This document shows positions 1 through 64,000 of a DNA stretch of 64,000 nucleotides, piece by piece. Location: contig JAFRER010000021.1 in the NCBI GenBank assembly GCA_017434755.1, positions 217,375-281,374 of the forward strand, read 5' to 3'. The notes beneath the pieces were generated by a model. That model was not told the origin of the DNA and searched no databases. It was given only the letters and a program-made list of their open reading frames with translations. The translations under genes and the position numbers were made by a program. This DNA comes from Oscillospiraceae bacterium. GTDB lineage: Bacteria; Bacillota; Clostridia; Oscillospirales; Oscillospiraceae. Every line of letters begins with the position of its first letter. The first letter of the stretch is position 1.

Positions 1-1454
1 TGGTCGAGGTGCTTGAGGGAGACCATCTCATCGAAGAGCTGCTCGATGAACGCATCGTCCACGGTCTTTTTCCTCCTCACGCCCTTCACGGCCTCCTCGA
101 TCAGCTGGCCCGCGGCATCCCTGACCGAGGCCGAACCGTTGAACACAGGGGTGACGAATGTGTTGGCGGTGTTCTCCATAAGGAGCTTCGTTGCGGCGAT
201 CTTGATGTCGTAATACTTGTCGTTGTTCTCCCCTGCCCGCGAAAGATAATCCGTATATTCGTCCGACTGCTGCGCCTTGGAAGTGACAGGGACATAGCCC
301 TCGGTCTCGGCATAGGCCGTCTGGACACCGTTGGAGAGCAGGAACTGGGTGAATAGCCACGAGGCGAGGACCTCCTGCGAGTCCTTCTTGTTGAACACGC
401 ACACAGACGGTCCCTGGGAGATCATCTGCGGATGCTCCGGATCGTACTGGGGGATGGTCATCACGGCGGTGTCGAACTCCACGACCTGATCCTCCGGGAT
501 GTCCAGGAGCGGGGCCTTGCTGCCCATCCACGTGGCGCCCGCGGTGGAGTCTATGCTGAAGATGTTCTGCCCGGCGTTGAGGTAGTTGGCCGGGTAGCTG
601 GAGATCTTGAAAGTGGAGAAAGAACCGCTCTTCGAGTGCTCCGCTATCTCTAGGAGGATGTCCTTCGTAGTGTCGTTGAACAGGAGGACGTTGCCGTTTT
701 CGTCGGAGTATGGCGCGTCGAGCTGCTTGAGCATGGAGATCATCATGTTGTCCGTGGACTTATAGATGAAGGGGATCATGACCTTCTGCCCGTTCACCTT
801 GTAGTTCCCTGCGGAATCCTTCTCCATGGCCTTTTCCGAGACCTCCCACACGAAGTCCCAGGTGAGGGTCTCCGGCAGCTCATAGCCGAGCTTGTTCAGC
901 AATGTGACGTTGATGAAGCAGGCCTCTGTGGAGCGCATGAAGGGCAGAGCATAGAGCTCGCTGTCTATGTAACACTCGTTCAGAAACTCCGGGATCACCT
1001 CATCGGGCGTCGGTGAATCGAAGCGGATCTCGCTGCCGCCGAGGCCGAAACGTTCGTCGGTGAGCAGGTCGTCGAGCACCACCATGACCTCCGAGCCCGT
1101 TTTGTATGTCGCTATATGGTCCGGGTAGGTAATGCAGACGTTGGGCGTGGTGTCTGTGGAGATGTTGGTCAGAACATCCTGATAGATCCTGCCGTAGTCC
1201 GTATAGAGCTTGAGCGTGACAGTGATATTCGGGTAGATGGCCTCAAAGTCCGAGATGGCCTTCCGGTAGATCTCCACCTGGGTCTTGTTCGTGTCGTTCT
1301 TGGCCCAGAAAACGATCTCGAAGTTCCGGTCCGTGTCGAAATGGTCGGGCACCTCGAAGGCGTTCCTCTTCCGCGAGCCGTGGCAGCCCGTGAAGAGGGC
1401 GAGCACCATGAGCGCTGTGAGCAGAAGGCAGAGGGTTTTCTTCAGCTTTTTCAT
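1..1454 (-). CDS. ABC transporter sugar-binding lipoprotein (partial, C-terminus beyond window start)
   Basis: Extracellular solute-binding protein (family 1 type) of an ABC importer. About 484 codons are visible with no stop before base 1, so the 3' end lies outside. The N-terminus has a lysine-rich start, a hydrophobic stretch and the lipobox-like LFTGC at about residues 19-23, so it should be a lipoprotein on the outer face of the membrane. A conserved-looking segment (FEIVFWAKND, then an ITVTLKLY strand) is typical of carbohydrate-binding family members. The ATG overlaps the stop of the upstream permease by 4 bp (ATGA), which fixes the start and shows co-transcription with the permeases and the ATPase. 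The ligand cannot be told from sequence; linkage to the citrate-branch genes is unusual. Confidence 0.9.
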   Translation of the reverse strand, partial: MKKLKKTLCLLLTALMVLALFTGCHGSRKRNAFEVPDHFDTDRNFEIVFWAKNDTNKTQVEIYRKAISDFEAIYPNITVTLKLYTDYGRIYQDVLTNISTDTTPNVCITYPDHIATYKTGSEVMVVLDDLLTDERFGLGGSEIRFDSPTPDEVIPEFLNECYIDSELYALPFMRSTEACFINVTLLNKLGYELPETLTWDFVWEVSEKAMEKDSAGNYKVNGQKVMIPFIYKSTDNMMISMLKQLDAPYSDENGNVLLFNDTTKDILLEIAEHSKSGSFSTFKISSYPANYLNAGQNIFSIDSTAGATWMGSKAPLLDIPEDQVVEFDTAVMTIPQYDPEHPQMISQGPSVCVFNKKDSQEVLASWLFTQFLLSNGVQTAYAETEGYVPVTSKAQQSDEYTDYLSRAGENNDKYYDIKIAATKLLMENTANTFVTPVFNGSASVRDAAGQLIEEAVKGVRRKKTVDDAFIEQLFDEMVSLKHLD

Positions 1455-2329
1455 CCCTTGGTGCCTCCTCTCGAAACGCCCTCCATGATCTTCTTGTGGA
1501 AGATGAGGAAGATCACGATCAGCGGCACGGAGATGGAGACAACCGCCGCCATCATCGCGGGGATGTTTTCACGGCCGAAGCCGTTCTCCCGGATCTCCTG
1601 TATGCCGTTAGACACAAGGAAATACGCCTGGTCATCGGTGATGAGACGGGGCCACACATAGGAGTTCCAGCACTCGATCACCTTGAGGATGATGATGGTT
1701 ATGATCGTTGGTCTGCAGATCGGCACCATCACCTTTAGCAGATACTTCATGTCCGATGTTCCGTCCACCTTGGCCGCCTTGTACAGGCTCTCCGGGATCC
1801 CCTCGAAGTTCTCCTTGAGCAGGTATATGTAAAACACGGAGGTCACCGAGGGGAGGATAAGGCCGGCGAAGGTGTTTCGCATGCCGAGGTTGGTGATGGT
1901 CTGGAAGTTCGTTATGATGACAAGCTCGTTCGGGATCATCATCAGGGCGAGGAAGAACGTGAACACAAGGTCCTTTCCCTTGAATTCGAGCCGCGAGAAC
2001 GCGAAGGCCGCGGGGATGATCACCGCCATCATGAGCGCCGTGGTTAGCAGCGTGAAGATGGCCGTGTTCAGGAAATACTTTCCGAGCGGGACCGCCGTGA
2101 ACGCGTCGGCATAGTTCTTGAGTGTTGGAGAAAGGGTGAAGAATTTGGGGACATACTCGGCGTTATAGGCGCTGTATGTCTTGAAGGAGGTGAGGATCAT
2201 CCAGTAGAAGGGGAAGAGCACCGTCAGCGCCCATACAGCGAGGAAGAAATAGATGAGCGTTTTCTTCACGATCCTTCTCGTGCGGGCTTTTTTCTCAATG
2301 ATTTCGTAATCAAGTCTGTCTTCCATCAT
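1451..2329 (-). CDS. ABC sugar transporter permease, MalG type
   Basis: Inner-membrane permease subunit of a carbohydrate importer (CUT1, MalG/UgpE-like). The protein opens with a charged cytoplasmic stretch and then TM1 (TLIYFFLAVWALTVLFPFYW). The EAA loop that contacts the ATPase reads ESLYKAAKVDGTSDMKYLLKV, matching the family pattern EAAxxDGAxxxxxFxxI. Two adjacent ATG codons (2329 and 2326) follow an AGGGAGG ribosome site; the second has the better spacing. It ends by overlapping the binding-protein start by 4 bp. About 292 residues, normal for the family. Confidence 0.92.
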   Translation of the reverse strand: MMEDRLDYEIIEKKARTRRIVKKTLIYFFLAVWALTVLFPFYWMILTSFKTYSAYNAEYVPKFFTLSPTLKNYADAFTAVPLGKYFLNTAIFTLLTTALMMAVIIPAAFAFSRLEFKGKDLVFTFFLALMMIPNELVIITNFQTITNLGMRNTFAGLILPSVTSVFYIYLLKENFEGIPESLYKAAKVDGTSDMKYLLKVMVPICRPTIITIIILKVIECWNSYVWPRLITDDQAYFLVSNGIQEIRENGFGRENIPAMMAAVVSISVPLIVIFLIFHKKIMEGVSRGGTKG

Positions 2330-2339
2330 TCCGCCTCCC

Positions 2340-3230
2340 TCAGTGCTGCACCTTGTTCCTGCTGACGAGGAGATTGATGCAGGTGATCGTGAGGACCACG
2401 GCAAACAGGATCAGCGCCGCGGCGGACGCGTAGGAGGGGTAGCCTCCGCTGTTTCCGTAGAGCATATCGTATATATAGCCGACCATGGTGTTCATCCCGG
2501 CGGCGTTCAGATCCGTGCCGAACAGGGCAACAGCGTCGCTGTAGGCCTTGAAGGCGCCGATGAAGCCGGTAATGACAAGATAGAATATCATCGGCGAGAT
2601 CATCGGCAGCGTGATCCTTGTGAAGATCCTTCCGGGCGGCGTGGCATCGATCTTCGCGGCGTTGTAGTAATCCTGGTTCACCGAGGCGAGCGCGCTGGTG
2701 AGGATGAGGATCTTGAAGGGCATGACCACCCAGACCGTATAGAAGCACAGGACGAACATTTTGGCCCAGTAGGGGCCGGTGATGAAGTCCACCGAGCTGC
2801 CGCCGAAAGCATTGATCAGGAGATTGACGAGGCCCTCGGAATAGGCCGTCTTCTTGAACAGGATCATGAAAACGAGGCCGACGGCGAGGGTATTGGTCAC
2901 GTAGGGAAGGAAATAGACTGTCTGGAAAAGTTCCTTCACCTTTTTGATGGAGCTTAGCCCCAGAGAGATCAGCAGAGCGATCCCTGTGGAGAGCGGGACG
3001 GTTATGATGACGAGGATGAAGGTGTTTTTCACCGCCTGCAGGAAATAGGGATCGTGCAGGACGTAGGAGAAGTTATAGAAGCCGGTGCCCCAGAAGGTCT
3101 GCGAGGCGGAATTGTAGCCCTCCTCCATGGAGTAGACGAATACGTCCACGAGCGGATACACCATGAAGGCTCCGAGAAACAGGATCGCCGGCAGAAGCCA
3201 GAGCCAGGCTTTCAGATTTCTGCTCTTCAT
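2340..3230 (-). CDS. ABC sugar transporter permease, MalF type
   Basis: Partner permease of the same importer (MalF/UgpA-like), 296 residues with about six TM segments, the first at LWLLPAILFLGAFMVYPLVDVFVYS. The EAA loop appears as NQDYYNAAKIDATPPGRIFTR. I start it at the ATG at 3230, which follows GAGGGGGAA at good spacing, rather than at the upstream in-frame ATG at 3287. It lies 10 bp before the MalG-type gene and 19 bp after the ATPase gene, so the four transporter genes form one unit. Confidence 0.92.
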   Translation of the reverse strand: MKSRNLKAWLWLLPAILFLGAFMVYPLVDVFVYSMEEGYNSASQTFWGTGFYNFSYVLHDPYFLQAVKNTFILVIITVPLSTGIALLISLGLSSIKKVKELFQTVYFLPYVTNTLAVGLVFMILFKKTAYSEGLVNLLINAFGGSSVDFITGPYWAKMFVLCFYTVWVVMPFKILILTSALASVNQDYYNAAKIDATPPGRIFTRITLPMISPMIFYLVITGFIGAFKAYSDAVALFGTDLNAAGMNTMVGYIYDMLYGNSGGYPSYASAAALILFAVVLTITCINLLVSRNKVQH

Positions 3231-3249
3231 TGTTGTTCCCCCTCGACCG

Positions 3250-4350
3250 TCAGCAGCTGAAGGGTATGTTCTCTTCCGTTTCCACATCGAAAAGGAAGAG
3301 TTTTTTCGGCTTCACGGAGAAGCAGACCGTTTCGGAACCGGCATCGATCTCGTTTTCGGTGCTGATGATCGCGCGGATGTTCTCGCTTGCCGCCGAGGGA
3401 TGCGTCGCCACCACACTGGTGTCTCTGCCCATGACCTCAACGGCCTCGAGCCCGCAGCGCAGCGCGCCGTCTTTGCTGAGGACGAAGCCCTCGGGACGGA
3501 TGCCGACCCAGACCACCCTGTCCTCCACACCGTTCACGGAGAGGACTTCGTCCTCGCCGATGTACAGCTTTCCGCCGCTCACCCTGCCGCTGAACACGTT
3601 GATGGCGGGGGTTCCGAGGAACTTAGCGACGAAGAGATTCGCCGGTCTGTCATAGACCTCCTGCGGCTTTCCGATCTGGTGCACGGCGCCCGCCTTCATC
3701 ACCACGATCATGTCGGAGATGCTCATGGCCTCCTCCTGGTCATGGGTGACGAATATGGTCGTGATGCCCGTCTCCCGCTGGATCCTGCGGATCTCCTCCC
3801 TCGTCTGCAGACGGAGCCTCGCATCGAGGTTGGACAGCGGCTCGTCGAGAAGCAGCACACGCGGACGCTTCACCAAAGCTCTGGCTATCGCCACGCGCTG
3901 CTGCTGGCCGCCGGAGAGCTCGGAGGGCTTTCTGTCCATCAGCTGGTCGATCTGGACGAGTTTTGCGGCCTCCTCCGCCTTGGCGGACATCGCCTCTTTG
4001 GAGAGTTTCTCCGCGCCTTTGAGGTTTTCCAGCGGGAACGTGATGTTCTTCCGGACCGTCAGATGCGGATAGAGCGCGTAGTTCTGGAACACCAGCCCTA
4101 CTCCTCTGTTCTCGGGCGGCAAATCTGTCACGTCGTCATCACCGAAGAATATCCGACCGCTGGTCGGCGTCTCAAGCCCGGAGATCAGGTTCAGGGTAGT
4201 GCTTTTGCCGCAGCCGGAAGGTCCCAGAAGTCCTATAAGCTTTCCGTCCGGGATCTCGAAATCGAAATCGTCAACGGCCACGACCTCTTCCTTGATCTTT
4301 TTGTTTCGGTTGGGGAATCTCTTGGTAAGATGCTGCAATACAACTTTCAT
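3250..4350 (-). CDS. ABC sugar transporter ATPase, MsmK/UgpC-like
   Basis: Cytoplasmic ATPase that powers the adjoining importer. Walker A (GPSGCGKST) is at residues 43-51, the Q-loop at about 89 (FQNYALYPH), the signature LSGGQQQR at 145-152, and Walker B with LLLDEP at 166-171, followed by the switch histidine in FVTHDQEEAMS. The roughly 110 C-terminal residues after the nucleotide-binding domain correspond to the TOBE/MalK regulatory domain, which gives the family length of about 366. It begins only 57 bp after the isocitrate dehydrogenase stop, with no terminator seen between them, so it is probably read through from the citrate operon. It is encoded in cis with its own permeases rather than being a stand-alone shared ATPase. 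Confidence 0.95.
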   Translation of the reverse strand: MKVVLQHLTKRFPNRNKKIKEEVVAVDDFDFEIPDGKLIGLLGPSGCGKSTTLNLISGLETPTSGRIFFGDDDVTDLPPENRGVGLVFQNYALYPHLTVRKNITFPLENLKGAEKLSKEAMSAKAEEAAKLVQIDQLMDRKPSELSGGQQQRVAIARALVKRPRVLLLDEPLSNLDARLRLQTREEIRRIQRETGITTIFVTHDQEEAMSISDMIVVMKAGAVHQIGKPQEVYDRPANLFVAKFLGTPAINVFSGRVSGGKLYIGEDEVLSVNGVEDRVVWVGIRPEGFVLSKDGALRCGLEAVEVMGRDTSVVATHPSAASENIRAIISTENEIDAGSETVCFSVKPKKLFLFDVETEENIPFSC

Positions 4351-4406
4351 ACGCTTGTCCCTCAGCTTTCATCCCGTATATCTGTAATTAATGTCTGCTT
4401 CTTTTA

Positions 4407-5612
4407 TTATGGCTCCAGCCTTTCCGCCACGGCGGAGAGAAATTCTTCGGTCGAGACATAGTTCTCCGTCCGATCCGAAAGGAGCGCGATATCCCTTGTC
4501 ATTATACCATCCGCGAGCGTTTCGCGGCAGGCTTTTTCGAGCCGCTCCGCAAATTCTTCCAGAGCGGGCAGACAGTCCTTTTCCCCTCTTTTCTTCAATG
4601 CCCCGCTCCATGCGAAGATGGTGGCGACCGGGTTGGTGCTGGTCTTCTCTCCCTTGAGCCATCTGTAATAATGGCGGGTGACAGTCCCGTGGGCAGCCTC
4701 GAATTCGTAGCCGCCGTCTGGCGATACCAGCACCGAGCTCATCATGGCCACGGAGCCGAAGGCGCTCGACACCATGTCGCTCATCACGTCACCGTCGTAG
4801 TTCTTGCAGGCCCATATGAAACCGCCTTCCGAGCGCATCACCCGCGCGACCGCGTCATCGATGAGCGTGTAAAAGTATTTGATGCCGAGGCTCTCGAATT
4901 CCGGCCTGACTTTTTCATACTCCTCCTCGAAGATCTCCCGGAATCTCCCGTCGTAGGTCCTGGCGATGGTGTCCTTAGAGCTGAACCAGAGGTCCTGCCG
5001 GAGATCGACGGCGTAGCGGAAGCAGGCAGCGGCAAAGCCCCGAATGCTCGCGTCCAGATTGTGCTGGGCCTGAAACACGGCAGGGCCGTTGGTCTTCTGT
5101 ACGGAGAGGGTCGTCTCTTTTCCGCTCTCGCCGCGGAAACGGAGGATGCATTCACCGGGCTCGTCCGTGCGCATGTCCACCGCCCGGTAGACATCGCCGT
5201 AGGCGTGGCGGGCAATGGTGATGGGCTTTTTCCACGATCGCACGGCCGGTTTGATGCTGTTTGTCACGATGGGCGTGCGGAAGATGGTGCCGCCCATAAT
5301 CGAGCGGATGGTGCCGTTCGGAGAGGGCCACATTCTCGTGAGCTCCGGATATTCCTCCATCCGCTTCCTATTGGGCGTGATAGTGGCGCATTTCACCGCC
5401 ACACCGTACTTTTTTGCGGCCTTTGCGGCCTCGGCGGTGATCCGGTCTTCCGTGGAATTGCGGCTGAGCAGGCCGAGGTCGTAATACTCCGTCTTCAGGT
5501 CAATGAACGGTTCTATGAGCCGCTCCCGGACCTGCTTCCAGATGATCCTTGCCATCTCGTCCCCGTCCATCTCGACGAGGGGCGTCGTCATTCTGATCTT
5601 TTCCATGCTCAT
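4407..5612 (-). CDS. icd: NADP-dependent isocitrate dehydrogenase
   Basis: Converts isocitrate to 2-oxoglutarate, CO2 and NADPH in the cytoplasm. The 401-residue protein has the dimeric (eukaryote-like, subfamily II) layout: TPLVEMDGDEMARIIW at the N-terminus, SPNGTIRSIMGGTIFR (substrate loop), RHAYGDVYRA, DDAVARVMRSEGGFIWACKNYDGDVMSD (metal-binding aspartates) and FEAAHGTVTRHYYR (NADP region). The ATG overlaps the aconitase stop by 4 bp (ATGA), so the upstream in-frame ATG at 5648 is less likely. Its place beside Re-citrate synthase and aconitase says it supplies 2-oxoglutarate for glutamate synthesis, with NADPH as a by-product. Confidence 0.95.
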   Translation of the reverse strand: MSMEKIRMTTPLVEMDGDEMARIIWKQVRERLIEPFIDLKTEYYDLGLLSRNSTEDRITAEAAKAAKKYGVAVKCATITPNRKRMEEYPELTRMWPSPNGTIRSIMGGTIFRTPIVTNSIKPAVRSWKKPITIARHAYGDVYRAVDMRTDEPGECILRFRGESGKETTLSVQKTNGPAVFQAQHNLDASIRGFAAACFRYAVDLRQDLWFSSKDTIARTYDGRFREIFEEEYEKVRPEFESLGIKYFYTLIDDAVARVMRSEGGFIWACKNYDGDVMSDMVSSAFGSVAMMSSVLVSPDGGYEFEAAHGTVTRHYYRWLKGEKTSTNPVATIFAWSGALKKRGEKDCLPALEEFAERLEKACRETLADGIMTRDIALLSDRTENYVSTEEFLSAVAERLEP

Positions 5613-7843
5613 TCCTCGTATCCCGCCGCGTAGTAATTCATCAGGCATCCCTCCGTGAGGATGCGCCGCTCCGCATCGGAAAGCCCGCGGCAGTAAAGCT
5701 TCAGAGGCATTCTGCCGCTGTCCGTGATGCGCACGGCGTCATATTCCTCCCTGCCGGAGAGGAGCCCCTCCCGGATCCCCGGGACGAAGATCCATTCGTC
5801 ATCGCTGAAGGGCGGGACATCTCTTTCCACGGTGAAGGGCACGATGCCCCAGTTTATGCAGTTGGAACGGTAGCGTTTGGTGGCATAATCAAAGCAGATG
5901 TTCGCAAAGCCCCCGAGCACTTTCTGGCAGGATGCCGCCTGCTCCCTTGCAGAGCCGTCCCCCGGCCTTCTCGCAAAGATGCAGGAGCCGACTGTGGTGC
6001 TCTCCGGCAAGGCGCCAAGCTTCTTCAGCAGGTCTGTGAGCGCCGGATCCGCTTCGCCTTTCTCCCTTGCCTGTTCCATGGCGCGTATCTTTTTGCTCCT
6101 GCCCACATAGCCCGGCACCCGCCTTGAGAGTGCGAATTCCGAGAGTGCCTCGGGGTTCGACCGGTAGCTCGAGGTCTCACCCGAAGGAATGAGCTCATCG
6201 GTGGTGGTCACATCGTCTTCGATCACGGCGCAGATCTTCAGGAGCAGATCATCTCCGAGCGCGGGCATCTCCGGCCAGTCCTTTATGTTCGGTCCGAACC
6301 GCAGTTCCGCAGAGGGATCCGCCCTGCCGAAGAAGAACCCGCAGCGTTTTTCGTAGATCCCGCCGCTGAATACGTATTCATGCTCCTCCACGGAGTAATC
6401 GATATCCGTCGCCGCCGTGAGGATGCCGCCGTTGGCGGCCGTAGCCGCGATGGATCGCGCGTCCATCAGTGCAACCGCAGCGATCTGTCCAGCGGCAGGC
6501 TTGGAGCCCTCCCGGTTGGCAAAATTCCGCGTGGCGTGCCGGATCGACAGCGTTCCGTTGGCGGGCGTGTCCCCCGCACCGAAGCAGGGGCCGCAGAAGC
6601 AGGGCTTCATCACGGCACCGGCCTCGATGAGATCGGCGGCAATGCCGTCCTTCAGGACCGCGAGGTTCACCGGAGCCGAGGAGGGATAGACCGAGAGGTC
6701 GAAATAGCCGTTTCCGATACTCTTTCCCCTGAGAATGGCCGCGGCCTCGAGGATGTTCTCATACATCCCGCCCGCGCAGCCAACTATTACGCCCTGGTCG
6801 CAGCGGACTCTGCCTTCATCATCGATGCAGCGGCTGAGGTCCATCTTCACCTTGCCGCCGAGCGCCTTGTTGCATTCGGTCTCTATCTCCTCGAAGATCC
6901 CGCGCGGGTCCGCCTTCAGCTCGTGTATGGTATAGGCTTTTGAGGGGTGGAACGGAAGGGCGATCATGCTCTCCATGGCGCTCAGATCCACGGTGACCAT
7001 GGCGTCGTAATACGCGCCGTCCTCCGGCATGAGTTTGCGGAAGTCCCCCGCCCTGCCTACATTTTCATAGAAGCGGCGCACCGTTTCGTCCGTGACCCAG
7101 ATGGAGCTCAGGCAGCCGGTCTCCGTTGTCATCACGTCGATCCCCGTGCGGAAATCCATGCTGAGCTTCTCGATCCCCGGCCCGGCAAACTCCAGGATCC
7201 GGTTCTTCACAAAGCCGTCCGGGAAGAGCGCCCCGGCCATTGCGATGGCCACGTCATGCGGGCCTATCCCGTGCGGCACCTTGCCTTTCACATATACCAG
7301 CACCACCTCGGGAGCGTCGATGTCCCAGGTATTGCCGAGGAGCTGCTTGACGAGTTCCCCGCCGCCCTCGCCCACGGCGAGCGTGCCGTAGCAGCCGTAA
7401 CGCGTGTGGGAGTCGGAGCCGAGGATCATTTTCCCGCAGCCGGCGAGCATCTCCCTTGCAAACTGGTGGATCACCGCTTGGTTCGCCGGCACGTAGATGC
7501 CGCCGTATTTCTTCGCGGCGGAAAGGCCGAAAGCATGGTCGTCCTCGTTTATCGTGCCGCCGACGGCGCAGAGGCTGTTGTGGCAGTTGGTAAGCGCGTA
7601 GGGGATCGGAAACTCCTTCATCCCGGAGGCACGGGCTGTCTGAATGATCCCCACATAGGTTATGTCGTGGGAGATCATGGCATCGTAGCCGATGTGCATT
7701 CTCCCGTCCGCTCCGTCTTTCTTCTCATGGGCACGGAGGATCCGGTAAGCCATGGTCTTTTCCCTGGCAGCAGCGTCTTTTTCCGGAGCATCCGTCGGGA
7801 TGCCGTTTTTCAGATACACCCCGGACGCTTTTCTCTCTATCAT
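5609..7843 (-). CDS. Aconitase family hydratase
   Basis: Iron-sulfur hydro-lyase expected to isomerise citrate to isocitrate. 744 residues from the ATG at 7843, which follows GGAGGA at the end of gntR; the open frame continues upstream, but that stretch overlaps gntR and is not aconitase-like. The candidate [4Fe-4S] cysteines are in VGCAGG (about C356) and KPCFCGPCFGAGD (C417 and C420). The first motif differs from the common GSCTN form, as in the bacterial clade often annotated simply as hydratase. The C-terminal swivel domain contains TTDELIPSGETSSYRSNP and NWGIVPF. It sits between gntR (7 bp gap) and icd (4 bp overlap). Homoaconitase or another hydratase is possible by sequence, but the neighbours favour citrate. 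Confidence 0.9.
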   Translation of the reverse strand: MIERKASGVYLKNGIPTDAPEKDAAAREKTMAYRILRAHEKKDGADGRMHIGYDAMISHDITYVGIIQTARASGMKEFPIPYALTNCHNSLCAVGGTINEDDHAFGLSAAKKYGGIYVPANQAVIHQFAREMLAGCGKMILGSDSHTRYGCYGTLAVGEGGGELVKQLLGNTWDIDAPEVVLVYVKGKVPHGIGPHDVAIAMAGALFPDGFVKNRILEFAGPGIEKLSMDFRTGIDVMTTETGCLSSIWVTDETVRRFYENVGRAGDFRKLMPEDGAYYDAMVTVDLSAMESMIALPFHPSKAYTIHELKADPRGIFEEIETECNKALGGKVKMDLSRCIDDEGRVRCDQGVIVGCAGGMYENILEAAAILRGKSIGNGYFDLSVYPSSAPVNLAVLKDGIAADLIEAGAVMKPCFCGPCFGAGDTPANGTLSIRHATRNFANREGSKPAAGQIAAVALMDARSIAATAANGGILTAATDIDYSVEEHEYVFSGGIYEKRCGFFFGRADPSAELRFGPNIKDWPEMPALGDDLLLKICAVIEDDVTTTDELIPSGETSSYRSNPEALSEFALSRRVPGYVGRSKKIRAMEQAREKGEADPALTDLLKKLGALPESTTVGSCIFARRPGDGSAREQAASCQKVLGGFANICFDYATKRYRSNCINWGIVPFTVERDVPPFSDDEWIFVPGIREGLLSGREEYDAVRITDSGRMPLKLYCRGLSDAERRILTEGCLMNYYAAGYEE

Positions 7844-7850
7844 CACTGTT

Positions 7851-8504
7851 TCATTCCTCCGCATCGGCGCGCTCGTTGAAGTACTGTCTCGCATTGCCGG
7901 CGTGCCGCTCCATGGCAGCCTTCGCCTTATTCCCGTCTCTCTTCTCCAAAGCGGCAAGGATGGCCTTATGCTCTTCGAACGAGCGCTCCGCACGGCTCTC
8001 GTTTTCCAGAGAGGCCTTGCGCACCTTCTGGAGCTTGTTCAGGAGCGGCAGGAGCGTGTCGCTCCAGACAACGCTGCCCGCTGCCTCATAGATCTTTCTG
8101 TGGAACTCGCTGTCGAGTTCCTTGATCTTCTCGGAGTCGTGCTTGGCAAGATAGAACTCCTGCAGTTCCAGATTCTCTTTCAGTCCGGCGAGCTGCTCAT
8201 CGCTGATGCCGGCGGCGCAGGCCGCGGCAGCGAGGCCTTCCACGCTCTCCCGGATCGTGAAGAGCACCCGCGCATCATCGTCGCTTATGCCGAGGACCGT
8301 CACGCCCTTGCCGCTGCTGTCTATGATATGCTCCTGCTCCAGCCTTTTGAGCGCCTCTCTCACAGGTGTCCTGCTCACGCCGAGCTCCTCGCAGAGCTTC
8401 ATTTCCGTGAGCACCGTACCCCGCGCGTATTTGCCGCTGAGTATGTCTGCCTCGAGCCGGTCGAATACCTGATCCGCCAGCGAGACTGATTTATACATGA
8501 TCAT
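7851..8504 (-). CDS. GntR-family transcriptional regulator, FCD (FadR) subfamily
   Basis: DNA-binding repressor or activator of 217 residues. The winged helix-turn-helix is at about residues 8-70, with the hallmark CEELGVSRTPVREALKRLEQEHII. The C-terminal all-helical FCD ligand domain contains the metal-ligand pattern DSEFHRKIYEAAG and later HKAILAALEKRD and MERHAGNARQ; ligands in this subfamily are often carboxylic acids. It lies inside the citrate operon, between the citrate synthase and aconitase genes. The perfect palindrome that overlaps the operon promoter at 9919-9940 has a TTGTATACAA core and is its likely target. Effector unknown; citrate or 2-oxoglutarate would make sense. Confidence 0.93.
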   Translation of the reverse strand: MIMYKSVSLADQVFDRLEADILSGKYARGTVLTEMKLCEELGVSRTPVREALKRLEQEHIIDSSGKGVTVLGISDDDARVLFTIRESVEGLAAAACAAGISDEQLAGLKENLELQEFYLAKHDSEKIKELDSEFHRKIYEAAGSVVWSDTLLPLLNKLQKVRKASLENESRAERSFEEHKAILAALEKRDGNKAKAAMERHAGNARQYFNERADAEE

Positions 8505-8523
8505 GTCCTTCTTCCCTCCCGTT

Positions 8524-9900
8524 TCAAAGCCTTCTGAGCCTTCCGCCGGAAAGCTCCTCTATCTTCTCCTCGATCTCATGCGTGGAGAGCGTCGTCTGCC
8601 TGCCTCCCGCATATTCTCCGTCCACCCATTCCTTAAGGCTCGCGACCAGCGGGTCTTTTTTGTCCACTGCCTCGTTGGCGGGGAGCCTGTAGTTCTCGTT
8701 GATCCAAAAGGCGATCCCGGCTGCACCGGAAGACTTGCCGATCATGACCGAGGGTCCTCTCTTGAGGATCTTCTTTGTGTTGAATATGTTGTAAATCTCT
8801 TCGTCCTTCAGGAGTCCGTCGGCATGTATTCCGGCCCTCGTCACGTTGAAGTTCCGGCCCACATAGGGGGTCATGGGCGGGATGTCGTAGCCGAGTTCCT
8901 TCCTGTAATATTCGGCGATGTCGGTTATCACGGTGGAGTCCATGCCGTCGAGCGAGCCGCGAAGGGATGCGTATTCGATCACCATGGCCTCGAGCGGGAT
9001 GTTTCCGGTCCTCTCGCCTATGCCGAGGAGCGAGCAGTTCACGGCGCAGGCCCCATAGAGCCAGGCAGTGGAAGCATTGGAGACGGCCTTGTAGAAATCG
9101 TTGTGGCCGTGCCACTCGAGCATCTCGCTCGGCACCTCGGAATAGTGCTGCAGGCCGTAGATGATTCCCGGAACGGACCTCGGCAGCGCGACCTCGGTGT
9201 ACGGCACGCCGTAGCCCATCGTGTCGCAGGCGCGGATCTTCACGGGGATGCCCGCGTCCTTGGACATCTTCATCAGCTCGTTCACGAAGGGCACCACAAA
9301 GCCGTAGAAGTCCGCGCGGGTGATGTCCTCCAGATGGCAGCGCGGGACGACCCCGTGCTCAAAGGCCATCGCCACCGTCGCAAGATACTTGTCCATGGCC
9401 TGCTTGCGGGTGAGCTTCATCTTGTGGAAGATGTGATAGTCGCTGCAGGAGACCAGGATGCCCGTCTCGTCTATGCCCATGTCGCGCACGAGTTCGAAGT
9501 CCTCTTTCGTGGCGCGGATCCATGTGGTGATCTCAGGGAAGGTGTAGCCGAGAGCGCGGCACTTGTCTATGGCTTCCCTGTCTTTCTTGCTGTATACGAA
9601 GAACTCCGTCTGCCGGATGAGTCCGTAGGGTCCTCCCAGTTGGTGGAGCAGCTTGAAGAGATCGACGATCTGCTCCACGGTATAGGGCTCGATGGACTGC
9701 TGCCCGTCCCGGAAGGTGGTGTCGGTGATCCAGATCTCCTCCGGCATGCCGATGGGAACGCGCCTGTGGTTGAACGGCACGCGAGGGACTTCTTCGTAGT
9801 TGTAGACATCCCTGTAGAGATTGGGCTCCGGTACATCCTGCAGGGAATAGCGGTAGGTGCTCTGTTCGAGCAGATTGGTCTTGTTTGAAAGCTCCAGCAT
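8524..9900 (-). CDS. Re-citrate synthase / homocitrate synthase family enzyme
   Basis: A 458-residue DRE-TIM metallolyase. Residues 60-69 (DTTFRDGQQS) are the catalytic acid/metal motif, and LEWHGHNDF at 262-269 carries the two metal-binding histidines. The family condenses acetyl-CoA with a 2-oxo acid: homocitrate synthase, isopropylmalate synthase, and the Re-face citrate synthase first described from Clostridium kluyveri. The extended N-terminus (YRDVYNYEEVPRVPFNHR) resembles the Re-citrate synthase group as I recall it. No Si-type citrate synthase is visible here, and aconitase and icd follow, so citrate from oxaloacetate is the most sensible product. Start at the ATG at 9900, downstream of the operator. 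Homocitrate synthase remains the alternative. Confidence 0.85.
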   Translation of the reverse strand: MLELSNKTNLLEQSTYRYSLQDVPEPNLYRDVYNYEEVPRVPFNHRRVPIGMPEEIWITDTTFRDGQQSIEPYTVEQIVDLFKLLHQLGGPYGLIRQTEFFVYSKKDREAIDKCRALGYTFPEITTWIRATKEDFELVRDMGIDETGILVSCSDYHIFHKMKLTRKQAMDKYLATVAMAFEHGVVPRCHLEDITRADFYGFVVPFVNELMKMSKDAGIPVKIRACDTMGYGVPYTEVALPRSVPGIIYGLQHYSEVPSEMLEWHGHNDFYKAVSNASTAWLYGACAVNCSLLGIGERTGNIPLEAMVIEYASLRGSLDGMDSTVITDIAEYYRKELGYDIPPMTPYVGRNFNVTRAGIHADGLLKDEEIYNIFNTKKILKRGPSVMIGKSSGAAGIAFWINENYRLPANEAVDKKDPLVASLKEWVDGEYAGGRQTTLSTHEIEEKIEELSGGRLRRL

Positions 9901-9918
9901 TGTATCACGGCCTTTCCG

Positions 9919-9940
9919 GTATAATTGTATACAATTATAC
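9919..9940. promoter_or_regulatory. Perfect 22-bp palindrome, probable GntR operator
   Basis: GTATAATTGTA / TACAATTATAC reads the same on both strands. Its centre, TTGTATACAA, is of the kind bound by FadR/FCD-type GntR proteins. It overlaps the -10 box and probable start of the citrate operon promoter, 18 bp ahead of the first gene, so bound regulator should block transcription. The regulator is encoded as the operon's second gene, implying autoregulation. Confidence 0.8.
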
Positions 9941-9961
9941 TTATATATCTGAAAAATGCAA
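9934..9961 (-). promoter_or_regulatory. Promoter of the Re-citrate synthase operon
   Basis: On the minus strand TTGCAT (9961-9956) is separated by 16 bp from TATAAT (9939-9934). The -10 box lies inside the palindromic operator. It is the only good promoter seen ahead of the eight-gene run. Confidence 0.7.
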
Positions 9962-10009
9962 TACCAAAATTCCAGAATGCTTACGGTTAATTGCAGCCAT
10001 CCGGGCAAA

Positions 10010-10050
10010 AAAAGACCCCTGCGGAGGGTTCATCTCCGCAGAGGTCTTTT
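10010..10050. terminator. Rho-independent terminator after dus
   Basis: A 17-bp stem (10010-10026 with 10034-10050, one mismatch) is flanked by A and T runs, so it can act in both directions. It separates dus from the citrate operon promoter. Confidence 0.85.
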
Positions 10051-10063
10051 ATGAATATGTGGT

Positions 10064-11035
10064 TCATCCCTGATATTTTCCGCCGGAAAAGCAGCGGTCC
10101 GGATCGAACTTCCCGCTTGAGAAAAGCTCGCTGACCGCGGAGCGGTACAGGTTCAGCCGCGTGGTCTTGTTGAGACGCTTGTACAGAACTCCTGCATCCG
10201 TGAACTTGTGGATCATGTAGTACCAAAGCTCCTTCATGTGGGAAAGGGCATGCTCCGGAGCCAGCCCCTTGCCGAGAAGCGCATCGAGCAGAGCGTCATG
10301 GAACTGCCGCAGTTCCTCTGCACGGAGGTTTTCTCCTCCGCGCAGCGTCCGGATCAGGGCAGGGTCGGCTATCACACCGCGGCCGACCATCACGTTCTCG
10401 ATGCCGGGAACTCTTTCCCTGAGGATATCCAGATCCTTTTTTGAGAAGATGTTCCCGTTGTAGCAGACCGGGAACGGGAAACGCCCAAACGCCGCAGCAA
10501 AACCGTCAAGGTCAGGGGCGCTGTCATAAAAACCGTCTCTGGAGCGGGCATGGATGATGAGCTCTTTCAGCGGATACTTCGCATAGATCCCGGCTATTTT
10601 CGCAAACTCCGCGGTATCCGATACGCCCATCCGGGTCTTGATGCTGATTGCGATATCCGTCTTTGAGAAGATCCGGCCGAGAAACGAGTTCAGTTCTTTC
10701 AGATCTGTGAGCATTCCCGCGCCCTTGTGCTTTGCAAAGACCGTTCCGGAAGGGCAGCCGATGTTGAGATCCACCTCGTTATATCCCAGATCCCTGAGCT
10801 TTTCCGCCGTCAGGAGAAAAGGCTCGGGAGCGTTCACCAGAAGCTGGGGGATGAGTTTTACGCCCTCATTGTTATCCGGAAGGAGCTCGCGCAGGTATTT
10901 CTCCCTGAAGTTGCCTTTCGTGTCCGGTGCTATGAACGGAGTGAAATACGCGTCCGCGCCGGGAAACATCCTGTTGTGGAGCCTCCGGTATTCACAGAAA
11001 GTTATGCCCTCCAGCGGGGCAATGAAGATCCTCAT
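10064..11035 (-). CDS. dus: tRNA-dihydrouridine synthase
   Basis: FMN enzyme that reduces uridines in tRNA to dihydrouridine. The 323-residue protein has the TIM-barrel landmarks of the family: APLEGIT at the N-terminus, EVDLNIGCPSGTVFAKHKGAGML with the catalytic-type cysteine in GCPS, ISIKTRMGV, LIIHARSR, CYNGNIFSKKD and MVGRGVIADP for phosphate binding. The ATG at 11035 is 4 bp after the SLOG-TM gene stop; an upstream ATG at 11059 would overlap that gene. It is therefore the last gene of the HD-RyR/SLOG transcript, although its role is probably housekeeping. Confidence 0.93.
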   Translation of the reverse strand: MRIFIAPLEGITFCEYRRLHNRMFPGADAYFTPFIAPDTKGNFREKYLRELLPDNNEGVKLIPQLLVNAPEPFLLTAEKLRDLGYNEVDLNIGCPSGTVFAKHKGAGMLTDLKELNSFLGRIFSKTDIAISIKTRMGVSDTAEFAKIAGIYAKYPLKELIIHARSRDGFYDSAPDLDGFAAAFGRFPFPVCYNGNIFSKKDLDILRERVPGIENVMVGRGVIADPALIRTLRGGENLRAEELRQFHDALLDALLGKGLAPEHALSHMKELWYYMIHKFTDAGVLYKRLNKTTRLNLYRSAVSELFSSGKFDPDRCFSGGKYQG

Positions 11036-11039
11036 CTCT

Positions 11040-12590
11040 TCAGCCGATGTCCAGATCAAAGCCCGGACTGTCCTCTATCCTGTAAGAATACCAGTCACTG
11101 TTCTCACTCAGTTCCTCCCGGACGATATCCGCAAGGAGCTCCTCGGTCTGCCCGTATCTGTCCAGCTTCTCAAGGGCCCTGTTGTAGAATCTCTCCATTT
11201 TTTCGTGGTCGCTGTTCTGCCTCGTGAGAGAGAGCTTGCCGTAGTATCCGGAGATGAAAAGCGTGCCCGCAGAAACAGTGCCAAGCACGATCTTTACGAT
11301 CGTCCTCACGAGTTCCACTTCGGGAACGGCACCCCGGATCAGGAGAATCTCATAGACGAGAGCGAAAACATATGTGACGATGCTCATCAAAGTGGTGCAG
11401 GCAAGCACATTCCCGCTGAACTTTTCTCTTTTGCCGGACTTTTTCTTCGCCGCCGCATGATAATCCCGCTGCGCCTGTATCCAGCATTCCCGGATATCCT
11501 CCTTTCCCCCGCCTTGCGGAACGGCGGATAAGGCGGCGACGGCGTCCGTGATCCACGGCATTTCCGTCTGGAGGGTCCAGCTCATGAGAAACTCCGGTCT
11601 CACGGAACTGCCCGCTAGCTGCAGATAGGACCGTATACGCTCCGTCTCCGCAAGCACCCTATACTCCACATATCTGTTATGGAAGCGGCCCCTGCTGCTT
11701 CTTTTGCTGAAAAGGAAGGCCATCACCAGCATGATCCCGCAGAAAAAGAGCATCCAGTGCAGCTCCGCCTCGTCATACATAAGGAAGGAGAAAGAGATTC
11801 CGGTCCCCAGTATTGCCAGCAGCATCAGCAGCCTGCCGACTTTTTCGGAAAACTTTATGCTGAGGCTGTCCGCATTGGACCAGACAGCTCCGAGGACCGG
11901 GTCTGCTGGAGCCGCGTTCTTCTCCGCAAGCGCGTTGAATGCGTCTGTTTTACGGAGAATGCTCTTTGTTTTTTCCGGATCGCCCAGCAGAGCCACCTCG
12001 CCTGCTGTACTTGTTTCATCGTCCTCTCTCGGAGTGTATATGTGGATGACCTCCGTGTTTCCTCTCGGGCGGATGCTTGTGCCGTAGGGCGTCTCGTAAT
12101 CGCCCTCCAGCGCAAACAGCACCGCAGAGGCCGACCCGCAGCCGTTTTCCATTGGCTCGCTTCCGTCCCAGAGAGCAAGCAGGATATGACAGTGGCTGGC
12201 AACATATATGCCGTTCTGCCGGTAATAGTAGTCCCTGTCCTTTTCCTGACACGGTTCCGTTTCAGGCGTGACCATCACGGTTTCAGAGGCCGCCAGAAGC
12301 TCATTGAACTCCTCAAGCGCCTGTCCCGCGAAATCCTTTCGGAATTCATCTGCCTCAAAGGGAAGTGACGCTATAACGGGTATGCCGAGAGCGAGCGCCG
12401 CGCGGGCGCATATGGTGTCTCCCCCCTCGGCGAGCGAGCACAGAAGCTTCACCTGCGAGTGGGGGCAGGCGGCGATTATATCGGAGAGCTGTCTGCGCAC
12501 GATGCCTTCCAGCAGCTCCGTGTCTTTTTTCCGGATGTTCCTGTGACCGGTGACGCCGACTATCACAGGGATCTTTCCTTCATTTGTCAT
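11040..12590 (-). CDS. SLOG-domain protein with C-terminal transmembrane (SLATT-like) region
   Basis: 516 residues, probably a membrane effector or sensor. Residues 6-160 look like a SLOG (Rossmann-like, nucleotide-binding) domain: VIVGVTGHRNI, KLLCSLAEGGDTICARAAL, GIPVIASLPF and HILLALWDG. Four hydrophobic segments follow at about 251-272, 277-295, 393-417 and 428-449, arranged as two hairpins around a cytoplasmic helical part. The tail (about 460-505) contains ENSDWYSYR, recalling the ENGDW motif of SLATT/DUF4231-type SLOG-associated TM domains. The start overlaps the upstream HD-RyR gene by 11 bp, so the two are translationally linked. In the nucleotide-signalling network described by Burroughs, Aravind and colleagues, SLOG proteins sense or make nucleotides and TM partners act as pore-like effectors; the assignment here is inferred. 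Confidence 0.75.
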   Translation of the reverse strand: MTNEGKIPVIVGVTGHRNIRKKDTELLEGIVRRQLSDIIAACPHSQVKLLCSLAEGGDTICARAALALGIPVIASLPFEADEFRKDFAGQALEEFNELLAASETVMVTPETEPCQEKDRDYYYRQNGIYVASHCHILLALWDGSEPMENGCGSASAVLFALEGDYETPYGTSIRPRGNTEVIHIYTPREDDETSTAGEVALLGDPEKTKSILRKTDAFNALAEKNAAPADPVLGAVWSNADSLSIKFSEKVGRLLMLLAILGTGISFSFLMYDEAELHWMLFFCGIMLVMAFLFSKRSSRGRFHNRYVEYRVLAETERIRSYLQLAGSSVRPEFLMSWTLQTEMPWITDAVAALSAVPQGGGKEDIRECWIQAQRDYHAAAKKKSGKREKFSGNVLACTTLMSIVTYVFALVYEILLIRGAVPEVELVRTIVKIVLGTVSAGTLFISGYYGKLSLTRQNSDHEKMERFYNRALEKLDRYGQTEELLADIVREELSENSDWYSYRIEDSPGFDLDIG

Positions 12591-14301
12591 ATACTGCCAT
12601 CCCGATCATTTCCGCGAGCGCCGGTATGCTCCTGACGCTGTCTCTGTCATTTTCCTTTACATCTTCGCTCAGCCGGTAGAACGGCACAAGGTACGGCGAT
12701 TTCTTCGCCTTCGTGTCCTTCTCGCCCAGAGTCCAGCCGGAGGCGGTGCGGGAAGCGATCCATTCCTCGTGCTCCATCTCCGCGAGGATCTCGACGAGGT
12801 CGTCCGGGATCTTCTCCAAAGCGCCCTCGAAGGTGTTTTTCCTCAGGTGCAGCCCTACGCTCTCGAGTTTGTCATAGATATGCCTCGCCTGGCGCAGGTT
12901 GCTGTATTTCATGTCATCCGGAAGATCTGCAAAGGTGAGATACTCCGGCTTGTTCCCGCTCTGTTCCTGCTTTTTGTTATACCGTTCGTGGATCGCGGCA
13001 GCAAGCTGCTCAAGGTCTTCCAGACGGGGCCTCGTTCCGGGCTTTACCGGGCCTTTATAACTCTCCGGCCACGGGTCGATCACTTCGTCGCGTATCTCGA
13101 AGCCTTTCGGGAATATCCCGCCGATATCCAGAAGTTTGCATATGGTCTCTTTCTTTTTCTCGCCGAAGTTCTGAGGAGGTCTTCCCTTTTTTGTGATATA
13201 CACAACGGAGAAGTGCTCTCCGTCCATGTCAAAGACCACCGAATCGGGCCGGATGTCCCCGCGCGATACCCTTCCGTGGGCCTCCCGGTTCCATTCCTGC
13301 AGCTCATCGCACAGGATCAGCAGGAATGCAAGCGGGTCATCGGCGGCCTTCATTGCGCCGAGACTGAAAGGTTCCTTCTGCAGAAAGAGCTTATACCAGT
13401 TGTGGAGCAGGATGGCCGTCGCACTGTTGAGGATGGGCCAGTAGAAATACTCGCTGTTGTACCGGCAGCTTTGGATGAGGAATCCGTACCATTTCAGAAC
13501 GATGAGCGCGGAATAGTAGCCGTGGTCGATCATCCCGGTCTCGCCCATGGAATGGACAAAGCTGTCCAGCTTATCGCGGAGGGCGTCGAGATCGGCCCCG
13601 TGAAGATGATGGATACGGAAAGCCATCAGGTCATGGGCTCTGAGCAGATCCAGTTTTCCGGCCTCATCATAGGCGCTCCTGAATCCCGAAGAGAATTCCT
13701 CACCCGGCAGGACCTTGCTGACGGATCTGAGTTCATCAAAATTATCGAAGCTTATTTTTGCCCTGACTTTGATGTCCTGCCCGTCCGCGTCCGCGATCAT
13801 GCTTATGAATTCGTCCAGCTGGCGGCCGACGATTTCCAGCGGATATCCCACATCGTGAAAAAGTGAGGCGATCCCCCATCTGTAGAAGAACTCCTCGTGC
13901 TTCGTCGAATATGCGTTCCTGTACTCCTTCTCGGGGACCGCAGAATCAAAAGCCTCCCGAAAGGCGGGACACGCGTTATAGATGCACAGCCCCGTGATGA
14001 ACACATTCACCGAATGGACCACATGATCCCTCTGCTTTTCTATGAGAGTAGCGGCGGTGTCCTCATACCGCAGAAGGACATCCACGATATCCGCGAAAGG
14101 ATTGTCCTCTCCGGGCATGCTGATGCGGTAAGCGTCGAAGAACATCCTGTATACATCGAGAGCGTTCTCGCGGTCCTCCTTATTGAGGAACTCCCGCACC
14201 GCACCGCCTATATACGCTTTATAGCTGTGTCCGCGGGAAATATCTTCGAAGATCTCGAGCTCATCAAAAAAAGAATTCACGTACGGAAGGAAGTTGCTCA
14301 T
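12580..14301 (-). CDS. HD-domain phosphohydrolase-like protein with C-terminal RyR domain
   Basis: 573 residues from the ATG at 14301, which follows CGGAG at 7 bp; a GTG at 14307 is too close to that site. The HD superfamily residues seem to be H96 (in DHVVHSVNV), H149-D150 (LFHDVGYP) and D332 (LCDELQEWN), so metal-dependent phosphohydrolase activity is plausible. Residues about 507-568 match the bacterial RyR domain: MEHEEWIASRTASGW, then DTKAKKSPYLVPFYRL and KENDRDSVRSIPAL. RyR domains are proposed ligand sensors in nucleotide-centred conflict systems. The gene overlaps the SLOG-TM gene by 11 bp and has its own promoter. I do not know of a characterised protein with exactly this architecture. 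Confidence 0.8.
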   Translation of the reverse strand: MSNFLPYVNSFFDELEIFEDISRGHSYKAYIGGAVREFLNKEDRENALDVYRMFFDAYRISMPGEDNPFADIVDVLLRYEDTAATLIEKQRDHVVHSVNVFITGLCIYNACPAFREAFDSAVPEKEYRNAYSTKHEEFFYRWGIASLFHDVGYPLEIVGRQLDEFISMIADADGQDIKVRAKISFDNFDELRSVSKVLPGEEFSSGFRSAYDEAGKLDLLRAHDLMAFRIHHLHGADLDALRDKLDSFVHSMGETGMIDHGYYSALIVLKWYGFLIQSCRYNSEYFYWPILNSATAILLHNWYKLFLQKEPFSLGAMKAADDPLAFLLILCDELQEWNREAHGRVSRGDIRPDSVVFDMDGEHFSVVYITKKGRPPQNFGEKKKETICKLLDIGGIFPKGFEIRDEVIDPWPESYKGPVKPGTRPRLEDLEQLAAAIHERYNKKQEQSGNKPEYLTFADLPDDMKYSNLRQARHIYDKLESVGLHLRKNTFEGALEKIPDDLVEILAEMEHEEWIASRTASGWTLGEKDTKAKKSPYLVPFYRLSEDVKENDRDSVRSIPALAEMIGMAVYDK

Positions 14302-14370
14302 TTCCACACTCCGTTCTTTTCATTCCGAAGCCTGTATATTACAGGCCGTCGCGGCAGATCTGTTTGGAAA

Positions 14371-14399
14371 ATTATATTATCATATCCGCTCAATTGCAA
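14371..14399 (-). promoter_or_regulatory. Promoter of the HD-RyR / SLOG-TM operon
   Basis: TTGCAA (14399-14394), 17 bp spacer, TATAAT (14376-14371) on the minus strand, leaving a leader of about 60 nt. Confidence 0.65.
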
Positions 14400-14419
14400 C
14401 GGATAATTGTCCGGGACGC

Positions 14420-14448
14420 TTGTCACAAAGCCGCGGGGATGGTATGAT
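14420..14448 (+). promoter_or_regulatory. Promoter of the Fe-S aldo/keto reductase gene
   Basis: TTGTCA (14420-14425), 17 bp spacer, TATGAT (14443-14448). It is divergent from the HD-RyR promoter. Confidence 0.6.
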
Positions 14449-14506
14449 ACTAAACAACACAATTTATCGTAATCATTAAAAGAAGAGATATTGAGAGGGT
14501 AAAGAA

Positions 14507-15553
14507 ATGAAGACCGTAACGCTCGGCAGGACCGGCCTGCACGTCACAAAGCCCGCGATGGGCTGCCTTCCGCTCCAGCGCTGTACCGTGGAATACGCTG
14601 TGGATCTTCTGAGGGCAGCTTATGAAGGCGGCATACGCTATTTCGACACAGCAAACGGATATACCGACAGTGAAAAGAAGATCGGCCTTGCCCTTGCGCC
14701 GGTGCGGGACAAGATCGTACTCTCCACCAAGAGCATGGCAAGAGACCGCGAAGGCGTTCTTACCCATATAGAAAACAGCCTGAAGATGATGCAGACCGAC
14801 CATATCGATCTGTTCCAGTTCCACAACGTGCCCGAGATGCCCGATCCCGATGATCCCGACGGAGCCTATGCCGGCGCCGTCGAGGCAAAGCGACGCGGCT
14901 GGATCGACCATATTGGCTTCACGTCCCACCGGGTGGATGTGGCGGAAAAATGCATCGATTCCGGATTGTTCGAGACCTGCCAGTTCCCCTTCAGCTACAT
15001 CTCGTCCAAGCGCGATCTTGCGCTGGCGGAAAGATGCAAAAAGGCGGACATGGGATATATCGCGATGAAGGGCCTTGCCGGCGGTATGCTCACCAACGTG
15101 CGGGCAGTGCACGCCTTCATGTGCAGCTACGACAATGTGGTTCCGATCTACGGCATCCAGACGCTTGAGGAGCTTAGCCAGTGGCTGGCTGTAGCGGAAG
15201 AGGAGCCCGCTCTGGACGAAGATCTCATCGCTTTCATCGAAAAGGAGAGGAAAGAGCTCTCCGGCACTTTCTGCCGCTCCTGCGGCTACTGCAGTCCCTG
15301 CACGGTAGGGATCGAGATCCGCAACTGTGCGAGGATGAACATGCTCCTGCGCCGTTCTCCCTGGCAGCAGTATATGACCGACGAGTGGTATGCCAAGATG
15401 CAGAAGATCAATGACTGCGTCGAATGCGGACTCTGCGCCTCCCGCTGTCCCTACGGGCTCGACACCCCGAACCTGCTCAAGTACATGCTCAAGGATTATA
15501 ACGAGTTCTATGCCGAGCACATACACCTGCTCTCGAATTCATTTTCAATCTAA
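14507..15553 (+). CDS. Aldo/keto reductase with C-terminal ferredoxin-like domain
   Basis: 348-residue oxidoreductase. The AKR barrel shows the catalytic set: Asp and Tyr in FDTANGYTDSE (residues about 46-56), Lys in VLSTKS and His in FQFHNV. The C-terminal 100 residues add cysteine motifs CRSCGYCSPC and CVECGLCASRCPYG, the latter like a [4Fe-4S] ferredoxin loop. This Fe-S AKR type is common in anaerobes; substrates are mostly unknown. The gene stands alone between its own promoter and a strong terminator. Confidence 0.9.
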   Translation: MKTVTLGRTGLHVTKPAMGCLPLQRCTVEYAVDLLRAAYEGGIRYFDTANGYTDSEKKIGLALAPVRDKIVLSTKSMARDREGVLTHIENSLKMMQTDHIDLFQFHNVPEMPDPDDPDGAYAGAVEAKRRGWIDHIGFTSHRVDVAEKCIDSGLFETCQFPFSYISSKRDLALAERCKKADMGYIAMKGLAGGMLTNVRAVHAFMCSYDNVVPIYGIQTLEELSQWLAVAEEEPALDEDLIAFIEKERKELSGTFCRSCGYCSPCTVGIEIRNCARMNMLLRRSPWQQYMTDEWYAKMQKINDCVECGLCASRCPYGLDTPNLLKYMLKDYNEFYAEHIHLLSNSFSI

Positions 15554-15591
15554 AAAAGACATCAGCCGCGAAAAAGGCTGATGTCTTTTTT
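15552..15591. terminator. Bidirectional rho-independent terminator
   Basis: A perfect 16-bp stem (15552-15567 with 15576-15591), beginning with A6 and ending with T6, sits between convergent genes. Confidence 0.92.
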
Positions 15592-15608
15592 GTTCTGTCT
15601 GCGTATCA

Positions 15609-16484
15609 TCATTTCTCCGGCTCCGCCACCCGCAGCATCCGGAAGCCGTTGCCGAGCACTTCGCTCGACTCGAGCACCACGGAGAATGCCTTGGCATCCA
15701 CTTCCCTTACCGCCGCTTCCACGTTGACCATCTCCTTGGTACTGCAGGCACAGAGGACGATATCCCTCTTTTCATCCTTATAGCCGCCTCTGGCCGGGAT
15801 GATGGTGGTGCCTCTGCCGCAGACCTCGTCGATGCGCTTTGTGACCTCCCTGCTGAAATCCGTCACGATCATGGCCACTTTTCCGGAATTCATGCCGTAC
15901 AGGATCTTGTCAGTCATGATCGCATAGAGATAATCGATGATCATGCCGTAGACCATCCCGTCGAAGTCCCTGAAAATGAGGCCGCCTGCGAGGATGATGA
16001 CGGCGTCAGTTATGAACACGAGCATGCCGAGGCGGATATGCTGATGCCTGGATTTCACCGCCATGACGATGAAGTCTGTCCCGCCCGACGAGGACAGCGA
16101 AAGGTAGATCAGCGCGTAGCCGAAGCCGCCGATGACCCCCGTGCAGATCGCCGCGATCAACCTGGAGCCTGTATACAGAGGCAGAAGAGGAGCGATATAG
16201 TCCGTGAAGATCGAGCACAGTACCATGCAGCGGATGGAACGGGCAAAGAATTTTCTGCCTATCAGCTTATAGCACAGCAGCGCTACGGGGATGTTCAGCA
16301 CCAGCGTGGTGATGCCCACAGGAAGCGCAAGAAGCCTGTGGATGATTATAGCGATACCTGAAAAACCGGCCATCGGGAAGCCCGCAGGAATGGCAAAATT
16401 ATATATGGCAATGCTCGTGATCAGCGCTCCTGCCATTTCTATGAACATCCTTTTCAGCCAGTTATCTCCGAATAGTTTCTCCAT
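15609..16484 (-). CDS. YitT family membrane protein (DUF161/DUF2179)
   Basis: 291 residues. Five to six TM segments fill residues about 12-175 (MAGALITSIAIYNFAIPAGFPMAG opens the first), then a soluble C-terminal DUF2179 domain at about 205-285 (AMIVTDFSREVTKRI, GRGTTIIPARGGYKDEKRDIVLC). The family is abundant in Firmicutes; its transport role is not established. The start has a GGAGGAGAG ribosome site. A paralogue lies at 17525-18406 in the opposite direction. Confidence 0.92.
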   Translation of the reverse strand: MEKLFGDNWLKRMFIEMAGALITSIAIYNFAIPAGFPMAGFSGIAIIIHRLLALPVGITTLVLNIPVALLCYKLIGRKFFARSIRCMVLCSIFTDYIAPLLPLYTGSRLIAAICTGVIGGFGYALIYLSLSSSGGTDFIVMAVKSRHQHIRLGMLVFITDAVIILAGGLIFRDFDGMVYGMIIDYLYAIMTDKILYGMNSGKVAMIVTDFSREVTKRIDEVCGRGTTIIPARGGYKDEKRDIVLCACSTKEMVNVEAAVREVDAKAFSVVLESSEVLGNGFRMLRVAEPEK

Positions 16485-16504
16485 CTTTCTCTCCTCCGGT
16501 AAAG

Positions 16505-16552
16505 CAAAAAAGAGTGCCTGCGAATTACTGTTATAATCCGCATACGCTCTTT
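16505..16552 (-). promoter_or_regulatory. Hairpin with U-run in the leader of the yitT-like gene
   Basis: On the minus strand an interrupted stem (AAAGAG with CTCTTT, TGCG with CGCA) ends in a run of T. It lies downstream of the promoter at 16563-16591 and upstream of the yitT start, so it could be an attenuator for that gene, or simply the terminator of the gene ending at 16631. Confidence 0.5.
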
Positions 16553-16562
16553 TCCGCCGCTC

Positions 16563-16591
16563 AGAATAGCATCCGAAAACCGCTTTGTCAA
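16563..16591 (-). promoter_or_regulatory. Promoter of the yitT-like gene
   Basis: TTGACA (16591-16586), 17 bp spacer, TATTCT (16568-16563) on the minus strand. Confidence 0.65.
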
Positions 16592-16630
16592 ACTGAATTT
16601 TCAGCGTCTCCGCGGACTTCCGGTCCTACA

Positions 16631-17335
16631 TCAAAACTGCTCTTTCGCATTGAAGGTCCGGCAGATGTTTCCGTAATCGCCGAACACCGTGACCTTGTCG
16701 CCGTCCGAGAAAGTCGTTCCCGCCTGCGCGGCCTCGGGCTGTCCGCCTTCTTTTTCGACGAGCATGACGAGGATGTTCTTTTCTGTTTTCAGGCCGGTCT
16801 CCGCGAGCGGCATCCCTCTGAATTCCTCCGGCACGCTGTGCAGTGTGACCTGCGCAATGGAGGCCTTTCCGATGTAATCGATCAGCAGCACCGTGTTGGC
16901 GGCATCCTGCCGCAGGATCTTCCTTGCAAGGCGCTCCAGGACCCTGTCGCCCCATGCTCTTACAGCCGGGACCCGCATGAAGATCAAGATGACCGCAATA
17001 ACCGCAAGAGGGATCAGGATCCCCAAAAGGTATCCGCTCACCTGTCCCTCCTTCAGGGAGAGGAACACGTTGATGAGGGCAGATACTATGGTGATATTGA
17101 ACACGTATCCGAAAAGCATCGTTACACGGGCGAGCCTTCTCCTTGCTTTCGAGGAGAGGATCATCTCGCTTTCACGTGTGGTGAAACCGCAGCCGGTCAG
17201 CAGCGAGATCACCTGGAAACGCGCGCGTTCGTCGGGAAGCCCCGTGAACCGGAACAGTATGGTGAACATTTCCGCAATCACCCAGTACAGAAGGATGATC
17301 AGCGAGAAAAGCGAGAACGCAAGGTAGGTATTCAT
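16631..17335 (-). CDS. Membrane protein with C-terminal TrkA_C (RCK_C) domain
   Basis: 234 residues from the ATG at 17335, preceded by AAGGTG. The N-terminal part has TM segments at about 3-24, 70-95 and 103-125, with a charged loop GLPDERARFQVISLLTGCGFTTRESEMILSS between the first two. The C-terminal 75 residues (about 155-230) resemble the TrkA C-terminal regulatory domain: VTLHSVPEEFRGMPLAETGL, ILVMLVEKEGG and GDKVTVFGDYGNI. TrkA_C domains bind small ligands such as nucleotides in ion transporters. No pore loop is seen, so it may sense an ion or ligand rather than conduct. Confidence 0.75.
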   Translation of the reverse strand: MNTYLAFSLFSLIILLYWVIAEMFTILFRFTGLPDERARFQVISLLTGCGFTTRESEMILSSKARRRLARVTMLFGYVFNITIVSALINVFLSLKEGQVSGYLLGILIPLAVIAVILIFMRVPAVRAWGDRVLERLARKILRQDAANTVLLIDYIGKASIAQVTLHSVPEEFRGMPLAETGLKTEKNILVMLVEKEGGQPEAAQAGTTFSDGDKVTVFGDYGNICRTFNAKEQF

Positions 17336-17398
17336 TCCGCACCTTTTCCTTTTCAGAATGATCCCCCCTGCCGCGCAGCGCCGCGGGAGATCGTTTAC

Positions 17399-17427
17399 AC
17401 AATAACACATTGCCGGCAATACTTCAA
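17399..17427 (-). promoter_or_regulatory. Probable promoter of the TrkA_C protein gene
   Basis: TTGAAG (17427-17422), 17 bp spacer, TATTGT (17404-17399) on the minus strand; moderate match. Confidence 0.45.
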
Positions 17428-17464
17428 TCGTTCAGATTTCCTATCTGCGCAGGCTGGAAAAGTA

Positions 17465-17492
17465 TTGACTTTCATTTGTGAATCATTATAAT
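17465..17492 (+). promoter_or_regulatory. Promoter of the second yitT-like gene
   Basis: TTGACT (17465-17470), 16 bp spacer, TATAAT (17487-17492), 32 bp ahead of the start codon. Confidence 0.65.
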
Positions 17493-17524
17493 GCAGACGA
17501 ATCTCTCAAAAGGAGCTCTCTCCC

Positions 17525-18406
17525 ATGCTCAACAAAGCCTATCATACCTCATGGCTGCAGGTAGTCGTCCTGCTGCTCGCCTCGGCTCTCGCCGCATTCA
17601 CAACCAACTTCTTTATCGTCCCGCATGGATTATACAATGGCGGGCTGCTCGGCCTGTGTCAGGTGATCCGTACACTGCTCGTCACAAAGCTCGGGCTGGA
17701 TCTCGGCAGCACGGATATCGCGGGAACGCTGTATCTGCTTGCAAACATACCTCTGCTCATTCTGGCATGGCGCTCCATGGGAAAAACCTTCGTATTCAAG
17801 CTGATCCTGTGTACCGTTGCCCAGTCCCTGCTCATGACCGTCATCCCCGTGCCGGAAAAGGCCGTACTGGATGATAAGCTCACCACCTGCCTCATTGCCG
17901 GCATCCTGAACGGTCTCGCCATCGGCACCATGATGACATGCGGCGGCTCCAGCGGAGGAATGGATACACTGTGGATGTTCCTCTCGAAGAAGAAGGGCTA
18001 CTCCGTCGGCAAGTCCGGGATCGTGTTCAACATATGCCTGTATCTGCTCTGCCTCGTTCTCTTTGACGCAAAGACCGTGATCTACTCGGCTATCTTCTCG
18101 GTGCTCACGTCCGTGTTCATTGACAAGGTCCATCAGCAGAACATCACCGCCCAGGCCCTGATCATCACAAAGACGAAGGGAGACGAAATTCCGCAGGCGA
18201 TCATGGGCGCCACGGCAAGGGGCGTCACCTTCTGGGAAGGCAAGGGAGCCTATACCGGAGAAGATGTGAGGGTGCTGTGCGTCTGCCTGAGCAAGTATGA
18301 GATCGAGACCTTGCAGCACACCGTACGCGAGATCGATCCGCACGCCTTCATCTCCATCCAGGAGGGTGTTCACACCATAGGGAATTTCAAGCACCATCTC
18401 ACATAA
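17525..18406 (+). CDS. YitT family membrane protein (DUF161/DUF2179)
   Basis: 293 residues, paralogous to the protein at 15609-16484. TM segments begin with VVLLLASALAAFTTNFFIVP, which holds the family motif with a polar break. The conserved MMTCGGSSGGMDTLWMFL matches the SSSGGTDFIVM region of the paralogue. The C-terminal DUF2179 domain spans about 210-290 (ALIITKTKGDEIPQAI, GVTFWEGKGAYTGEDVRVLCVC). A monocistronic gene between its promoter and a bidirectional terminator. Function unproven. Confidence 0.92.
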   Translation: MLNKAYHTSWLQVVVLLLASALAAFTTNFFIVPHGLYNGGLLGLCQVIRTLLVTKLGLDLGSTDIAGTLYLLANIPLLILAWRSMGKTFVFKLILCTVAQSLLMTVIPVPEKAVLDDKLTTCLIAGILNGLAIGTMMTCGGSSGGMDTLWMFLSKKKGYSVGKSGIVFNICLYLLCLVLFDAKTVIYSAIFSVLTSVFIDKVHQQNITAQALIITKTKGDEIPQAIMGATARGVTFWEGKGAYTGEDVRVLCVCLSKYEIETLQHTVREIDPHAFISIQEGVHTIGNFKHHLT

Positions 18407-18436
18407 AAAAAAGGAGCGCCGCGGCGCTCCTTTTTT
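18407..18436. terminator. Bidirectional terminator
   Basis: A 14-bp GC-rich stem (18407-18420 with 18423-18436) flanked by A and T runs lies between convergent genes. Confidence 0.88.
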
Positions 18437-18873
18437 CATTCCGTATAAAGCATCTTCACATGCGGGATGCCGTCTATCGGGAATTCCCCGGATATCTCCT
18501 TAAAACCGAGCTTTTCGTAAAGACCTTTCGCGTAGGTCTGTGCCTCTACATAGATGCTTTCGGCATTGAAAATCTCCTTTGCGGCTCGCATTCCTTCGGA
18601 CATGATTTTCATTCCCAATCCCTGCCGCCGGTCGAGAGCAACAACGCGTCCGATCGAAACATATTCACTCTCCGCGCCTCTGTCCATCACACGCAGATAT
18701 GCGCGTATGCCGCGTTCATCTTTCAGAAAAACATGGATCGCATCCTGATCCAGCCCGTCGGGATCCTGATAGGGACAGTTCTGCTCCACAACGAACACAG
18801 CCGTCCGGATCTTCAGGATCTCATACAATTCCTGAAGCGACAGCTCTTCGAACCTTTTCATAAATACCCGCAT
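18436..18873 (-). CDS. GNAT acetyltransferase, ElaA-like
   Basis: 145 residues from the ATG at 18873, which has AAAGGA 7 bp ahead; the frame is open further upstream but without a better site. The fold signature is clear: RTAVFVVEQNCPYQDPDGLDQDAIHVF (typical ElaA N-terminus), YVSIGRVVALDRRQGLGMKIM (acetyl-CoA binding, R/Q-x-x-G-x-G type) and YAKGLYEKLGFKEISGEFPIDGIPHVKM. ElaA-type proteins acetylate unknown small substrates. Confidence 0.88.
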   Translation of the reverse strand: MRVFMKRFEELSLQELYEILKIRTAVFVVEQNCPYQDPDGLDQDAIHVFLKDERGIRAYLRVMDRGAESEYVSIGRVVALDRRQGLGMKIMSEGMRAAKEIFNAESIYVEAQTYAKGLYEKLGFKEISGEFPIDGIPHVKMLYTE

Positions 18874-19032
18874 CTTTTCGTCCTTTCCGAACTTCAGCCG
18901 CAACTTAATAACATCGTTTTCTGTTTTTCAGATTATAATTGTGCCTCTTTTTCCTGTCAAGCGAGCTTCGGAACACCCGGCGCCGGCAAAATGCATTTGT
19001 AATTAATAGACAAAAGTTTGTGCAACATTTTG

Positions 19033-19061
19033 TTGATAAAGTCAAAAAAATATGTTATCAT
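19033..19061 (+). promoter_or_regulatory. Promoter of the MATE gene
   Basis: TTGATA (19033-19038), 17 bp spacer, TATCAT (19056-19061) in an AT-rich stretch; leader of about 65 nt. Confidence 0.6.
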
Positions 19062-19132
19062 TTCCGTGTAGTCACAATAGTTATCATTATATTTGTTAAA
19101 AGTACGTAAGCACAGTTCAAAGGAATTATCAG

Positions 19133-20587
19133 ATGAGTTTCAGAGATCTATTTTCGGCAAGAGACGTTACCGTCGGCAAACCGTGGCAGCGCATCCTCGA
19201 GCTTACCATCCCCCTGCTGATCGGCAATATCGCCCAGCAGCTCTATAATACAGTCGATACGATCGTCGTCGGCAAATATGTCGGCGATGATGCTCTCTCC
19301 GCGGTCGGCGCGGCGGGTCCGGTCGTAATGATGATCTTCATCCTGTTCATCGGTGTGGCGACCGGCGCAGGGATACTGGTATCGCAGCGCTTCGGGGCCA
19401 AGGACCGCGACGGTCTTTCCCGAGTCATCGGCAACTGCCTGACCCTCACGGTCGCCGCATGCGTGATCACCACTGTTCTGGGGCTGATCATCGTCCGTAC
19501 GCCCGTTTTCTTCGGCAAGGACATTCTTCAGCTGATGAACACACCCGAGGGCAACATATACAACTGGTGCAAGACTTATCTCACCGTGATCTTCATAGGC
19601 GTTACAGGTAATATTTTCTATAATATCCTCGCCGGGATCATGCGCGGTCTCGGGGACAGCGTATCCGCGCTTCTCTTCCTTCTGCTCGCATGCGGGGTGA
19701 ACATCGTTCTCGATATCTGGTTCGTCGCGGGACTGGGTCTCGGAGTATTCGGTGTTGCACTGGCGACCATTATTGCCCAGTTCATTTCCGCAGTCGCCTG
19801 CGCGATCAAGCTCTTCCGGATGAAAGAGATCTTTACGGTGACCTCCAGGGAACTCAAGCTTGACCCCTTCCTGTCCAAGAGGATCATCACGCTCGGCCTG
19901 CCAAGCGGCATAACGCAGGGCATATTCTCCCTGTCATCCCTGCTGGTGCAGTCCCTTACAAACAGCATGGGGCCGATCGTCATTGCCACGAGCATAGTCG
20001 TCATGAGGATCGACGGTTTCGCCATGCTTCCCTGTTTTTCTTACGGCAACGCGATGACCACCTATACCGGACAGAACTACGGTGCAAAAAAGCTCGACAG
20101 GCTTGAACAGGGTTCCGTACAGGGCATTCTTATTTCATTCATTACTTCCCTTATCCTGACTACCGCCACGCTTCTCCTGGGCCGTCCGCTTGCCGGCATC
20201 TTCACCGATACACAGCAGCTGATTGATTACACCGCAAAAATGCTCAGGATACTGGCAGCAGGATATCTGGTGATGGGAATGACCCAGACGGTCCAGGGAT
20301 ATCTGCGCGGGATAGGCGACACAAAGACCCCTATGTGGATAAGCATATTCACCAGTGTTATCATGAGAATCCCTGTCGCTTATTTTCTGGCGAGACTCAC
20401 CGTGACCGAGGAATACCCGAACGGCCGCGCGGAAGCCATTTTCATCTCGCTGGTATCCGCATGGGTCGTTGGATTCATCCTGAGCATGATATTCTTTTTC
20501 CGTTCCAGAAAGAAGCTTCGTGAGAAAGTCGCAGCAGAGTGGCAGCTCGAACCGGACGAGCCGATCCCTGTAGCCGAACAGGTCTGA
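19133..20587 (+). CDS. MATE family multidrug/cation antiporter
   Basis: 484 residues with about 12 TM segments in two six-helix halves. The N-terminal half shows LTIPLLIGNIAQQLYNTVDTIVVGKYVG, a standard MATE opening; the second half repeats it at LGLPSGITQGIFSLSSLLVQS and has SYGNAMTTYTGQNYGAKKLDR, the conserved NYGA motif. It should export drugs or metabolites in exchange for Na+ or H+. Ribosome site AAAGGA at good spacing. Monocistronic with a terminator at 20601-20628. Confidence 0.95.
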   Translation: MSFRDLFSARDVTVGKPWQRILELTIPLLIGNIAQQLYNTVDTIVVGKYVGDDALSAVGAAGPVVMMIFILFIGVATGAGILVSQRFGAKDRDGLSRVIGNCLTLTVAACVITTVLGLIIVRTPVFFGKDILQLMNTPEGNIYNWCKTYLTVIFIGVTGNIFYNILAGIMRGLGDSVSALLFLLLACGVNIVLDIWFVAGLGLGVFGVALATIIAQFISAVACAIKLFRMKEIFTVTSRELKLDPFLSKRIITLGLPSGITQGIFSLSSLLVQSLTNSMGPIVIATSIVVMRIDGFAMLPCFSYGNAMTTYTGQNYGAKKLDRLEQGSVQGILISFITSLILTTATLLLGRPLAGIFTDTQQLIDYTAKMLRILAAGYLVMGMTQTVQGYLRGIGDTKTPMWISIFTSVIMRIPVAYFLARLTVTEEYPNGRAEAIFISLVSAWVVGFILSMIFFFRSRKKLREKVAAEWQLEPDEPIPVAEQV

Positions 20588-20600
20588 TTCTGCTTTCCGA

Positions 20601-20628
20601 AGACCGCAGCACAGCTGCGGTCTTTTTT
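20601..20628 (+). terminator. Terminator of the MATE gene
   Basis: A 10-bp stem (20601-20610 with 20614-20623) is followed by T6. Confidence 0.85.
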
Positions 20629-20702
20629 ATACTTACTGCTTCCAAATCGGCATTTGTATGTTATAATACATAAATCATCCCGAAACTCCGGAGGAGAAAA
20701 AC

Positions 20703-22796
<2,094 letters not shown>

Positions 22797-22820
22797 ATTC
22801 CGTTCCGTATAAAAACGACA

Positions 22821-22848
22821 AAAACCCGGCTTTGAAGAGCCGGGTTTT
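22821..22848 (+). terminator. Terminator of glnN
   Basis: An 11-bp perfect stem (22821-22831 with 22838-22848) ending in TTTT. Confidence 0.88.
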
Positions 22849-22888
22849 CTATTTTACAGAGAAAGATGTTATATCTTTGTTAAAATAT

Positions 22889-22917
22889 TTGAAGTTTTTT
22901 TGGCGTGATGCTATAAT
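22889..22917 (+). promoter_or_regulatory. Promoter of the ACP-oxoamine synthase operon
   Basis: TTGAAG (22889-22894), 17 bp spacer, consensus TATAAT (22912-22917). The leader is about 65 nt. Confidence 0.75.
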
Positions 22918-22987
22918 GCCCACATATTTCATTTATTAGAAAGGGCGCCGCTTCTGTCCCGCTTAGGGCGGACGGCATTGGACGATC

Positions 22988-24496
22988 ATGTACGACATTT
23001 CCGAGATACTCAACAGGATTCACCTCATTTTTGCCGATGAACTCCAGATAGATCCCGAAAAGTTCGGCGATGATGACAATTTCTCCACCGGTCTGGGGCT
23101 GGACAGCCTTGCCGTATACAGTGCCATCACCGAAATAGAGGAGAGCTTCGATATCGTTCTGAATGACTCCGATATCGAGGGTATTTCCACCATAAACGAC
23201 ATAGCCGCTCTCGTTTACGGAAAGCTCAGCGGAGATGCGGCCGCAGTCACGGAAAAAGCCACAGAGGAGCCTGTGGAATACCGCAGGATAACCGATTTTG
23301 CCGAGAGCGAAGAATACAGAGCGCTGAAACAGCGCATGGTCGATACACTTCCCGACGAATCCTACAATCCCTATTTCGTCCCGCACGACAGTCTGATCCG
23401 CGACACGAGCGTCGTCCGCGGAAAAGAGGTCATCAACCTCGGATCCTATAACTATCTCGGTATGTCCGGCCACCCCGAGACCATGCAGGCGGCCATAGAC
23501 GCCATAAAGAAATACGGCACCTCAGCCAGCGGAAGCAGGACACTCGCCGGTGAAAAGACGCTCTATCAGCAGCTCGAAAAAGCCATAGCCGAGTGGAAGC
23601 ATACCGAGGACGCTATCGTCTGCACGGGCGGCTGGGCCACCAACCTCACTTTTATCAGCAGCTTTATGCGCGCCGGTGATTTCATCGTGTATGACGCGCT
23701 GTCCCACAACTCCATCGCCGACGGCGTGGCGCTTTCGAAGGCCGAGAGCAAAGCCTTCCCGCACAACGATCTGGGTGCGCTTGAGAGCATTCTTGAGAAG
23801 GTAAAAGATAAATACAACAAGGTCCTGATCGTTGTCGAAGGCGTTTACAGCATGGATGGCGACATTGCCCCGATCCCCGAGTTCGTGCGTCTCAAGAAGA
23901 AATATAACTGCTTCCTCATGGTGGACGAAGCCCACTCCGGCGGTGTCATCGGCGATCATGCCGGCGGCTGCGACGATTACTTCGGGCTCGATCCGCACGA
24001 TATTGACATCAAGTACGGCACCATGTCCAAGGCGCTCGGCACCTGCGGAGGCTATATCGCCGCCGACAAGGAGATCGTGGAATACCTTCGCTATATGATG
24101 GACGGCTTCGTGTTCTCCGCCGGCATCTCTCCCCCGCTCGCAGCAGCCTGCATGAAAGCCATCGAGATCATCCGCCGCGACAACAGTGAAGTCACGAAGC
24201 TCCATGAGAACATCCGTTACTTCGTAAAACGTGCCAAAGAGGAAGGCATGAACACCTGTCTTGCCGGCGAGAGCGCGGTGGTCCCGATCTTGATCGGCAC
24301 CGACGAGGATGCCGCAAGGCTTTCCACCGAGCTTCTCAATGAAGGCGTGTTCGTTCCGCCCGCCATGTATCCGGCAGTCCCGATGGGCGAGAGCCGCCTC
24401 CGCTTCACCATATCCTCTACCCACAGCATCGAACAGCTTGAAAAGGCAGTGTCCGCCCTTGCGAGACTGATGAGAGAAGAGGGCTTCCTGAAATGA
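22988..24496 (+). CDS. Acyl carrier protein-alpha-oxoamine synthase fusion (serine palmitoyltransferase-like)
   Basis: 502 residues in two domains. Residues 1-80 are an acyl carrier protein: TGLGLDSLAVYSAITEIEE, with Ser40 as the expected phosphopantetheine site. Residues about 100-500 are a PLP-dependent alpha-oxoamine synthase (serine palmitoyltransferase, AONS, KBL family): NLGSYNYLGMSGHPE, GTSASGSRTLAGEKTLYQQLE, MVDEAHSGGVIGDH and YGTMSKALGTCGGY, with Lys348 the likely PLP Schiff-base lysine. The enzyme condenses an acyl thioester with an amino acid; the fused ACP could deliver the acyl chain. A ketoreductase gene overlaps by 4 bp, matching the second step of sphingoid-base synthesis. Biotin synthesis (BioF) is less likely because no other bio gene is present. 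Confidence 0.88.
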   Translation: MYDISEILNRIHLIFADELQIDPEKFGDDDNFSTGLGLDSLAVYSAITEIEESFDIVLNDSDIEGISTINDIAALVYGKLSGDAAAVTEKATEEPVEYRRITDFAESEEYRALKQRMVDTLPDESYNPYFVPHDSLIRDTSVVRGKEVINLGSYNYLGMSGHPETMQAAIDAIKKYGTSASGSRTLAGEKTLYQQLEKAIAEWKHTEDAIVCTGGWATNLTFISSFMRAGDFIVYDALSHNSIADGVALSKAESKAFPHNDLGALESILEKVKDKYNKVLIVVEGVYSMDGDIAPIPEFVRLKKKYNCFLMVDEAHSGGVIGDHAGGCDDYFGLDPHDIDIKYGTMSKALGTCGGYIAADKEIVEYLRYMMDGFVFSAGISPPLAAACMKAIEIIRRDNSEVTKLHENIRYFVKRAKEEGMNTCLAGESAVVPILIGTDEDAARLSTELLNEGVFVPPAMYPAVPMGESRLRFTISSTHSIEQLEKAVSALARLMREEGFLK

Positions 24497-25278
24497 GCAA
24501 AGTCGCGATAGTTACCGGCGCAAGTTCCGGGATCGGGCTTGCTGTTTCAAAACAGCTGCTTGCGGCCGGCTGCACTGTGTACGGTTTCTCCAGAAGGGGT
24601 ACTTCCGCCGAGGGCGTGAACCCGGTCGCCGTGGAGATCACCGATGAGGCAGCGGTGAAGTCTGCCGTTGATTCCGTCGCCGAAAGAGAAGGCCGGATAG
24701 ACATTCTGATCAACAACGCCGGCATGGGTATATCCGGCCCTGTCGAATTTACCGCCGCCGAGGACATGAAGCTTCAGATGGAAGTCAATTACTACGGGCA
24801 GGTATACTGCGCGAAGGCAGTCCTTCCCCACATGCGCAGGCAGGGATCCGGCAGGATCGTCTGCACGAGCTCGGTCGCCGCTGTTATGTCCATCCCCTAT
24901 CAGTCTTTCTATTCCAGCACCAAGGCTGCTGTGAGCGCCATGGTGCTCGCGCTGCGCAACGAAGTGAAGAGCTTCGGCATCCAGGTCTGCGCCGTCATGC
25001 CCGGAGATACGAAGACCGGCTTCACCGCTGCCAGGATAAAGGATGATACCGGAAACGATGTGTATACACATAATGCGTCTGCCGTGGCCGCCATGGAGAA
25101 AGATGAGCAGGGCGGGATGACCCCCGAATACGTTGCTTCCGTGATCGTAAAGGCCGCAACGGTGAAGAATCCCAAGCCGCTGTACACTGCCGGTGCCAAG
25201 TTCCGGCTCTTCGTTTTCCTGTTCCGCTTCATGCCTTACCGGTTCGCCTACTGGGTGATCGGGAAACTGTACAGCTGA
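24493..25278 (+). CDS. Short-chain dehydrogenase/reductase, candidate 3-keto-sphinganine-type reductase
   Basis: 261-residue SDR. TGASSGIGLAVS is the cofactor loop, NNAGMG follows, and the catalytic Ser-Tyr-Lys reads SSVAAVMSIPYQSFYSSTKAA. The C-terminus (about 230-255) is hydrophobic, FRLFVFLFRFMPYRFAYWVIG, consistent with membrane association as in lipid reductases. It overlaps the oxoamine synthase gene by ATGA, so it probably reduces that enzyme's 3-keto product. This functional link is inferred from position. Confidence 0.85.
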   Translation: MSKVAIVTGASSGIGLAVSKQLLAAGCTVYGFSRRGTSAEGVNPVAVEITDEAAVKSAVDSVAEREGRIDILINNAGMGISGPVEFTAAEDMKLQMEVNYYGQVYCAKAVLPHMRRQGSGRIVCTSSVAAVMSIPYQSFYSSTKAAVSAMVLALRNEVKSFGIQVCAVMPGDTKTGFTAARIKDDTGNDVYTHNASAVAAMEKDEQGGMTPEYVASVIVKAATVKNPKPLYTAGAKFRLFVFLFRFMPYRFAYWVIGKLYS

Positions 25279-25290
25279 AGAATAACAGAA

Positions 25291-25315
25291 AAAGCCGCCC
25301 AGAAGGGCGGCTTTT
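25291..25315. terminator. Bidirectional terminator
   Basis: A 10-bp stem (25291-25300 with 25305-25314), A3 before and T4 after, lies between convergent genes. Confidence 0.85.
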
Positions 25316-25334
25316 ATTATTTCTCTGATTCAGA

Positions 25335-26348
25335 TCAGAAGGGCTTCTCGTCGGAGGTAAGGTCGATCCAGTCGCACTCGGCTCTGGTGAGCTTGATATC
25401 GAGGGCGGAGAGCGTGGACATGAGCTCATCATGGTTGTTGGCGCCGATGATGGGCATTACCTCGAATCCGCCGCACATGGTATAGGCCATGCAGATCTGG
25501 GGAACAGTAAGTCCCTTTGCCTTGGCGAGCTCTGCCGCGCGCTCAACTCTGTCGAAGTTGTCGGGATGGCAGTAGGCTTTCCTTGTTCCTTCGGGGACGC
25601 TCTCCGGATCTTTCGCGAAGCCCTCGCGGGTGATCCTGCCGGTGCAGAAGCCGCCGGACAGTGCGGAGTAGGAGGCGCAGACGATTCCCTTCTCCTTGAG
25701 ATACTTTCTCATCTCGGCATACTTGGGTCCGGAAACCGTTCCGCTGCCCTGGCCGAAGGGATCGGCATGCATCGCGGCGACGGAATAATGCTCCTCAACG
25801 ATGCCGAAACCCTGCAGTCCGTGTGCCTCTGCATAGTCGTTGGCTTCTTTGATGCGGTCGAACTCCCAGTTGGCAGCACCGAAGACTCTGACCTTGCCCT
25901 GCTTCTTGAACTTATTGAAGGTCTCGATGATCTCTGCGACGGAGGTGTTGGGATCGTCTCTGTGGAGATAGAGAACGTCGACATAGTCCGTATGCCATTT
26001 GCAGAGGGAATCGTTCAGTTCGGACTCCATGTCATAGTCATGGACGGCATTTCTGCTGAGGAAAGGATTGAAATCGAAATAGCGGGGATGTCCGCACTTG
26101 GTGGTGATGACGAAGTCCTCTCTCTTGAGGCCTCTGCTCTTGACCCACTTGCCGAGTGCGATCTCAGTGGAGCCCACTCTCGGGGCACCGTAGCTGTGCG
26201 CCGCGTCGATGACGTTGACACCCTGCTCCCAGGCATCATCAAGTTTCTTGAATTCGGATTCAGGGCCGTCGGGGTCCTTTATCGTCATCGTGCCGATGAT
26301 GAAGCGGCTGCATTTTTTATCTATGCCTTTGATCTGAAGATATTCCAT
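25335..26348 (-). CDS. Aldo/keto reductase
   Basis: 337-residue NAD(P)H-dependent reductase of the AKR superfamily. The catalytic tetrad is visible: Asp and Tyr in VIDAAHSYGAPRVG, Lys in VITTKCGHPR and His in LYLHRDD. The C-terminal part YTMCGGFEVMPIIGANNHDEL contacts cofactor. Starting at the ATG at 26348 gives an AAGGAG ribosome site at 6 bp. Monocistronic, with a promoter just after the redox operon's end. Substrate unknown. Confidence 0.92.
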   Translation of the reverse strand: MEYLQIKGIDKKCSRFIIGTMTIKDPDGPESEFKKLDDAWEQGVNVIDAAHSYGAPRVGSTEIALGKWVKSRGLKREDFVITTKCGHPRYFDFNPFLSRNAVHDYDMESELNDSLCKWHTDYVDVLYLHRDDPNTSVAEIIETFNKFKKQGKVRVFGAANWEFDRIKEANDYAEAHGLQGFGIVEEHYSVAAMHADPFGQGSGTVSGPKYAEMRKYLKEKGIVCASYSALSGGFCTGRITREGFAKDPESVPEGTRKAYCHPDNFDRVERAAELAKAKGLTVPQICMAYTMCGGFEVMPIIGANNHDELMSTLSALDIKLTRAECDWIDLTSDEKPF

Positions 26349-26383
26349 AAGCGTCTCCTTCATTTTTATTTTTAACAAATAGT

Positions 26384-26412
26384 ATTTTAATATAAATCCG
26401 CGGATATGTAAA
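26384..26412 (-). promoter_or_regulatory. Promoter of the aldo/keto reductase gene
   Basis: TTTACA (26412-26407), 17 bp spacer, TAAAAT (26389-26384) on the minus strand. Confidence 0.55.
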
Positions 26413-26431
26413 GTGGAGAGAATTGCATTTT

Positions 26432-26659
26432 TCAGCCTCCGGAGACGAGATAAAAGAAGCCGACCACATCGCCGTCGTTCAGCGTCCGCGACAGATCCGT
26501 CCTCTCACCGTTCACGCTCACGAGCAGCAGTTTCGCTTTCAGCGGGCTGCATTTTATTGCCCTGAGCACATCCCTCACACTGCTGCCGTCCTCTATCTCC
26601 ATCCAGCCCCTCTCGTCCAGTGCGCTCCTGTCGCAGCCGTGGGGAGGAAAAACCTTGAT
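26432..26659 (-). CDS. MoaD/ThiS-like sulfur-carrier protein with a non-canonical start codon
   Basis: 75-residue beta-grasp protein ending in VSGG, the diglycine tail that is activated in MoaD and ThiS. Internal motifs LLVSVNGERTDLSRTLNDGDVVGFF fit the fold. There is no ATG, GTG or TTG between the in-frame upstream stop and codon 20. The frame begins at ATC (26659-26657), 6 nt after the sequence GGAGGA, or at ATA two codons earlier, so initiation at a rare codon is implied. MoaD-like genes commonly accompany AOR genes, where they serve in tungstopterin cofactor synthesis. It follows the ferredoxin stop directly. Confidence 0.78.
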   Translation of the reverse strand: MKVFPPHGCDRSALDERGWMEIEDGSSVRDVLRAIKCSPLKAKLLLVSVNGERTDLSRTLNDGDVVGFFYLVSGG

Positions 26660-26661
26660 TT

Positions 26662-26883
26662 TTATTCCTCCGTCACCTCTTTCATCTCAATAGCTTCCAT
26701 CGGGCAGGATCGCGCGCATGTTCCGCAGCCGATGCATCTGTCGTTCACGAGTTCCGGGAAGACATTGCGGTACTTGCCGGACTTCCCTTCCTTCTTCATG
26801 CCGAGCGCCGATACCGGGCAGGCCTGGGCGCAGATACCGCAGCTGACGCAGTTGAGATAATCAAATTCCGGACTCTTTTTCAT
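26662..26883 (-). CDS. Ferredoxin-like protein, two [4Fe-4S] motifs
   Basis: 73-residue electron carrier with CVSCGICAQACP (residues 12-23) and CIGCGTCARSCP (about 50-61), each in the Cx2Cx2Cx3CP pattern of 2[4Fe-4S] ferredoxins. The ATG overlaps the AOR stop by 4 bp, so it is probably the AOR's electron partner. The spacer between motifs is basic (MKKEGKSGKYR). Confidence 0.93.
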   Translation of the reverse strand: MKKSPEFDYLNCVSCGICAQACPVSALGMKKEGKSGKYRNVFPELVNDRCIGCGTCARSCPMEAIEMKEVTEE

Positions 26884-28865
26884 CCCGCGTCCACCTCCGT
26901 CAGCCTGTCGATTCCGAGACGCTCCACCGTCCCCTTAAGCGGTACGCCAGTCTTATCATCCCAGCCGAAGGCGCGCCAGTGCGAGGAGACCTGCTCCCTG
27001 TTTTTCTCGAGCGTCACTCCCTTGAGCGGGCCCGAGGAAAGAGCAGGTTCTCCGAGCATGCGTTTTGGGAGCTTTACCGATGCGGGATCTATCCCCTGCT
27101 TGATGTTGAACAGTTGCCTCAGGGTCTGGATCCTCTCGCCGATCTCCATATAGTGGTCGCCGTCATAGTCCCAGCCTTCGGCCGCGTTGAGGTACTCCAC
27201 CAGTTTCCACATGTGCACGCCCATCATCTGGCCGTAATAGCAGCCGCCCGCGCCGTCCACCAGCATGGTGTAGCAGGCGTTTGCCTTGCTCACATAGGCG
27301 AGGGTCTCGGTGTCCTCAAGGTCCTCCTTCTTCGGATGGAGTTTCGCGGGAGGTGCCCAGGAGCAGATGTCGCAGAGACTCATCGCCCCGTACTCGATGC
27401 CCATGCCGACGGTGTGCTTGCCGGGAGCGGGCTCCGCCACAAAGTGCACGCCGAGCTGCGGGTCATTCCGTGCGTCGTGCATGCCGGGCTCCTGCCCGCC
27501 GATGTGCATCGCGTATTCTTTGCCGCCGAAGCGCTCCGAGGCCCGTTTCACACCGTCTGCGATCGCATCGCCGAAGCCCTCGCGGGCCACCATCTTTTTC
27601 ACCAAAGCCAATATAGCCTCGGTGTTGCCCCAGCTGAGCTCCAGCCCGTCGGTCTGCTCATTCGTGAGGATGCCGTTCTCATAGCATTCGATTGCCCAGG
27701 CTACCGTATTTCCGGCGGAGATCGTGTCCATTCCGGCCCGGTTGAGCAGCTCGTTGAGCTGATAGATCGAATCAAGGCTCCAGTTCATCAGCAGCGGTCC
27801 GAAGGCCTCGATGGTCTCGTACTCCGGCTTGTGGGTCTCATCGAACTCAACGTATTTCCGTCCGCGGATGTTCAGCTTTCCGCCGCAGCCGAGGGGGCAG
27901 GAATAGCAGTGATATTTTGCCGTCTCGATCTTGTTGATATGCTCCGGGTTGTAGACCATGTCCATCCGGCGCACGTCCTTCGGCGTGCCGGCCCAGTTTT
28001 TCAGGGGCCCGTCGCCGCTGGTGATGGCAAGGGAGGTGTTGGCCTGCGTTCCCCACTCGCGGAACATATAGGATGTCAGTGCGCCGTCCATGGGCATATA
28101 GGGCAGATGCCCCATCATGCGGCCTCCAAATCCGATGAAGACTCCCAGGCCGCTCGGCAGCGTCATCTTCAGCAGTTTGCGGCCGAGTTCCTTTGACAGC
28201 GCCTTTATCTTGTCCGGGTCCGCGCTGCGCATGGGCAGGGAACCCGCCAGCACCACCGCCTTGAGTCTCTTGCTGCCCATCACGGCACCGACTCCGCTCC
28301 TTGCGGCAATGCGCCCGCCCTCGTTGCAGATACCGGAAATGAGCGAGAGCTTCTCCCCCGAGAGCCCGATGCAGGCAATGCAGGGCTTCTTGCGGCAGGC
28401 CCCGTCGAGATCCTCATGCAGAGCTTTCTCCGCCTCCATGGCATCCATGCCCCAGTACTTCGAGGCGTCCCGCAGCTCCGCGTTCTTCCCGTCGCAGTAG
28501 AGATACACGGGTTTTTCCGCCATGCCGGACACAAATATCGCGTCATAGCCGCACTGCTTGATGGCAGGTGCGAACAGACCGCCGCAGTTGGCGTCTCCCC
28601 AGCCGCCGGTGAGCGGGCTCTTGCAGGCGACCGTCCAGCGTCCCGTCAGGAACGCGCCGGTGCCGCAGAGGGCACCGCAGGCAAAGGCAAGGATGTTGTC
28701 CGGCCCCAGAGGGTCCGCCCCTGCGGGGATATGCTTATACAGATACCAGGCCTCGAGGCCCTTTCCCGAAAGGACAGCCTCATAGACCTCCTCCGGCACC
28801 TTGAGGCTCTCCGCTTTACCGGTGCCGAGATCCACCCGCAGGATCTTGCCTGCGAAAGAGGTCAT
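26880..28865 (-). CDS. aor: Aldehyde:ferredoxin oxidoreductase family tungsten enzyme
   Basis: 661 residues. The N-terminal domain opens with GKILRVDLGTGKAE and contains GRWTVACKSPLTGGWGDANCGG, typical of AOR tungstopterin binding. Later segments include RSGVGAVMGSKRLKAV and the cysteine motif CYSCPLGCGG (about residue 290), followed near the C-terminus by DGAGGCYYGQ; these supply [4Fe-4S] ligands. Enzymes of the family oxidise aldehydes or reduce acids, and some relatives (benzoyl-CoA reductase BamB type) act on other substrates. It is the fourth gene of the operon from 32962 and overlaps both neighbours by 4 bp. The substrate is likely the product of the upstream SDR or flavoenzyme, which is inference. 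Confidence 0.93.
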   Translation of the reverse strand: MTSFAGKILRVDLGTGKAESLKVPEEVYEAVLSGKGLEAWYLYKHIPAGADPLGPDNILAFACGALCGTGAFLTGRWTVACKSPLTGGWGDANCGGLFAPAIKQCGYDAIFVSGMAEKPVYLYCDGKNAELRDASKYWGMDAMEAEKALHEDLDGACRKKPCIACIGLSGEKLSLISGICNEGGRIAARSGVGAVMGSKRLKAVVLAGSLPMRSADPDKIKALSKELGRKLLKMTLPSGLGVFIGFGGRMMGHLPYMPMDGALTSYMFREWGTQANTSLAITSGDGPLKNWAGTPKDVRRMDMVYNPEHINKIETAKYHCYSCPLGCGGKLNIRGRKYVEFDETHKPEYETIEAFGPLLMNWSLDSIYQLNELLNRAGMDTISAGNTVAWAIECYENGILTNEQTDGLELSWGNTEAILALVKKMVAREGFGDAIADGVKRASERFGGKEYAMHIGGQEPGMHDARNDPQLGVHFVAEPAPGKHTVGMGIEYGAMSLCDICSWAPPAKLHPKKEDLEDTETLAYVSKANACYTMLVDGAGGCYYGQMMGVHMWKLVEYLNAAEGWDYDGDHYMEIGERIQTLRQLFNIKQGIDPASVKLPKRMLGEPALSSGPLKGVTLEKNREQVSSHWRAFGWDDKTGVPLKGTVERLGIDRLTEVDAG

Positions 28866-30001
28866 CTGTCGTACTCTCCGAATTCGCAGCCAATGCCGGT
28901 GGCCTCGACCTCATCAATAAGGGTCTCTTTGCCGCCTGTTCCGCGTTTGTAGAGCTTGAGAACGCCCCAGCCGTTGCCGCCGTTCCACAGCCTGTTGTGG
29001 CGTTTGAGACCGGTGGGCGCTTCGTAGTTAATATTCAGCATGTCGGACTTGCTGCACCAGATCTCCGTGTCGAGCTTGGCAGTGGCAGTGGTCTGCACCA
29101 CGTGCCAGTGGATCTTGTCTTCGGTCTCCTCGCAGTCAAACTTCGTGCCGGAGAGCGTCCAGAACTTGGAGAAGTTGAACTCATAGTCCTTCCCTTCGTA
29201 GTAAAACTCGCCCAGAAGCTTCCGGTCGAGGGCCACTGGCCCGACTTTCGGGCGTCCGCCGCCGATGTTGAAGACGGAATTCTCAAGTTTCTTCCCGGTG
29301 ATCTTGCTGCGCAGCTCGTTACTCGAGAGCCACACCCAGGGAGAGGTGAAGTCGCCGCCCCAGTTCTTGTCCGCATAGCCGTTGCAGGTCTCGGGACGGA
29401 CATTGTATTTCACACCGTTGAGGATGATCTCGCCGCTGTATTTGCTCTTCATGCCCTCCGCGTGCCAGAACATCTCGAAAGCGTTGATGTTGCGGAAGAA
29501 CTTGCCCGCGCCGTAGCCCACGTGGAAGGCGATCTGCTTGTCTATGTCCAGCCTCCAGCTCATTGTGCCCGCGTCGCACATCCATTCCGGGTGCGCGTCG
29601 CGCTGCTCGGGCGTGACGGTCACGGTGCCCTCGGTATGGGTCTCGGAACAGGTGCAACCGCCGCAGGAGATCGCATACGGGGCGTCCGGATGCAGGCTCA
29701 CGTCCTTCCAGGCATAGAAGTTGTGCAGCTGGCCGTGGTCCACGCCCCAGAAGCCCACGTTCACCATCACATAGGAGGGCAGGATGCCTTCCGCCTGCTT
29801 CTGCGGATCGTTCCAGACTATGACGGGCTCATCCGCCGCACGCGCGGGATTGCAGGCAAAGAACTCGATGTAGAACGGCTTCTTCTCTCCTGTCTCGGCG
29901 TTCTCTGCGGTCAGGGAATGCCACCACCAGTCGTATCCTTTTTTTGCAAGGGGACCGCGCAGCATGAAAGCGTTGCGTGAAATGTCATGAATATTGGCCA
30001 T
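28862..30001 (-). CDS. Tocopherol cyclase-like protein
   Basis: 379 residues, no signal peptide. The segment at 208-229, NGYADKNWGGDFTSPWVWLSS, matches the plant and cyanobacterial tocopherol cyclase signature (YAEKNWGxxFP..W.W). Other parts are rich in aromatic residues and beta strands (YDWWWHSL, VGFWGVDHGQLHNFYAW, GAGKFFRNINAFEMFWHAEG), as in lipocalin-like or CrtC-type folds. The family cyclises or hydrates prenyl-type double bonds in the known members, but most bacterial relatives are uncharacterised. Its operon partners reduce enoates and oxidise alcohols and aldehydes, so a hydrophobic, isoprenoid or steroid-like substrate is a reasonable guess. Confidence 0.7.
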   Translation of the reverse strand: MANIHDISRNAFMLRGPLAKKGYDWWWHSLTAENAETGEKKPFYIEFFACNPARAADEPVIVWNDPQKQAEGILPSYVMVNVGFWGVDHGQLHNFYAWKDVSLHPDAPYAISCGGCTCSETHTEGTVTVTPEQRDAHPEWMCDAGTMSWRLDIDKQIAFHVGYGAGKFFRNINAFEMFWHAEGMKSKYSGEIILNGVKYNVRPETCNGYADKNWGGDFTSPWVWLSSNELRSKITGKKLENSVFNIGGGRPKVGPVALDRKLLGEFYYEGKDYEFNFSKFWTLSGTKFDCEETEDKIHWHVVQTTATAKLDTEIWCSKSDMLNINYEAPTGLKRHNRLWNGGNGWGVLKLYKRGTGGKETLIDEVEATGIGCEFGEYDR

Positions 30002-30013
30002 GTCCTTGTCTCC

Positions 30014-30841
30014 TTATTTCAATGTTTTTTTGAGCTTGATATCCTCCAGGATGCCTTCCTCTTCCTCTTTGACCCGTTTGACGAAGCGGCGGAGCTTGCC
30101 CTTCTGTGCGCTGATATAGAGCTTCTTCACGGGCGGGACCGCATTCATGAGGATCTTGCTGGGCAGATACACCGGACAGGGATAGATGTGGTCCTTGTCC
30201 TTGTCCACCCCTTTCACAACAGCCTTTGCGACCTTTTCCGGCGCCTGTACGGGGAACGGAGGCTCCATCTTGCGTCCGCCGCCGCCCACGTTGAAAAAGT
30301 TGGTCTTTGTGGAGACGGGGTATATGCAGGAGATCTGCAGATTCTCGGGCGTTTCGTCACGGATGGCCTGCTGGAATCCTTTCATCGCGAACTTAGTCGC
30401 GGCATACAGGGCATATCCGGGGATCGCCATCTCGCCCATGGCGGAGATCGTGTACACCAGCCTGCCCTCGCGTCCGTCCAGATGGTTCAGATACTTGGAA
30501 TAGGTATAGATGTGCGACACGGTGTTGAGATCGAATATCCTCTGGATGCGGTTCCAGTCCTCATAATCGAAGCGCTCGTAGTACGGGGCGCCGGCGTTGC
30601 AGAAGAAGATATCGATCTTGTCGAACACCTCCTCCGCCTTCGCAAACAGCGCGTCCACACCTTCCTTCGTGCTCAGGTCGCAGGAGAACGGGATCACGTT
30701 GTCTCCGTAGCCGGTGATTTTATCCGCACCGCGCGCCGCTGCGATGATGCGGTTGCCCTCCTGTGCCACGAGCTCGGAGAGGATGGATTTTCCTATGCCG
30801 CTCGAGGCTCCGGTCACAACAATGCTTTTGTTGCTGATCAT
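30014..30841 (-). CDS. Short-chain dehydrogenase/reductase
   Basis: 275 residues. VTGASSGIGKSI is the cofactor loop, FCNAGAPYYERF follows, and the catalytic Ser-Tyr-Lys set is YTISAMGEMAIPGYALYAATKFA. The tail after residue 240 is very basic (KGKLRRFVKRVKEEEEGILEDIKLKKTLK), perhaps for membrane contact. It lies 42 bp after the flavoenzyme gene and 12 bp before the tocopherol-cyclase-like gene. A hydroxysteroid dehydrogenase-type role would fit but is not shown by sequence. Confidence 0.92.
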   Translation of the reverse strand: MISNKSIVVTGASSGIGKSILSELVAQEGNRIIAAARGADKITGYGDNVIPFSCDLSTKEGVDALFAKAEEVFDKIDIFFCNAGAPYYERFDYEDWNRIQRIFDLNTVSHIYTYSKYLNHLDGREGRLVYTISAMGEMAIPGYALYAATKFAMKGFQQAIRDETPENLQISCIYPVSTKTNFFNVGGGGRKMEPPFPVQAPEKVAKAVVKGVDKDKDHIYPCPVYLPSKILMNAVPPVKKLYISAQKGKLRRFVKRVKEEEEGILEDIKLKKTLK

Positions 30842-30883
30842 TTCGATTCACGCTCCTTGTATATCATGTATGGTGTTACTGTT

Positions 30884-32962
30884 TCAGCGGATCGACATCA
30901 CGGCGTCATATGCGCTGTGGCAGGCATCGGCTATGGTGCCGCTCTTCATCGCGTCGCCCACGCGCCAGATCCTGCGCACGCTCAGCTCGTCAAGCTCTCT
31001 GGCAAGCCTGCCGTCCGGACGGACGCCGAGGGAGAGAACGAGATAATCCGCCGGGATAAATCTCCTCTTCCCGGTCTTCACGTCCTCGGTCACGACGCCG
31101 TCCTCGCCGATGGAGACCAGCTTCGAGCCGGTCTCGAACTTCGTGTCCGTCTTCGTCAGGCGCTCCATCTCATCGTCCACCAGCTGGAACCAGGTCCCCG
31201 GTGCGATTTCATCCGCCATCTCGATCACGGTCACATGGTTGCCCGTCTCGCAGAGGATCTCCGCGGTCTCTAGCCCCGTCATGCCGGAGCCCGCCACCAC
31301 CACATCCGCATTGCTCAGCACCTTCTCGCGGTGGATGATCTGCGGCGCGGTGAAGACGTTCTCCCGGTCAATGCCCTGTATCGAGCGCGGCCGGATCGGC
31401 TCGGCGCCCGTGGCCACCACGACGCCCCAGGGATCCATGTCCGCTATTTCTTTCGCGGAGAGCTCCTTCCCTAGCTCGATCTTCGCCCCGGCTTTCTTAG
31501 CCGCGGTCATCAGATCCTCGATGCACCAGTAGAGCTTGTCCTTCAGATTGCAAGCGGCCGCCGTGATCACCTGTCCGCCGGGCTTTTTCTCCTTCTCGTA
31601 CACGGTCACGTCGAAGCCCCTCATGGCAAGAGTCTGCGCCGCCGTGAGCCCCGCGGGACCGGCTCCGAGCACGATCATCTTCCGACCTTCGCCGTCCTTT
31701 GGCATATTGAAGTATTCCTTCTCGCGGGCTACGCTCATGTTCAGTGCGCACTCGCCCGGCTTGCCCACGCCCGCGTTCGTCATGAAGGAACGGATGCAGT
31801 TAAGGCAGCCGATGCAGCGGCGTATGTCCTCCGGATGTCCGGATGCAGCCTTTTCCACCCAGTGCGGATCACAGATGAAAGTGCGCGCGGAGGCCACGAA
31901 GTCCTGATCTCCCTCAAGGAGCTGCTTCTCAGCCTGTTCCGGCGTGCGGATCACGTTCGCGGCGATTACGGGAATGGAGACCACGCTCTTGATCTCCCGC
32001 GCCAGATACTTTCTCCAGCCCGGTTCGAAGGAGGTGGGCTCGAGCCAGTAGTTATAGGCGTCATAACAGGCGGAGGTCACATTGATGGCGTCCACCGTCA
32101 GTTCCTCCAGCCTCTTCGCTATGAGCTTGCCGGTCTCGATATCGTAGCCCGTACCCTCGCGGCCTATCCTTGCATACATCTCGTCCGCCGTCAGGCGCAC
32201 GGTGAGCGGATAGTCCCTTCCGCAGCGCTCGCGGATGCCCTGTATGATCTCCGTGATGAAGCGCATGCGGTTATCAAAGCTGCCGCCGTATTCATCGGTG
32301 CGGCGGTTCGTGTGCGGCGAGAGGAACTGCTGGATGATGTATCCGTGCCCCGCATGGAGCTCCACGCAGTCCACGCCGGCCTTCTTGCAGCGTTCAGCGG
32401 CATCGATGAAGTCCTCAATAAGCGAACGAACCTCCCGCTTGGACATGGCGTGCATCCGCGTGGCACCGTGCTTGGCAAGCTCCACTTTCGAGGGTGCCTG
32501 CACGGAGAAGCAGATGCCCTTTTTCTCCATGCCGAGAAGGACCGGCGTGCACTTGAATATCTTGTCCATCACGCCCGGGTAGCGGTCGGCCACCGGGATC
32601 ACGAGAGGCAGGGAGTTGATGGCGCTGGCCATGCCCTGACGGCCCGGATGGTGCAGCTGGATGCATAGCTTCGCCCCGTGTCGGTGCAGCCGCTCGGCAA
32701 ACTCCCGCATGGGCTCGATGTGGTAATCATGGCTCATGGCGAGTTGGGTGAAGGTGGATGCGCCGCCCATGTCGTTCACGCGGCAGATGCCGGGGATGAT
32801 CATGCCGACACCGCCTTTGGCGCGTTCCTCGTAATAGTCCATCAGCCTTTCCGTCGGTTTTCCGTCAGTCTGGCCGAGAGAGAATTCCGCAGCCGTCATA
32901 ACGGTGCGGTTTTTGACTGTCATACTGCCTATCTTCATCGGAGACAGCAGGGTCTCGTACAT
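30884..32962 (-). CDS. NADH:flavin oxidoreductase / 2,4-dienoyl-CoA or enoate reductase (BaiH/FadH-like)
   Basis: 692 residues from the ATG at 32962 behind AAGGAGG. An N-terminal FMN TIM barrel of the old-yellow-enzyme type (LLSPMKIGSMTVKNRTVM, CIQLHHPGRQG, VELHAGHGYIIQQFLSPHTNRRTDEYGGS) is followed by cysteines CIGCLNCIRSF and, later, GECALNMS for a [4Fe-4S] cluster, then an FAD/NAD domain (IVLGAGPAGLTAAQTLAM, then GSGMTGLETAEIL). This architecture reduces conjugated C=C bonds, as in FadH, BaiCD/BaiH and 2-enoate reductases. The Cx2Cx2C spacing differs slightly from the usual Cx2Cx3C. First gene of a six-gene operon, so it probably initiates a reductive pathway. Confidence 0.92.
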   Translation of the reverse strand: MYETLLSPMKIGSMTVKNRTVMTAAEFSLGQTDGKPTERLMDYYEERAKGGVGMIIPGICRVNDMGGASTFTQLAMSHDYHIEPMREFAERLHRHGAKLCIQLHHPGRQGMASAINSLPLVIPVADRYPGVMDKIFKCTPVLLGMEKKGICFSVQAPSKVELAKHGATRMHAMSKREVRSLIEDFIDAAERCKKAGVDCVELHAGHGYIIQQFLSPHTNRRTDEYGGSFDNRMRFITEIIQGIRERCGRDYPLTVRLTADEMYARIGREGTGYDIETGKLIAKRLEELTVDAINVTSACYDAYNYWLEPTSFEPGWRKYLAREIKSVVSIPVIAANVIRTPEQAEKQLLEGDQDFVASARTFICDPHWVEKAASGHPEDIRRCIGCLNCIRSFMTNAGVGKPGECALNMSVAREKEYFNMPKDGEGRKMIVLGAGPAGLTAAQTLAMRGFDVTVYEKEKKPGGQVITAAACNLKDKLYWCIEDLMTAAKKAGAKIELGKELSAKEIADMDPWGVVVATGAEPIRPRSIQGIDRENVFTAPQIIHREKVLSNADVVVAGSGMTGLETAEILCETGNHVTVIEMADEIAPGTWFQLVDDEMERLTKTDTKFETGSKLVSIGEDGVVTEDVKTGKRRFIPADYLVLSLGVRPDGRLARELDELSVRRIWRVGDAMKSGTIADACHSAYDAVMSIR

Positions 32963-33001
32963 AAAAACAGGCCTCCTTCCCATCGTTTCTGTCTACTGAT
33001 A

Positions 33002-33030
33002 AATATACCCTTTAAGCATTTCAGCGTCAA
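33002..33030 (-). promoter_or_regulatory. Promoter of the flavoenzyme-to-MoaD operon
   Basis: TTGACG (33030-33025), 17 bp spacer, TATATT (33007-33002) on the minus strand. Confidence 0.7.
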
Positions 33031-33062
33031 TGATTTAGTGGAAAAAGCCAAAAACTATTTGC

Positions 33063-33263
33063 CTAAAAAGCCGGTTTTGCATGATTATATACAAAAACAG
33101 GATCGGTATCCTCGTACCGGTCCTGCACTTTCTTTCTGTTATACGCTTTCGGTTTCTTCGGCCTGCGGGTCACGGGAGATCTCGTCCAGAGGCTCCGCCG
33201 CCTTGAATCCTGCTCCCGTTTTTTCTTCTTTGAGAGCTTTTCATACGGTATGAACTTTTCCAT
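33063..33263 (-). CDS. Small basic conserved clostridial protein
   Basis: 66 residues with a strong AAAGGAGG ribosome site. The first 45 residues (MEKFIPYEKLSKKKKRE, SPVTRRPKKPKAYNRKK) resemble a small lysine/arginine-rich protein I recall as widespread in Lachnospiraceae and relatives; its function is unknown. The final 15 codons run across the terminator hairpin at 33093-33125, so the C-terminal end is encoded in the terminator itself. A nucleic-acid or ribosome-binding role would fit the charge but is a guess. Confidence 0.75.
   Translation of the reverse strand: MEKFIPYEKLSKKKKREQDSRRRSLWTRSPVTRRPKKPKAYNRKKVQDRYEDTDPVFVYNHAKPAF
33093..33125 (-). terminator. Terminator overlapping the end of the small basic protein gene
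   Basis: An 11-bp stem (33125-33115 with 33108-33098, one mismatch) with a 6-nt loop, followed on the minus strand by T5. Confidence 0.8.
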
Positions 33264-33325
33264 GAGAGCCTCCTTTCTCTGCTGTGTTGTGATTCTTTGT
33301 TATTCAATTCCGTATTTCCAACAGC

Positions 33326-33354
33326 AATGTAGCATATGCGGACCGCGCATGCAA
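33326..33354 (-). promoter_or_regulatory. Promoter of the small basic protein gene
   Basis: TTGCAT (33354-33349), 17 bp spacer, TACATT (33331-33326) on the minus strand. Confidence 0.5.
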
Positions 33355-33388
33355 CCGGTTTTATCGCTTTTTCTCCAGTCAAAGAAAT

Positions 33389-33419
33389 TCCCCTCTTTCC
33401 GCCAAACGGAAAGAGGGGA
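33389..33419 (-). terminator. Hairpin terminator after the DUF4097 gene
   Basis: A perfect 13-bp stem (33389-33401 with 33407-33419), loop of 5 nt, followed on the minus strand by the AT-rich AATTTCTTT. Confidence 0.7.
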
Positions 33420-33443
33420 CTATCATATAGCAGCTTCTGTGCT

Positions 33444-34397
33444 TTACTTGACGCTTATATCGATCTTGCCGGTGTCGGTCTCGATCTCGCATCTGCCGCC
33501 GTTCACGGACTTCGGCACGCTCACCTTGCCCGTGTCGGACTTTGCAAAGAAGTTCTTTTCGGAAAGCAGTGTCCCGGTAACGTCTCCGGTGCTTGTCCTT
33601 ACATAGATCTCCGCCGCGTCGCAGGCATCGAATTCCACGTCGCCTGTGCCTCTGGTTATGTTGAAGTTGCCCATAGCAACGACGTTTTTCATGGTCAGAT
33701 CCCCGGTCGTGCCCTTGGATGTGAGATTATCGCAGCTGATGTCCTGCAACCTGATCTTCCCGGTGCTTACACCGACGAACATGTCCCCGCCGCAGCTGAC
33801 GGACTCCACGGTGATATGTCCGGTGGTCGCCTTGAGATCCAGCTCGCCTGCGGTGATGTTCTCCGTTTTGATATCGCCGGTGGTCACATGTATCATGAGC
33901 AGACCCTTTACGGGAGCATAGAAATCGATATCCGCGGTGTCGCCCTTGATCGAAGCGCTTTCAAAGGAGAAGTCGGCGGGGATATCGATATCGCCCGTGT
34001 CGGTCTTTATGCTGAGCTCGGCATAGCTGCTTCCGGGGAGATACACCGTGATCTCCGGGGTCCTGGTATTGAAGCCGAAATGCTCGTTCCACTTCCGCTC
34101 GTCCTTCTCTTTGATCGTGAGCGTTCCGTTGGAGACGGAGACTTCGTGCTTGAGGTTCTCCTCTTCAAAGCACACCACACTGCACTCTCCGTCGACTGCC
34201 GGCCTGAATGCGATCTTTTCGGCCGTCACGTCGATGTCTATGCTGCCGAATTTTTTCTTCACTGTATAGGTATTCGTCTCGTAATTGCCGTTGTCCATCT
34301 TTCTGAAATCAAACTTCATCGACGCGGCGGCAGCGATGCACACCACGGCTCCGAGTATAACCAAAGCGACTGCCACTATTATCATCACCTTTTTCAT
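33444..34397 (-). CDS. DUF4097 family beta-strand repeat protein
   Basis: 317 residues: one N-terminal TM or signal-anchor (VMIIVAVALVILGAVVCIAAA, about residues 4-24), then a long array of short beta strands. Strands carry a recurring TGDI/TGK motif about every 20 residues (SIKTDTGDIDIPADF, IHVTTGDIKTENI, LKATTGHITVESV, VGVSTGKIRLQDI, SKGTTGDLTMKNV), the mark of a right-handed beta-helix as in DUF4097 adhesin-like proteins. It overlaps the DUF1700 gene by ATGA. It is probably exposed outside the membrane; function of the module is unknown but often tied to envelope stress. Confidence 0.9.
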   Translation of the reverse strand: MKKVMIIVAVALVILGAVVCIAAAASMKFDFRKMDNGNYETNTYTVKKKFGSIDIDVTAEKIAFRPAVDGECSVVCFEEENLKHEVSVSNGTLTIKEKDERKWNEHFGFNTRTPEITVYLPGSSYAELSIKTDTGDIDIPADFSFESASIKGDTADIDFYAPVKGLLMIHVTTGDIKTENITAGELDLKATTGHITVESVSCGGDMFVGVSTGKIRLQDISCDNLTSKGTTGDLTMKNVVAMGNFNITRGTGDVEFDACDAAEIYVRTSTGDVTGTLLSEKNFFAKSDTGKVSVPKSVNGGRCEIETDTGKIDISVK

Positions 34398-34999
34398 TGT
34401 TCAACCGTCTCCTTTCCGACGAACATTGCCTTGATCCCCAGGATCATTTTTTTCGTAAGCCATATCATACCCTTGGTGAGTTCCACACATCCGTAGAACA
34501 GCAGCACCGCAAGGCCTGCACAGAGCACACCCGCTCCGAGCATGAAAAACGCGGAGCTCGGGTTGCCCTGGATCAGATACCAGACGGCTGACAGCACTCC
34601 GCCGACGGCACAGGCCGCGAGCGACATATCCACCGCCCAGATGCTGATCACGATCGCCCACAGGGATATGTAAAGCGACAGGACGATCGCAAATGCTGCT
34701 ATCAGCAGCGAGAACCAGATCGGGAAGCCGAGCACGATCAGGATGATCTCCCAGAGCTTCATGGCGCGTCTCTGTCTGACTTTCTCCTTGACGAGAGCGG
34801 AAAGCGGGACCTCATTCAGGATCTGCTCCACGATCTCATCCACGCTGCCGATGCCGGCGACCGCCTCTTCCTCGGTCAGCCCGTCTTCCACACGGTCGTC
34901 AATGCTCTCGGCATAAAAGGACAGCCTCTCCTCCAGCTCCGTCTGCGGCAGGCCCGACAGTCTGCTCCGCAGTTCATTCAAAAACTGCTCTTTATTCAT
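34394..34999 (-). CDS. DUF1700 (HAAS-domain) membrane protein
   Basis: 201 residues. The N-terminal 60 (MNKEQFLNELRSRLSGLPQTELEERLSFYAESIDDRVEDGLTEEEAVAGIGS, here given in part as FLNELRSRLSGLP and EERLSFYAE) form the HAAS-type helical domain seen with PadR regulators. TM segments follow at about 82-110, 113-138 and 145-170. The ATG at 34999 is chosen because AGGAGG lies 9 bp upstream; the earlier ATG at 35008 touches the ribosome site. It overlaps the padR-like gene by 8 bp. Confidence 0.9.
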   Translation of the reverse strand: MNKEQFLNELRSRLSGLPQTELEERLSFYAESIDDRVEDGLTEEEAVAGIGSVDEIVEQILNEVPLSALVKEKVRQRRAMKLWEIILIVLGFPIWFSLLIAAFAIVLSLYISLWAIVISIWAVDMSLAACAVGGVLSAVWYLIQGNPSSAFFMLGAGVLCAGLAVLLFYGCVELTKGMIWLTKKMILGIKAMFVGKETVEQ

Positions 35000-35312
35000 T
35001 CGGATCATCCTCCTTGGTAATAAATCTGTAGACTGCCATGATCTCTTTCCAGTCTTCTTTGAATTCCTCGATCCTCTTCAGCCCGGGTTCTTCAATATGA
35101 TAGTATTTTCGAAGTCTCCCTTCGTGCTCCGCCGTCCGGACCGTGAGCATTTTTGCAGCCTCGAGGCGTTTGAGGATCGTATACAGCGTGGATTCGGACA
35201 TATCCAGATACGGCTTCATGTCTTTGATGATTTTATAGCCGTAGGAGTCTTCATCCTTGATGGCAGCGAGCACGCATGCGTCCAGCAGCCCGCGTTTCAG
35301 CTGTATATCCAT
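34992..35312 (-). CDS. PadR family transcriptional regulator
   Basis: 106 residues, short PadR class. Winged-helix region: LKRGLLDACVLAAIKDEDSYGYKIIKDM and SESTLYTILKRLEAAKMLTVRTAEHEGRLRKYYHI, followed by a short dimerisation helix. First gene of the PadR-DUF1700-DUF4097 operon. The promoter contains a perfect inverted repeat overlapping the -10 box, so it most likely represses its own operon and is relieved by an unknown envelope signal. Ribosome site AAAGGAGG. Confidence 0.93.
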   Translation of the reverse strand: MDIQLKRGLLDACVLAAIKDEDSYGYKIIKDMKPYLDMSESTLYTILKRLEAAKMLTVRTAEHEGRLRKYYHIEEPGLKRIEEFKEDWKEIMAVYRFITKEDDPNE

Positions 35313-35362
35313 ACTATACCTCCTTTCATGCGATACATCTTATAGCGCTATACTTCTCTTTG

Positions 35363-35381
35363 CGTGATACATCGTATCACG
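35363..35381. promoter_or_regulatory. Inverted repeat, probable PadR operator
   Basis: CGTGATAC-ATC-GTATCACG has perfect 8-bp arms and covers the -10 box of the padR promoter. A degenerate second copy (GCGATACATCTTATAGC) lies at about 35330-35346. Confidence 0.72.
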
Positions 35382-35399
35382 AGGCATTAAATCTGTCAA
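35371..35399 (-). promoter_or_regulatory. Promoter of the padR operon
   Basis: TTGACA (35399-35394), 17 bp spacer, TACGAT (35376-35371) on the minus strand. Confidence 0.75.
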
Positions 35400-35439
35400 T
35401 ACCCTTTCTGTGTTTTTTTCAAAAAAGTTTCCGAACATG

Positions 35440-35476
35440 AAAAAGCCCGTGCAGCAATTGGCCGCGCGGGCTTTTT
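35440..35476. terminator. Bidirectional terminator after hypA
   Basis: A stem from AAAAAGCCCG (35440-35449) and CGGGCTTTTT (35467-35476) lies between the hypA stop and the padR promoter region. Confidence 0.85.
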
Positions 35477-35494
35477 ATATGAGCATGTCTGTCT

Positions 35495-35839
35495 TTATTC
35501 GGGAACGAGGATCTCGCGTATGGTGAACTTCTCCCCGCTCAGGACCGTTTTATTGAAGCTGCCGCAGTTCGGACAATAGCCCTTGTGCTCGATCACGTTG
35601 AAGATCTCGTCGCAGTCGTCACACTCGGCAAGCCCGGGCACGATGTTTACCGTCAGCTTAACGTTTTCCAGAATACTGTCTTTCGCCGCCACCGGGTACA
35701 GTTCCTCCACGTATTCCGGGATCACGAGAGACAGTTCGCCGCAGTCGACAACGACCTCGCAGATCTCACCGACACCGTTCTGCTTCGCAAACTCCGTGAC
35801 CGTCCGGACGAGCTGGCGGACGATGCCTATCTCATGCAT
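35495..35839 (-). CDS. hypA: Nickel metallochaperone HypA
   Basis: 114 residues from the ATG at 35839, which gives the invariant MHE start whose His2 binds nickel in HypA. A GTG three codons upstream is the other option. The zinc site is formed by CDDC (about 73-76) and CPNC (about 89-92). HypA delivers nickel to [NiFe]-hydrogenases and sometimes urease. It overlaps the large Fe-S flavoprotein gene by 8 bp. No hydrogenase structural gene lies in the window; the cbiMQO importer upstream may supply the metal. Confidence 0.9.
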   Translation of the reverse strand: MHEIGIVRQLVRTVTEFAKQNGVGEICEVVVDCGELSLVIPEYVEELYPVAAKDSILENVKLTVNIVPGLAECDDCDEIFNVIEHKGYCPNCGSFNKTVLSGEKFTIREILVPE

Positions 35840-38513
35840 TTCCTCCACCGTACTTTCCGATGCGCTTCTTCACCACGTTGACACCGATCTTCGGCACGTT
35901 CTTGACGATGCGGCCGAGTGTGTGGAAGTACTCCTGGTTGTCCGCATCGTGGATCTTCTCCAGATGGATCGCGTCGAACTTGCACTTGGTAGTACAGATG
36001 CCGCAGCCGACACACATGAACGAATCCACCACCGCCGTGCCGCAGCCGAGGCATCTGGCGCACTCGGCTTTCATCTGTTCCTCGGTGAAGGTGCCGCGAA
36101 GATCGTTGAAGCTCGTTTTCGCCTCCGCTCCGGAAGCTCCGGCCGGACGCTGGCGCGGTGCCTTGTCGAATCCGCCCACGCCGATGATGACCGTGCTCTT
36201 ATCGAAGGCGCTGTAATCGCGGTGGTCACGGCCGAGATCAAGGGTCTGGCCCTCATGGACGAAACGGTGGATGGAGACCGCTGCCTCCTTGCCGGCCGCT
36301 ATCGCGTCGATGACAAACTGCGGCCCGGTCACAACATCTCCTCCGGCAAACACGTCGGGAACGGCAGTCTGGCAGGTCATCGGATCTGCTTCGACAGTGC
36401 CCTTCGGACCGGTTTTAACGTCGATTCCGCAGAGGTCCACCTTCTGGCCCGTCGCAGAGAGCACGGCCGTTGCGGGAACGATCTCGTATTTTCCCGTTCC
36501 CTTCACGGATCTGCGTCCTTTGGCATCTGCCTCACCGTATTCCATGATCTCCAGAGTCAGTTTGTTCACCGCGCCCTCGCCGATGATCTCTGCAGGCGCC
36601 GTCAGGAAGCGGAACTGAACTCCCTCTTCCCTCGCCTCCGCAAGCTCATCGCGGTCTGCGGGCATTTCTTCCTCGCCGCGCCTGTAGTATACGGTAACAT
36701 CCGCTCCGAGACGGACCGCCGCGCGGGCTACGTCCATCGCCACGTTGCCGCCGCCGATGACTGCGACTTTGTCGCCGATCTCAAGTTCTTTGCCGCTGTT
36801 GACCGCGCGCAGGAAATCGATACCGGAGCTCACGCCCTTCATCTCCTCGCCGGGGATGCCGAGCTTTGCTCCGCAGGAGGCGCCGATGGCAAGATAGAAC
36901 GCCTTATAGCCTTCCTGACGAAGTCCGTCGAGCGTGATGTCCTTCCCGACTTCCACTCCCGTCCGGAACTCCACGCCGAGTTCACGCAGAACATCGATCT
37001 CCGAATTGATGACGTCCTTTTCAAGCCGGAACGAGGGGATGCCGAGCGTCAGCATGCCGCCGAGCACCTGCTCTTTTTCAAATACCGTGACGGGATAGCC
37101 CTTCAGCGCAAGGTAATATGCGCAGCTCAGACCGGCGGGCCCCGCACCGATGACGGCGATCTTCTCCGGATACGGCTTGCCGATCTGGTTGATCATCTTC
37201 GGGATATAACGCTTATCGGCGGAAAGCTCCCGCTCGGCGATGAACTTCTTGATCTCATCGATGGCCACGGGCGCATCCATATCTCCGCGCGTGCAGGCAT
37301 CTTCGCATTTCTTGTTGCAGATCCTGCCGCAGACCGCTGGGAAGGGTATCTCTTTCTTGATCAGTTCCAGCGCCTCGTCGTAGCGTCCCTCGGAGGCAAG
37401 TTTGATATACGCCTGCACGGGAACGTGTGCCGGGCAGGCGGCCTTGCAGGGCGCCGTGCCCTCCGGCATGACGTCGGTGCGGTCGATGCGGTAATCGGGG
37501 TCATAGCGCTTGCTGCTCCAGAGGGTGTTGCGCGGTGTATCCGCCGGGCGCTCCTCGTTGGCAGGCCTGTCACAGAGCTTCTGGCCGAGCTTCACCGCGT
37601 TGAGCTGGCAGTTTTCCACGCACTGGCCGCAGGCAACGCATTTGTCCTTGTCGACCTTCGCGATGTAATTCGTCCGGATTGCATCCGGAGCGCGGAAATA
37701 TGCTGCGATACGCAGGGCAAAGCAGGAACAGCTGCAGCAATTGCAGATGGCGGTCGTGTCGTCGTAGCCGGGGGTAACGTTCAGTTCGTGGACGAGACCG
37801 TTGTCTTCCGCCCGCTTAAGTATTTCAAAAGCCTCCTCCTTGCTGATGAGTCTGTGCGAGCCGGTCTCCGAGTAGTTCACGGCATTGTCGTTGAGGTACA
37901 TGCACATGTCCTCCTCGAGATGTCCGCAGCCCTCTCCCATCAGACGGCGTGCGCGGCGGCAGGAACACGGCCCGACGGATACCGCCCAGGCATCCTCGAT
38001 AAGCTTTGCCACCTCATCATAGTCCGCCTTGCGGCTGTTGTTCTCTATGGCACTCTGCACTGGGATAACACGCATCAGGTTCATGCCCACGTCCATAAAC
38101 GGGGCAAGCATGCTCACCCGCACGCGTGTGTATTCCTCAAAGCATTCGCCCAGTACGGGATAGCGGTCGCACTGCTCGCGGTTGGAAAGCACGCCCTCCA
38201 TGATGCCGGGGACCCAGATCGGATAATACCAGCAGAGCTTGCCATCCACCTTGCGGCTGCGGACAACGCCGGCTGCTTTCAGCTTGTCAAGCTGGGTCTG
38301 GGTGAATTCCACGTCTTTCTTCGCCCGCTTTGCGATCTCCTCGACGGTGCGGTTTGCTTCAAGCCGCATGTGCATCATGATGTCGCACATATCGTCGTCC
38401 ACGATCGGCTCCAGGATCTTGTATTCGGGGTCTTTATAGGTGATGCCCGTATAGGTCAGGCTCTCGAGACTGATTTTTGTCGCCAGTCTCAGGATATTCG
38501 GTCTGTGTGCCAT
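35832..38513 (-). CDS. Large FAD/NAD(P) oxidoreductase with several Fe-S motifs (GltD-like)
   Basis: 893 residues. Residues 1-110 include a winged-helix-like part (ANRTVEEIAKRAKKDVEF). Cysteine-rich segments follow: GPCSCRRARRLMGEGCGH, CNCCSCSC and a ferredoxin motif CVACGQCVENCQLN (about 290). From about 345 it resembles the glutamate synthase small subunit: CKAACPAHVPVQAYI, CGRICNKKCEDACTRG, the FAD loop VIGAGPAGLSCAYYLA and the NAD(P) loop VIGGGNVAMDVARAA. The C-terminus has CARCLGCG and CVGCGICTTKCKFDAI. Such proteins move electrons between NAD(P)H and ferredoxin or partner enzymes. Coupling with hypA suggests a link to hydrogen metabolism, not proven. Confidence 0.85.
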   Translation of the reverse strand: MAHRPNILRLATKISLESLTYTGITYKDPEYKILEPIVDDDMCDIMMHMRLEANRTVEEIAKRAKKDVEFTQTQLDKLKAAGVVRSRKVDGKLCWYYPIWVPGIMEGVLSNREQCDRYPVLGECFEEYTRVRVSMLAPFMDVGMNLMRVIPVQSAIENNSRKADYDEVAKLIEDAWAVSVGPCSCRRARRLMGEGCGHLEEDMCMYLNDNAVNYSETGSHRLISKEEAFEILKRAEDNGLVHELNVTPGYDDTTAICNCCSCSCFALRIAAYFRAPDAIRTNYIAKVDKDKCVACGQCVENCQLNAVKLGQKLCDRPANEERPADTPRNTLWSSKRYDPDYRIDRTDVMPEGTAPCKAACPAHVPVQAYIKLASEGRYDEALELIKKEIPFPAVCGRICNKKCEDACTRGDMDAPVAIDEIKKFIAERELSADKRYIPKMINQIGKPYPEKIAVIGAGPAGLSCAYYLALKGYPVTVFEKEQVLGGMLTLGIPSFRLEKDVINSEIDVLRELGVEFRTGVEVGKDITLDGLRQEGYKAFYLAIGASCGAKLGIPGEEMKGVSSGIDFLRAVNSGKELEIGDKVAVIGGGNVAMDVARAAVRLGADVTVYYRRGEEEMPADRDELAEAREEGVQFRFLTAPAEIIGEGAVNKLTLEIMEYGEADAKGRRSVKGTGKYEIVPATAVLSATGQKVDLCGIDVKTGPKGTVEADPMTCQTAVPDVFAGGDVVTGPQFVIDAIAAGKEAAVSIHRFVHEGQTLDLGRDHRDYSAFDKSTVIIGVGGFDKAPRQRPAGASGAEAKTSFNDLRGTFTEEQMKAECARCLGCGTAVVDSFMCVGCGICTTKCKFDAIHLEKIHDADNQEYFHTLGRIVKNVPKIGVNVVKKRIGKYGGGNA

Positions 38514-38594
38514 CTCTGCTCTCCTCTCTTATGCTCTGCTGCATTCCGGTCATACGGCATGCATTCTTTCTTTTATGGTAATACTACATAATAT

Positions 38595-38624
38595 AGTTTA
38601 TGCTTCATTCAAATTATTTGTCAA
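38595..38624 (-). promoter_or_regulatory. Promoter of the Fe-S flavoprotein-hypA operon
   Basis: TTGACA (38624-38619), 18 bp spacer, TAAACT (38600-38595) on the minus strand. Confidence 0.55.
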
Positions 38625-38658
38625 GACTAGCCAAAGCCTTTGAGATGCGTTTCGTAAA

Positions 38659-38690
38659 AAGAAGAGCGTCTCCGATGAGACGCTCTTCTT
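38659..38690 (-). terminator. Terminator of the cbiMQO operon
   Basis: A 14-bp stem (38659-38672 with 38677-38690) in an A/T-flanked setting just after cbiO. Confidence 0.88.
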
Positions 38691-38702
38691 TCTGTTCTGC
38701 GG

Positions 38703-39434
38703 TCAGCTTCTTCCGCTCAGGCTGAGCGGAAGTTCCATATGGTTAGCCTCCAGGAGATCCCGATCTCTCAGGATTCTGTCCGCCGGACCGTCGGCTGCGA
38801 TTCTTCCTTCTGAGAGGAGGATCACACGGCCGCAGGTATCGAGGATCATGTCCAGATCGTGCGAAGTGATGATCTTCGTCTGGTCCATCTCCCGGATGAT
38901 ATTGATGACCACCCTTCGGTTGAAGGGATCCAGCGCCGAGGTCGGCTCGTCCATCAGAATGACTTCCGGCTCCATGGCAAGGATGGTCGCAATGGCCGCC
39001 ATCCGTTTTTCCCCGCCGGAGAGCTTGTGGTTGTGACGATGCTTGAGCTCCGTCAGTCCCAGGCGCTCAAGCACGGCATCGACTCTTGCCTCTGCCTCTT
39101 CCCTCATCATCATGTAGTTGAGCGGGGCAAACATCATGTCCTCATACACGGTGGGCATGAACATCTGGTTGTCCGAATTCTGAAGCACAAAGCCCAGCTT
39201 CCGGCGGATCTGTGCCAGGTTTTCCTTTGTCACCTGCAGATCATCCACCAGGATGTGCCCCTGTGCCGGGAGCAATCCGAGCAGAAGCTTCATCACTGTG
39301 GACTTCCCGGCCCCGTTTGCCCCGATCAGGCCGACCGACTCCCCATCCTCGATTTGGAAAGCAAGGTCTTTTATCACCGGTCTGTTCTTTTCATATGCAA
39401 AACTTACATTTTCAAATGCTATCACGTGCTTCAC
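38703..39434 (-). CDS. cbiO: ECF-type cobalt/nickel transporter ATPase
   Basis: 243-residue ATPase. Walker A GANGAGKST (about 37-45), Q-loop FVLQNSDNQMF, signature KLSGGEKRM, Walker B VILMDEPTSALDP and switch TSHDLDM. The NSDNQMF variant is typical of the CbiO/EcfA group. The start is GTG, overlapping the cbiQ stop as GTGA. It energises uptake through CbiQ and CbiM. Confidence 0.94.
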   Translation of the reverse strand: MKHVIAFENVSFAYEKNRPVIKDLAFQIEDGESVGLIGANGAGKSTVMKLLLGLLPAQGHILVDDLQVTKENLAQIRRKLGFVLQNSDNQMFMPTVYEDMMFAPLNYMMMREEAEARVDAVLERLGLTELKHRHNHKLSGGEKRMAAIATILAMEPEVILMDEPTSALDPFNRRVVINIIREMDQTKIITSHDLDMILDTCGRVILLSEGRIAADGPADRILRDRDLLEANHMELPLSLSGRS

Positions 39435-40234
39435 CTCACGATCATCCGTCCCAGCAGCTGCGACAGGTCAACAAAGCGCAGCGCCAGAAACAGAGCGATG
39501 CTCAGAATCAGATAGGCCGCATCTGCGGCTTTGAACGGTTTTTCGGGAGCGTAGTGGAAATGCTGATGGTAACCGCGCAGAAGCATGCTGGAATACAGTT
39601 CCTGTGCCCGGTCCATGCTCCGAAGAAGAAGCTGGCCGAGGAAAGAGCCCCATGCCGAAACATGTATCCCCTTCTGCCCGGGTGCCCGCAGATGGTAGGC
39701 ATCGGTCATAACAGCTACTTCCTCCGTCATCACACCGACATAGCGGTAAGTCAGGAGCAGCAGCGTCACGAGTGTCTTCGGCACATGCATCTTTCTCAGA
39801 GCAGCGCATATGCAGTCGAAAGGCGTCGTGGCGACGAGCAGGAACGACGCCATCAGACACAGCACGCCCTTCAGCATAAGAGTAAGCATGCTGATCACTC
39901 CGCCGGACACAGCGAGTTTTCCGACATGAAGAAGTATGTGTCTGTCAAATATGGGATTGAAAAGCCCGACCGCCATTACCAGCGGGAGAACGATGCGGAG
40001 CTTATAGAAGCAGGTGCCCACGCGTATGCCGCTCAGCTGGAAAAGAAGCACCGGCCAGAGCAGCATCGGAATGAGGCCGCTCAGCTGATACTTGTCAAAG
40101 GACATGACGATGATGATATATGCAATTGTATTCAGCAGCTTTGCAGCGGCGCTGAGGCGGTGGATCGGAGAATCCTGCGCGGCAAGTTCGTCCATTGCGC
40201 CCAGTTCGCTCAGAGCTTTTTCCACTTTGTTCAT
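39431..40234 (-). CDS. cbiQ: ECF-type cobalt/nickel transporter permease
   Basis: 267 residues with about five to six TM segments. The two conserved cytoplasmic helices that bind the ATPase are seen near AYHLRAPGQKG and DRAQELYSSMLLRGYH, the latter like the family's R-rich coupling motif. It lies 73 bp after cbiM, with a hairpin in the gap, and overlaps cbiO. Confidence 0.9.
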   Translation of the reverse strand: MNKVEKALSELGAMDELAAQDSPIHRLSAAAKLLNTIAYIIIVMSFDKYQLSGLIPMLLWPVLLFQLSGIRVGTCFYKLRIVLPLVMAVGLFNPIFDRHILLHVGKLAVSGGVISMLTLMLKGVLCLMASFLLVATTPFDCICAALRKMHVPKTLVTLLLLTYRYVGVMTEEVAVMTDAYHLRAPGQKGIHVSAWGSFLGQLLLRSMDRAQELYSSMLLRGYHQHFHYAPEKPFKAADAAYLILSIALFLALRFVDLSQLLGRMIVR

Positions 40235-40262
40235 CTTTTTATGCCTTTATATGTAAAGATGC

Positions 40263-40292
40263 AAACAAGGGGCGTTATTCACGCCCCTGTTT
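40263..40292 (-). terminator. Intercistronic hairpin between cbiM and cbiQ
   Basis: AAACAAGGGGCG pairs with CGCCCCTGTTT (one bulge) with a 7-nt loop. It may lower cbiQO expression relative to cbiM, or stabilise the message. Confidence 0.6.
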
Positions 40293-40307
40293 AATGCCGT
40301 ATGAGGA

Positions 40308-41399
40308 TCAGGTATTCTGTTCTTCCTTCGTTCCTTCTGCCGGTACCTCTTCTGCCTTTTTTCTGCGGAAGAAACCTCCCGCAAAGCAGATCAGCACTGC
40401 TACACCCGCGACGATAGCCGAACCGACAATACCGGACACTGTTGTTCCGACCGGGCTCTCACTGTCGGGGAAGGCATAGTCGGGGAGGAAGGATGTGGCT
40501 TCCTGAATGCTGCCGGCAGTGTCTGCCGCCTTGCTGGACACGCCGAAATCTTCCTCATCGAGGCCCATGTTGGCTGCATAGCCCTCTTCCTCGTTGCCGA
40601 AGAGCGCCCATTCCAGACCGTCGGGGTTGGAGCTTGCCAGCAGGCTCAGTCCCCCGCCGACGACAAGCGCCAGGATGGCCAGGATCACGATAGTCGTGAT
40701 CAGTGACTTTTTGTCGTTTGCGCCTTTTCCCTCTGCCTCAACATCACGCAGAAGCTCCGGGCGGGACTCGAATACAAAGCAGAGTACTGCCGCGGTGATC
40801 AGTCCTTCCACAAGGCCGATGGCCAGATGAATCGGCTGCATCAGTGCACAGAAGGCACCGAAGGGGAGCTCGGTAATGCCGGAGAGGCTGGTCTCGATGA
40901 CAACGGAGAAAGCTCCGAGCTGAAGTGTGACAACGCAGCCTATGATCGAAGCAACGATAATGCGCAGTCTCTGGGCAGATCTGCCGCTGCCGAACCAGCT
41001 GCTCTTCATAATCGGTCTCCAGATCAGATAATAGCCGACGAAGCAGCCGTAGAACGCCATGTTCCAGATATTGGCCCCTAAGGCCATCAATCCTCCGTCG
41101 GCAAAGAAAAGGCACTGTATGGCGAGGATCACGATCATGGAAAGGAACCCGGCCTGCGGACCGAGCAGCGCGGACAGCAGCATACCTCCGCACATGTGGC
41201 CCGAGGAGCCTGTCCCGGGAATGGTGTAGTTGATCATCTGGCCTGCGAAAACCAGAGCGGCAGTGACCGCCATCGTGGGCAGCTTCTGGGGTTCGTCATC
41301 CTTTTTCAGCTTGTGGATGGAGACGCCGGCAACTGTACCGGAAGCCACATACATCGTTGCGGCTACAGCGGGAGCCAGCAAAGCATCCGCCATATGCAT
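40308..41399 (-). CDS. cbiM: Cobalt/nickel ECF substrate-binding membrane protein with CbiN/PDGLE-like extension
   Basis: 363 residues. The mature-like N-terminus MHMADALLAPAV provides the Met-His metal ligands characteristic of CbiM. Six or more TM segments occupy residues 1-210, with HMCGGMLLSALLGPQAGF conserved. After a basic linker, residues about 232-355 add two further TM segments around the motif SNPDGLEWALF, the PDGLE/CbiN-type accessory domain. The fusion removes the need for separate CbiN. Nickel and cobalt cannot be distinguished by sequence; the nearby hypA favours nickel. Confidence 0.93.
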   Translation of the reverse strand: MHMADALLAPAVAATMYVASGTVAGVSIHKLKKDDEPQKLPTMAVTAALVFAGQMINYTIPGTGSSGHMCGGMLLSALLGPQAGFLSMIVILAIQCLFFADGGLMALGANIWNMAFYGCFVGYYLIWRPIMKSSWFGSGRSAQRLRIIVASIIGCVVTLQLGAFSVVIETSLSGITELPFGAFCALMQPIHLAIGLVEGLITAAVLCFVFESRPELLRDVEAEGKGANDKKSLITTIVILAILALVVGGGLSLLASSNPDGLEWALFGNEEEGYAANMGLDEEDFGVSSKAADTAGSIQEATSFLPDYAFPDSESPVGTTVSGIVGSAIVAGVAVLICFAGGFFRRKKAEEVPAEGTKEEQNT

Positions 41400-41443
41400 A
41401 GAAAAGCACCTCTTTTATTGATTTAATTTTTTGAAGTGCTCTC

Positions 41444-41472
41444 ATTATAAAACCGCCTTTAAAGGCTCACAA
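41444..41472 (-). promoter_or_regulatory. Promoter of the cbiMQO operon with palindromic spacer
   Basis: TTGTGA (41472-41467), 17 bp spacer, TATAAT (41449-41444) on the minus strand. The spacer holds a perfect 12-bp palindrome GCCTTTAAAGGC (41455-41466), a possible operator for a metal-responsive repressor. In the leader, GCACTTC can pair with the GAGGTGC that contains the ribosome site. Confidence 0.68.
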
Positions 41473-41510
41473 GCCCCCCGGGGGGATATAAAATCATAGT
41501 TTTCTGAAAG

Positions 41511-41542
41511 AAAATGACCCCCTCGAAGAGGGGCCATTTTTT
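41511..41542 (-). terminator. Terminator after the Fe-alcohol dehydrogenase gene
   Basis: A 12-13 bp stem (41511-41523 with 41528-41540) around GAA, with A and T runs on either side. Confidence 0.85.
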
Positions 41543-41551
41543 CTCGCACTT

Positions 41552-42757
41552 TCAGGCTTCCGCTATGACACGGCGTATCACCTTTTCACAGCGGGACTGA
41601 TCATACAGGACCGGTACCGGATAGGTAGGATTGGCTTCTTTCAAGGCCCAGGCAATCATCTGCGGGATATCCTTTTCCTGAATAAAATCAAATCCCGTCG
41701 GGATCTCCATGCGCTGATTCATAGCTCGGATCTCATGAATAAAGGCTTCCGCCTTCTCTTTCTCGCTGCCGGAGACCGCCGTTCCCGTAAGCTCGGCCAG
41801 TTTTGCCAGCTTCGGATATACCGCCGCCCCGTAGTCCTCGAGAACAATGGGCAGGATCACGGCGTTGGCAAGTCCGTGAGGCGTATTGTACAGACCGCCG
41901 AGCGTATGGGCGACCGCATGCACATAACCCACTCCGGCGCGTGTGAAAGCAAAACCCGCCTTGTTGCTCGCAATGAGCATCTTCGTCCGCGCCTCCATGT
42001 CGTCTCCGTCGCGATAAGCCCGCTCCAGATAGCGGAAGATATCCACGGTGGCCTCTTCGGCGCAGCGCAGGCTTTCCTTTGTGTTGTATGTCCAGCAGAC
42101 ATAGGCCTCGACCGCGTGCGTCAGCGCGTCCATGCCCGTCGTGGCGGTGATCTTCGGCGGCAGGCCGCGGGTCATCTTCGGATCGAGCACGGCGTATTTC
42201 GGCACGAGATGCAGATCCATCAGGGCGTACTTGTGGTGCGTCGCCGTATCTGTGATGACGGCAGCGATCGTTGTCTCGGAGCCGGTGCCGGCAGTGGTGG
42301 GCACCGCTATGAAAGGCGGTAGCTTCCTGCCAATCTTCAGCAGACCCGCCATCTGATCGAGCGTCCTGTTCGGCCGGACGATCCGGGCCGCGGCGGCCTT
42401 GGCGGCATCCATGGGCGAGCCGCCTCCGATGGCTATGATCCCGTCACAGCCGCTTTCAAGATACATCTCCCGGATCTTTTCGACAGTACCCACGGACGGA
42501 TTGGCCTCGACCTCAGCGAACATCACCCACGCGATACCGGCCGCATCCAGCGCCTCCATGATGCGCGGCGCCAGCTTTTTGCCGACGCTGGGTCCCGTGA
42601 CGATCATTGCCTTTTTCACGTTCTCTTTTTTGAGGATCTCCGGGATCCTCTCCGTGCTTCCGGGTCCCGAGACCTCTATCGGTCTGCGCCAGTACAGGCA
42701 TCTGGCTCCGATATTGAACACCGCCTGAAAGGAGCGGTAATACGCTTTTTCTAACAT
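41552..42757 (-). CDS. Iron-containing alcohol dehydrogenase
   Basis: 401 residues from the ATG at 42757 after CGGAG. NAD-binding motif IAIGGGSPMDAAKAAA (GGGS type), TTAGTGSETT, and metal ligands in GMDALTHAVEA, HAVAHTLGG and YNTPHGLANA. Such enzymes reduce aldehydes or oxidise alcohols with NAD(P)H. It is the last of four genes apparently transcribed from 44669; the membrane protein just upstream is 22 bp away. Substrate not evident. Confidence 0.93.
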   Translation of the reverse strand: MLEKAYYRSFQAVFNIGARCLYWRRPIEVSGPGSTERIPEILKKENVKKAMIVTGPSVGKKLAPRIMEALDAAGIAWVMFAEVEANPSVGTVEKIREMYLESGCDGIIAIGGGSPMDAAKAAAARIVRPNRTLDQMAGLLKIGRKLPPFIAVPTTAGTGSETTIAAVITDTATHHKYALMDLHLVPKYAVLDPKMTRGLPPKITATTGMDALTHAVEAYVCWTYNTKESLRCAEEATVDIFRYLERAYRDGDDMEARTKMLIASNKAGFAFTRAGVGYVHAVAHTLGGLYNTPHGLANAVILPIVLEDYGAAVYPKLAKLAELTGTAVSGSEKEKAEAFIHEIRAMNQRMEIPTGFDFIQEKDIPQMIAWALKEANPTYPVPVLYDQSRCEKVIRRVIAEA

Positions 42758-42779
42758 CTTTTCTCCGTTTTTAATCAAT

Positions 42780-43448
42780 TCAGATTATCCCGAGCGGGAT
42801 GAGCAGGATCAGGAGCAGAGCAACAAGGCCCCAGATCGTGATAAGGAAGGTCCTTCTCTTCTTCGGCTCCATGTCGGGCACGTAATTGCTAGCGAGGAAG
42901 AACGGGATGTAGGTGGTAACGAACACCGGCAGCACGCCCCACCATTTATATACCCAGATGAAGGAGTGGTTGCTCGTGCCGGCCAGGAAGGACTCAAACA
43001 GTGCAAACAGCAGTGCCATCTCGATGGCACCGACGAGTTTGCAGCTTATGCCGCCCTTGCCGTCCTTGGAAAAATACCTCTTGGTCCTGTCCTGCGGGAG
43101 CATCTTGAAGGAGATCATGCCCGCGATGGAGAACATCATCGAAAGCTCCCAGCAGACGCCTATGAGCAGGATGAACGTGGTGGATGCGTTCGAAACGGAC
43201 CAGAGCGGATAGCCGAACACATGGCCGATGATCGCGTTACAGATCTCATAGAGCCAGTGAACGCCGTACAGCGCGAGGCCCGCGCACACGACCTCGGTGT
43301 TCTTCTTGTTGATCTCCGACCAGTAGATATAGAAAACGACCGCAAGGATAAAGATGAATGTCCAGTTGAAATTCTCCGTGCTTCGCACGATTATGCTGTC
43401 CACAAGACTCTTCGCTTCCTGTGAACCGTCGCCCCAGAACACGAACAT
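42780..43448 (-). CDS. Integral membrane protein of unknown function
   Basis: 222 residues with six to seven hydrophobic segments: WTFIFILAVVFYIYW (about 29-43), VVCAGLALYGVHWLYEICNAIIG, STTFILLIGVCWELSMMFSIAGMI, LVGAIEMALLFALFESFLAG, WWGVLPVFVTTYIPFFLA and TIWGLVALLLILLIPLGI. Polar residues inside helices (HWLYE, CWE) suggest a functional pocket. I do not recognise the family. Its tight coupling with the alcohol dehydrogenase gene suggests a shared role. Confidence 0.8.
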   Translation of the reverse strand: MFVFWGDGSQEAKSLVDSIIVRSTENFNWTFIFILAVVFYIYWSEINKKNTEVVCAGLALYGVHWLYEICNAIIGHVFGYPLWSVSNASTTFILLIGVCWELSMMFSIAGMISFKMLPQDRTKRYFSKDGKGGISCKLVGAIEMALLFALFESFLAGTSNHSFIWVYKWWGVLPVFVTTYIPFFLASNYVPDMEPKKRRTFLITIWGLVALLLILLIPLGII

Positions 43449-43474
43449 GCCGAATTCCTCCTATATAAATATGA

Positions 43475-43906
43475 TTATTTTTTCTCCCGGTATTCCCGCA
43501 GCAATCTTTTCAGCAGCTCATACCTCTCGAGTTTCCCCGCATCGGCAAACTGGATCTCCCGCAGCTGCTCATAATCTTCCGTATAGACGAGCTCCGCGTC
43601 TCCGAACTGCTCGCTCGTTATATCGAAAGTGCAGTCCCCGACCTTGTTGAAGCAGTGATAGCCACCCTCCGGGAGCGGGATCCCGTAGACCTTTCCGCCG
43701 AACAGGTCCTGAACGAGGAAGGACGTTATCGTGCACTGCCCGAGGGTCTTATTCTCCTCTGACCACTGCGGGCGCAGACGCGGGGAGCAGGTCTCGATAC
43801 ACCACACATGCATCAGATCCCTGTATAATTCACGGATCTCCTCCGGCACGGATTCCGCGCCGTAAAATCCGCAAGGTTCTTTTCCGTTTGTCGCTTCTGT
43901 TCTCAT
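43475..43906 (-). CDS. YunG-like protein
   Basis: 143-residue soluble protein. The stretch TLGQCTITSFLVQDLFGG followed by GYHCFNKVGDCTFDITSEQFGD looks like the Bacillus YunG family, which has a cysteine-protease-like Cys...His...Asp pattern (here Cys in GQCT, His in YHCF, Asp in CTFDIT). No biochemical role is known to me. It lies 26 bp ahead of the membrane protein gene and 37 bp after the yhhN-like gene. Confidence 0.75.
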   Translation of the reverse strand: MRTEATNGKEPCGFYGAESVPEEIRELYRDLMHVWCIETCSPRLRPQWSEENKTLGQCTITSFLVQDLFGGKVYGIPLPEGGYHCFNKVGDCTFDITSEQFGDAELVYTEDYEQLREIQFADAGKLERYELLKRLLREYREKK

Positions 43907-43943
43907 GATGTCTCCTTTTATGTCCGCTTATTCAGCTAATCAG

Positions 43944-44612
43944 CTACTTAAGCAACAGAAGACTGCAGGCAATAAGCAGCTGGCCTATATAGTACAGGCT
44001 GATATTCGTTACGCGCAGGCTCTGTTTCGTCTTCGATCCGAAAGTGTTCAGAATCAGGACGATGTCGCTCACGAGGAAGAACACCGCTCCCGCCGCAAAC
44101 AGTCCCGTAAACGCGGACGGTGAGGTGATCAGGTTCCCGATGGCGACACAATTGAGCAGCATGATCGCACCGATGTAGAACACGCCGAAGATCTTGAAGG
44201 CTTTCTTTGCCGTGATCCTTTTGAAGATCCACATCATCAGCAGCGCCGTAAGGACAACTCCCACGGCACAACAGATGATCCAGTTCGCGGACATTGGAAG
44301 GACCGCCGCAAGATACAGAATGTGTCCGGCAAGGAACACAAGGATGCCCACCAGAAAGATCAGCTGGCCCTTCTTTTTGAACACCCATCTCAGATTGAGC
44401 ATCACATCCGCGATGCAGCCCAGGATCAGGCCGATCACGATGAGCTTTGCCGTATGCGTGCCGGAGCTGCACAGGCAGCCCAGTATAACAAAACATATGG
44501 ACGCAAGGCCTTTCAGGATAACGGCGGAAACATACTTTTTCCGGCTCTCCTGCCATAGGAACACCGCGGCAAGCACCGCACAGACGGGAATGAGAACGAA
44601 CACCCGCAGCAC
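43944..44612 (-). CDS. YhhN/TMEM86 family protein, possible lysoplasmalogenase
   Basis: 222 residues with eight predicted TM segments. The conserved acidic GLILGCIADVMLN and GAVFFLVSDIVLILNTF are the family motifs (G.xxxSxxGDxxL type and FxxSDxxL). The animal homologue TMEM86 hydrolyses the vinyl-ether bond of lysoplasmalogens; plasmalogens occur in many clostridia. The product of that reaction is an aldehyde, which the alcohol dehydrogenase at the end of this operon could reduce. Starts at GTG (44612), or possibly a second GTG three codons in. Confidence 0.85.
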   Translation of the reverse strand: MLRVFVLIPVCAVLAAVFLWQESRKKYVSAVILKGLASICFVILGCLCSSGTHTAKLIVIGLILGCIADVMLNLRWVFKKKGQLIFLVGILVFLAGHILYLAAVLPMSANWIICCAVGVVLTALLMMWIFKRITAKKAFKIFGVFYIGAIMLLNCVAIGNLITSPSAFTGLFAAGAVFFLVSDIVLILNTFGSKTKQSLRVTNISLYYIGQLLIACSLLLLK

Positions 44613-44640
44613 ACCCTTTCTTTATTTTCTGATCGAATTG

Positions 44641-44669
44641 ATTATACTACATGCCCCCGCGGCGGGCAA
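44641..44669 (-). promoter_or_regulatory. Promoter of the yhhN-like operon
   Basis: TTGCCC (44669-44664), 17 bp spacer, TATAAT (44646-44641) on the minus strand. Confidence 0.55.
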
Positions 44670-44746
44670 GAAGACATCTGCCGGACTCCATTGTATATGA
44701 AAAACAGCCGCCCCGAAGGACGGCCGTTTTCCTGTCCGGTGATAAT

Positions 44747-44776
44747 AAAACCACCCCGGTCTCCCGGGGTGGTTTT
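44747..44776 (-). terminator. Terminator of hsp20
   Basis: A 13-bp stem (44747-44759 with 44764-44776) with A4 and T5 flanks. A second, imperfect hairpin lies at about 44700-44730. Confidence 0.88.
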
Positions 44777-44781
44777 TGAAC

Positions 44782-45228
44782 TTATCCTTCGATCTGTATC
44801 GTCTTTCTCTCAGGAAGCGCCATCGGCTTCTCTTTCGGGAAGTCAAGTGTCAGGACGCCGTCTTCGAACTTTGCCTTGACATCCTCTTCGCTTACGTTTT
44901 CACCGATGTAGAAGCTTCTGGTCATGGAACCGGTGTAACGCTCCTGATGAACGATCCTGCCTTTCCTGTCCTTGTCGTCCTCTTCGAGACCCTTGGCCGC
45001 GCTGATCGTCAGATATCCGTTCTGCAGCTGCAGGTCTATCTGGTCTTTCTTGAAGCCCGGCAGGTCCACTTTGAGCTCGTAGCCGTCATCATGCTCCTTG
45101 AGATCCGTCTTCATCACACGCGCCGCATGTTTGCCGTACAGCTTGCGGTCCACGTCGGACTCAAAGCTTCTGAACGGGAAGCCCATCCAGTCATCAAACA
45201 AACTCTCTCCAAAAATACTCGGTAACAT
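44782..45228 (-). CDS. Small heat shock protein, Hsp20/alpha-crystallin family
   Basis: 148 residues. The alpha-crystallin domain covers about 40-140: MKTDLKEHDDGYELKVDLPGFKKDQIDLQLQNGYLTISA (opening strands, with VDLPGFKK typical), YTGSMTRSFYIGENV and the conserved AKFEDGVLTLDFPK. The C-terminal tail holds the RKTIQIEG motif with I-x-I used in oligomerisation. ATP-independent holdase. The upstream CIRCE places it under HrcA. Confidence 0.96.
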   Translation of the reverse strand: MLPSIFGESLFDDWMGFPFRSFESDVDRKLYGKHAARVMKTDLKEHDDGYELKVDLPGFKKDQIDLQLQNGYLTISAAKGLEEDDKDRKGRIVHQERYTGSMTRSFYIGENVSEEDVKAKFEDGVLTLDFPKEKPMALPERKTIQIEG

Positions 45229-45320
45229 AAGTCATGCCTCCTTTGCAATCATTCATTTCTGTTACCTGAGCAAGGGGATGGAGGTCATCCATTCGATCTC
45301 TTTTCCTTTGTTCAGCTCAT

Positions 45321-45348
45321 AGTATAGCACCGTTTTTAGCACTGTCAA
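45321..45348 (-). promoter_or_regulatory. Promoter of hsp20
   Basis: TTGACA (45348-45343), 16 bp spacer, TATACT (45326-45321) on the minus strand; the -35 box lies within the CIRCE element. Confidence 0.78.
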
Positions 45349-45362
45349 GATGAGAGTGCTAA
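45336..45362. promoter_or_regulatory. CIRCE element (HrcA operator)
   Basis: TTAGCACTG-N9-GAGTGCTAA, 17 of 18 positions of the consensus arms (TTAGCACTC-N9-GAGTGCTAA). It overlaps the hsp20 -35 region, as expected for HrcA repression. Confidence 0.95.
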
Positions 45363-45558
45363 AAACATGTTAACAATTATCGCATATTTTGTGAACTCTT
45401 ATTTCGGAAGAAAATGCCAGTCCCTTTTCCTGCGGGAAATCCCGGCCGCATCCTGATATAAGGCGACCGACAGTCAGATCGTTCTGTATGCTCCCTGCAC
45501 AATCTCATCGCAGTCTCTCGCTCGCAGCGAATCCGAACCACAGCATGCTCCGGTGCAG
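45363..45558. other. Non-coding gap between the CIRCE element and the MFS gene
   Basis: The rest of the 330-bp gap between hsp20 and the MFS gene. I see no convincing gene, promoter or strong terminator in this part. Confidence 0.5.
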
Positions 45559-46863
45559 TCACAGTTCTTTGAATTGCCGGCTGAACAGCAGAGACATGGC
45601 CGTTATCGTAAAGCCCAGAGAACAGAATGCCAACAGAACGGAACTGCCGAAAGCCTCCAGGATCACGCCGGCCAGTACCGATGCAATGGGGATCATACCT
45701 TGTGAACCGATGCTGGTAATACTGTTCACCTTGCTCAGCTTGTCCCTGTCCACGATCCGCATGATTGCCGTAGTAACGGGGATATTGATACAGGAGATCA
45801 GAAAACCGATCAGTATGCAGCCCATGCTGAACGCGATGAGAAATGCATTGATACGCGTCCCGCGGTCGACAAAGACCACATAGCAGATCGTAAGGGCAAT
45901 AATGAGCGCGGCCACATAACAGAGCAGGCGGGAAACTTTCCGGCCGCATTTGTCCGCCTGCGGACGGCCGCTCAGAATCGCGGCGCCGAGCAGCGAACTG
46001 ATGCCGATGCAAACGCTGAATACGGAGGACCAGAGCTCGGGCTTCAGAACATTACTAAAGAGATAGGACGGCGCGCCTGCCAGATCCGTTTTGATAAAGT
46101 ACGGAAGGAAGTTTCCGGTCACAGGCGCAAAAAAGAAATTGATGAACAGGATGGAGGCCAGCAGCGCGAGGATCGCTTTTTTTGTCTTCAGGTAGGAGAT
46201 GCCGTCTCCCATGTCGCGGAGCGCGAGCCGGAGCGTCAGATGTTCTCCGGCAGGCGTGAAATCATAGCGTATCAGCATTTCTGAAATGCCGGAGGCCACG
46301 AAGCAGGCACCGACAAAGAAAAACAGAACGTGGATCGGCAGCGCGGCGTAAAGGATGCCGGCCAGAATGACCCCAAAGATACTCTCCATGGAACTTTTCA
46401 TCGTGAAATACGAGTTCGCCTGCTGTAAGCGGCTCTCCTCGACAATGTGCGGGAAAAGCGCGCCTGCCGCGGGATTGAAGATGCCGCTGACTGCGTTGCC
46501 GAAGATCCCGAGTATAAAGAGGATCACGATGTGCGCGCGTGGTTCGGGAAATACCAGCATGAGCACGGTGGCGAGGATGATCACGCCGCCCTTCATATAA
46601 TCGCAGACATACATGATCTTTGCCTTGTTTTTCCGGTCGCCGAGCACCCCGCCGACCGGCGTGAAGATCAGCATCGCGGCACCGCAGAGTCCCAGATACA
46701 GACCTTGAAGGAAGGCGTTGTTGCCGCTGATCTCAAGAATATAGAAGCTCACCGCGAAACTGTAAAGGATCGCACCAAGCTCGGATACCAGCGCGCCCAG
46801 GAAGACCAGCCGGAAGTTCCGGTTTCGAAAAACGTTCCCGTTCTTTTGAATATCACTGCTCAT
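45559..46863 (-). CDS. MFS transporter, macrolide-efflux-like
   Basis: 434 residues with 12 TM segments. N-terminal NRNFRLVFLGALVSELGAILYSFAVSFYILEISG and the motif-A-like loop GGVLGDRKNKAKIMY between TM2 and TM3 identify the MFS_3/MefA-type drug exporters. The gene overlaps the end of the XRE regulator by 11 bp, so the pair is one transcription unit and the regulator probably controls the exporter. Substrate unknown. Confidence 0.9.
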   Translation of the reverse strand: MSSDIQKNGNVFRNRNFRLVFLGALVSELGAILYSFAVSFYILEISGNNAFLQGLYLGLCGAAMLIFTPVGGVLGDRKNKAKIMYVCDYMKGGVIILATVLMLVFPEPRAHIVILFILGIFGNAVSGIFNPAAGALFPHIVEESRLQQANSYFTMKSSMESIFGVILAGILYAALPIHVLFFFVGACFVASGISEMLIRYDFTPAGEHLTLRLALRDMGDGISYLKTKKAILALLASILFINFFFAPVTGNFLPYFIKTDLAGAPSYLFSNVLKPELWSSVFSVCIGISSLLGAAILSGRPQADKCGRKVSRLLCYVAALIIALTICYVVFVDRGTRINAFLIAFSMGCILIGFLISCINIPVTTAIMRIVDRDKLSKVNSITSIGSQGMIPIASVLAGVILEAFGSSVLLAFCSLGFTITAMSLLFSRQFKEL

Positions 46864-47929
46864 TTTCCGCCGTCTCCGCCCATTGATCGGCCAGTCTCTG
46901 ATCCTTCAGAAGGCTGACCAGGTTGGTTATACTTTCAGAAGCGGTCGCACCGAGTATATCGAAAACGATCGTTTGATCCGGGTGATCGACAAAACGCATC
47001 GCTTTCAGGCTGTAGTCAGGCATGGAATCAAAACGAAGAGCCATTGTCCGGGCTTCATTCAGGGATTCGACCGATTCCGCCTGCATACCGATCTTCTGCT
47101 GGACGTATGCCAGCAGAACCAGCATTTCCGCAAGCGTCTTTTCAAGGATATCCGGTTTGTTCTCCGTCTTCAGCCCGGTCAGAAGAGCGATGCCCCAGGA
47201 AAGGATGTCCATGGCCGAAGTCCAGTCGTTTCTGGAGCGAAACAGGAACACATAACCGATGACCGCTGTGAGAAGGTTGGATATACCTGACAGCAGCGCC
47301 TCCGACAAAAACGGAGAGGCTTCTTCCGGCTCATCCCCGTAGATCGACAGAAATGCCCCGATATCACCGCTGAAAATTCCCCCGGCATTGTTTTTCTTTA
47401 ACAGTTCGATACTCTTTTCCTGTTCACCGAGCAGGAGCCAGATAGTCGACTGGTTTCCGCAGATCGTAGCGTCGCTGATGCGGGGATCGTCATTCTGCGT
47501 AAGCAGCATCCTTGACTGTTCGAACAGTTCCAGTGCCCGTCTGAGCTGCTGCGGGTCATGATTGCCGGCACCATAAACGAGGAAAACGGATGCGCATTCA
47601 TACACAACACGAAAAGAATGCGGGTATTTGCACAGCGCCTTTTCCGCTTCGGATATTGCTGTCGGATCCAGTGTCCGGCAATATGCGTTGATCCGTTCTC
47701 CGACAGATTCCAGACGGTTGTCCTTGATCCTGTAGCCAAGCAAAACATCGACCGACGTATCAAAGAAATCAGCCATTTCTACAAGCAGGTTCAGCTCGGG
47801 CTGTGATTGCCCGGATTCCCATTTATAGACTGCGCCGACCGTCACGCCCAGCGCTTCGGCCAACTTTTCCTGCGTCATCTTCCGTTGTTTCCGGAACGAA
47901 CGGATGTTTTCAGAAAGCGAAAGCTTCAT
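46853..47929 (-). CDS. XRE-family regulator with helical repeat C-terminus
   Basis: 358 residues. Helix-turn-helix at about 5-60 (NIRSFRKQRKMTQEKLAEALGVTVGAVYKWESGQSQPELNLL, in family-typical arrangement). The rest (about 80-350) is alpha-helical with TPR-like repeats, for example EKALCKYPHSFRVVYECASVFLVYG and QSTIWLLLGEQEKSIELLKKN, suggesting peptide or ligand sensing as in RRNPP-type regulators. Two copies of a 13-bp near-palindrome lie in the promoter region upstream. Confidence 0.88.
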   Translation of the reverse strand: MKLSLSENIRSFRKQRKMTQEKLAEALGVTVGAVYKWESGQSQPELNLLVEMADFFDTSVDVLLGYRIKDNRLESVGERINAYCRTLDPTAISEAEKALCKYPHSFRVVYECASVFLVYGAGNHDPQQLRRALELFEQSRMLLTQNDDPRISDATICGNQSTIWLLLGEQEKSIELLKKNNAGGIFSGDIGAFLSIYGDEPEEASPFLSEALLSGISNLLTAVIGYVFLFRSRNDWTSAMDILSWGIALLTGLKTENKPDILEKTLAEMLVLLAYVQQKIGMQAESVESLNEARTMALRFDSMPDYSLKAMRFVDHPDQTIVFDILGATASESITNLVSLLKDQRLADQWAETAENEQ

Positions 47930-48234
47930 CTGTTAAGACTCCTTTTCCAGATTCTGCAGCCATTATACCTGACGGATAAAGCAAACGGAAGACACTGCTA
48001 ATACTATTATTATATTCTTTTTTATACTATTAGTATGGGTTTTCCGATATGAAACAGCGGCGGAATGATTCTCCGCCGCTGAATACCCTATGTACAGGCA
48101 AAATTGAAAGACCGGACTGTTTTTTCCGCAGTCCGGTCTTCTTTGCTGCCAGTCTTGTCAGACAGATATTTGAATCTTTTGGGATCTGTGCCTTTCTTAT
48201 GAGCACGGCCTTCCGGCCGTTGCCTGTGTATCCT
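47930..48234. promoter_or_regulatory. Intergenic region with paired 13-bp operators and two hairpins
   Basis: ATACTATTATTAT (48001-48013) and ATACTATTAGTAT (48024-48036) start 23 bp apart and flank a TATAAT on the minus strand (48014-48009), so they are candidate sites for the XRE regulator. Further on are a perfect 10-bp stem hairpin (48056-48065 with 48073-48082) and an 11-bp stem (48108-48118 with 48130-48140), the latter a likely terminator for the gene ending at 48235. Confidence 0.6.
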
Positions 48235-48678
48235 TCATTTCCAGTGCTTCAGCTGCGACAGGTAGCCGTCATACAGGATACGTCTTTGTTCCTCGGGGGT
48301 GTTGTCCGGGTCCGGCATGTGCGCGATAAGAAAATCCAGCAGGGCGGCTTTTGATTTATATGCAAAGTCTCCGTCCGCATAGCACCATCTGCAGTAGTCT
48401 TCATTGAAGCTGCCGTCAGGCTCACGGCTTATCATGCCGTCCTCGCTCAGCGGCATGCCGCAGCACTGGCAGACGAGCTGTCTCGGAGAACCGAGCAGCG
48501 TGTTGATGGAAATGCCGAATTCCATTGACAGGAGCTTCAGCGTATCCGTATTCGGCTGCGTCTCTCCTGTCTCCCAGCGGCTCACCGCCTGCCTTGTGAC
48601 CATGACGCGTTCCGCAAGCTGATCCTGCGTCAGATGGTTTTTCTCCCTCAGGTCTTTCAGTATGTCTTTTGTCTCCAT
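48235..48678 (-). CDS. XRE-family regulator with zinc-ribbon domain
   Basis: 147 residues. HTH at about 5-60: LREKNHLTQDQLAERVMVTRQAVSRWETGETQP. The C-terminal half is the putative zinc-ribbon found behind such HTH domains: CQCCGMPLSED (about 70-73 Cys) and YCRWCYADGDFAYKS, followed by a helical tail with QLKHW. Family members are common in clostridia; targets are unknown. Confidence 0.9.
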   Translation of the reverse strand: METKDILKDLREKNHLTQDQLAERVMVTRQAVSRWETGETQPNTDTLKLLSMEFGISINTLLGSPRQLVCQCCGMPLSEDGMISREPDGSFNEDYCRWCYADGDFAYKSKAALLDFLIAHMPDPDNTPEEQRRILYDGYLSQLKHWK

Positions 48679-48796
48679 GTTTCTCCTCCCGGCTGTTTAT
48701 ACATGTATTATAGCAGGCAGAGCTTTAAAGGAAAAGCAACTCCCTGTTGCATGGGCGGATACGATGACCGGTATCATGCTGCGTCTCCGTCTTTTC

Positions 48797-49324
48797 TCAG
48801 GGGATCGTGATCCAGTATCTCTGTTCGATCTCTCCGTCCGAATTGATGAACTCGTTCTCAAGGACACCGCCGTTTTTCATGATGGATCTGGCAGAACCCG
48901 TATTGTCCTTTTCACATGTCATCAGCACTTTGTCAATGCCCAGCTTTTTGCACTCGATCAAAGCCAGACGGATCATTTCCGTGGCATATCCTTTTCTTCT
49001 CTCACTGGGCCGTATGCCGTCCCCTATGTGTCCGCCTTCCCGTAAGAGTGAATCATTCAGGTAATGCCGAATATTCACGGCGCCCAAAAGTCTGTTTCTT
49101 TCCTCATCCAGAAAAAAGAACACCGAATCCGGCACCTTGTTCTCCGTTGCGGTTTTTACTTCCAGATCAGCAAGATAATGCTCAAAATCATGGTAATCGT
49201 TTTTAAAGACAGCCCATGGTGAACGGTTCGTATGGTTGATCTCCTGGTCTTCCTTCCACTCATCGATCATCTCGCCCAGCTGTTTTTCATATTCTCTTGT
49301 CAGCTTGATCAGTTTCAGAGCCAT
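48797..49324 (-). CDS. GNAT family acetyltransferase
   Basis: 175 residues from the ATG at 49324. Acetyl-CoA site: GDGIRPSERRKGYATEMIRLALIECKKLG; C-terminal VLMTCEKDNTGSARSIMKNGGVLENEF. The N-terminal LIKLTREYEKQLGEMIDEWK is typical of a predicted acetyltransferase group that includes VatD-like proteins. It starts 4 bp after the stop of a second GNAT gene, so the pair is co-transcribed. Substrate unknown. Confidence 0.9.
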   Translation of the reverse strand: MALKLIKLTREYEKQLGEMIDEWKEDQEINHTNRSPWAVFKNDYHDFEHYLADLEVKTATENKVPDSVFFFLDEERNRLLGAVNIRHYLNDSLLREGGHIGDGIRPSERRKGYATEMIRLALIECKKLGIDKVLMTCEKDNTGSARSIMKNGGVLENEFINSDGEIEQRYWITIP

Positions 49325-49328
49325 GTCC

Positions 49329-49880
49329 TCATTCCTTCCCGGATTTATGCTGCAGATATTCTTCTCTTGTAAGAATACAGGAATCGATCGTTTTTTTGGA
49401 TCCGTCCCACGGCCGGATGATCTCCCTGCGGCAGTCAAACCGGAAACCGAAATGCTCCGCAAGTTTTTTTGACCTCCCATTCTCCCGGAAATAACCGTAT
49501 CGGAAATCCGAAGCCCCTAATCGTTCAAACGCCAGTTCCAGCAAGAGAGTGATCACCTCTTTGCCGTATCCCTTGCCCTGATGCTCCGTTCCGATACAGG
49601 CGCCGGACTCTTCAAAGTGCCCCGTCCCGGCTTCTTTCATTCCGCAAAAACCGATGGCTTCATCGGTATCTTTCAAAGTTACGAACCAGGCATAGTTATC
49701 CTTCTGATACAGAATGCTCCGACGGCATCTGTCCATAGCATCCTTCTCCGTCAAGGTGGGCTGATACAGCATCCACTGATATACCTTCTCGTCACCCCAG
49801 ACGTTCTTCAGCATGGATCTGTAATCTGTTTCTTTTGCCTTGCAGAGGCAGATATGCTCTCCTTCCAGTTTTTCAAACAA
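49329..49880 (-). CDS. GNAT family acetyltransferase (RimJ/RimL-like) with TTG start
   Basis: 183 residues. The TTG at 49880 has AAGGAG 8 bp upstream and gives the normal family N-terminus FEKLEGEHICLCKAKETDY; an upstream GTG (49940) would add 20 residues without a ribosome site. Family motifs: EAIGFCGMKEAG, ACIGTEHQGKGYGKEVITLLLELAF (CoA loop Q-G-K-G-Y-G) and NGRSKKLAEHFGF. RimJ/RimL-like enzymes acetylate protein N-termini or small amines. Confidence 0.87.
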   Translation of the reverse strand: MFEKLEGEHICLCKAKETDYRSMLKNVWGDEKVYQWMLYQPTLTEKDAMDRCRRSILYQKDNYAWFVTLKDTDEAIGFCGMKEAGTGHFEESGACIGTEHQGKGYGKEVITLLLELAFERLGASDFRYGYFRENGRSKKLAEHFGFRFDCRREIIRPWDGSKKTIDSCILTREEYLQHKSGKE

Positions 49881-50018
49881 AGCCGGTTCTCCTTCCAGCA
49901 CACATATACGGGCACTTTCTGATTTGTGGATGAACAGCACTAATCAGGAACGTTTCCTGTCCCGTGCCGTTTCCGGTTCCGGGTATTGTGTCAGTCCTAA
50001 AGGGGCATCCGCGCAGGA

Positions 50019-50816
50019 TCAGCCCTCCAGAAAGCGCAGGATCCGCTCCCGGTAATCCGGGGCTGTATCAAAGGCGGCATGCCCGAAACCGACATACATA
50101 TAAAGCCTGAAATCCGGGCGGATGTCCAGCTTCTCAGCTATCTCCATCGTGGCATCCGAATCCAGCACGCTGTCTTCAAATACGCCGATCGCCAGCACGG
50201 GACATTCTATCCTGTCCAGTTTATCTGCCACGTTGAAACCTTTTGTTCCCTCAGCAAGGATGATGAAACGCCTGAGATCCTCATCGGTCACGGTCTTTGC
50301 CGCCGCTGTCAGCATCTCCCGGTACTGTTCGAACACCTCCGGCGGATAGATCTCCCTGCCGAACGCAAGATACAGCCCTGTCCTGTCTCCGGCTTTTGCC
50401 AGGTGTACCCAGTCCTCCAGGACCGCATACTGCTCGTCTTTCACATGTGCCGAGCTCGAGCCCAGCACCAGCTTGCCGACGAGTTCCGGATGCTCGATGG
50501 CGATCACAAGCGCCATCATGCCGCCCTGCGAAGCGCCGAACAGGCAGACCTTCTTCAATCCGAGAGCCTGAAATGCCTCGGCCGTATCCCGCGCCATTTC
50601 GTGCACGGAATAATGCGACGGGATATCCGAACGTCTGTCAAAAACATAGATCGTATACATATCCGCAAGAGAGCGGTAGGCTTCGGCGATGGCGTCTGCC
50701 GCTCCCGTCACGCTCTGGATGCTGAGTCCCGGCAGTATGACAAGTGTTTTTTCGCCTTTTCCGAAGGCGAAGTATTCCATAGTCATCCATTCGGTCCGGA
50801 TCTTTTCGATCTTCAT
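50019..50816 (-). CDS. Alpha/beta hydrolase
   Basis: 265 residues from the ATG at 50816. Nucleophile elbow FGASQGGMMAL (Ser in G-x-S-x-G), the oxyanion region LVILPGLS, and catalytic His in YVGFGHAAFD near the C-terminus; the acid is likely in VFEDSVLDSD. Cytoplasmic esterase or lactonase type; substrate not evident. It lies 59 bp downstream of azlD and may be part of that transcript. Confidence 0.88.
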   Translation of the reverse strand: MKIEKIRTEWMTMEYFAFGKGEKTLVILPGLSIQSVTGAADAIAEAYRSLADMYTIYVFDRRSDIPSHYSVHEMARDTAEAFQALGLKKVCLFGASQGGMMALVIAIEHPELVGKLVLGSSSAHVKDEQYAVLEDWVHLAKAGDRTGLYLAFGREIYPPEVFEQYREMLTAAAKTVTDEDLRRFIILAEGTKGFNVADKLDRIECPVLAIGVFEDSVLDSDATMEIAEKLDIRPDFRLYMYVGFGHAAFDTAPDYRERILRFLEG

Positions 50817-50875
50817 ATGATCTTCTGCTCCTCCTAACACACAATGGTTTTCAATGCCGGGTATATCTCTCCGCT

Positions 50876-51208
50876 TCAAGCGGCCGCAAAAACGAACTGC
50901 GTAAGGACCATGCAGCACAAGGTGCCTCCGGCAATGGAGAGCATGGTGCTCCTTTTCCACAAATGCAGGCCGGCGGTCAGCGCGACCGAGATGATCTGTG
51001 GAGCCCATGCCGCGGCGCTGCTGAAGCTGACGCCCCGCAGGCAGTAGAAAATAAGGGTGGAGATGATCGCCATCGGCAGCACGCCTCCGAGATAGCGCAC
51101 CGGCTCCGGGACGCGACCGCCGCGGAAGATGAGAAAGGGAACAGCTCTCTCGAAGAGGGTCACGGCCGCGCAGATGGCGATCACCGCGATCACATAGAGT
51201 TTATTCAT
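50876..51208 (-). CDS. azlD: Branched-chain amino acid exporter small subunit
   Basis: 110 residues, four TM segments, starting VIAVIAICAAVTLFERAVPFLIF and with PVRYLGGVLPMAIISTLIFY typical of AzlD. It overlaps azlC by 8 bp. AzlCD exports branched-chain amino acids or analogues. Confidence 0.92.
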   Translation of the reverse strand: MNKLYVIAVIAICAAVTLFERAVPFLIFRGGRVPEPVRYLGGVLPMAIISTLIFYCLRGVSFSSAAAWAPQIISVALTAGLHLWKRSTMLSIAGGTLCCMVLTQFVFAAA

Positions 51209-51905
51209 GCCGCTCCCCTCCTTTCGCTATCCTGCCGCGGAACACAAAAAGCAGCGCAACGGTGATAAGCAGAGACGGCAGGATAAAGCCATCCTGCCCG
51301 AAGATCAGCAGGCACACGACGGATGAGACCGCGGCGATGATCGCCGGAAGACGGCTGCCCTCAGCGGCTTTGAGCTGCTCGATCAGGATCACGATAAAGA
51401 GCGCCGTCAGCGCGAAGTCGATGCCGGCGGTGTTGAACCTGATCAGGGAACCGATCAGCGCGCCGAGGACGGAGAGCACCACCCAGTAGACGAGGATCAG
51501 GAGCGCCTCGAAAACATAGCTCCACTTTTTGTCCTCCTCGCTGCCGTCATCGAAGGTATTGGCGCAGTGGAGCGAAAAGGCCTCGTCGGGGAAAGCGTAA
51601 ATGAGGAAGAGTTTCCACGGGCCGTATTTCTTCCACTGTTCGATAAAGGGGATGCCGTAGAAGATGTGTCGGCTGTTGAGCAGCAACGCCATTACCGTCA
51701 CGGTGACGAGCGAGACGCCGCCCGCAAAGAAGCTCACCGCCAGAAACTGCAGCGAGCCCGCGAAGATGAACAGGCTGCATGCACCGGTCCAGACCCAGTT
51801 GAGGCCGCTCGTCCGCATAAGGATGCCGTAGGCGATCCCAACGGGGATGAAGCTTATCAGGATGGGGATGCTCTTCTTCAGAGCATAGCGGAATGCTTTC
51901 CTCAT
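51201..51905 (-). CDS. azlC: Branched-chain amino acid exporter large subunit
   Basis: 234 residues. Opening SIPILISFIPVGIAYGILM and the conserved SLQFLAVSFFAGG, LLNSRHIFYGIPF and FPDEAFSL are AzlC/YgaZ hallmarks (the LNxRH motif is strongly conserved). About seven TM segments. First gene of the azlCD pair, with the ribosome site AAGGA. Confidence 0.94.
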   Translation of the reverse strand: MRKAFRYALKKSIPILISFIPVGIAYGILMRTSGLNWVWTGACSLFIFAGSLQFLAVSFFAGGVSLVTVTVMALLLNSRHIFYGIPFIEQWKKYGPWKLFLIYAFPDEAFSLHCANTFDDGSEEDKKWSYVFEALLILVYWVVLSVLGALIGSLIRFNTAGIDFALTALFIVILIEQLKAAEGSRLPAIIAAVSSVVCLLIFGQDGFILPSLLITVALLFVFRGRIAKGGERHE

Positions 51906-51980
51906 ACAAAGATCCTTTTCTTCGAGAATATGGCGGACTTGTCCTGCTCTCTGTGATGACTGTACAGAATGCTTCCTTTT

Positions 51981-53579
51981 TCAGAAGACCCGGATCGCCC
52001 GGCCGGAAGTCTTCAGTGCCTCTTTGTCGAGACTGTCCCCGTCCAGAACAGGCTTCCCGTTGACGAACACCTTTTCGATGCCGAACGGCTTCTCCTGATC
52101 CGGTGTCCCGTTTCGAAGAGCGTCTTCATCAAAAACAGTCAGATCCGCGTAAAATCCCTCTTTCAGATAGCCGCGCTCCGGGATCATAAAGCGGTCGGCG
52201 ATCGCACCGGTCATGCGCCGGATGGTATTGGGCATGGTGTCTCCGCTGCCAAGGAGCGAATCGCGCAGGAATTTGGGATAGCAGTCATAAAGTGCGGGAT
52301 TCTGCACTCCATTGGGCTCCACCCAGGCGTCCGTCATATAGAGGCAGTGCTCGTTGTGTTCAAACTCACGGATTATTACCTGCGTGGAATAGGGTCCCAT
52401 ATTGACGCGTCCGTGGAAATTGCTTAGCTCACAGAGTTTCAGATAGGCATCCAGGTCGCTGATGCCCTCCTCGCGGGCGATCTGATGGACGCTCTTTCCC
52501 TCGTATTGCTCATATCCGGGCCCGATGAATGCGATCACGATATCCTTGAAGCCGAAGCCGAGGAGCAGGCTGCTCGCTTTCACAAGCACAGCCAGCTTGA
52601 GCCTGTTCAGCGGCTTTTTCCGCTCTTCCCGGCTCATGCCCTGATACCAGCCCGGAAGGATCACCGTGATGACCGAAACACCGAGGCACTCATTGTAGAT
52701 ATCGAACATCACATCCGTCCCCGAGGCGCGAAGCTCCTCCATAAGCCTGAGGAGCTCGTCCTTGTCTTTGAACGAGCTGCGCCCCACGAAAATGGCGTGG
52801 GAGTACTGCAGTTTCAGCGGTGTCCCTTTAGCGATCTCCACCAACTCATCAAAAGCGCGCAGCAGATGGGACCGTCCGAAGAGCTGCGGATATGCCATGG
52901 AGACCTTGGACTCGGCACGGGGATGCACGGTGAGCGGCTTGTTGTATTTCACGCACAGCGCCGCCACTTTTTTGAGCTCCTCTATGTCGGCGTACAGGCC
53001 GGGCTCGTACATCAGGCCGAGGGAAAGGCCGGCCGCTCCCTGCTGAAGGGCTTTCTCCAGAATGGCCAGCATGGTCTTCTCTTCTTCAGCCGTCAGCCTG
53101 CGGTTTTCGTTCCCGCCGGCCGCGGCTCTGGCGGAACAGTGTCCTGCCAGCTCCAGCAGGTTGCACGGCATATTCCCGTCAACAGCCGCAAAGAGTTCAT
53201 CGATCGTGCCGTACTTTCCGGTGGTGTCTGTGAAATCAAACAGCCCGCCGCCCAGCTTGTCCACATAGCGGCAGTCCTTTTCAAAACCGATGGCGGATAC
53301 GCCGCAGTTGCCTGCGACAAATGTCGTGATCCCCTGTCGGATGAAGGGCCCGAAAAAGGGAAGCGGATCGTTCTTTATGGCAAACCAGTCGTTATGGGAG
53401 TGGCCGTCGATAAAGCCGGGCGCAACGGACTTTCCCTGCAGATCGATGACGCGGTCGGCCTCAGCCTCGATACGCTCGCCGACCTCTCTGATCCTGTCGT
53501 CCGCAAGGAGGATATCACCGGTGAAGGGATCGCTTCCGCTCCCGTCATAGATCTTTGCATTTCTGATCAGTGTATTCAT
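51981..53579 (-). CDS. N-acyl-D-amino-acid deacylase-like amidohydrolase
   Basis: 532 residues from the ATG at 53579. Metal-dependent amidohydrolase of the D-aminoacylase/DAA type: NAKIYDGSGSDPFTGDILL, VAPGFIDGHSHNDW (HxH metal ligands), FVAGNCGVSAIGF, and AAGLSLGLMYEPG, with the late PEVERIYLKEGFYADL-like part reading ERGYLKEGFYADLTVFD. Such enzymes release D-amino acids or hydrolyse related amides, perhaps scavenging peptidoglycan-derived compounds. The next gene, a metallophosphoesterase, ends 42 bp upstream of this start. Confidence 0.9.
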   Translation of the reverse strand: MNTLIRNAKIYDGSGSDPFTGDILLADDRIREVGERIEAEADRVIDLQGKSVAPGFIDGHSHNDWFAIKNDPLPFFGPFIRQGITTFVAGNCGVSAIGFEKDCRYVDKLGGGLFDFTDTTGKYGTIDELFAAVDGNMPCNLLELAGHCSARAAAGGNENRRLTAEEEKTMLAILEKALQQGAAGLSLGLMYEPGLYADIEELKKVAALCVKYNKPLTVHPRAESKVSMAYPQLFGRSHLLRAFDELVEIAKGTPLKLQYSHAIFVGRSSFKDKDELLRLMEELRASGTDVMFDIYNECLGVSVITVILPGWYQGMSREERKKPLNRLKLAVLVKASSLLLGFGFKDIVIAFIGPGYEQYEGKSVHQIAREEGISDLDAYLKLCELSNFHGRVNMGPYSTQVIIREFEHNEHCLYMTDAWVEPNGVQNPALYDCYPKFLRDSLLGSGDTMPNTIRRMTGAIADRFMIPERGYLKEGFYADLTVFDEDALRNGTPDQEKPFGIEKVFVNGKPVLDGDSLDKEALKTSGRAIRVF

Positions 53580-53620
53580 GTTTCTGTTCTCCTCTTTCAC
53601 TCTCCGCAGTCATTTTTGCC

Positions 53621-54736
53621 CTACTGCATATTCTGCTCTGAAGGCAGAAGCATGATGACTTCAAAGCGGCACCCGGCATCGGTTCGGAATGGTGCCCGCC
53701 AGCCGCAGGCTCCCGCGCTCACGAGCAGCACCGCCCCGGAGTCATCGCGATACTCACCCACGACGCGCATGAACGGCGCTTCGAGCCACCGCAGCGGGAA
53801 AAGCTGCCCTGCGTGGGTATGACCGGAGATCTGAAGATCGACGCCAAGTGTCTCATTCTCCCGTATGCCGCCCGGCTGATGATCCGCTATGAGCAGATAC
53901 TTCTCCGGGGAAGGATTCGGCAGTTCGTCCGCAGCTTTCCGTGCTTCCTTCGCCGCCATATCCTCACGGCCCAGAAGGAGCAGATCCGGCGCGAGTTCCA
54001 CATAGGCGTCACGCAGAACAACAACGCCGCTGCGCCCGATCGCGTCTGTCAGTTCCTGCGGGGTATAGGGCAGCCCGCCCCGTATATATTCCGCATGCTG
54101 CACGACCTCGTGGTTGCCGTCGATATAATAGACAGGCACCCCGAGTGAGCCGAACAGGCGATAAGTCTCCTCCATCTCCGCTTTGGACGTATAGTCATCG
54201 GTGATGTCGCCTCCGAGGATAACAAAGTCCGGCTGTTCGGCGCCTATGCTTTCGATCATCCTGCGCGTGGTATCAAAGCTCTGCGCGCTGCCGACGTGCA
54301 TATCCGAGACGAAGACCAGCCTGTGCTCCTGCGTCAGTTTTTCCGAACTGAAACTGCTGCTGTTCGGCCTGACGATCTGCATATTCACTGTTCCGTATAC
54401 GAAAAAGGCGATCCCGAGCGCAAGGCTGAGCAGCTTTATTCCGATGAAAGACCTCTCCCTGCGGCGGACAGCGCACCAGAGACTGCCGATCAGATCCGCG
54501 GCTGCATCCGGAAGGAGCGCCGCATAGACGGCGACAAGCGGGATCTGTACCGGGCGAAGAAACACGGGGCCGCCCATGACGAGTCCGGCAAGGCCTATGG
54601 CAAGCAGCGCCTTGAGCACGATGACACAGATCCGACCGATCGGTTTCAGTTCCCGCTTCCGCAGAGCATACTGGATGAGTGTCAATGCCGCTTCCGCAGC
54701 AAGGAACAAAAGGATCCATGTCAGATATGGCTTCAT
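53621..54736 (-). CDS. Membrane-anchored metallophosphoesterase, YkuE-like
   Basis: 371 residues. Four N-terminal TM segments (first WILLFLAAEAALTLIQYAL) precede a calcineurin-type phosphoesterase domain: FVSDMHVGS, ILGGDITDD, YYIDGNHEVV, LLIADHQPG and ISGHTHAGQLFPL, supplying the D-x-H, GD, GNH and H-x-H metal ligands. Similar proteins face the outside and may act on UDP-sugar or phospholipid pyrophosphates. Start at the ATG at 54736, 10 bp after GGGAGG. Confidence 0.9.
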   Translation of the reverse strand: MKPYLTWILLFLAAEAALTLIQYALRKRELKPIGRICVIVLKALLAIGLAGLVMGGPVFLRPVQIPLVAVYAALLPDAAADLIGSLWCAVRRRERSFIGIKLLSLALGIAFFVYGTVNMQIVRPNSSSFSSEKLTQEHRLVFVSDMHVGSAQSFDTTRRMIESIGAEQPDFVILGGDITDDYTSKAEMEETYRLFGSLGVPVYYIDGNHEVVQHAEYIRGGLPYTPQELTDAIGRSGVVVLRDAYVELAPDLLLLGREDMAAKEARKAADELPNPSPEKYLLIADHQPGGIRENETLGVDLQISGHTHAGQLFPLRWLEAPFMRVVGEYRDDSGAVLLVSAGACGWRAPFRTDAGCRFEVIMLLPSEQNMQ

Positions 54737-54859
54737 GAGCGCTCTGCCTCCCGTTCCTTTCAAAGATGTTTCTGATCCCGATTATAGCATATCCGCTGCA
54801 AAAGATGTCCGCTTTTTTGTGCGGATAATCGGAAATGCAAATAAGCCGGTATAAAGAAT

Positions 54860-54888
54860 GCAGCCGGCATGGTCCTCATGCCGGCTGC
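54860..54888 (-). terminator. Hairpin terminator of ppk2
   Basis: A perfect 11-bp stem (54860-54870 with 54878-54888), followed on the minus strand by ATTCTTTAT. Confidence 0.7.
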
Positions 54889-54894
54889 ACTGCG

Positions 54895-55830
54895 TCAGGC
54901 TTTGTCAGCTGCTTTTTTCTTTTTCTTATCCTCTTTCTTTTTTGCCGGCTTCAGACCGCCGCCCTCCGGAAGCTCCTTCAGCAGCTCCTCCTTATACTTC
55001 GCGAATGTGGCCAGTCTGTCCGCGGTCACCTCCGGATAGCGCGGATCCATGTCCTTCAGGGTCGCAAGGATGATCTCCGAAACTACATAGCGCATATACC
55101 ACTTGTGGTCGGCCGGGACGACATACCACGGGCAGTGCTTTGTCGACGTGGCGTTGATCGCGCTTTCAAAGGCTTCCTGATAGGCATCCCAGTAGGCGCG
55201 CTCCTCATAATCGCCGCCGCTGAACTTCCAGTTCTTCTCCGGCTCTTCAATGCGGGACAGGAAGCGTCTGGCCTGTTCGTCCTTTGAGACGTTCAGAAAG
55301 ATCTTGACGGTGCGGACATTGTTCCGGTACAGATACTCTTCAAAATTCCGGATGTCCTCATAGCGGTATTCGATGACTTTATCAAGATCAATGCGGCGGG
55401 CGTTGTCCTGGGAGCGGTACAGTTCCTTGACTTTGCCGATGAGGACATCCTCATAGTGGGAACGGTTGAATATGGCGATCTCTCCCTTGGCAGGCACCTT
55501 TGAGGCAATACGCCACAGGAAGTCATGCGCCAGCTCGTCGGAACTCGGAGCCTTGAAAGCGGCCTCATGCACGCCGTGCGGGGAAAGACAGGACAGCACG
55601 GCGCGGATCGTTCCGTCTTTGCCGGCTGCGTCCATCGCCTGGAAAAGGAAGATGACGCCTTCCTTCTTTTCCGCGTACAGCTTTGCCTGCAGCTCGTCGA
55701 TCAGGGCATTGTTCTCCGCCATCTTTGATTCTGCATCTCTGCGGTCGGCGCACAGGTCCGTTTCATCCGTAGAGCTTTTGGAGATCTTAAACGGCTTTGA
55801 ACCATCATAACAGTATTTTTTGAAAGGCAT
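54895..55830 (-). CDS. Polyphosphate kinase 2 family protein
   Basis: 311 residues. Walker A AMDAAGKDGT (65-74), the lid and Walker B region FNRSHYEDVL, and YWDAYQEAFESAINATSTKHCPWYVVPADHKWYMR (given in parts: AYWDAYQEAF and CPWYVVPADHKWY) are PPK2 signatures. The protein transfers phosphate between polyphosphate and nucleotides (ADP or AMP). The C-terminal 25 residues are lysine-rich (KKKEDKKKKKA). Single-domain, usual length. Confidence 0.95.
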   Translation of the reverse strand: MPFKKYCYDGSKPFKISKSSTDETDLCADRRDAESKMAENNALIDELQAKLYAEKKEGVIFLFQAMDAAGKDGTIRAVLSCLSPHGVHEAAFKAPSSDELAHDFLWRIASKVPAKGEIAIFNRSHYEDVLIGKVKELYRSQDNARRIDLDKVIEYRYEDIRNFEEYLYRNNVRTVKIFLNVSKDEQARRFLSRIEEPEKNWKFSGGDYEERAYWDAYQEAFESAINATSTKHCPWYVVPADHKWYMRYVVSEIILATLKDMDPRYPEVTADRLATFAKYKEELLKELPEGGGLKPAKKKEDKKKKKAADKA

Positions 55831-55916
55831 GATTCTTACTTCTTTCTATTGTCTTTCCTTAAACCGTGACCGGTCGCTGAACACCACAATACGATCCTTT
55901 CTCCCGGATCCGGCCG

Positions 55917-57572
55917 TCAGGTGTTTCCAAATCCGAAACCGAAGCCGGTGCCCTCGTTTGCACCGATGACGTCCACCTTGTAGATATAGTCGGACCTCGC
56001 ATAGTTCTGGTAGTACACGGTGCAGCTGCAGCCGTCCTTCAGCACGCCGCTGAGCAGATCCATGATGTCCGTGCTTACGATGACAATGTCGCCGTTCTGA
56101 AGAGTGATGGTCAGGTTGCCGTTGGTGTGGTCGGTGATGACACCGGACATGCTTCCGTAGATCGGACCGACCTGCTGCTGGCCCTTGATATAGACATAGT
56201 AGTATACCGGGGTGCCGCTCGGGGCATTGTAATAGCAGGTACAGGGAGCGCCCATGTAGATATTGCCGTCCTCATCGCAGATGCTTCGGTTCACGGTGAT
56301 GGAGCCGCCGCTCGAGAGGTTGATGGTGACAGAGGCGTAACTGTAGCCGCTCACGGTGCCGCTCACCTGCCCCGTCGGGACGGGAGTGGGCTGCGGCGCA
56401 GCCTGGACGCTGAGGTAAGCGGTGCTGGTGCGCGCGGTCTGATCGTTGAGGTAGAAGGTGCAGAAAGCTCCCCAGCCGCTCATGCCGGTTGTCAGATTGC
56501 CAATGGAGAGCGTGGTGCTGTAGTCACCGTAGATGGAGGCATTTGGGAACATCCAGGCGAAAGACTGGAGGTTGTATTCACCGCCGTCGGGTGAAACCAT
56601 AGTCCAGCGCAGGGACGTGTAGGTGTTGGCGCCTGCTACGAAATAGGCCGTCTCCCCCTCTTTCCGGTACTCGTTCGTGGGGTTTTTGGTGATGGTCAGA
56701 TAGACGGGCAACGGAGTCGGGACCGGTGAGGGTGCCGGAGACGGAGCGGGTGTCGGTGTGGGCACGGGAGTATCGTGGGGATCCGAGGGTTTGTCCTCTC
56801 CCGTAAACACACGGTAGCTCCCCGTGAGTCGGGTGACGTCGGAAACCTCCGCTCTGCCGAACCAGTCCAGATTCGTGCTGCCGCGCATGCTTCCGGCAAA
56901 ACTGTCTATGCCGGCGTCGTTATATGCCTCTGCAGAGATCTCGATGCCGTTAAGATCCGTATGGGCGACCAGCGTCTGTCCGTTCAGATCTGACAGGGTA
57001 ATCTCATAAGCATATTCGGTGTCGCTCAGTTTCCCGTCTTTCAGCTGAATGGAGCATTTCACCGTTTTCGCACCGCCGCCGAACAGAGTGTTGTCATAGA
57101 AGAAATACACCCATTCGTCCGTCTGGGAGTTATAGAAAGTGTCGGTGTTTCCGGTGATGATATCTGGGAAGCTTCCGTCCGCATCCTCTACGGCGCATTC
57201 TGCAAGACTTTTCCCGTCTGTTCCGACCTCCCAGGCCCGGATGGCCGTGCTGCGGTCATTCGGTTCATGCTTCGCGGCAATCAGTTCGAGCCGTCCGTTA
57301 TGGTCAAGATCGGTGACGGTGTACTGCCAGGCCTGACCGGAGCCATCCTGATTCCACTGCCCCATGTTCGTAAACAGCAGGATGAGCTGGGCATCCACCG
57401 CCTCCGCGGCGGGATCGGGTGTGACTTCCGCGGGAACAGGGGTGTCCGGCTGAGCTGTAGGGGTCGGCGTCGCATCCGGGGCCGCCGGTGTGCCCGACGC
57501 ACCGCAGGCCGCCAGTGACAGCAACAAAAATGCCGCCAGGAGCAGGACCAGGACTTTTCTTATCTTTTTCAT
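55917..57572 (-). CDS. Surface lipoprotein with Pro/Thr-rich linker
   Basis: 551 residues. Signal peptide and lipobox LSLAACG (Cys at about 23). A short Thr/Pro stretch follows, then residues about 50-250 resemble VCBS/FG-GAP-like sequence (DLDHNGRLELIAAKHE). A linker of repeated TP/AP/SP pairs lies at about 270-290, then two beta-rich parts: an Ig-like region (VYLTITKNPTNEYRKEGETAYFVAGANTYTSLRW, cited in part) and a C-terminal segment with GSGTVSGYSYASVTI-type strands. Probably surface-exposed; I do not recognise a specific function. Confidence 0.85.
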   Translation of the reverse strand: MKKIRKVLVLLLAAFLLLSLAACGASGTPAAPDATPTPTAQPDTPVPAEVTPDPAAEAVDAQLILLFTNMGQWNQDGSGQAWQYTVTDLDHNGRLELIAAKHEPNDRSTAIRAWEVGTDGKSLAECAVEDADGSFPDIITGNTDTFYNSQTDEWVYFFYDNTLFGGGAKTVKCSIQLKDGKLSDTEYAYEITLSDLNGQTLVAHTDLNGIEISAEAYNDAGIDSFAGSMRGSTNLDWFGRAEVSDVTRLTGSYRVFTGEDKPSDPHDTPVPTPTPAPSPAPSPVPTPLPVYLTITKNPTNEYRKEGETAYFVAGANTYTSLRWTMVSPDGGEYNLQSFAWMFPNASIYGDYSTTLSIGNLTTGMSGWGAFCTFYLNDQTARTSTAYLSVQAAPQPTPVPTGQVSGTVSGYSYASVTINLSSGGSITVNRSICDEDGNIYMGAPCTCYYNAPSGTPVYYYVYIKGQQQVGPIYGSMSGVITDHTNGNLTITLQNGDIVIVSTDIMDLLSGVLKDGCSCTVYYQNYARSDYIYKVDVIGANEGTGFGFGFGNT

Positions 57573-57661
57573 CTTTTTTTACCGCCTGTTCAATAGAATG
57601 GAATGATTATATCATTTGCTCTGCAGGTGAGCAATACCTTGTACAATTCAGCGCCGCCCGC

Positions 57662-58312
57662 TCAATAGCTCCACGGGCCCTCGTATCCGTAGCTTCCGTC
57701 TGCTTCCCTGCGGGCTTCTTCCCACTTGTCTTTCTCGATCACGCGCTGTTTTTTCCAATAGGAGGAATAAAAGTCCTCGAAACCCTTGAAGAACGGCCTG
57801 CCCTGCTCATAGCTTGCCCAGGAGGCCCGGAACTCGTCGAAGTCTTCCGCAATCCCGTCTTTCCCACTGCTTTCCGGCCTCGTGCGCAGGCATGCTATGG
57901 TCACATGTTCCCTGTTCGGGTCGATCTGCCGGCTGGTCAGAACACCCAGCTCGCCGCTGGCGCGGTAATTCTTCTCAAAGAGGATGTCCGGCAGCTTCCT
58001 CGGCAGCGCATGGTTATAGATCAGCGCATTCCGGTATACCAGCAGCAGCCTTTTGTACAGCTCGATGTTTGAGCCGACCAGCAGAGCGTCCTCGTCCGGA
58101 TCCGTCGGAAGCACGGCGGACAGCGAAAGATTGTTCCGGATGATGCCGTAGCAGTAATTCAGGACAGCCAGCAGGTAATGCTCGGAATTGATGTACATGG
58201 CGCCCTTGCCCTCTTTCTCATCCTCCGGCAGCGGGTAGACCGGTATCAGGATCCGCAGGCTCTCATACTCTTTGAATACTTCCGGTTTTTCATAGAAGCC
58301 AATTTCGCTCAT
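57662..58312 (-). CDS. Hypothetical protein
   Basis: 216-residue soluble protein with a good GGAGGATG ribosome context. The sequence is rich in Tyr and charged residues (FKEYESLRILIPVYPLPED, HYLLAVLNYCYGIIRNN, YKRLLLVYRNALIYNHALP), suggesting a helical fold. The C-terminus ends SYGYEGPWSY. No family recognised and no clear operon partner. Confidence 0.7.
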   Translation of the reverse strand: MSEIGFYEKPEVFKEYESLRILIPVYPLPEDEKEGKGAMYINSEHYLLAVLNYCYGIIRNNLSLSAVLPTDPDEDALLVGSNIELYKRLLLVYRNALIYNHALPRKLPDILFEKNYRASGELGVLTSRQIDPNREHVTIACLRTRPESSGKDGIAEDFDEFRASWASYEQGRPFFKGFEDFYSSYWKKQRVIEKDKWEEARREADGSYGYEGPWSY

Positions 58313-58377
58313 ATTCCATCCTCCCGCTCAAGTTCTTGTTATCGTTCCTGATCCATTATACCATATCTTGTCTGCAA

Positions 58378-58409
58378 AACAAGCACCACCCGATCGGGTG
58401 GCGCTTGTT
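58378..58409. terminator. Bidirectional terminator after the GPH transporter gene
   Basis: A 14-bp stem (58378-58391 with 58396-58409, one mismatch) between the unknown gene's promoter side and the transporter gene's 3' end. Confidence 0.8.
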
Positions 58410-58412
58410 AAC

Positions 58413-58438
58413 GTCTGTGTTGCACCAGGCGGTGCCTG
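58413..58438. repeat. 26-bp dispersed repeat, copy 1
   Basis: GTCTGTGTTGCACCA, three variable bases, then GGTGCCTG. It matches 22 of 26 positions of the copy at 62500-62525. Each copy directly follows a hairpin and contains a CACC/GGTG mini-stem. Confidence 0.75.
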
Positions 58439-58498
58439 GAAAAGTCGGACAAGTTTGTGCCAAAACGGTTTGCAGGATTTCTGGAGACCCTGCCGCGC

Positions 58499-59911
58499 TT
58501 ATTTCGTCGTCCGCGGATAGGGATGGGAGAGCGCGGCTTCACAGTTTTCAAGGTCGATCTCGCCGTTGTTGTACTTCGCCATCAGCTCAACGTCGCTCGT
58601 CCGAAGGTCATACTTGCGCCAGGTAAGGACTGCAAGCACAGAACCGAGCGCGGGGAGCAGAGTAAAGACTGCCCAGAGCGCCTTGAGCGCCGTGTCGCTC
58701 TGCGCAACGTTGAGCGCGGCAAGCTCCGCAAAGCTCTCGGCCGCCACGCTCTGCCAGCCGAACAGGCCGAGCACCCCGATCGCGATGACGGAGGCAAGTG
58801 CGCTCACCAGCTTCATCGTAAAGGTCTGGATGGCAAAGGTGATGCCTCTGGCCTCGATCCCGGTGGTGTACTGGCCGTACTCGGCACAGTCAGGCGTGAA
58901 CATGAACTCCAGAACCGTGATCGCGCCGAATACGAAGCCGCGCAGCGTCAGCAGAATGAGCTGCGGGACCAGCCGCGGCCCGACAAGCCAGATCACGACG
59001 GAAAGGACGGCATAAACAACGGCGCTGAGATAAAAGACGCGGAACTTGTCCCATTTCCTCAGGACCTTCGGCATGAAGAAGGCAACGATGACCGAGGGCA
59101 CGAAGGCCAGGGCCGCGATCACCGTGGAGATCATCGAGTTCTTGAATAAGTAGAAACAGGCAAACTGCAGCACGGTGGTCGCCGTGTTGAGTCCCTGGAA
59201 AAGCAGCTGTCCGCCGTAATAGATGAACAGATACCTGTTGTGGAGCAGATACGTGAACATGCTCTTCAGCGTGTATTCCTCCGTGCGTTCCTCGCCCTGT
59301 ACATGCTCCTGTGCACGGAAGCAGAGCCAGAACATGCTCGCAAGCGCAACGACACAGATGATCAGAGCGCAGTTGGAGAAGGAGACGCCGACGGCCTCGC
59401 TGGGCAGGACATAACCGACCATCAGGGCGATCAGAACGCCGATATTGGCCCAGATGCGCCCCGTCGTCATCAGCGAAGTGCGTTCGGCCTGGATGTCCGT
59501 CATCGTTGTGACCAGACCGAAGACCGGCACGTCGCAGATGGTGTAAGCCGTATCCCACAGGATATACGCGACGGCAAAGAAGACGAGCTTCTGGTTCAGT
59601 CCCAGTCTCTCCGGGATGCGGAACAGCAGGATCGTCGTCAGGATGATCAGCGGAAGTGATATCTTCAGCCAGGGCATGAAACGCCCTTTCTTAAAATGGA
59701 ACTTGTCGATCAGGCCGCCGAAGAGGCAGTCGTTGACGGCGTCCCAGATCTTGACCAGCAGCAGGACGCCCGCCGTGGCGACCGCGTCCAGGCCGCAGAG
59801 CAGAAGATAGGTCGCGAGAAACATGTACGTGAACGTGTAGACCGCGTTCTGGCCCATGAAATAGAGACCGTAGAAGGTTCGCTCTTTTTTGGAAGTGTAC
59901 CAGGTATCCAT
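58499..59911 (-). CDS. GPH family sugar:cation symporter (MelB-like)
   Basis: 470 residues from the ATG at 59911. Twelve TM segments; the family features are near the N-terminus GQNAVYTFTYMFLATYLLL and KIWDAVNDCLFGGLIDKFHFKKGRFMPWL (the D..ND..G..D motif and GRF/RPW loop of MelB-type carriers). It follows the alpha-glucosidase gene by 46 bp, so it probably imports the oligosaccharide or glycoside that the enzyme splits. Confidence 0.93.
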   Translation of the reverse strand: MDTWYTSKKERTFYGLYFMGQNAVYTFTYMFLATYLLLCGLDAVATAGVLLLVKIWDAVNDCLFGGLIDKFHFKKGRFMPWLKISLPLIILTTILLFRIPERLGLNQKLVFFAVAYILWDTAYTICDVPVFGLVTTMTDIQAERTSLMTTGRIWANIGVLIALMVGYVLPSEAVGVSFSNCALIICVVALASMFWLCFRAQEHVQGEERTEEYTLKSMFTYLLHNRYLFIYYGGQLLFQGLNTATTVLQFACFYLFKNSMISTVIAALAFVPSVIVAFFMPKVLRKWDKFRVFYLSAVVYAVLSVVIWLVGPRLVPQLILLTLRGFVFGAITVLEFMFTPDCAEYGQYTTGIEARGITFAIQTFTMKLVSALASVIAIGVLGLFGWQSVAAESFAELAALNVAQSDTALKALWAVFTLLPALGSVLAVLTWRKYDLRTSDVELMAKYNNGEIDLENCEAALSHPYPRTTK

Positions 59912-59957
59912 CGTAACACCCTTCCTTTTCTGTGTTGTTGATTGGATAGCTCTTTGC

Positions 59958-61610
59958 TTATTCCCAAAGATACACTCGGCACTCATATGGCCGCAGCATG
60001 TCTTCGGGAGTGTCGGGATAGTTCTGCAGCACGAGTTTTGCCTTGTTCAGATCAAAGCCCGCCGGGACGCGGAACCGCTGCTGCGCTTCGCTGAACGCGC
60101 AGACCACCAGCAGCCGCTGGCCAACGCCTTCGCGGGCGTAGACATAGCGTTTGTTTGAAGCCGCGTCATATTCTCTGTAAGAGCCGTACCGTACGGCCGG
60201 CAGCGACCGGCGCAGAGCGATAGCCCGGCGGTAGAAGTTGAGCAGTGAGTCGGGATCGTCCTCCGCAGCGGCAACGTTGATCTCTTTGTAGTTGTCGTTC
60301 ACGTAGAACCAGGGCTCACCTGTGGAGAATCCGGCATTGGGCTCGTCAGTCCACTGCACGGGGGTGCGGGCAGAGTCGCGGGAGGCCGCCCACAGGCGCT
60401 TCAGCCGCTTCTCCCGGGACTTCTTTGTCGCCTTGTTGAAGTACTGCCAGCGGGTCTGCACATCCTCGTACATTTCCGGATCAGTGGGATACCAGTTGGT
60501 CATGCCGATCTCCTGCCCCTGATACACAAAAGGCGTTCCCTTCTGGAACAGATACGCCGCGGCCAGCATCTTGCCGCTCAGCACGCGGTACTTTTCGCTG
60601 CCGTAGCGGGAGATGACACGGGGATGGTCGTGGTTCTCCAGATAGAGCATATTCCAGGCTTTGCCGTCCAGGCCGTTCTGCCACTTTGTCCAGGCCCGCT
60701 TGAGCCGTAGCAGGGAGAAAGGGGTATGGATATAATCGCTGGCAATGCAGTCGGCACTCATGCACTCGAACTGGATGATCATGTCGATGACCTTGCCCGG
60801 CTTCTCCTCAATGTAGGAGAGCGCTTTTTTTACGCTCACCAGAGGCCCCTCAGCCAGGGTCATACAGTCGTAATCCGCGAGCGCTCCGTCGTAGAACTCT
60901 GTGAGATACTCATGAAGGTGCGGACCGTTGTTGTATAAGCGAAGGCCGCGGGACGCGGGCATCAGCCTGTCGTCGGGAAGCCCTTCCGTCTTGGAGATGA
61001 AGGTGATCACATCCTCGCGGAAGCCGTCCACGCCTTTGTCCAGCCAGAAGCGGAGGATCTTCTTCACTTCCTCCCGCACAAGAGGATTGTCCATGTTCAG
61101 ATCCGGCTGCTCGACGGCGAAGAGGTGCAGGTAGTATTCGCCGCGCAGTTCGTCGTACTGCCAGGCCTTGCCCTCGAAAAGGCTGTCCCAGTTGTTGGGC
61201 AGACTGCCGTCCGGGCGTGCAGGCCGCCAGATGTAATAGTCCGTATAGGGTTCCATGCGCCGGCGGCTCTTCTGGAACCATTCGTGCTGGCTGCTGGTGT
61301 GGTTCACCACCAGGTCCATGATCACTTTGATATCCCGGGCGTGCGCACCTTCCAGCACCTTTTCAAAGGCTTCCATGCCGCCGTATTCCGGGGCGATGTC
61401 CATATAATCCGAAATATCGTAGCCGCAGTCCACTCCCGGCGAGGGATACAACGGTGAAAACCAGATGCCGCCGATGCCGAGGGACTTGATGTAATCCAGC
61501 TTTTCATAAACGCCCCAGAGGTCGCCCATGCCGTCGCCGTTGCCGTCCTTGAAGCTGCGCGGCCAGATCTGATAAAAGACCCGGTCTTTGTACCATTGCG
61601 TATGTTCCAC
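59958..61610 (-). CDS. GH13 alpha-glucosidase (oligo-1,6-glucosidase-like)
   Basis: 550 residues. N-terminal VFYQIWPRSFKDGNGDGMGDL, region I DLVVNHTS, the QPDLN motif (168-172) that marks the oligo-1,6-glucosidase subfamily, nucleophile Asp200 in GFREDV, acid/base Glu254 in LAEGP, and Asp328 in ENHDHPR. Cleaves alpha-1,6- or alpha-1,4-linked glucose from short oligosaccharides in the cytoplasm. First gene of the operon with the GPH symporter. Confidence 0.95.
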   Translation of the reverse strand: MEHTQWYKDRVFYQIWPRSFKDGNGDGMGDLWGVYEKLDYIKSLGIGGIWFSPLYPSPGVDCGYDISDYMDIAPEYGGMEAFEKVLEGAHARDIKVIMDLVVNHTSSQHEWFQKSRRRMEPYTDYYIWRPARPDGSLPNNWDSLFEGKAWQYDELRGEYYLHLFAVEQPDLNMDNPLVREEVKKILRFWLDKGVDGFREDVITFISKTEGLPDDRLMPASRGLRLYNNGPHLHEYLTEFYDGALADYDCMTLAEGPLVSVKKALSYIEEKPGKVIDMIIQFECMSADCIASDYIHTPFSLLRLKRAWTKWQNGLDGKAWNMLYLENHDHPRVISRYGSEKYRVLSGKMLAAAYLFQKGTPFVYQGQEIGMTNWYPTDPEMYEDVQTRWQYFNKATKKSREKRLKRLWAASRDSARTPVQWTDEPNAGFSTGEPWFYVNDNYKEINVAAAEDDPDSLLNFYRRAIALRRSLPAVRYGSYREYDAASNKRYVYAREGVGQRLLVVCAFSEAQQRFRVPAGFDLNKAKLVLQNYPDTPEDMLRPYECRVYLWE

Positions 61611-61984
61611 GGAGATTCCTCCCTTTTCAGTCTGTCAGCATGAATACTGTACCGTTTTAATCACTTTTTTATATCATAAAACAAAGAGTCTATCAACAGT
61701 TGGAAGGGGAAGAAGGCTTCGAACAGAATTTGGGTATTTTTCGATACTTTTAAACGTCATTATACGTCAATTTTGCTATTTTTAAGAACTTTTCCAAACC
61801 GGTCTGACCACTGCATTTTTTTAGGTTCAATAAGTTGGGGGTCAATTAAGGGGTCAAAACGCACTCCGAAGGCGGTTCGCCGAGTGTCCTGATTTGCATT
61901 TGCATATATTCATTTTTCGGGTCGTTTTTCCCTCCCCTACCAAGGTGAACATCAACATTTTGAAACAAAAAAGGAGTATTAATT
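61611..61984. other. AT-rich non-coding stretch: GH13 promoter, then G-tract repeats
   Basis: The left part carries the alpha-glucosidase promoter. The right part has two direct copies of GGGGTCAA (61838-61845 and 61850-61857) close to the tnpV leader. I see no gene on either strand; base composition is lower in GC than the preceding 60 kb. Confidence 0.6.
61668..61696 (-). promoter_or_regulatory. Promoter of the alpha-glucosidase operon
   Basis: TTGATA (61696-61691), 17 bp spacer, TATAAA (61673-61668) on the minus strand. Confidence 0.65.
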
Positions 61985-62332
61985 ATGGAACTGTCATATG
62001 TCCAACAAGGGGAATATTTTTTTCCAAAGCTCTGCTTCGAAGCCGAAAATCCGCCCATCGGCAAGTACGGGCTCCTGCGAAAGAGCTATCTGAAAAAGCA
62101 CAAGCGCGGATGGTATTCCAGCCTGCTGCTGACCGGCAAGCTGGATGCTCATCTGGCCGAGATCGACCACAGTTGCACGGAACGTGTAGAACTGATCACA
62201 AATCAACTGGCCCAGCGCGAGGGCGTGACCGAAGCGCTCAAGGCGGCCGATCAAATGGAGTGGGTCAGACGCATGAACAACATCCGGGAAAGAGCGGAGG
62301 AAATCGTTTTGAGCGAATTGGTTTACTGCTGA
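61985..62332 (+). CDS. tnpV: TnpV-like transposon-encoded protein
   Basis: 115 residues. The order ELSYVQQGEYFFPKL, IGKYGLLRKSYLKKHKRGWYSSLLLTGKL (in part), HLAEIDHSC and AADQMEWVRRMNNIRERAEEIVLSELVY is that of TnpV, a small protein named from clostridial Tn4451. It seems full length and has AAGGAG 8 bp before the ATG. Tn4451's recombinase TnpX is not in the window. Function of TnpV is unclear. Confidence 0.88.
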   Translation: MELSYVQQGEYFFPKLCFEAENPPIGKYGLLRKSYLKKHKRGWYSSLLLTGKLDAHLAEIDHSCTERVELITNQLAQREGVTEALKAADQMEWVRRMNNIRERAEEIVLSELVYC

Positions 62333-62342
62333 TCAGAACAGC

Positions 62343-62369
62343 GAACCCGTGACAAATCGTCACGGGTTC
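62343..62369 (+). terminator. Terminator of tnpV
   Basis: A perfect 11-bp stem (62343-62353 with 62359-62369) around a 5-nt loop, followed by an AT-rich tail, 10 bp after the stop. Confidence 0.78.
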
Positions 62370-62462
62370 ATTTCGTGTGTTTCTTTTTGCGTTCAAACAA
62401 CGCTTTGTTCAAACGCCCTATACACGTCACTTTTGGAGGCTAAGCTTTCTCATATATAGCAA

Positions 62463-62497
62463 AAATCGTCTTGAAACGAAACATTTCAAGACGATTT
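62463..62497. terminator. Perfect 14-bp hairpin
   Basis: AAATCGTCTTGAAA (62463-62476) pairs with TTTCAAGACGATTT (62484-62497) across a 7-nt loop. It may be a terminator or an element-end structure; the 26-bp repeat begins 3 bp further on. Confidence 0.6.
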
Positions 62498-62499
62498 CT

Positions 62500-62525
62500 G
62501 TCTGTGTTGCACCAAAAGGTGTCTG
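62500..62525. repeat. 26-bp dispersed repeat, copy 2
   Basis: GTCTGTGTTGCACCA, AAA, then GGTGTCTG; partner of the copy at 58413-58438. Confidence 0.75.
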
Positions 62526-62695
62526 ATTATGTAAACCAATATCCGATAATCGATTCAGAAAACCCGCCCTATTATCATGACTTTTTCACTGATAACTGTA
62601 ATTTGCATCTTCAGAGAGTAAACTTAGTAGTTTGAAAAAGCTTTCCCGTGTTTCTGAACTAAAACATGCTTGAGAGCTGGCCTGGCCTCCCGCAA

Positions 62696-62760
62696 GGGGG
62701 GTTAAAATTTTGCCCTTTGGAGCCATAGGGGGGTTAAAAATATGTGCAGGGGGGTTAAAA
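62696..62760. repeat. Three direct copies of GGGGGGTTAAAA
   Basis: Identical 12-mers at 62696-62707, 62728-62739 and 62749-62760, all in the same orientation, spaced 32 and 21 bp apart. Confidence 0.85.
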
Positions 62761-62805
62761 TGCGGAAAGAGAAAAAGTTATGTAAACCATCGTGCAAATA
62801 TTAAA

Positions 62806-62843
62806 GCCCCAGACCGGAGATTATTACATCTACAGTCTGGGGC
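62806..62843 (-). terminator. Terminator of ftsH
   Basis: A perfect 9-bp stem (62806-62814 with 62835-62843) with a 20-nt loop, followed on the minus strand by TTTAATATTT. Confidence 0.7.
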
Positions 62844-62914
62844 GCGTTACTTCTAATCAGGAAAATTTTCCGAACAAGTCCAGACGGACATTGACGGAAT
62901 ACGGGCCCGTGGTA

Positions 62915-63019
62915 TTATGTGCTCGCGTTTTCATTCAGGATCCGCATGAACTCTTCACCGGTAATAGTTTCATGTTCATACAGATACGAGGCGAGTTCAT
63001 CCAACTTACCGCGATTGTC
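62915..63019 (-). other. Orphaned in-frame C-terminal tail of FtsH after an amber codon
   Basis: Beyond the TAG at 63022-63020 the same frame stays open for 34 codons and reads DNRGKLDELASYLYEHETI, then TGEEFMRIL, the usual C-terminus of FtsH, to a TAA at 62915. The codon replaced is normally Glu (GAG). Confidence 0.85.
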
Positions 63020-64000
63020 CTATAGAATGGTCAGTGCTTTTTCGTGCTGCTTCCGTACCAGTTCGACAACCTGTGCATCAATTTTGCTTTGTGTTTCAGC
63101 GGAGCAGGCCAGGGACGTATCACCGCCGAGATACTGATTCGTAACCGTCTCCATGGCGACCATGTCAAAGTCCTCGCTCATTCCGTAGCGGGTGATCATG
63201 GCGCGGGCAAGCTTTGTAGCCTGCTCGATGTCGTTAGCGGCTCCCGTGGTGATGGAACCGAACACCAATTCTTCTGCAGCCCGTCCGCCGGTGAAAGTTG
63301 CGATCTTATTCTCCAGTTCCTGCTTGTTCATCAGATAGTGGTCGTTATTCTCCACCTGCAGCGTATAGCCCAAGGCCCCGGAGGTGCGGGGGATAATGGT
63401 GATTTTCTGCACGGGAGCGGAGTTCGTCTGCTTCGCGGCAACCAGGGCGTGACCGATCTCATGGTAAGCGACGATCTTCTTTTCCTGATCTGTGAGGATC
63501 GCGTTCTTCTTCTGGTAGCCGGCAATGACCACCTCGATGCTCTCCTCCAGATCGGCCTGGGTGGCAAAGCCGCGGCCGTCACGCACTGCGCGCAATGCGG
63601 CTTCGTTGACAATATTGGCAAGCTCTGCGCCAGAGGCACCAGAGGCCATGCGCGCCACCTGCAGGAAATCTACATCGTCAGCGACCTTGATCTTCTTCGC
63701 GTGAACCTTCAGGATGGCTTCTCGCCCTTTGAGGTCGGGCAGGTCAACAGGTACGCGCCGGTCGAATCGGCCGGGCCGTGTGAGGGCAGGGTCCAGTGAC
63801 TCGGGGCGGTTGGTCGCGGCGAGGATGATCACGCCGTTACTGCCGTCAAAGCCGTCCATCTCTGTGAGCAACTGGTTGAGGGTCTGTTCTCGCTCATCGT
63901 TGCCGCCGTACTGGCCGCCGCTTCGTTTCTGGCCGATAGCGTCGATCTCATCAATAAAGACGATACATGGCGCTTTCTCTTTGGCCTGACGAAACAGGTC
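63020..64000 (-). CDS. ftsH: ATP-dependent zinc metalloprotease FtsH (partial; truncated by an amber codon)
   Basis: Only the 3' part is present; the gene continues beyond base 64000. Visible parts: the Walker B region ([11 protein letters not shown], near the window end), the second region of homology ([27 protein letters not shown]), the protease zinc site HEIGH in [12 protein letters not shown] and [26 protein letters not shown], plus the third ligand region near GMSEDFD. The frame stops at a TAG after EKALTIL, 34 codons short of the family C-terminus, which is still encoded downstream. The truncation removes only the last helix, so the protein may still work. FtsH degrades membrane and regulatory proteins. 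It lies next to the tnpV segment. Confidence 0.93.

Follow-up and report, generated by a model that had tools for sequence, protein, structure and literature searches.

Two overlapping reverse-strand genes in the 64-kb window (the whole stretch of DNA analysed, from whose first letter all coordinates are counted; Table 1) encode an HD-RyR protein (gene 1) and a protein with a SLOG-like head and four TM segments (gene 2), and relatives of both lie near TIR or DUF4062 genes. With a probability of roughly 0.5, we read the two products as effector arms of ADP-ribose-type immune signalling, gated by TIR-made signals. TIR or TIR-like (DUF4062) NADases would make ADPR or a cyclic ADPR isomer, which would be bound by the C-terminal RyR tandem of gene 1 and so gate its HD metal-dependent phosphohydrolase; in gene 2, a nucleotide of this kind would be bound by the SLOG-like head, and the SLATT-like TM pairs would damage the membrane. 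The signal maker would be the product of a gene next door in most relatives, and would act in trans at the window locus.

Table 1. Features of the HD-RyR/SLOG-TM locus, in window coordinates.
Feature	Position	Strand	Basis or residues
Gene 1, HD-RyR protein, 573 aa	12580..14301 (stop codon included)	-	ORF call and relatives
HD phosphohydrolase-like region, about residues 93-337	13291..14025	-	H96, H149-D150, H260, H300, D332
Repeat12-like tandem RyR region, residues 340-573	12583..13284	-	Fold
PF02026 RyR match, residues 495-559	12625..12819	-	E 2.9e-13; pocket H511, W514, S535, D552
Gene 1/gene 2 overlap, 11 bp	12580..12590	-	ORF calls
Gene 2, SLOG-like head and four TM segments, 516 aa	11040..12590 (stop codon included)	-	ORF call, hydropathy, family
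SLOG/YAcAr-like domain, about residues 9-160; motifs GVTGHR, SLAEGGD, LPFE, LWDG, GCGS	12111..12566	-	YAcAr sub-threshold, motif conservation
DUF4231/SLATT-like stretch, residues 240-316, with TM pair 254-272 and 277-295	11643..11873	-	Sub-threshold profiles
Second TM pair, residues 400-418 and 428-446	11253..11393	-	Hydropathy

The lengths of both open reading frames and their overlap agreed with the original prediction. The start of gene 1 was placed at the ATG at 14301, an alternative GTG at 14307 giving 575 aa. Both frames recur in the sister locus L031, whose proteins are 75% (gene 1) and 74% (gene 2) identical, indicating that they are not due to chance, and their overlap is consistent with a single transcript.

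The HD residues proposed for gene 1 were found at the predicted positions, with the H...HD...D metal ligands conserved in the family: H96, H149 and D150 were invariant in the 22 members (gene 1 counted in), and D332 was kept in 21. H260 and H300, absent from the original prediction, were also invariant (22/22), and the resulting H-HD-H-H-D pattern presumably resembles HD-GYP/PgpH-type sites. The Pfam HD profile did not match gene 1; it matched 3/22 family members (best E 0.019), all sub-threshold, as in L060 (19.6 bits, cut-off 22). The HD half of the gene 1 model weakly resembled cyclic nucleotide phosphodiesterases (VIA-align, in which the phosphodiesterase rows are weak for a helical model), and neither dNTPase nor HD-GYP structures were among the best 50 structural matches listed for it, which excludes nothing.

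The C-terminal RyR domain was upheld both by the profile (50.3 bits, cut-off 27.4) and by the fold of the region, which was Repeat12-like. PF02026 matched 17/22 family members at E<=1, and three of the 22 had no such region. Phage RyR domains of the RyDEP type have been described, in a 2026 preprint, to bind or cleave the TIR-made immune signals 2'/3'cADPR, cleavage by RyDEP being dependent on H75 and D117; none of the further phage homologues assayed was able to cleave, although six of eight bound, and cADPR is implicated in animal RyR function according to the same work (PMC13232231). Gene 1 belongs to the same Pfam family, and the putative equivalents of the catalytic dyad H75/D117 and of W78, assigned by spacing through an animal Repeat12 alignment rather than to RyDEP itself, were H511, D552 and W514, kept in 19/19 members. 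The phosphate-coordinating histidine (H100) was replaced by S535 in gene 1, and among the 19 members this position was S in 11, T in four, R in three and H in one. Gene 1 further differs from RyDEP, a phage counter-defence glycosidase or sponge, in being bacterial and fused to an HD domain.

The conserved dyad, together with the weak resemblance of the HD half to phosphodiesterases, would also suit an off-switch, in which ADPR or cADPR isomers would be caught by the RyR tandem and broken down at the HD (or RyR) site, with gene 1 thereby ending or limiting the signal that opens gene 2. We consider this unlikely, given the phage homologues that bound without cleaving and the TIR plus HD-RyR operons of L038 and L046, where no other effector was evident among the neighbours seen; such operons would then consist of a signal and its terminator with no effector, unless the TIR itself kills.

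All four TM segments predicted for gene 2 were recovered by hydropathy, the fourth at a lower threshold, and an additional peak (residues 60-78) fell inside the SLOG-like part. Members of the SLOG superfamily carry glycine-rich nucleotide-site motifs. In the gene 2 family H16, R17, A54, G56, D58, P77, W141-D142-G143 and G152 were kept in 10/10 members. Profile matches were sub-threshold for YAcAr (E 0.0083, 16.4 bits, cut-off 28.2; 5/10 members at E<=1) and for DUF4231 (E 0.0037, 18.1 bits, cut-off 24.7; 10/10 members at E<=1, best 7e-5), and SLATT_3 gave an E of 0.045. A search of the family profile against the PDB found no SLOG structure, and the predicted structure (pLDDT 39) was too low for use. 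The proposed SLOG/2TM-effector-like partner is sub-threshold but consistent over the family, with a weaker SLOG label than originally given.

Near the HD genes of relatives, TIR or DUF4062 genes were found in 18/26 genomes, where uniform placement, the assumption behind all chance figures given here, predicted 0.75 (simulation maximum 7 in 200,000 runs); one copy ending at a contig edge (G005) was scored as a miss. Counted by lineage group, with that copy dropped, the figure was 9/14 (0.46 expected), adjacency entries and groups having been entered by hand and without a tree. An order-wide draw yielded a TIR gene beside the HD gene in 3/3 further genomes, one of these TIR genes being in pieces. 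In L032-L035 the gene immediately upstream of HD-RyR encodes a DUF4062-NTPase protein, and in L045 a DUF4062 gene follows downstream; in L036 a TrkA_N-RyR gene was found instead of a TIR gene. Three HD relatives without RyR still sit with TIR genes, indicating that the TIR link does not require RyR. No TIR or DUF4062 gene was seen near the HD gene in the other 8/26 genomes, the sister genome L031 included (one tiny contig; flanks of up to about 8 kb in others), nor a TIR gene in the flanks seen of L037, L039, L040 and L041 (at most some 8 kb on either side, and shorter where a contig ended).

The same partners accompanied SLOG-TM in all three relatives from outside the genus: in L085 the SLOG-TM gene overlaps a TIR-WD40 gene, in L056 it is followed by TIR-NACHT, and in L057 it is preceded by DUF4062-NTPase-TPR and TrkA_N-RyR genes. 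The nucleotide-conflict setting originally proposed was borne out in relatives; the recurrent TIR/DUF4062 partner had been missed by the prediction. First scans of virus collections with either protein revealed no relative; the SLOG-TM family profile also had no match there, and the HD family profile matched one contig.

At the window locus itself the pair was in no evident defence island. TIR_2 and ThsB_TIR had no match within the 64-kb window, so the adjacent TIR of Thoeris was missing, and no TIR was seen beside the same pair in L031. The genome nevertheless contains 10 TIR_2 matches, nine of which exceed the cut-off and five of which lie 17-31 kb away from the pair, which makes a signal maker acting in trans conceivable. 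Since LOG-type phosphoribohydrolases release bases, a self-contained, TIR-free arrangement might also be imagined, with the SLOG head making a nucleotide-derived signal that HD-RyR senses or hydrolyses; the lack of an adjacent TIR in both genomes and the overlap, suggestive of joint expression, fit it, but SLOG-TM relatives elsewhere sit with TIR or DUF4062 genes and we regard it as very improbable.

The original prediction had made the system idea depend on homologues recurring as a conserved pair, and this expectation was not supported: SLOG-TM was beside full-length HD-RyR relatives in just 1/14 genomes, the closest one (L031), although the contigs of L032 and L038 end too soon past the HD gene to reveal such a neighbour. 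Within the genus, an HD-like paralogue and SLOG-TM co-occur (7/9 versus 0/27 genomes; Fisher 4.3e-6, kinship uncorrected), but inside a larger TIR cluster. A strictly conserved pair was accordingly rejected, nothing having been found beyond L031 and, loosely, this cluster. In an empty-site comparison, the other eight window genes queried were absent from 16 genus stretches (about 9 kb on the side of the pair, 5 kb in one). The aldo/keto reductase flank of the pair is widespread in the genus.

The scanned neighbours of the pair were mostly housekeeping genes, L031 was fully syntenic around it, and the GC content of both genes equalled that of their surroundings, as might be expected if they served housekeeping nucleotide or membrane physiology and the TIR links of relatives reflected shared gene transfer rather than function. 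This we find improbable, because presence is patchy (4/394 order genomes, own genome counted in; 9/36 same-genus genomes), the TIR/DUF4062 partners have several unrelated architectures, and presence extends to a contig that also bears recombinase and MobA/MobL genes and to one recorded as phage, where the HD gene and a TIR gene share 8 bp and a Phage_Mu_F gene lies nearby.

Reading the pair as effector arms of TIR-made signals brings it closest to Thoeris (ThsB TIR with ThsA, either SIR2-SLOG or TM-macro), in which, in the sections cited, a TIR-made ADPR-type signal is read by a sensor-effector fusion, the TM-macro ThsA combining sensor and membrane effector (PMC11204291). Relatives likewise have TIR and HD-RyR, or TIR and SLOG-TM, adjacent or overlapping, but here the sensor would be RyR and the effector HD, SLOG has TM segments rather than SIR2 as its fusion partner, and the window pair has no adjoining TIR. 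DUF4062 is reported, in the portion of the source cited, to comprise TIR-like NADases, one of which acts in phage defence (PMC13174449). Swarozyc and its fellow DUF4062 NADases resemble the partners adjoining HD-RyR in L032-L035 and L045, whereas the ten scanned window neighbours all lacked DUF4062, and a term search of that paper's main text gave no occurrence of RyR, SLOG or 'HD domain'. Clover (HD dNTPase CloA with NTase CloB) matches the proposed arrangement in that its immune effector is an HD phosphohydrolase controlled by nucleotides, but CloA consists of an HD domain and a helical bundle and is partnered by an NTase, and the passages cited make no mention of RyR, TIR or SLOG (PMC12265719).

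SLOG-SLATT/SMODS nucleotide-centred conflict systems were reportedly described by Burroughs et al. in 2015, and gene 2 shares with them a SLOG-like head, 2TM SLATT-like segments and a nucleotide-conflict setting. It differs in its two TM pairs and sub-threshold profiles, and its own genome had no SMODS CD-NTase match at E<=0.001, giving no ground for a CBASS assignment. SLATT is a predicted membrane effector regulated by ADPr derivatives and occurs with TIR in phages, according to the part of the source cited (PMC9503650). No PADLOC-DB 2.0.0 family matched either protein at E<=1, and the literature searched, which did not extend to Burroughs et al., showed neither an HD-RyR protein nor the pair described.

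We tentatively propose, at somewhat less than even odds, that HD-RyR proteins form a hitherto undescribed group of effectors (or signal erasers) resembling ThsA, with the Repeat12 tandem as receptor for ADPR signals made by TIR or DUF4062 proteins. If so, cellular RyR domains would be genuine immune-signal receptors, and the Repeat12 of animal calcium channels might descend from an ADPR-sensing immune module. A bacterial HD-RyR family beside TIR/DUF4062 NADases would supply, as candidate receptor, the host side to the phage RyR domains, and the family would offer a direct route to asking what Repeat12 senses.

The pair consists of gene 1, encoding an HD phosphohydrolase-like half and a C-terminal RyR tandem (HD-RyR), and gene 2, encoding a putative SLOG-like head with four TM segments (SLOG-TM). 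The two overlapping ORFs of the original prediction were recovered as claimed from their coordinates, with 11 bp shared (see table). Gene 1 was single-copy in a search of its own genome, and the GC contents of the two genes (0.54 and 0.56) matched that of the window (0.56).

Features of the window pair, and TIR or DUF4062 genes beside its relatives (L and G, relative loci and genomes)
Feature	Position	Strand	Description
Gene 1	12580-14301	-	573 aa ORF
Gene 2	11040-12590	-	516 aa ORF
Gene 2 TM segments	residues 254-272, 277-295, 400-418, 428-446		hydropathy
Dus gene, downstream	10064-11059		20 bp shared with gene 2, given the ORF-list start
Same-genus genomes			seven with TIR_2/DUF4062 gene within 10 kb
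L046, L047			TIR-LRR start inside the HD gene's end, 4 bp common including stop codon (Pfam)
L032, L033, L035			DUF4062-AAA-WD40 near HD gene
L034			DUF4062-NACHT-TPR near HD gene
L045			DUF4062 near HD gene
L038			TIR near HD gene
L042, L043			TIR and ThsB-type TIR near HD gene
L044			divergent TIR gene near HD gene
G700			TIR beside HD gene
G591			TIR-TPR on opposite strand, and another RyR gene
G574			TIR in pieces (by-eye call, likeness to L118); Phage_Mu_F gene too
L085			543 aa SLOG-TM overlapping TIR-WD40
L056			consecutive TrkA_N-RyR, SLOG-TM, TIR-NACHT
L057			consecutive DUF4062-NTPase-TPR, TrkA_N-RyR, SLOG-TM

The four TM segments predicted for gene 2 were supported by hydropathy, while its SLOG-like head gave a sub-threshold YAcAr/SLOG profile match (16.4 bits, cut-off 28.2); the DUF4231 match was also sub-threshold (18.1 bits, cut-off 24.7), and SLATT_3 matched with E 0.045. 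Among ten family members (E<=1), DUF4231 was matched by all (best 7e-5), YAcAr by five, and SLATT_1 and SLATT_3 by one each, and conserved positions included H16, R17, G56, D58, P77, W141-D142-G143 and G152. The predicted structure, built on two sequences, was poor (pLDDT 39), and the gene 2 profile had no relevant match among solved structures. Gene 2 is likely a SLOG-like plus SLATT-like protein.

A scan of bacterial and archaeal genomes gave 14 loci with gene 1 relatives, 11 of which (L031-L041) spanned all or nearly all of the protein and three (L042-L044) the HD half alone; their taxa included Oscillospiraceae, Syntrophomonas, Clostridiales, Herbinix, Actinomycetota, Chloroflexi, Brevefilum, Omnitrophica and Methanobrevibacter. 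The family is rare (4/394 genomes of the order, own counted). A phylum draw gave any match in 14/398 genomes, own counted, with three full-length relatives besides the own genome. HD-type matches were present in 9/36 same-genus genomes: eight lay in ORFs 684-790 aa long, with 30-34% identity, and the ninth (57% identity) was truncated by a contig edge. Gene 2 was matched in 8/398 genomes of the phylum draw, own counted, nearly full length in one other (G242); the remaining matches covered the SLOG-like head, G153 and G265 nonetheless having TM segments. The homologue in G004 (L064) had one internal TAA inside the match, possibly a pseudogene or an assembly error, and two proteins of about 930 aa (L086:9423-12206 and L089:3415-6216), with a gene-2-like SLOG head, an AAA domain and no TM, are another fusion of this head.

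The expectation that homologues would form a conserved pair was not borne out among full-length HD-RyR genomes: an adjacent SLOG-TM was seen only in L031, an Oscillospiraceae sister locus (75% and 74% identity) fully syntenic with the window (aldo/keto reductase, Dus, HMGL, GntR), and was not found in the other 13 genomes, two of which (L032 and L038) have contigs ending too soon after the HD gene. Within the genus, SLOG-TM relatives were present in 7/9 genomes with an HD-type gene and 0/27 without (Fisher 4.3e-6), counts that are non-independent owing to kinship. The two genes lay within ~12 kb on one contig in G004, G010, G015 and G033, and on separate contigs in G017, G026 and G031; G030 had no SLOG-TM match. 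The same-genus cluster also carries kinase-LRR, TIR and LRR genes. At L054, L055 and L051, genes of the HTH, Ser/Thr kinase-LRR, TIR-LRR, HD-RyR-like and SLOG-TM types, together with large single-TM LRR proteins and a TIR-like TM gene that has no Pfam match, make up a larger signalling system for which no name was found.

A search for TIR_2 and DUF4062 across the 26 genomes carrying an HD-type gene placed one or the other within 10 kb of that gene in 18, against 0.75 expected under uniform placement; when collapsed by hand into 14 lineage groups, nine had the link (0.46 expected). Misses were G005 (contig edge), G026, the sister L031, L036, where a TrkA_N-RyR gene follows the HD gene in place of TIR/DUF4062, and L037, L039, L040 and L041, with at most ~8 kb of flank covered. 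An order-wide draw contributed three further genomes with the HD gene, and a TIR lay beside it in 3/3; SLOG-TM relatives fetched outside the genus were also linked to TIR/DUF4062 in 3/3. DUF4062 proteins are reported to be TIR-like NADases, with one phage-defence system, Swarozyc (PMC13174449).

On a contig recorded as phage (L118), the HD gene and a TIR gene of 703 aa shared 8 bp, and a Phage_Mu_F gene lay nearby. L118 and L126 share a 774-aa HD gene, then a TIR gene (intact and fragmented, respectively) and a close Phage_Mu_F, an arrangement that looks as in prophage-borne defence. An IMG/VR contig, probably a mobile element (L099:3-9782), carried recombinase, MobA/MobL, HTH (by eye) and 681-aa HD-RyR-like genes. 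Methanobrevibacter contigs L039 (3-5036) and L040 (7983-12770) had two tandem HD-RyR genes, which end in an additional RyR-like stretch and are preceded in L040 by a kinase-HSP70 protein. Other RyR genes included a stand-alone 94-aa gene (PF02026, E 8e-38) on a Priestia plasmid (L117:697-9808), clustered with a cyclase-annotated TPR-S protein, a Pycsar-type effector, an MBL hydrolase and a TIR gene; a stand-alone 95-aa RyR-like gene adjoining a TIR-beta-helix gene (L087:6530-8580); and a RyR fused behind an AAA/MoxR-like stretch on a Methylobacterium plasmid (L116:3760-6492), with a SIR2-family gene nearby.

The own genome had ten TIR_2 matches (nine above cut-off), five of them at contig positions C10:197280-211723, 17-31 kb from the pair (228414-231675), four ThsB_TIR matches, all outside the window, and no match to SMODS CD-NTase. 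The five lie within a run of large genes (861, 849, 491, 1078 and 1017 aa; C10:195000-213000, outside the window) that opens with a CxxC-type zinc-ribbon-like start. No TIR_2 was found within the window, and the ten neighbours scanned were aconitase, GntR, HMGL, Dus, aldo/keto reductase, two YitT, MATE, glutamine synthetase III and one without a family; the pair is thus not in an evident defence island, and its signal would, by assumption, come in trans.

Literature searches, whose reach did not include the key 2015 survey, returned no paper describing HD-RyR proteins or the pair. RyDEPs are phage RyR-domain proteins that bind or cleave 2'/3'cADPR, and a term search of their preprint (PMC13232231) gave no occurrence of SLOG, TrkA, phosphohydrolase or fused. 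Their chemistry supports an alternative in which RyR-HD erases the signal instead of acting as an effector. By the logic of Thoeris (PMC11204291), a signal-making TIR works with a sensor-effector, and where HD-RyR is the single partner of a TIR gene, it would be the likely effector, with RyR as its putative switch. An HD enzyme serves as anti-phage effector in Clover (PMC12265719). The HD-only relatives (L042-L044) sit beside TIR genes, which suggests HD as the core component, with RyR as a control that can be dispensed with. Gene 2 would form a second, membrane arm; SLATT domains have been predicted to be membrane effectors regulated by ADPr derivatives and noted adjoining TIR genes of phages (PMC9503650).
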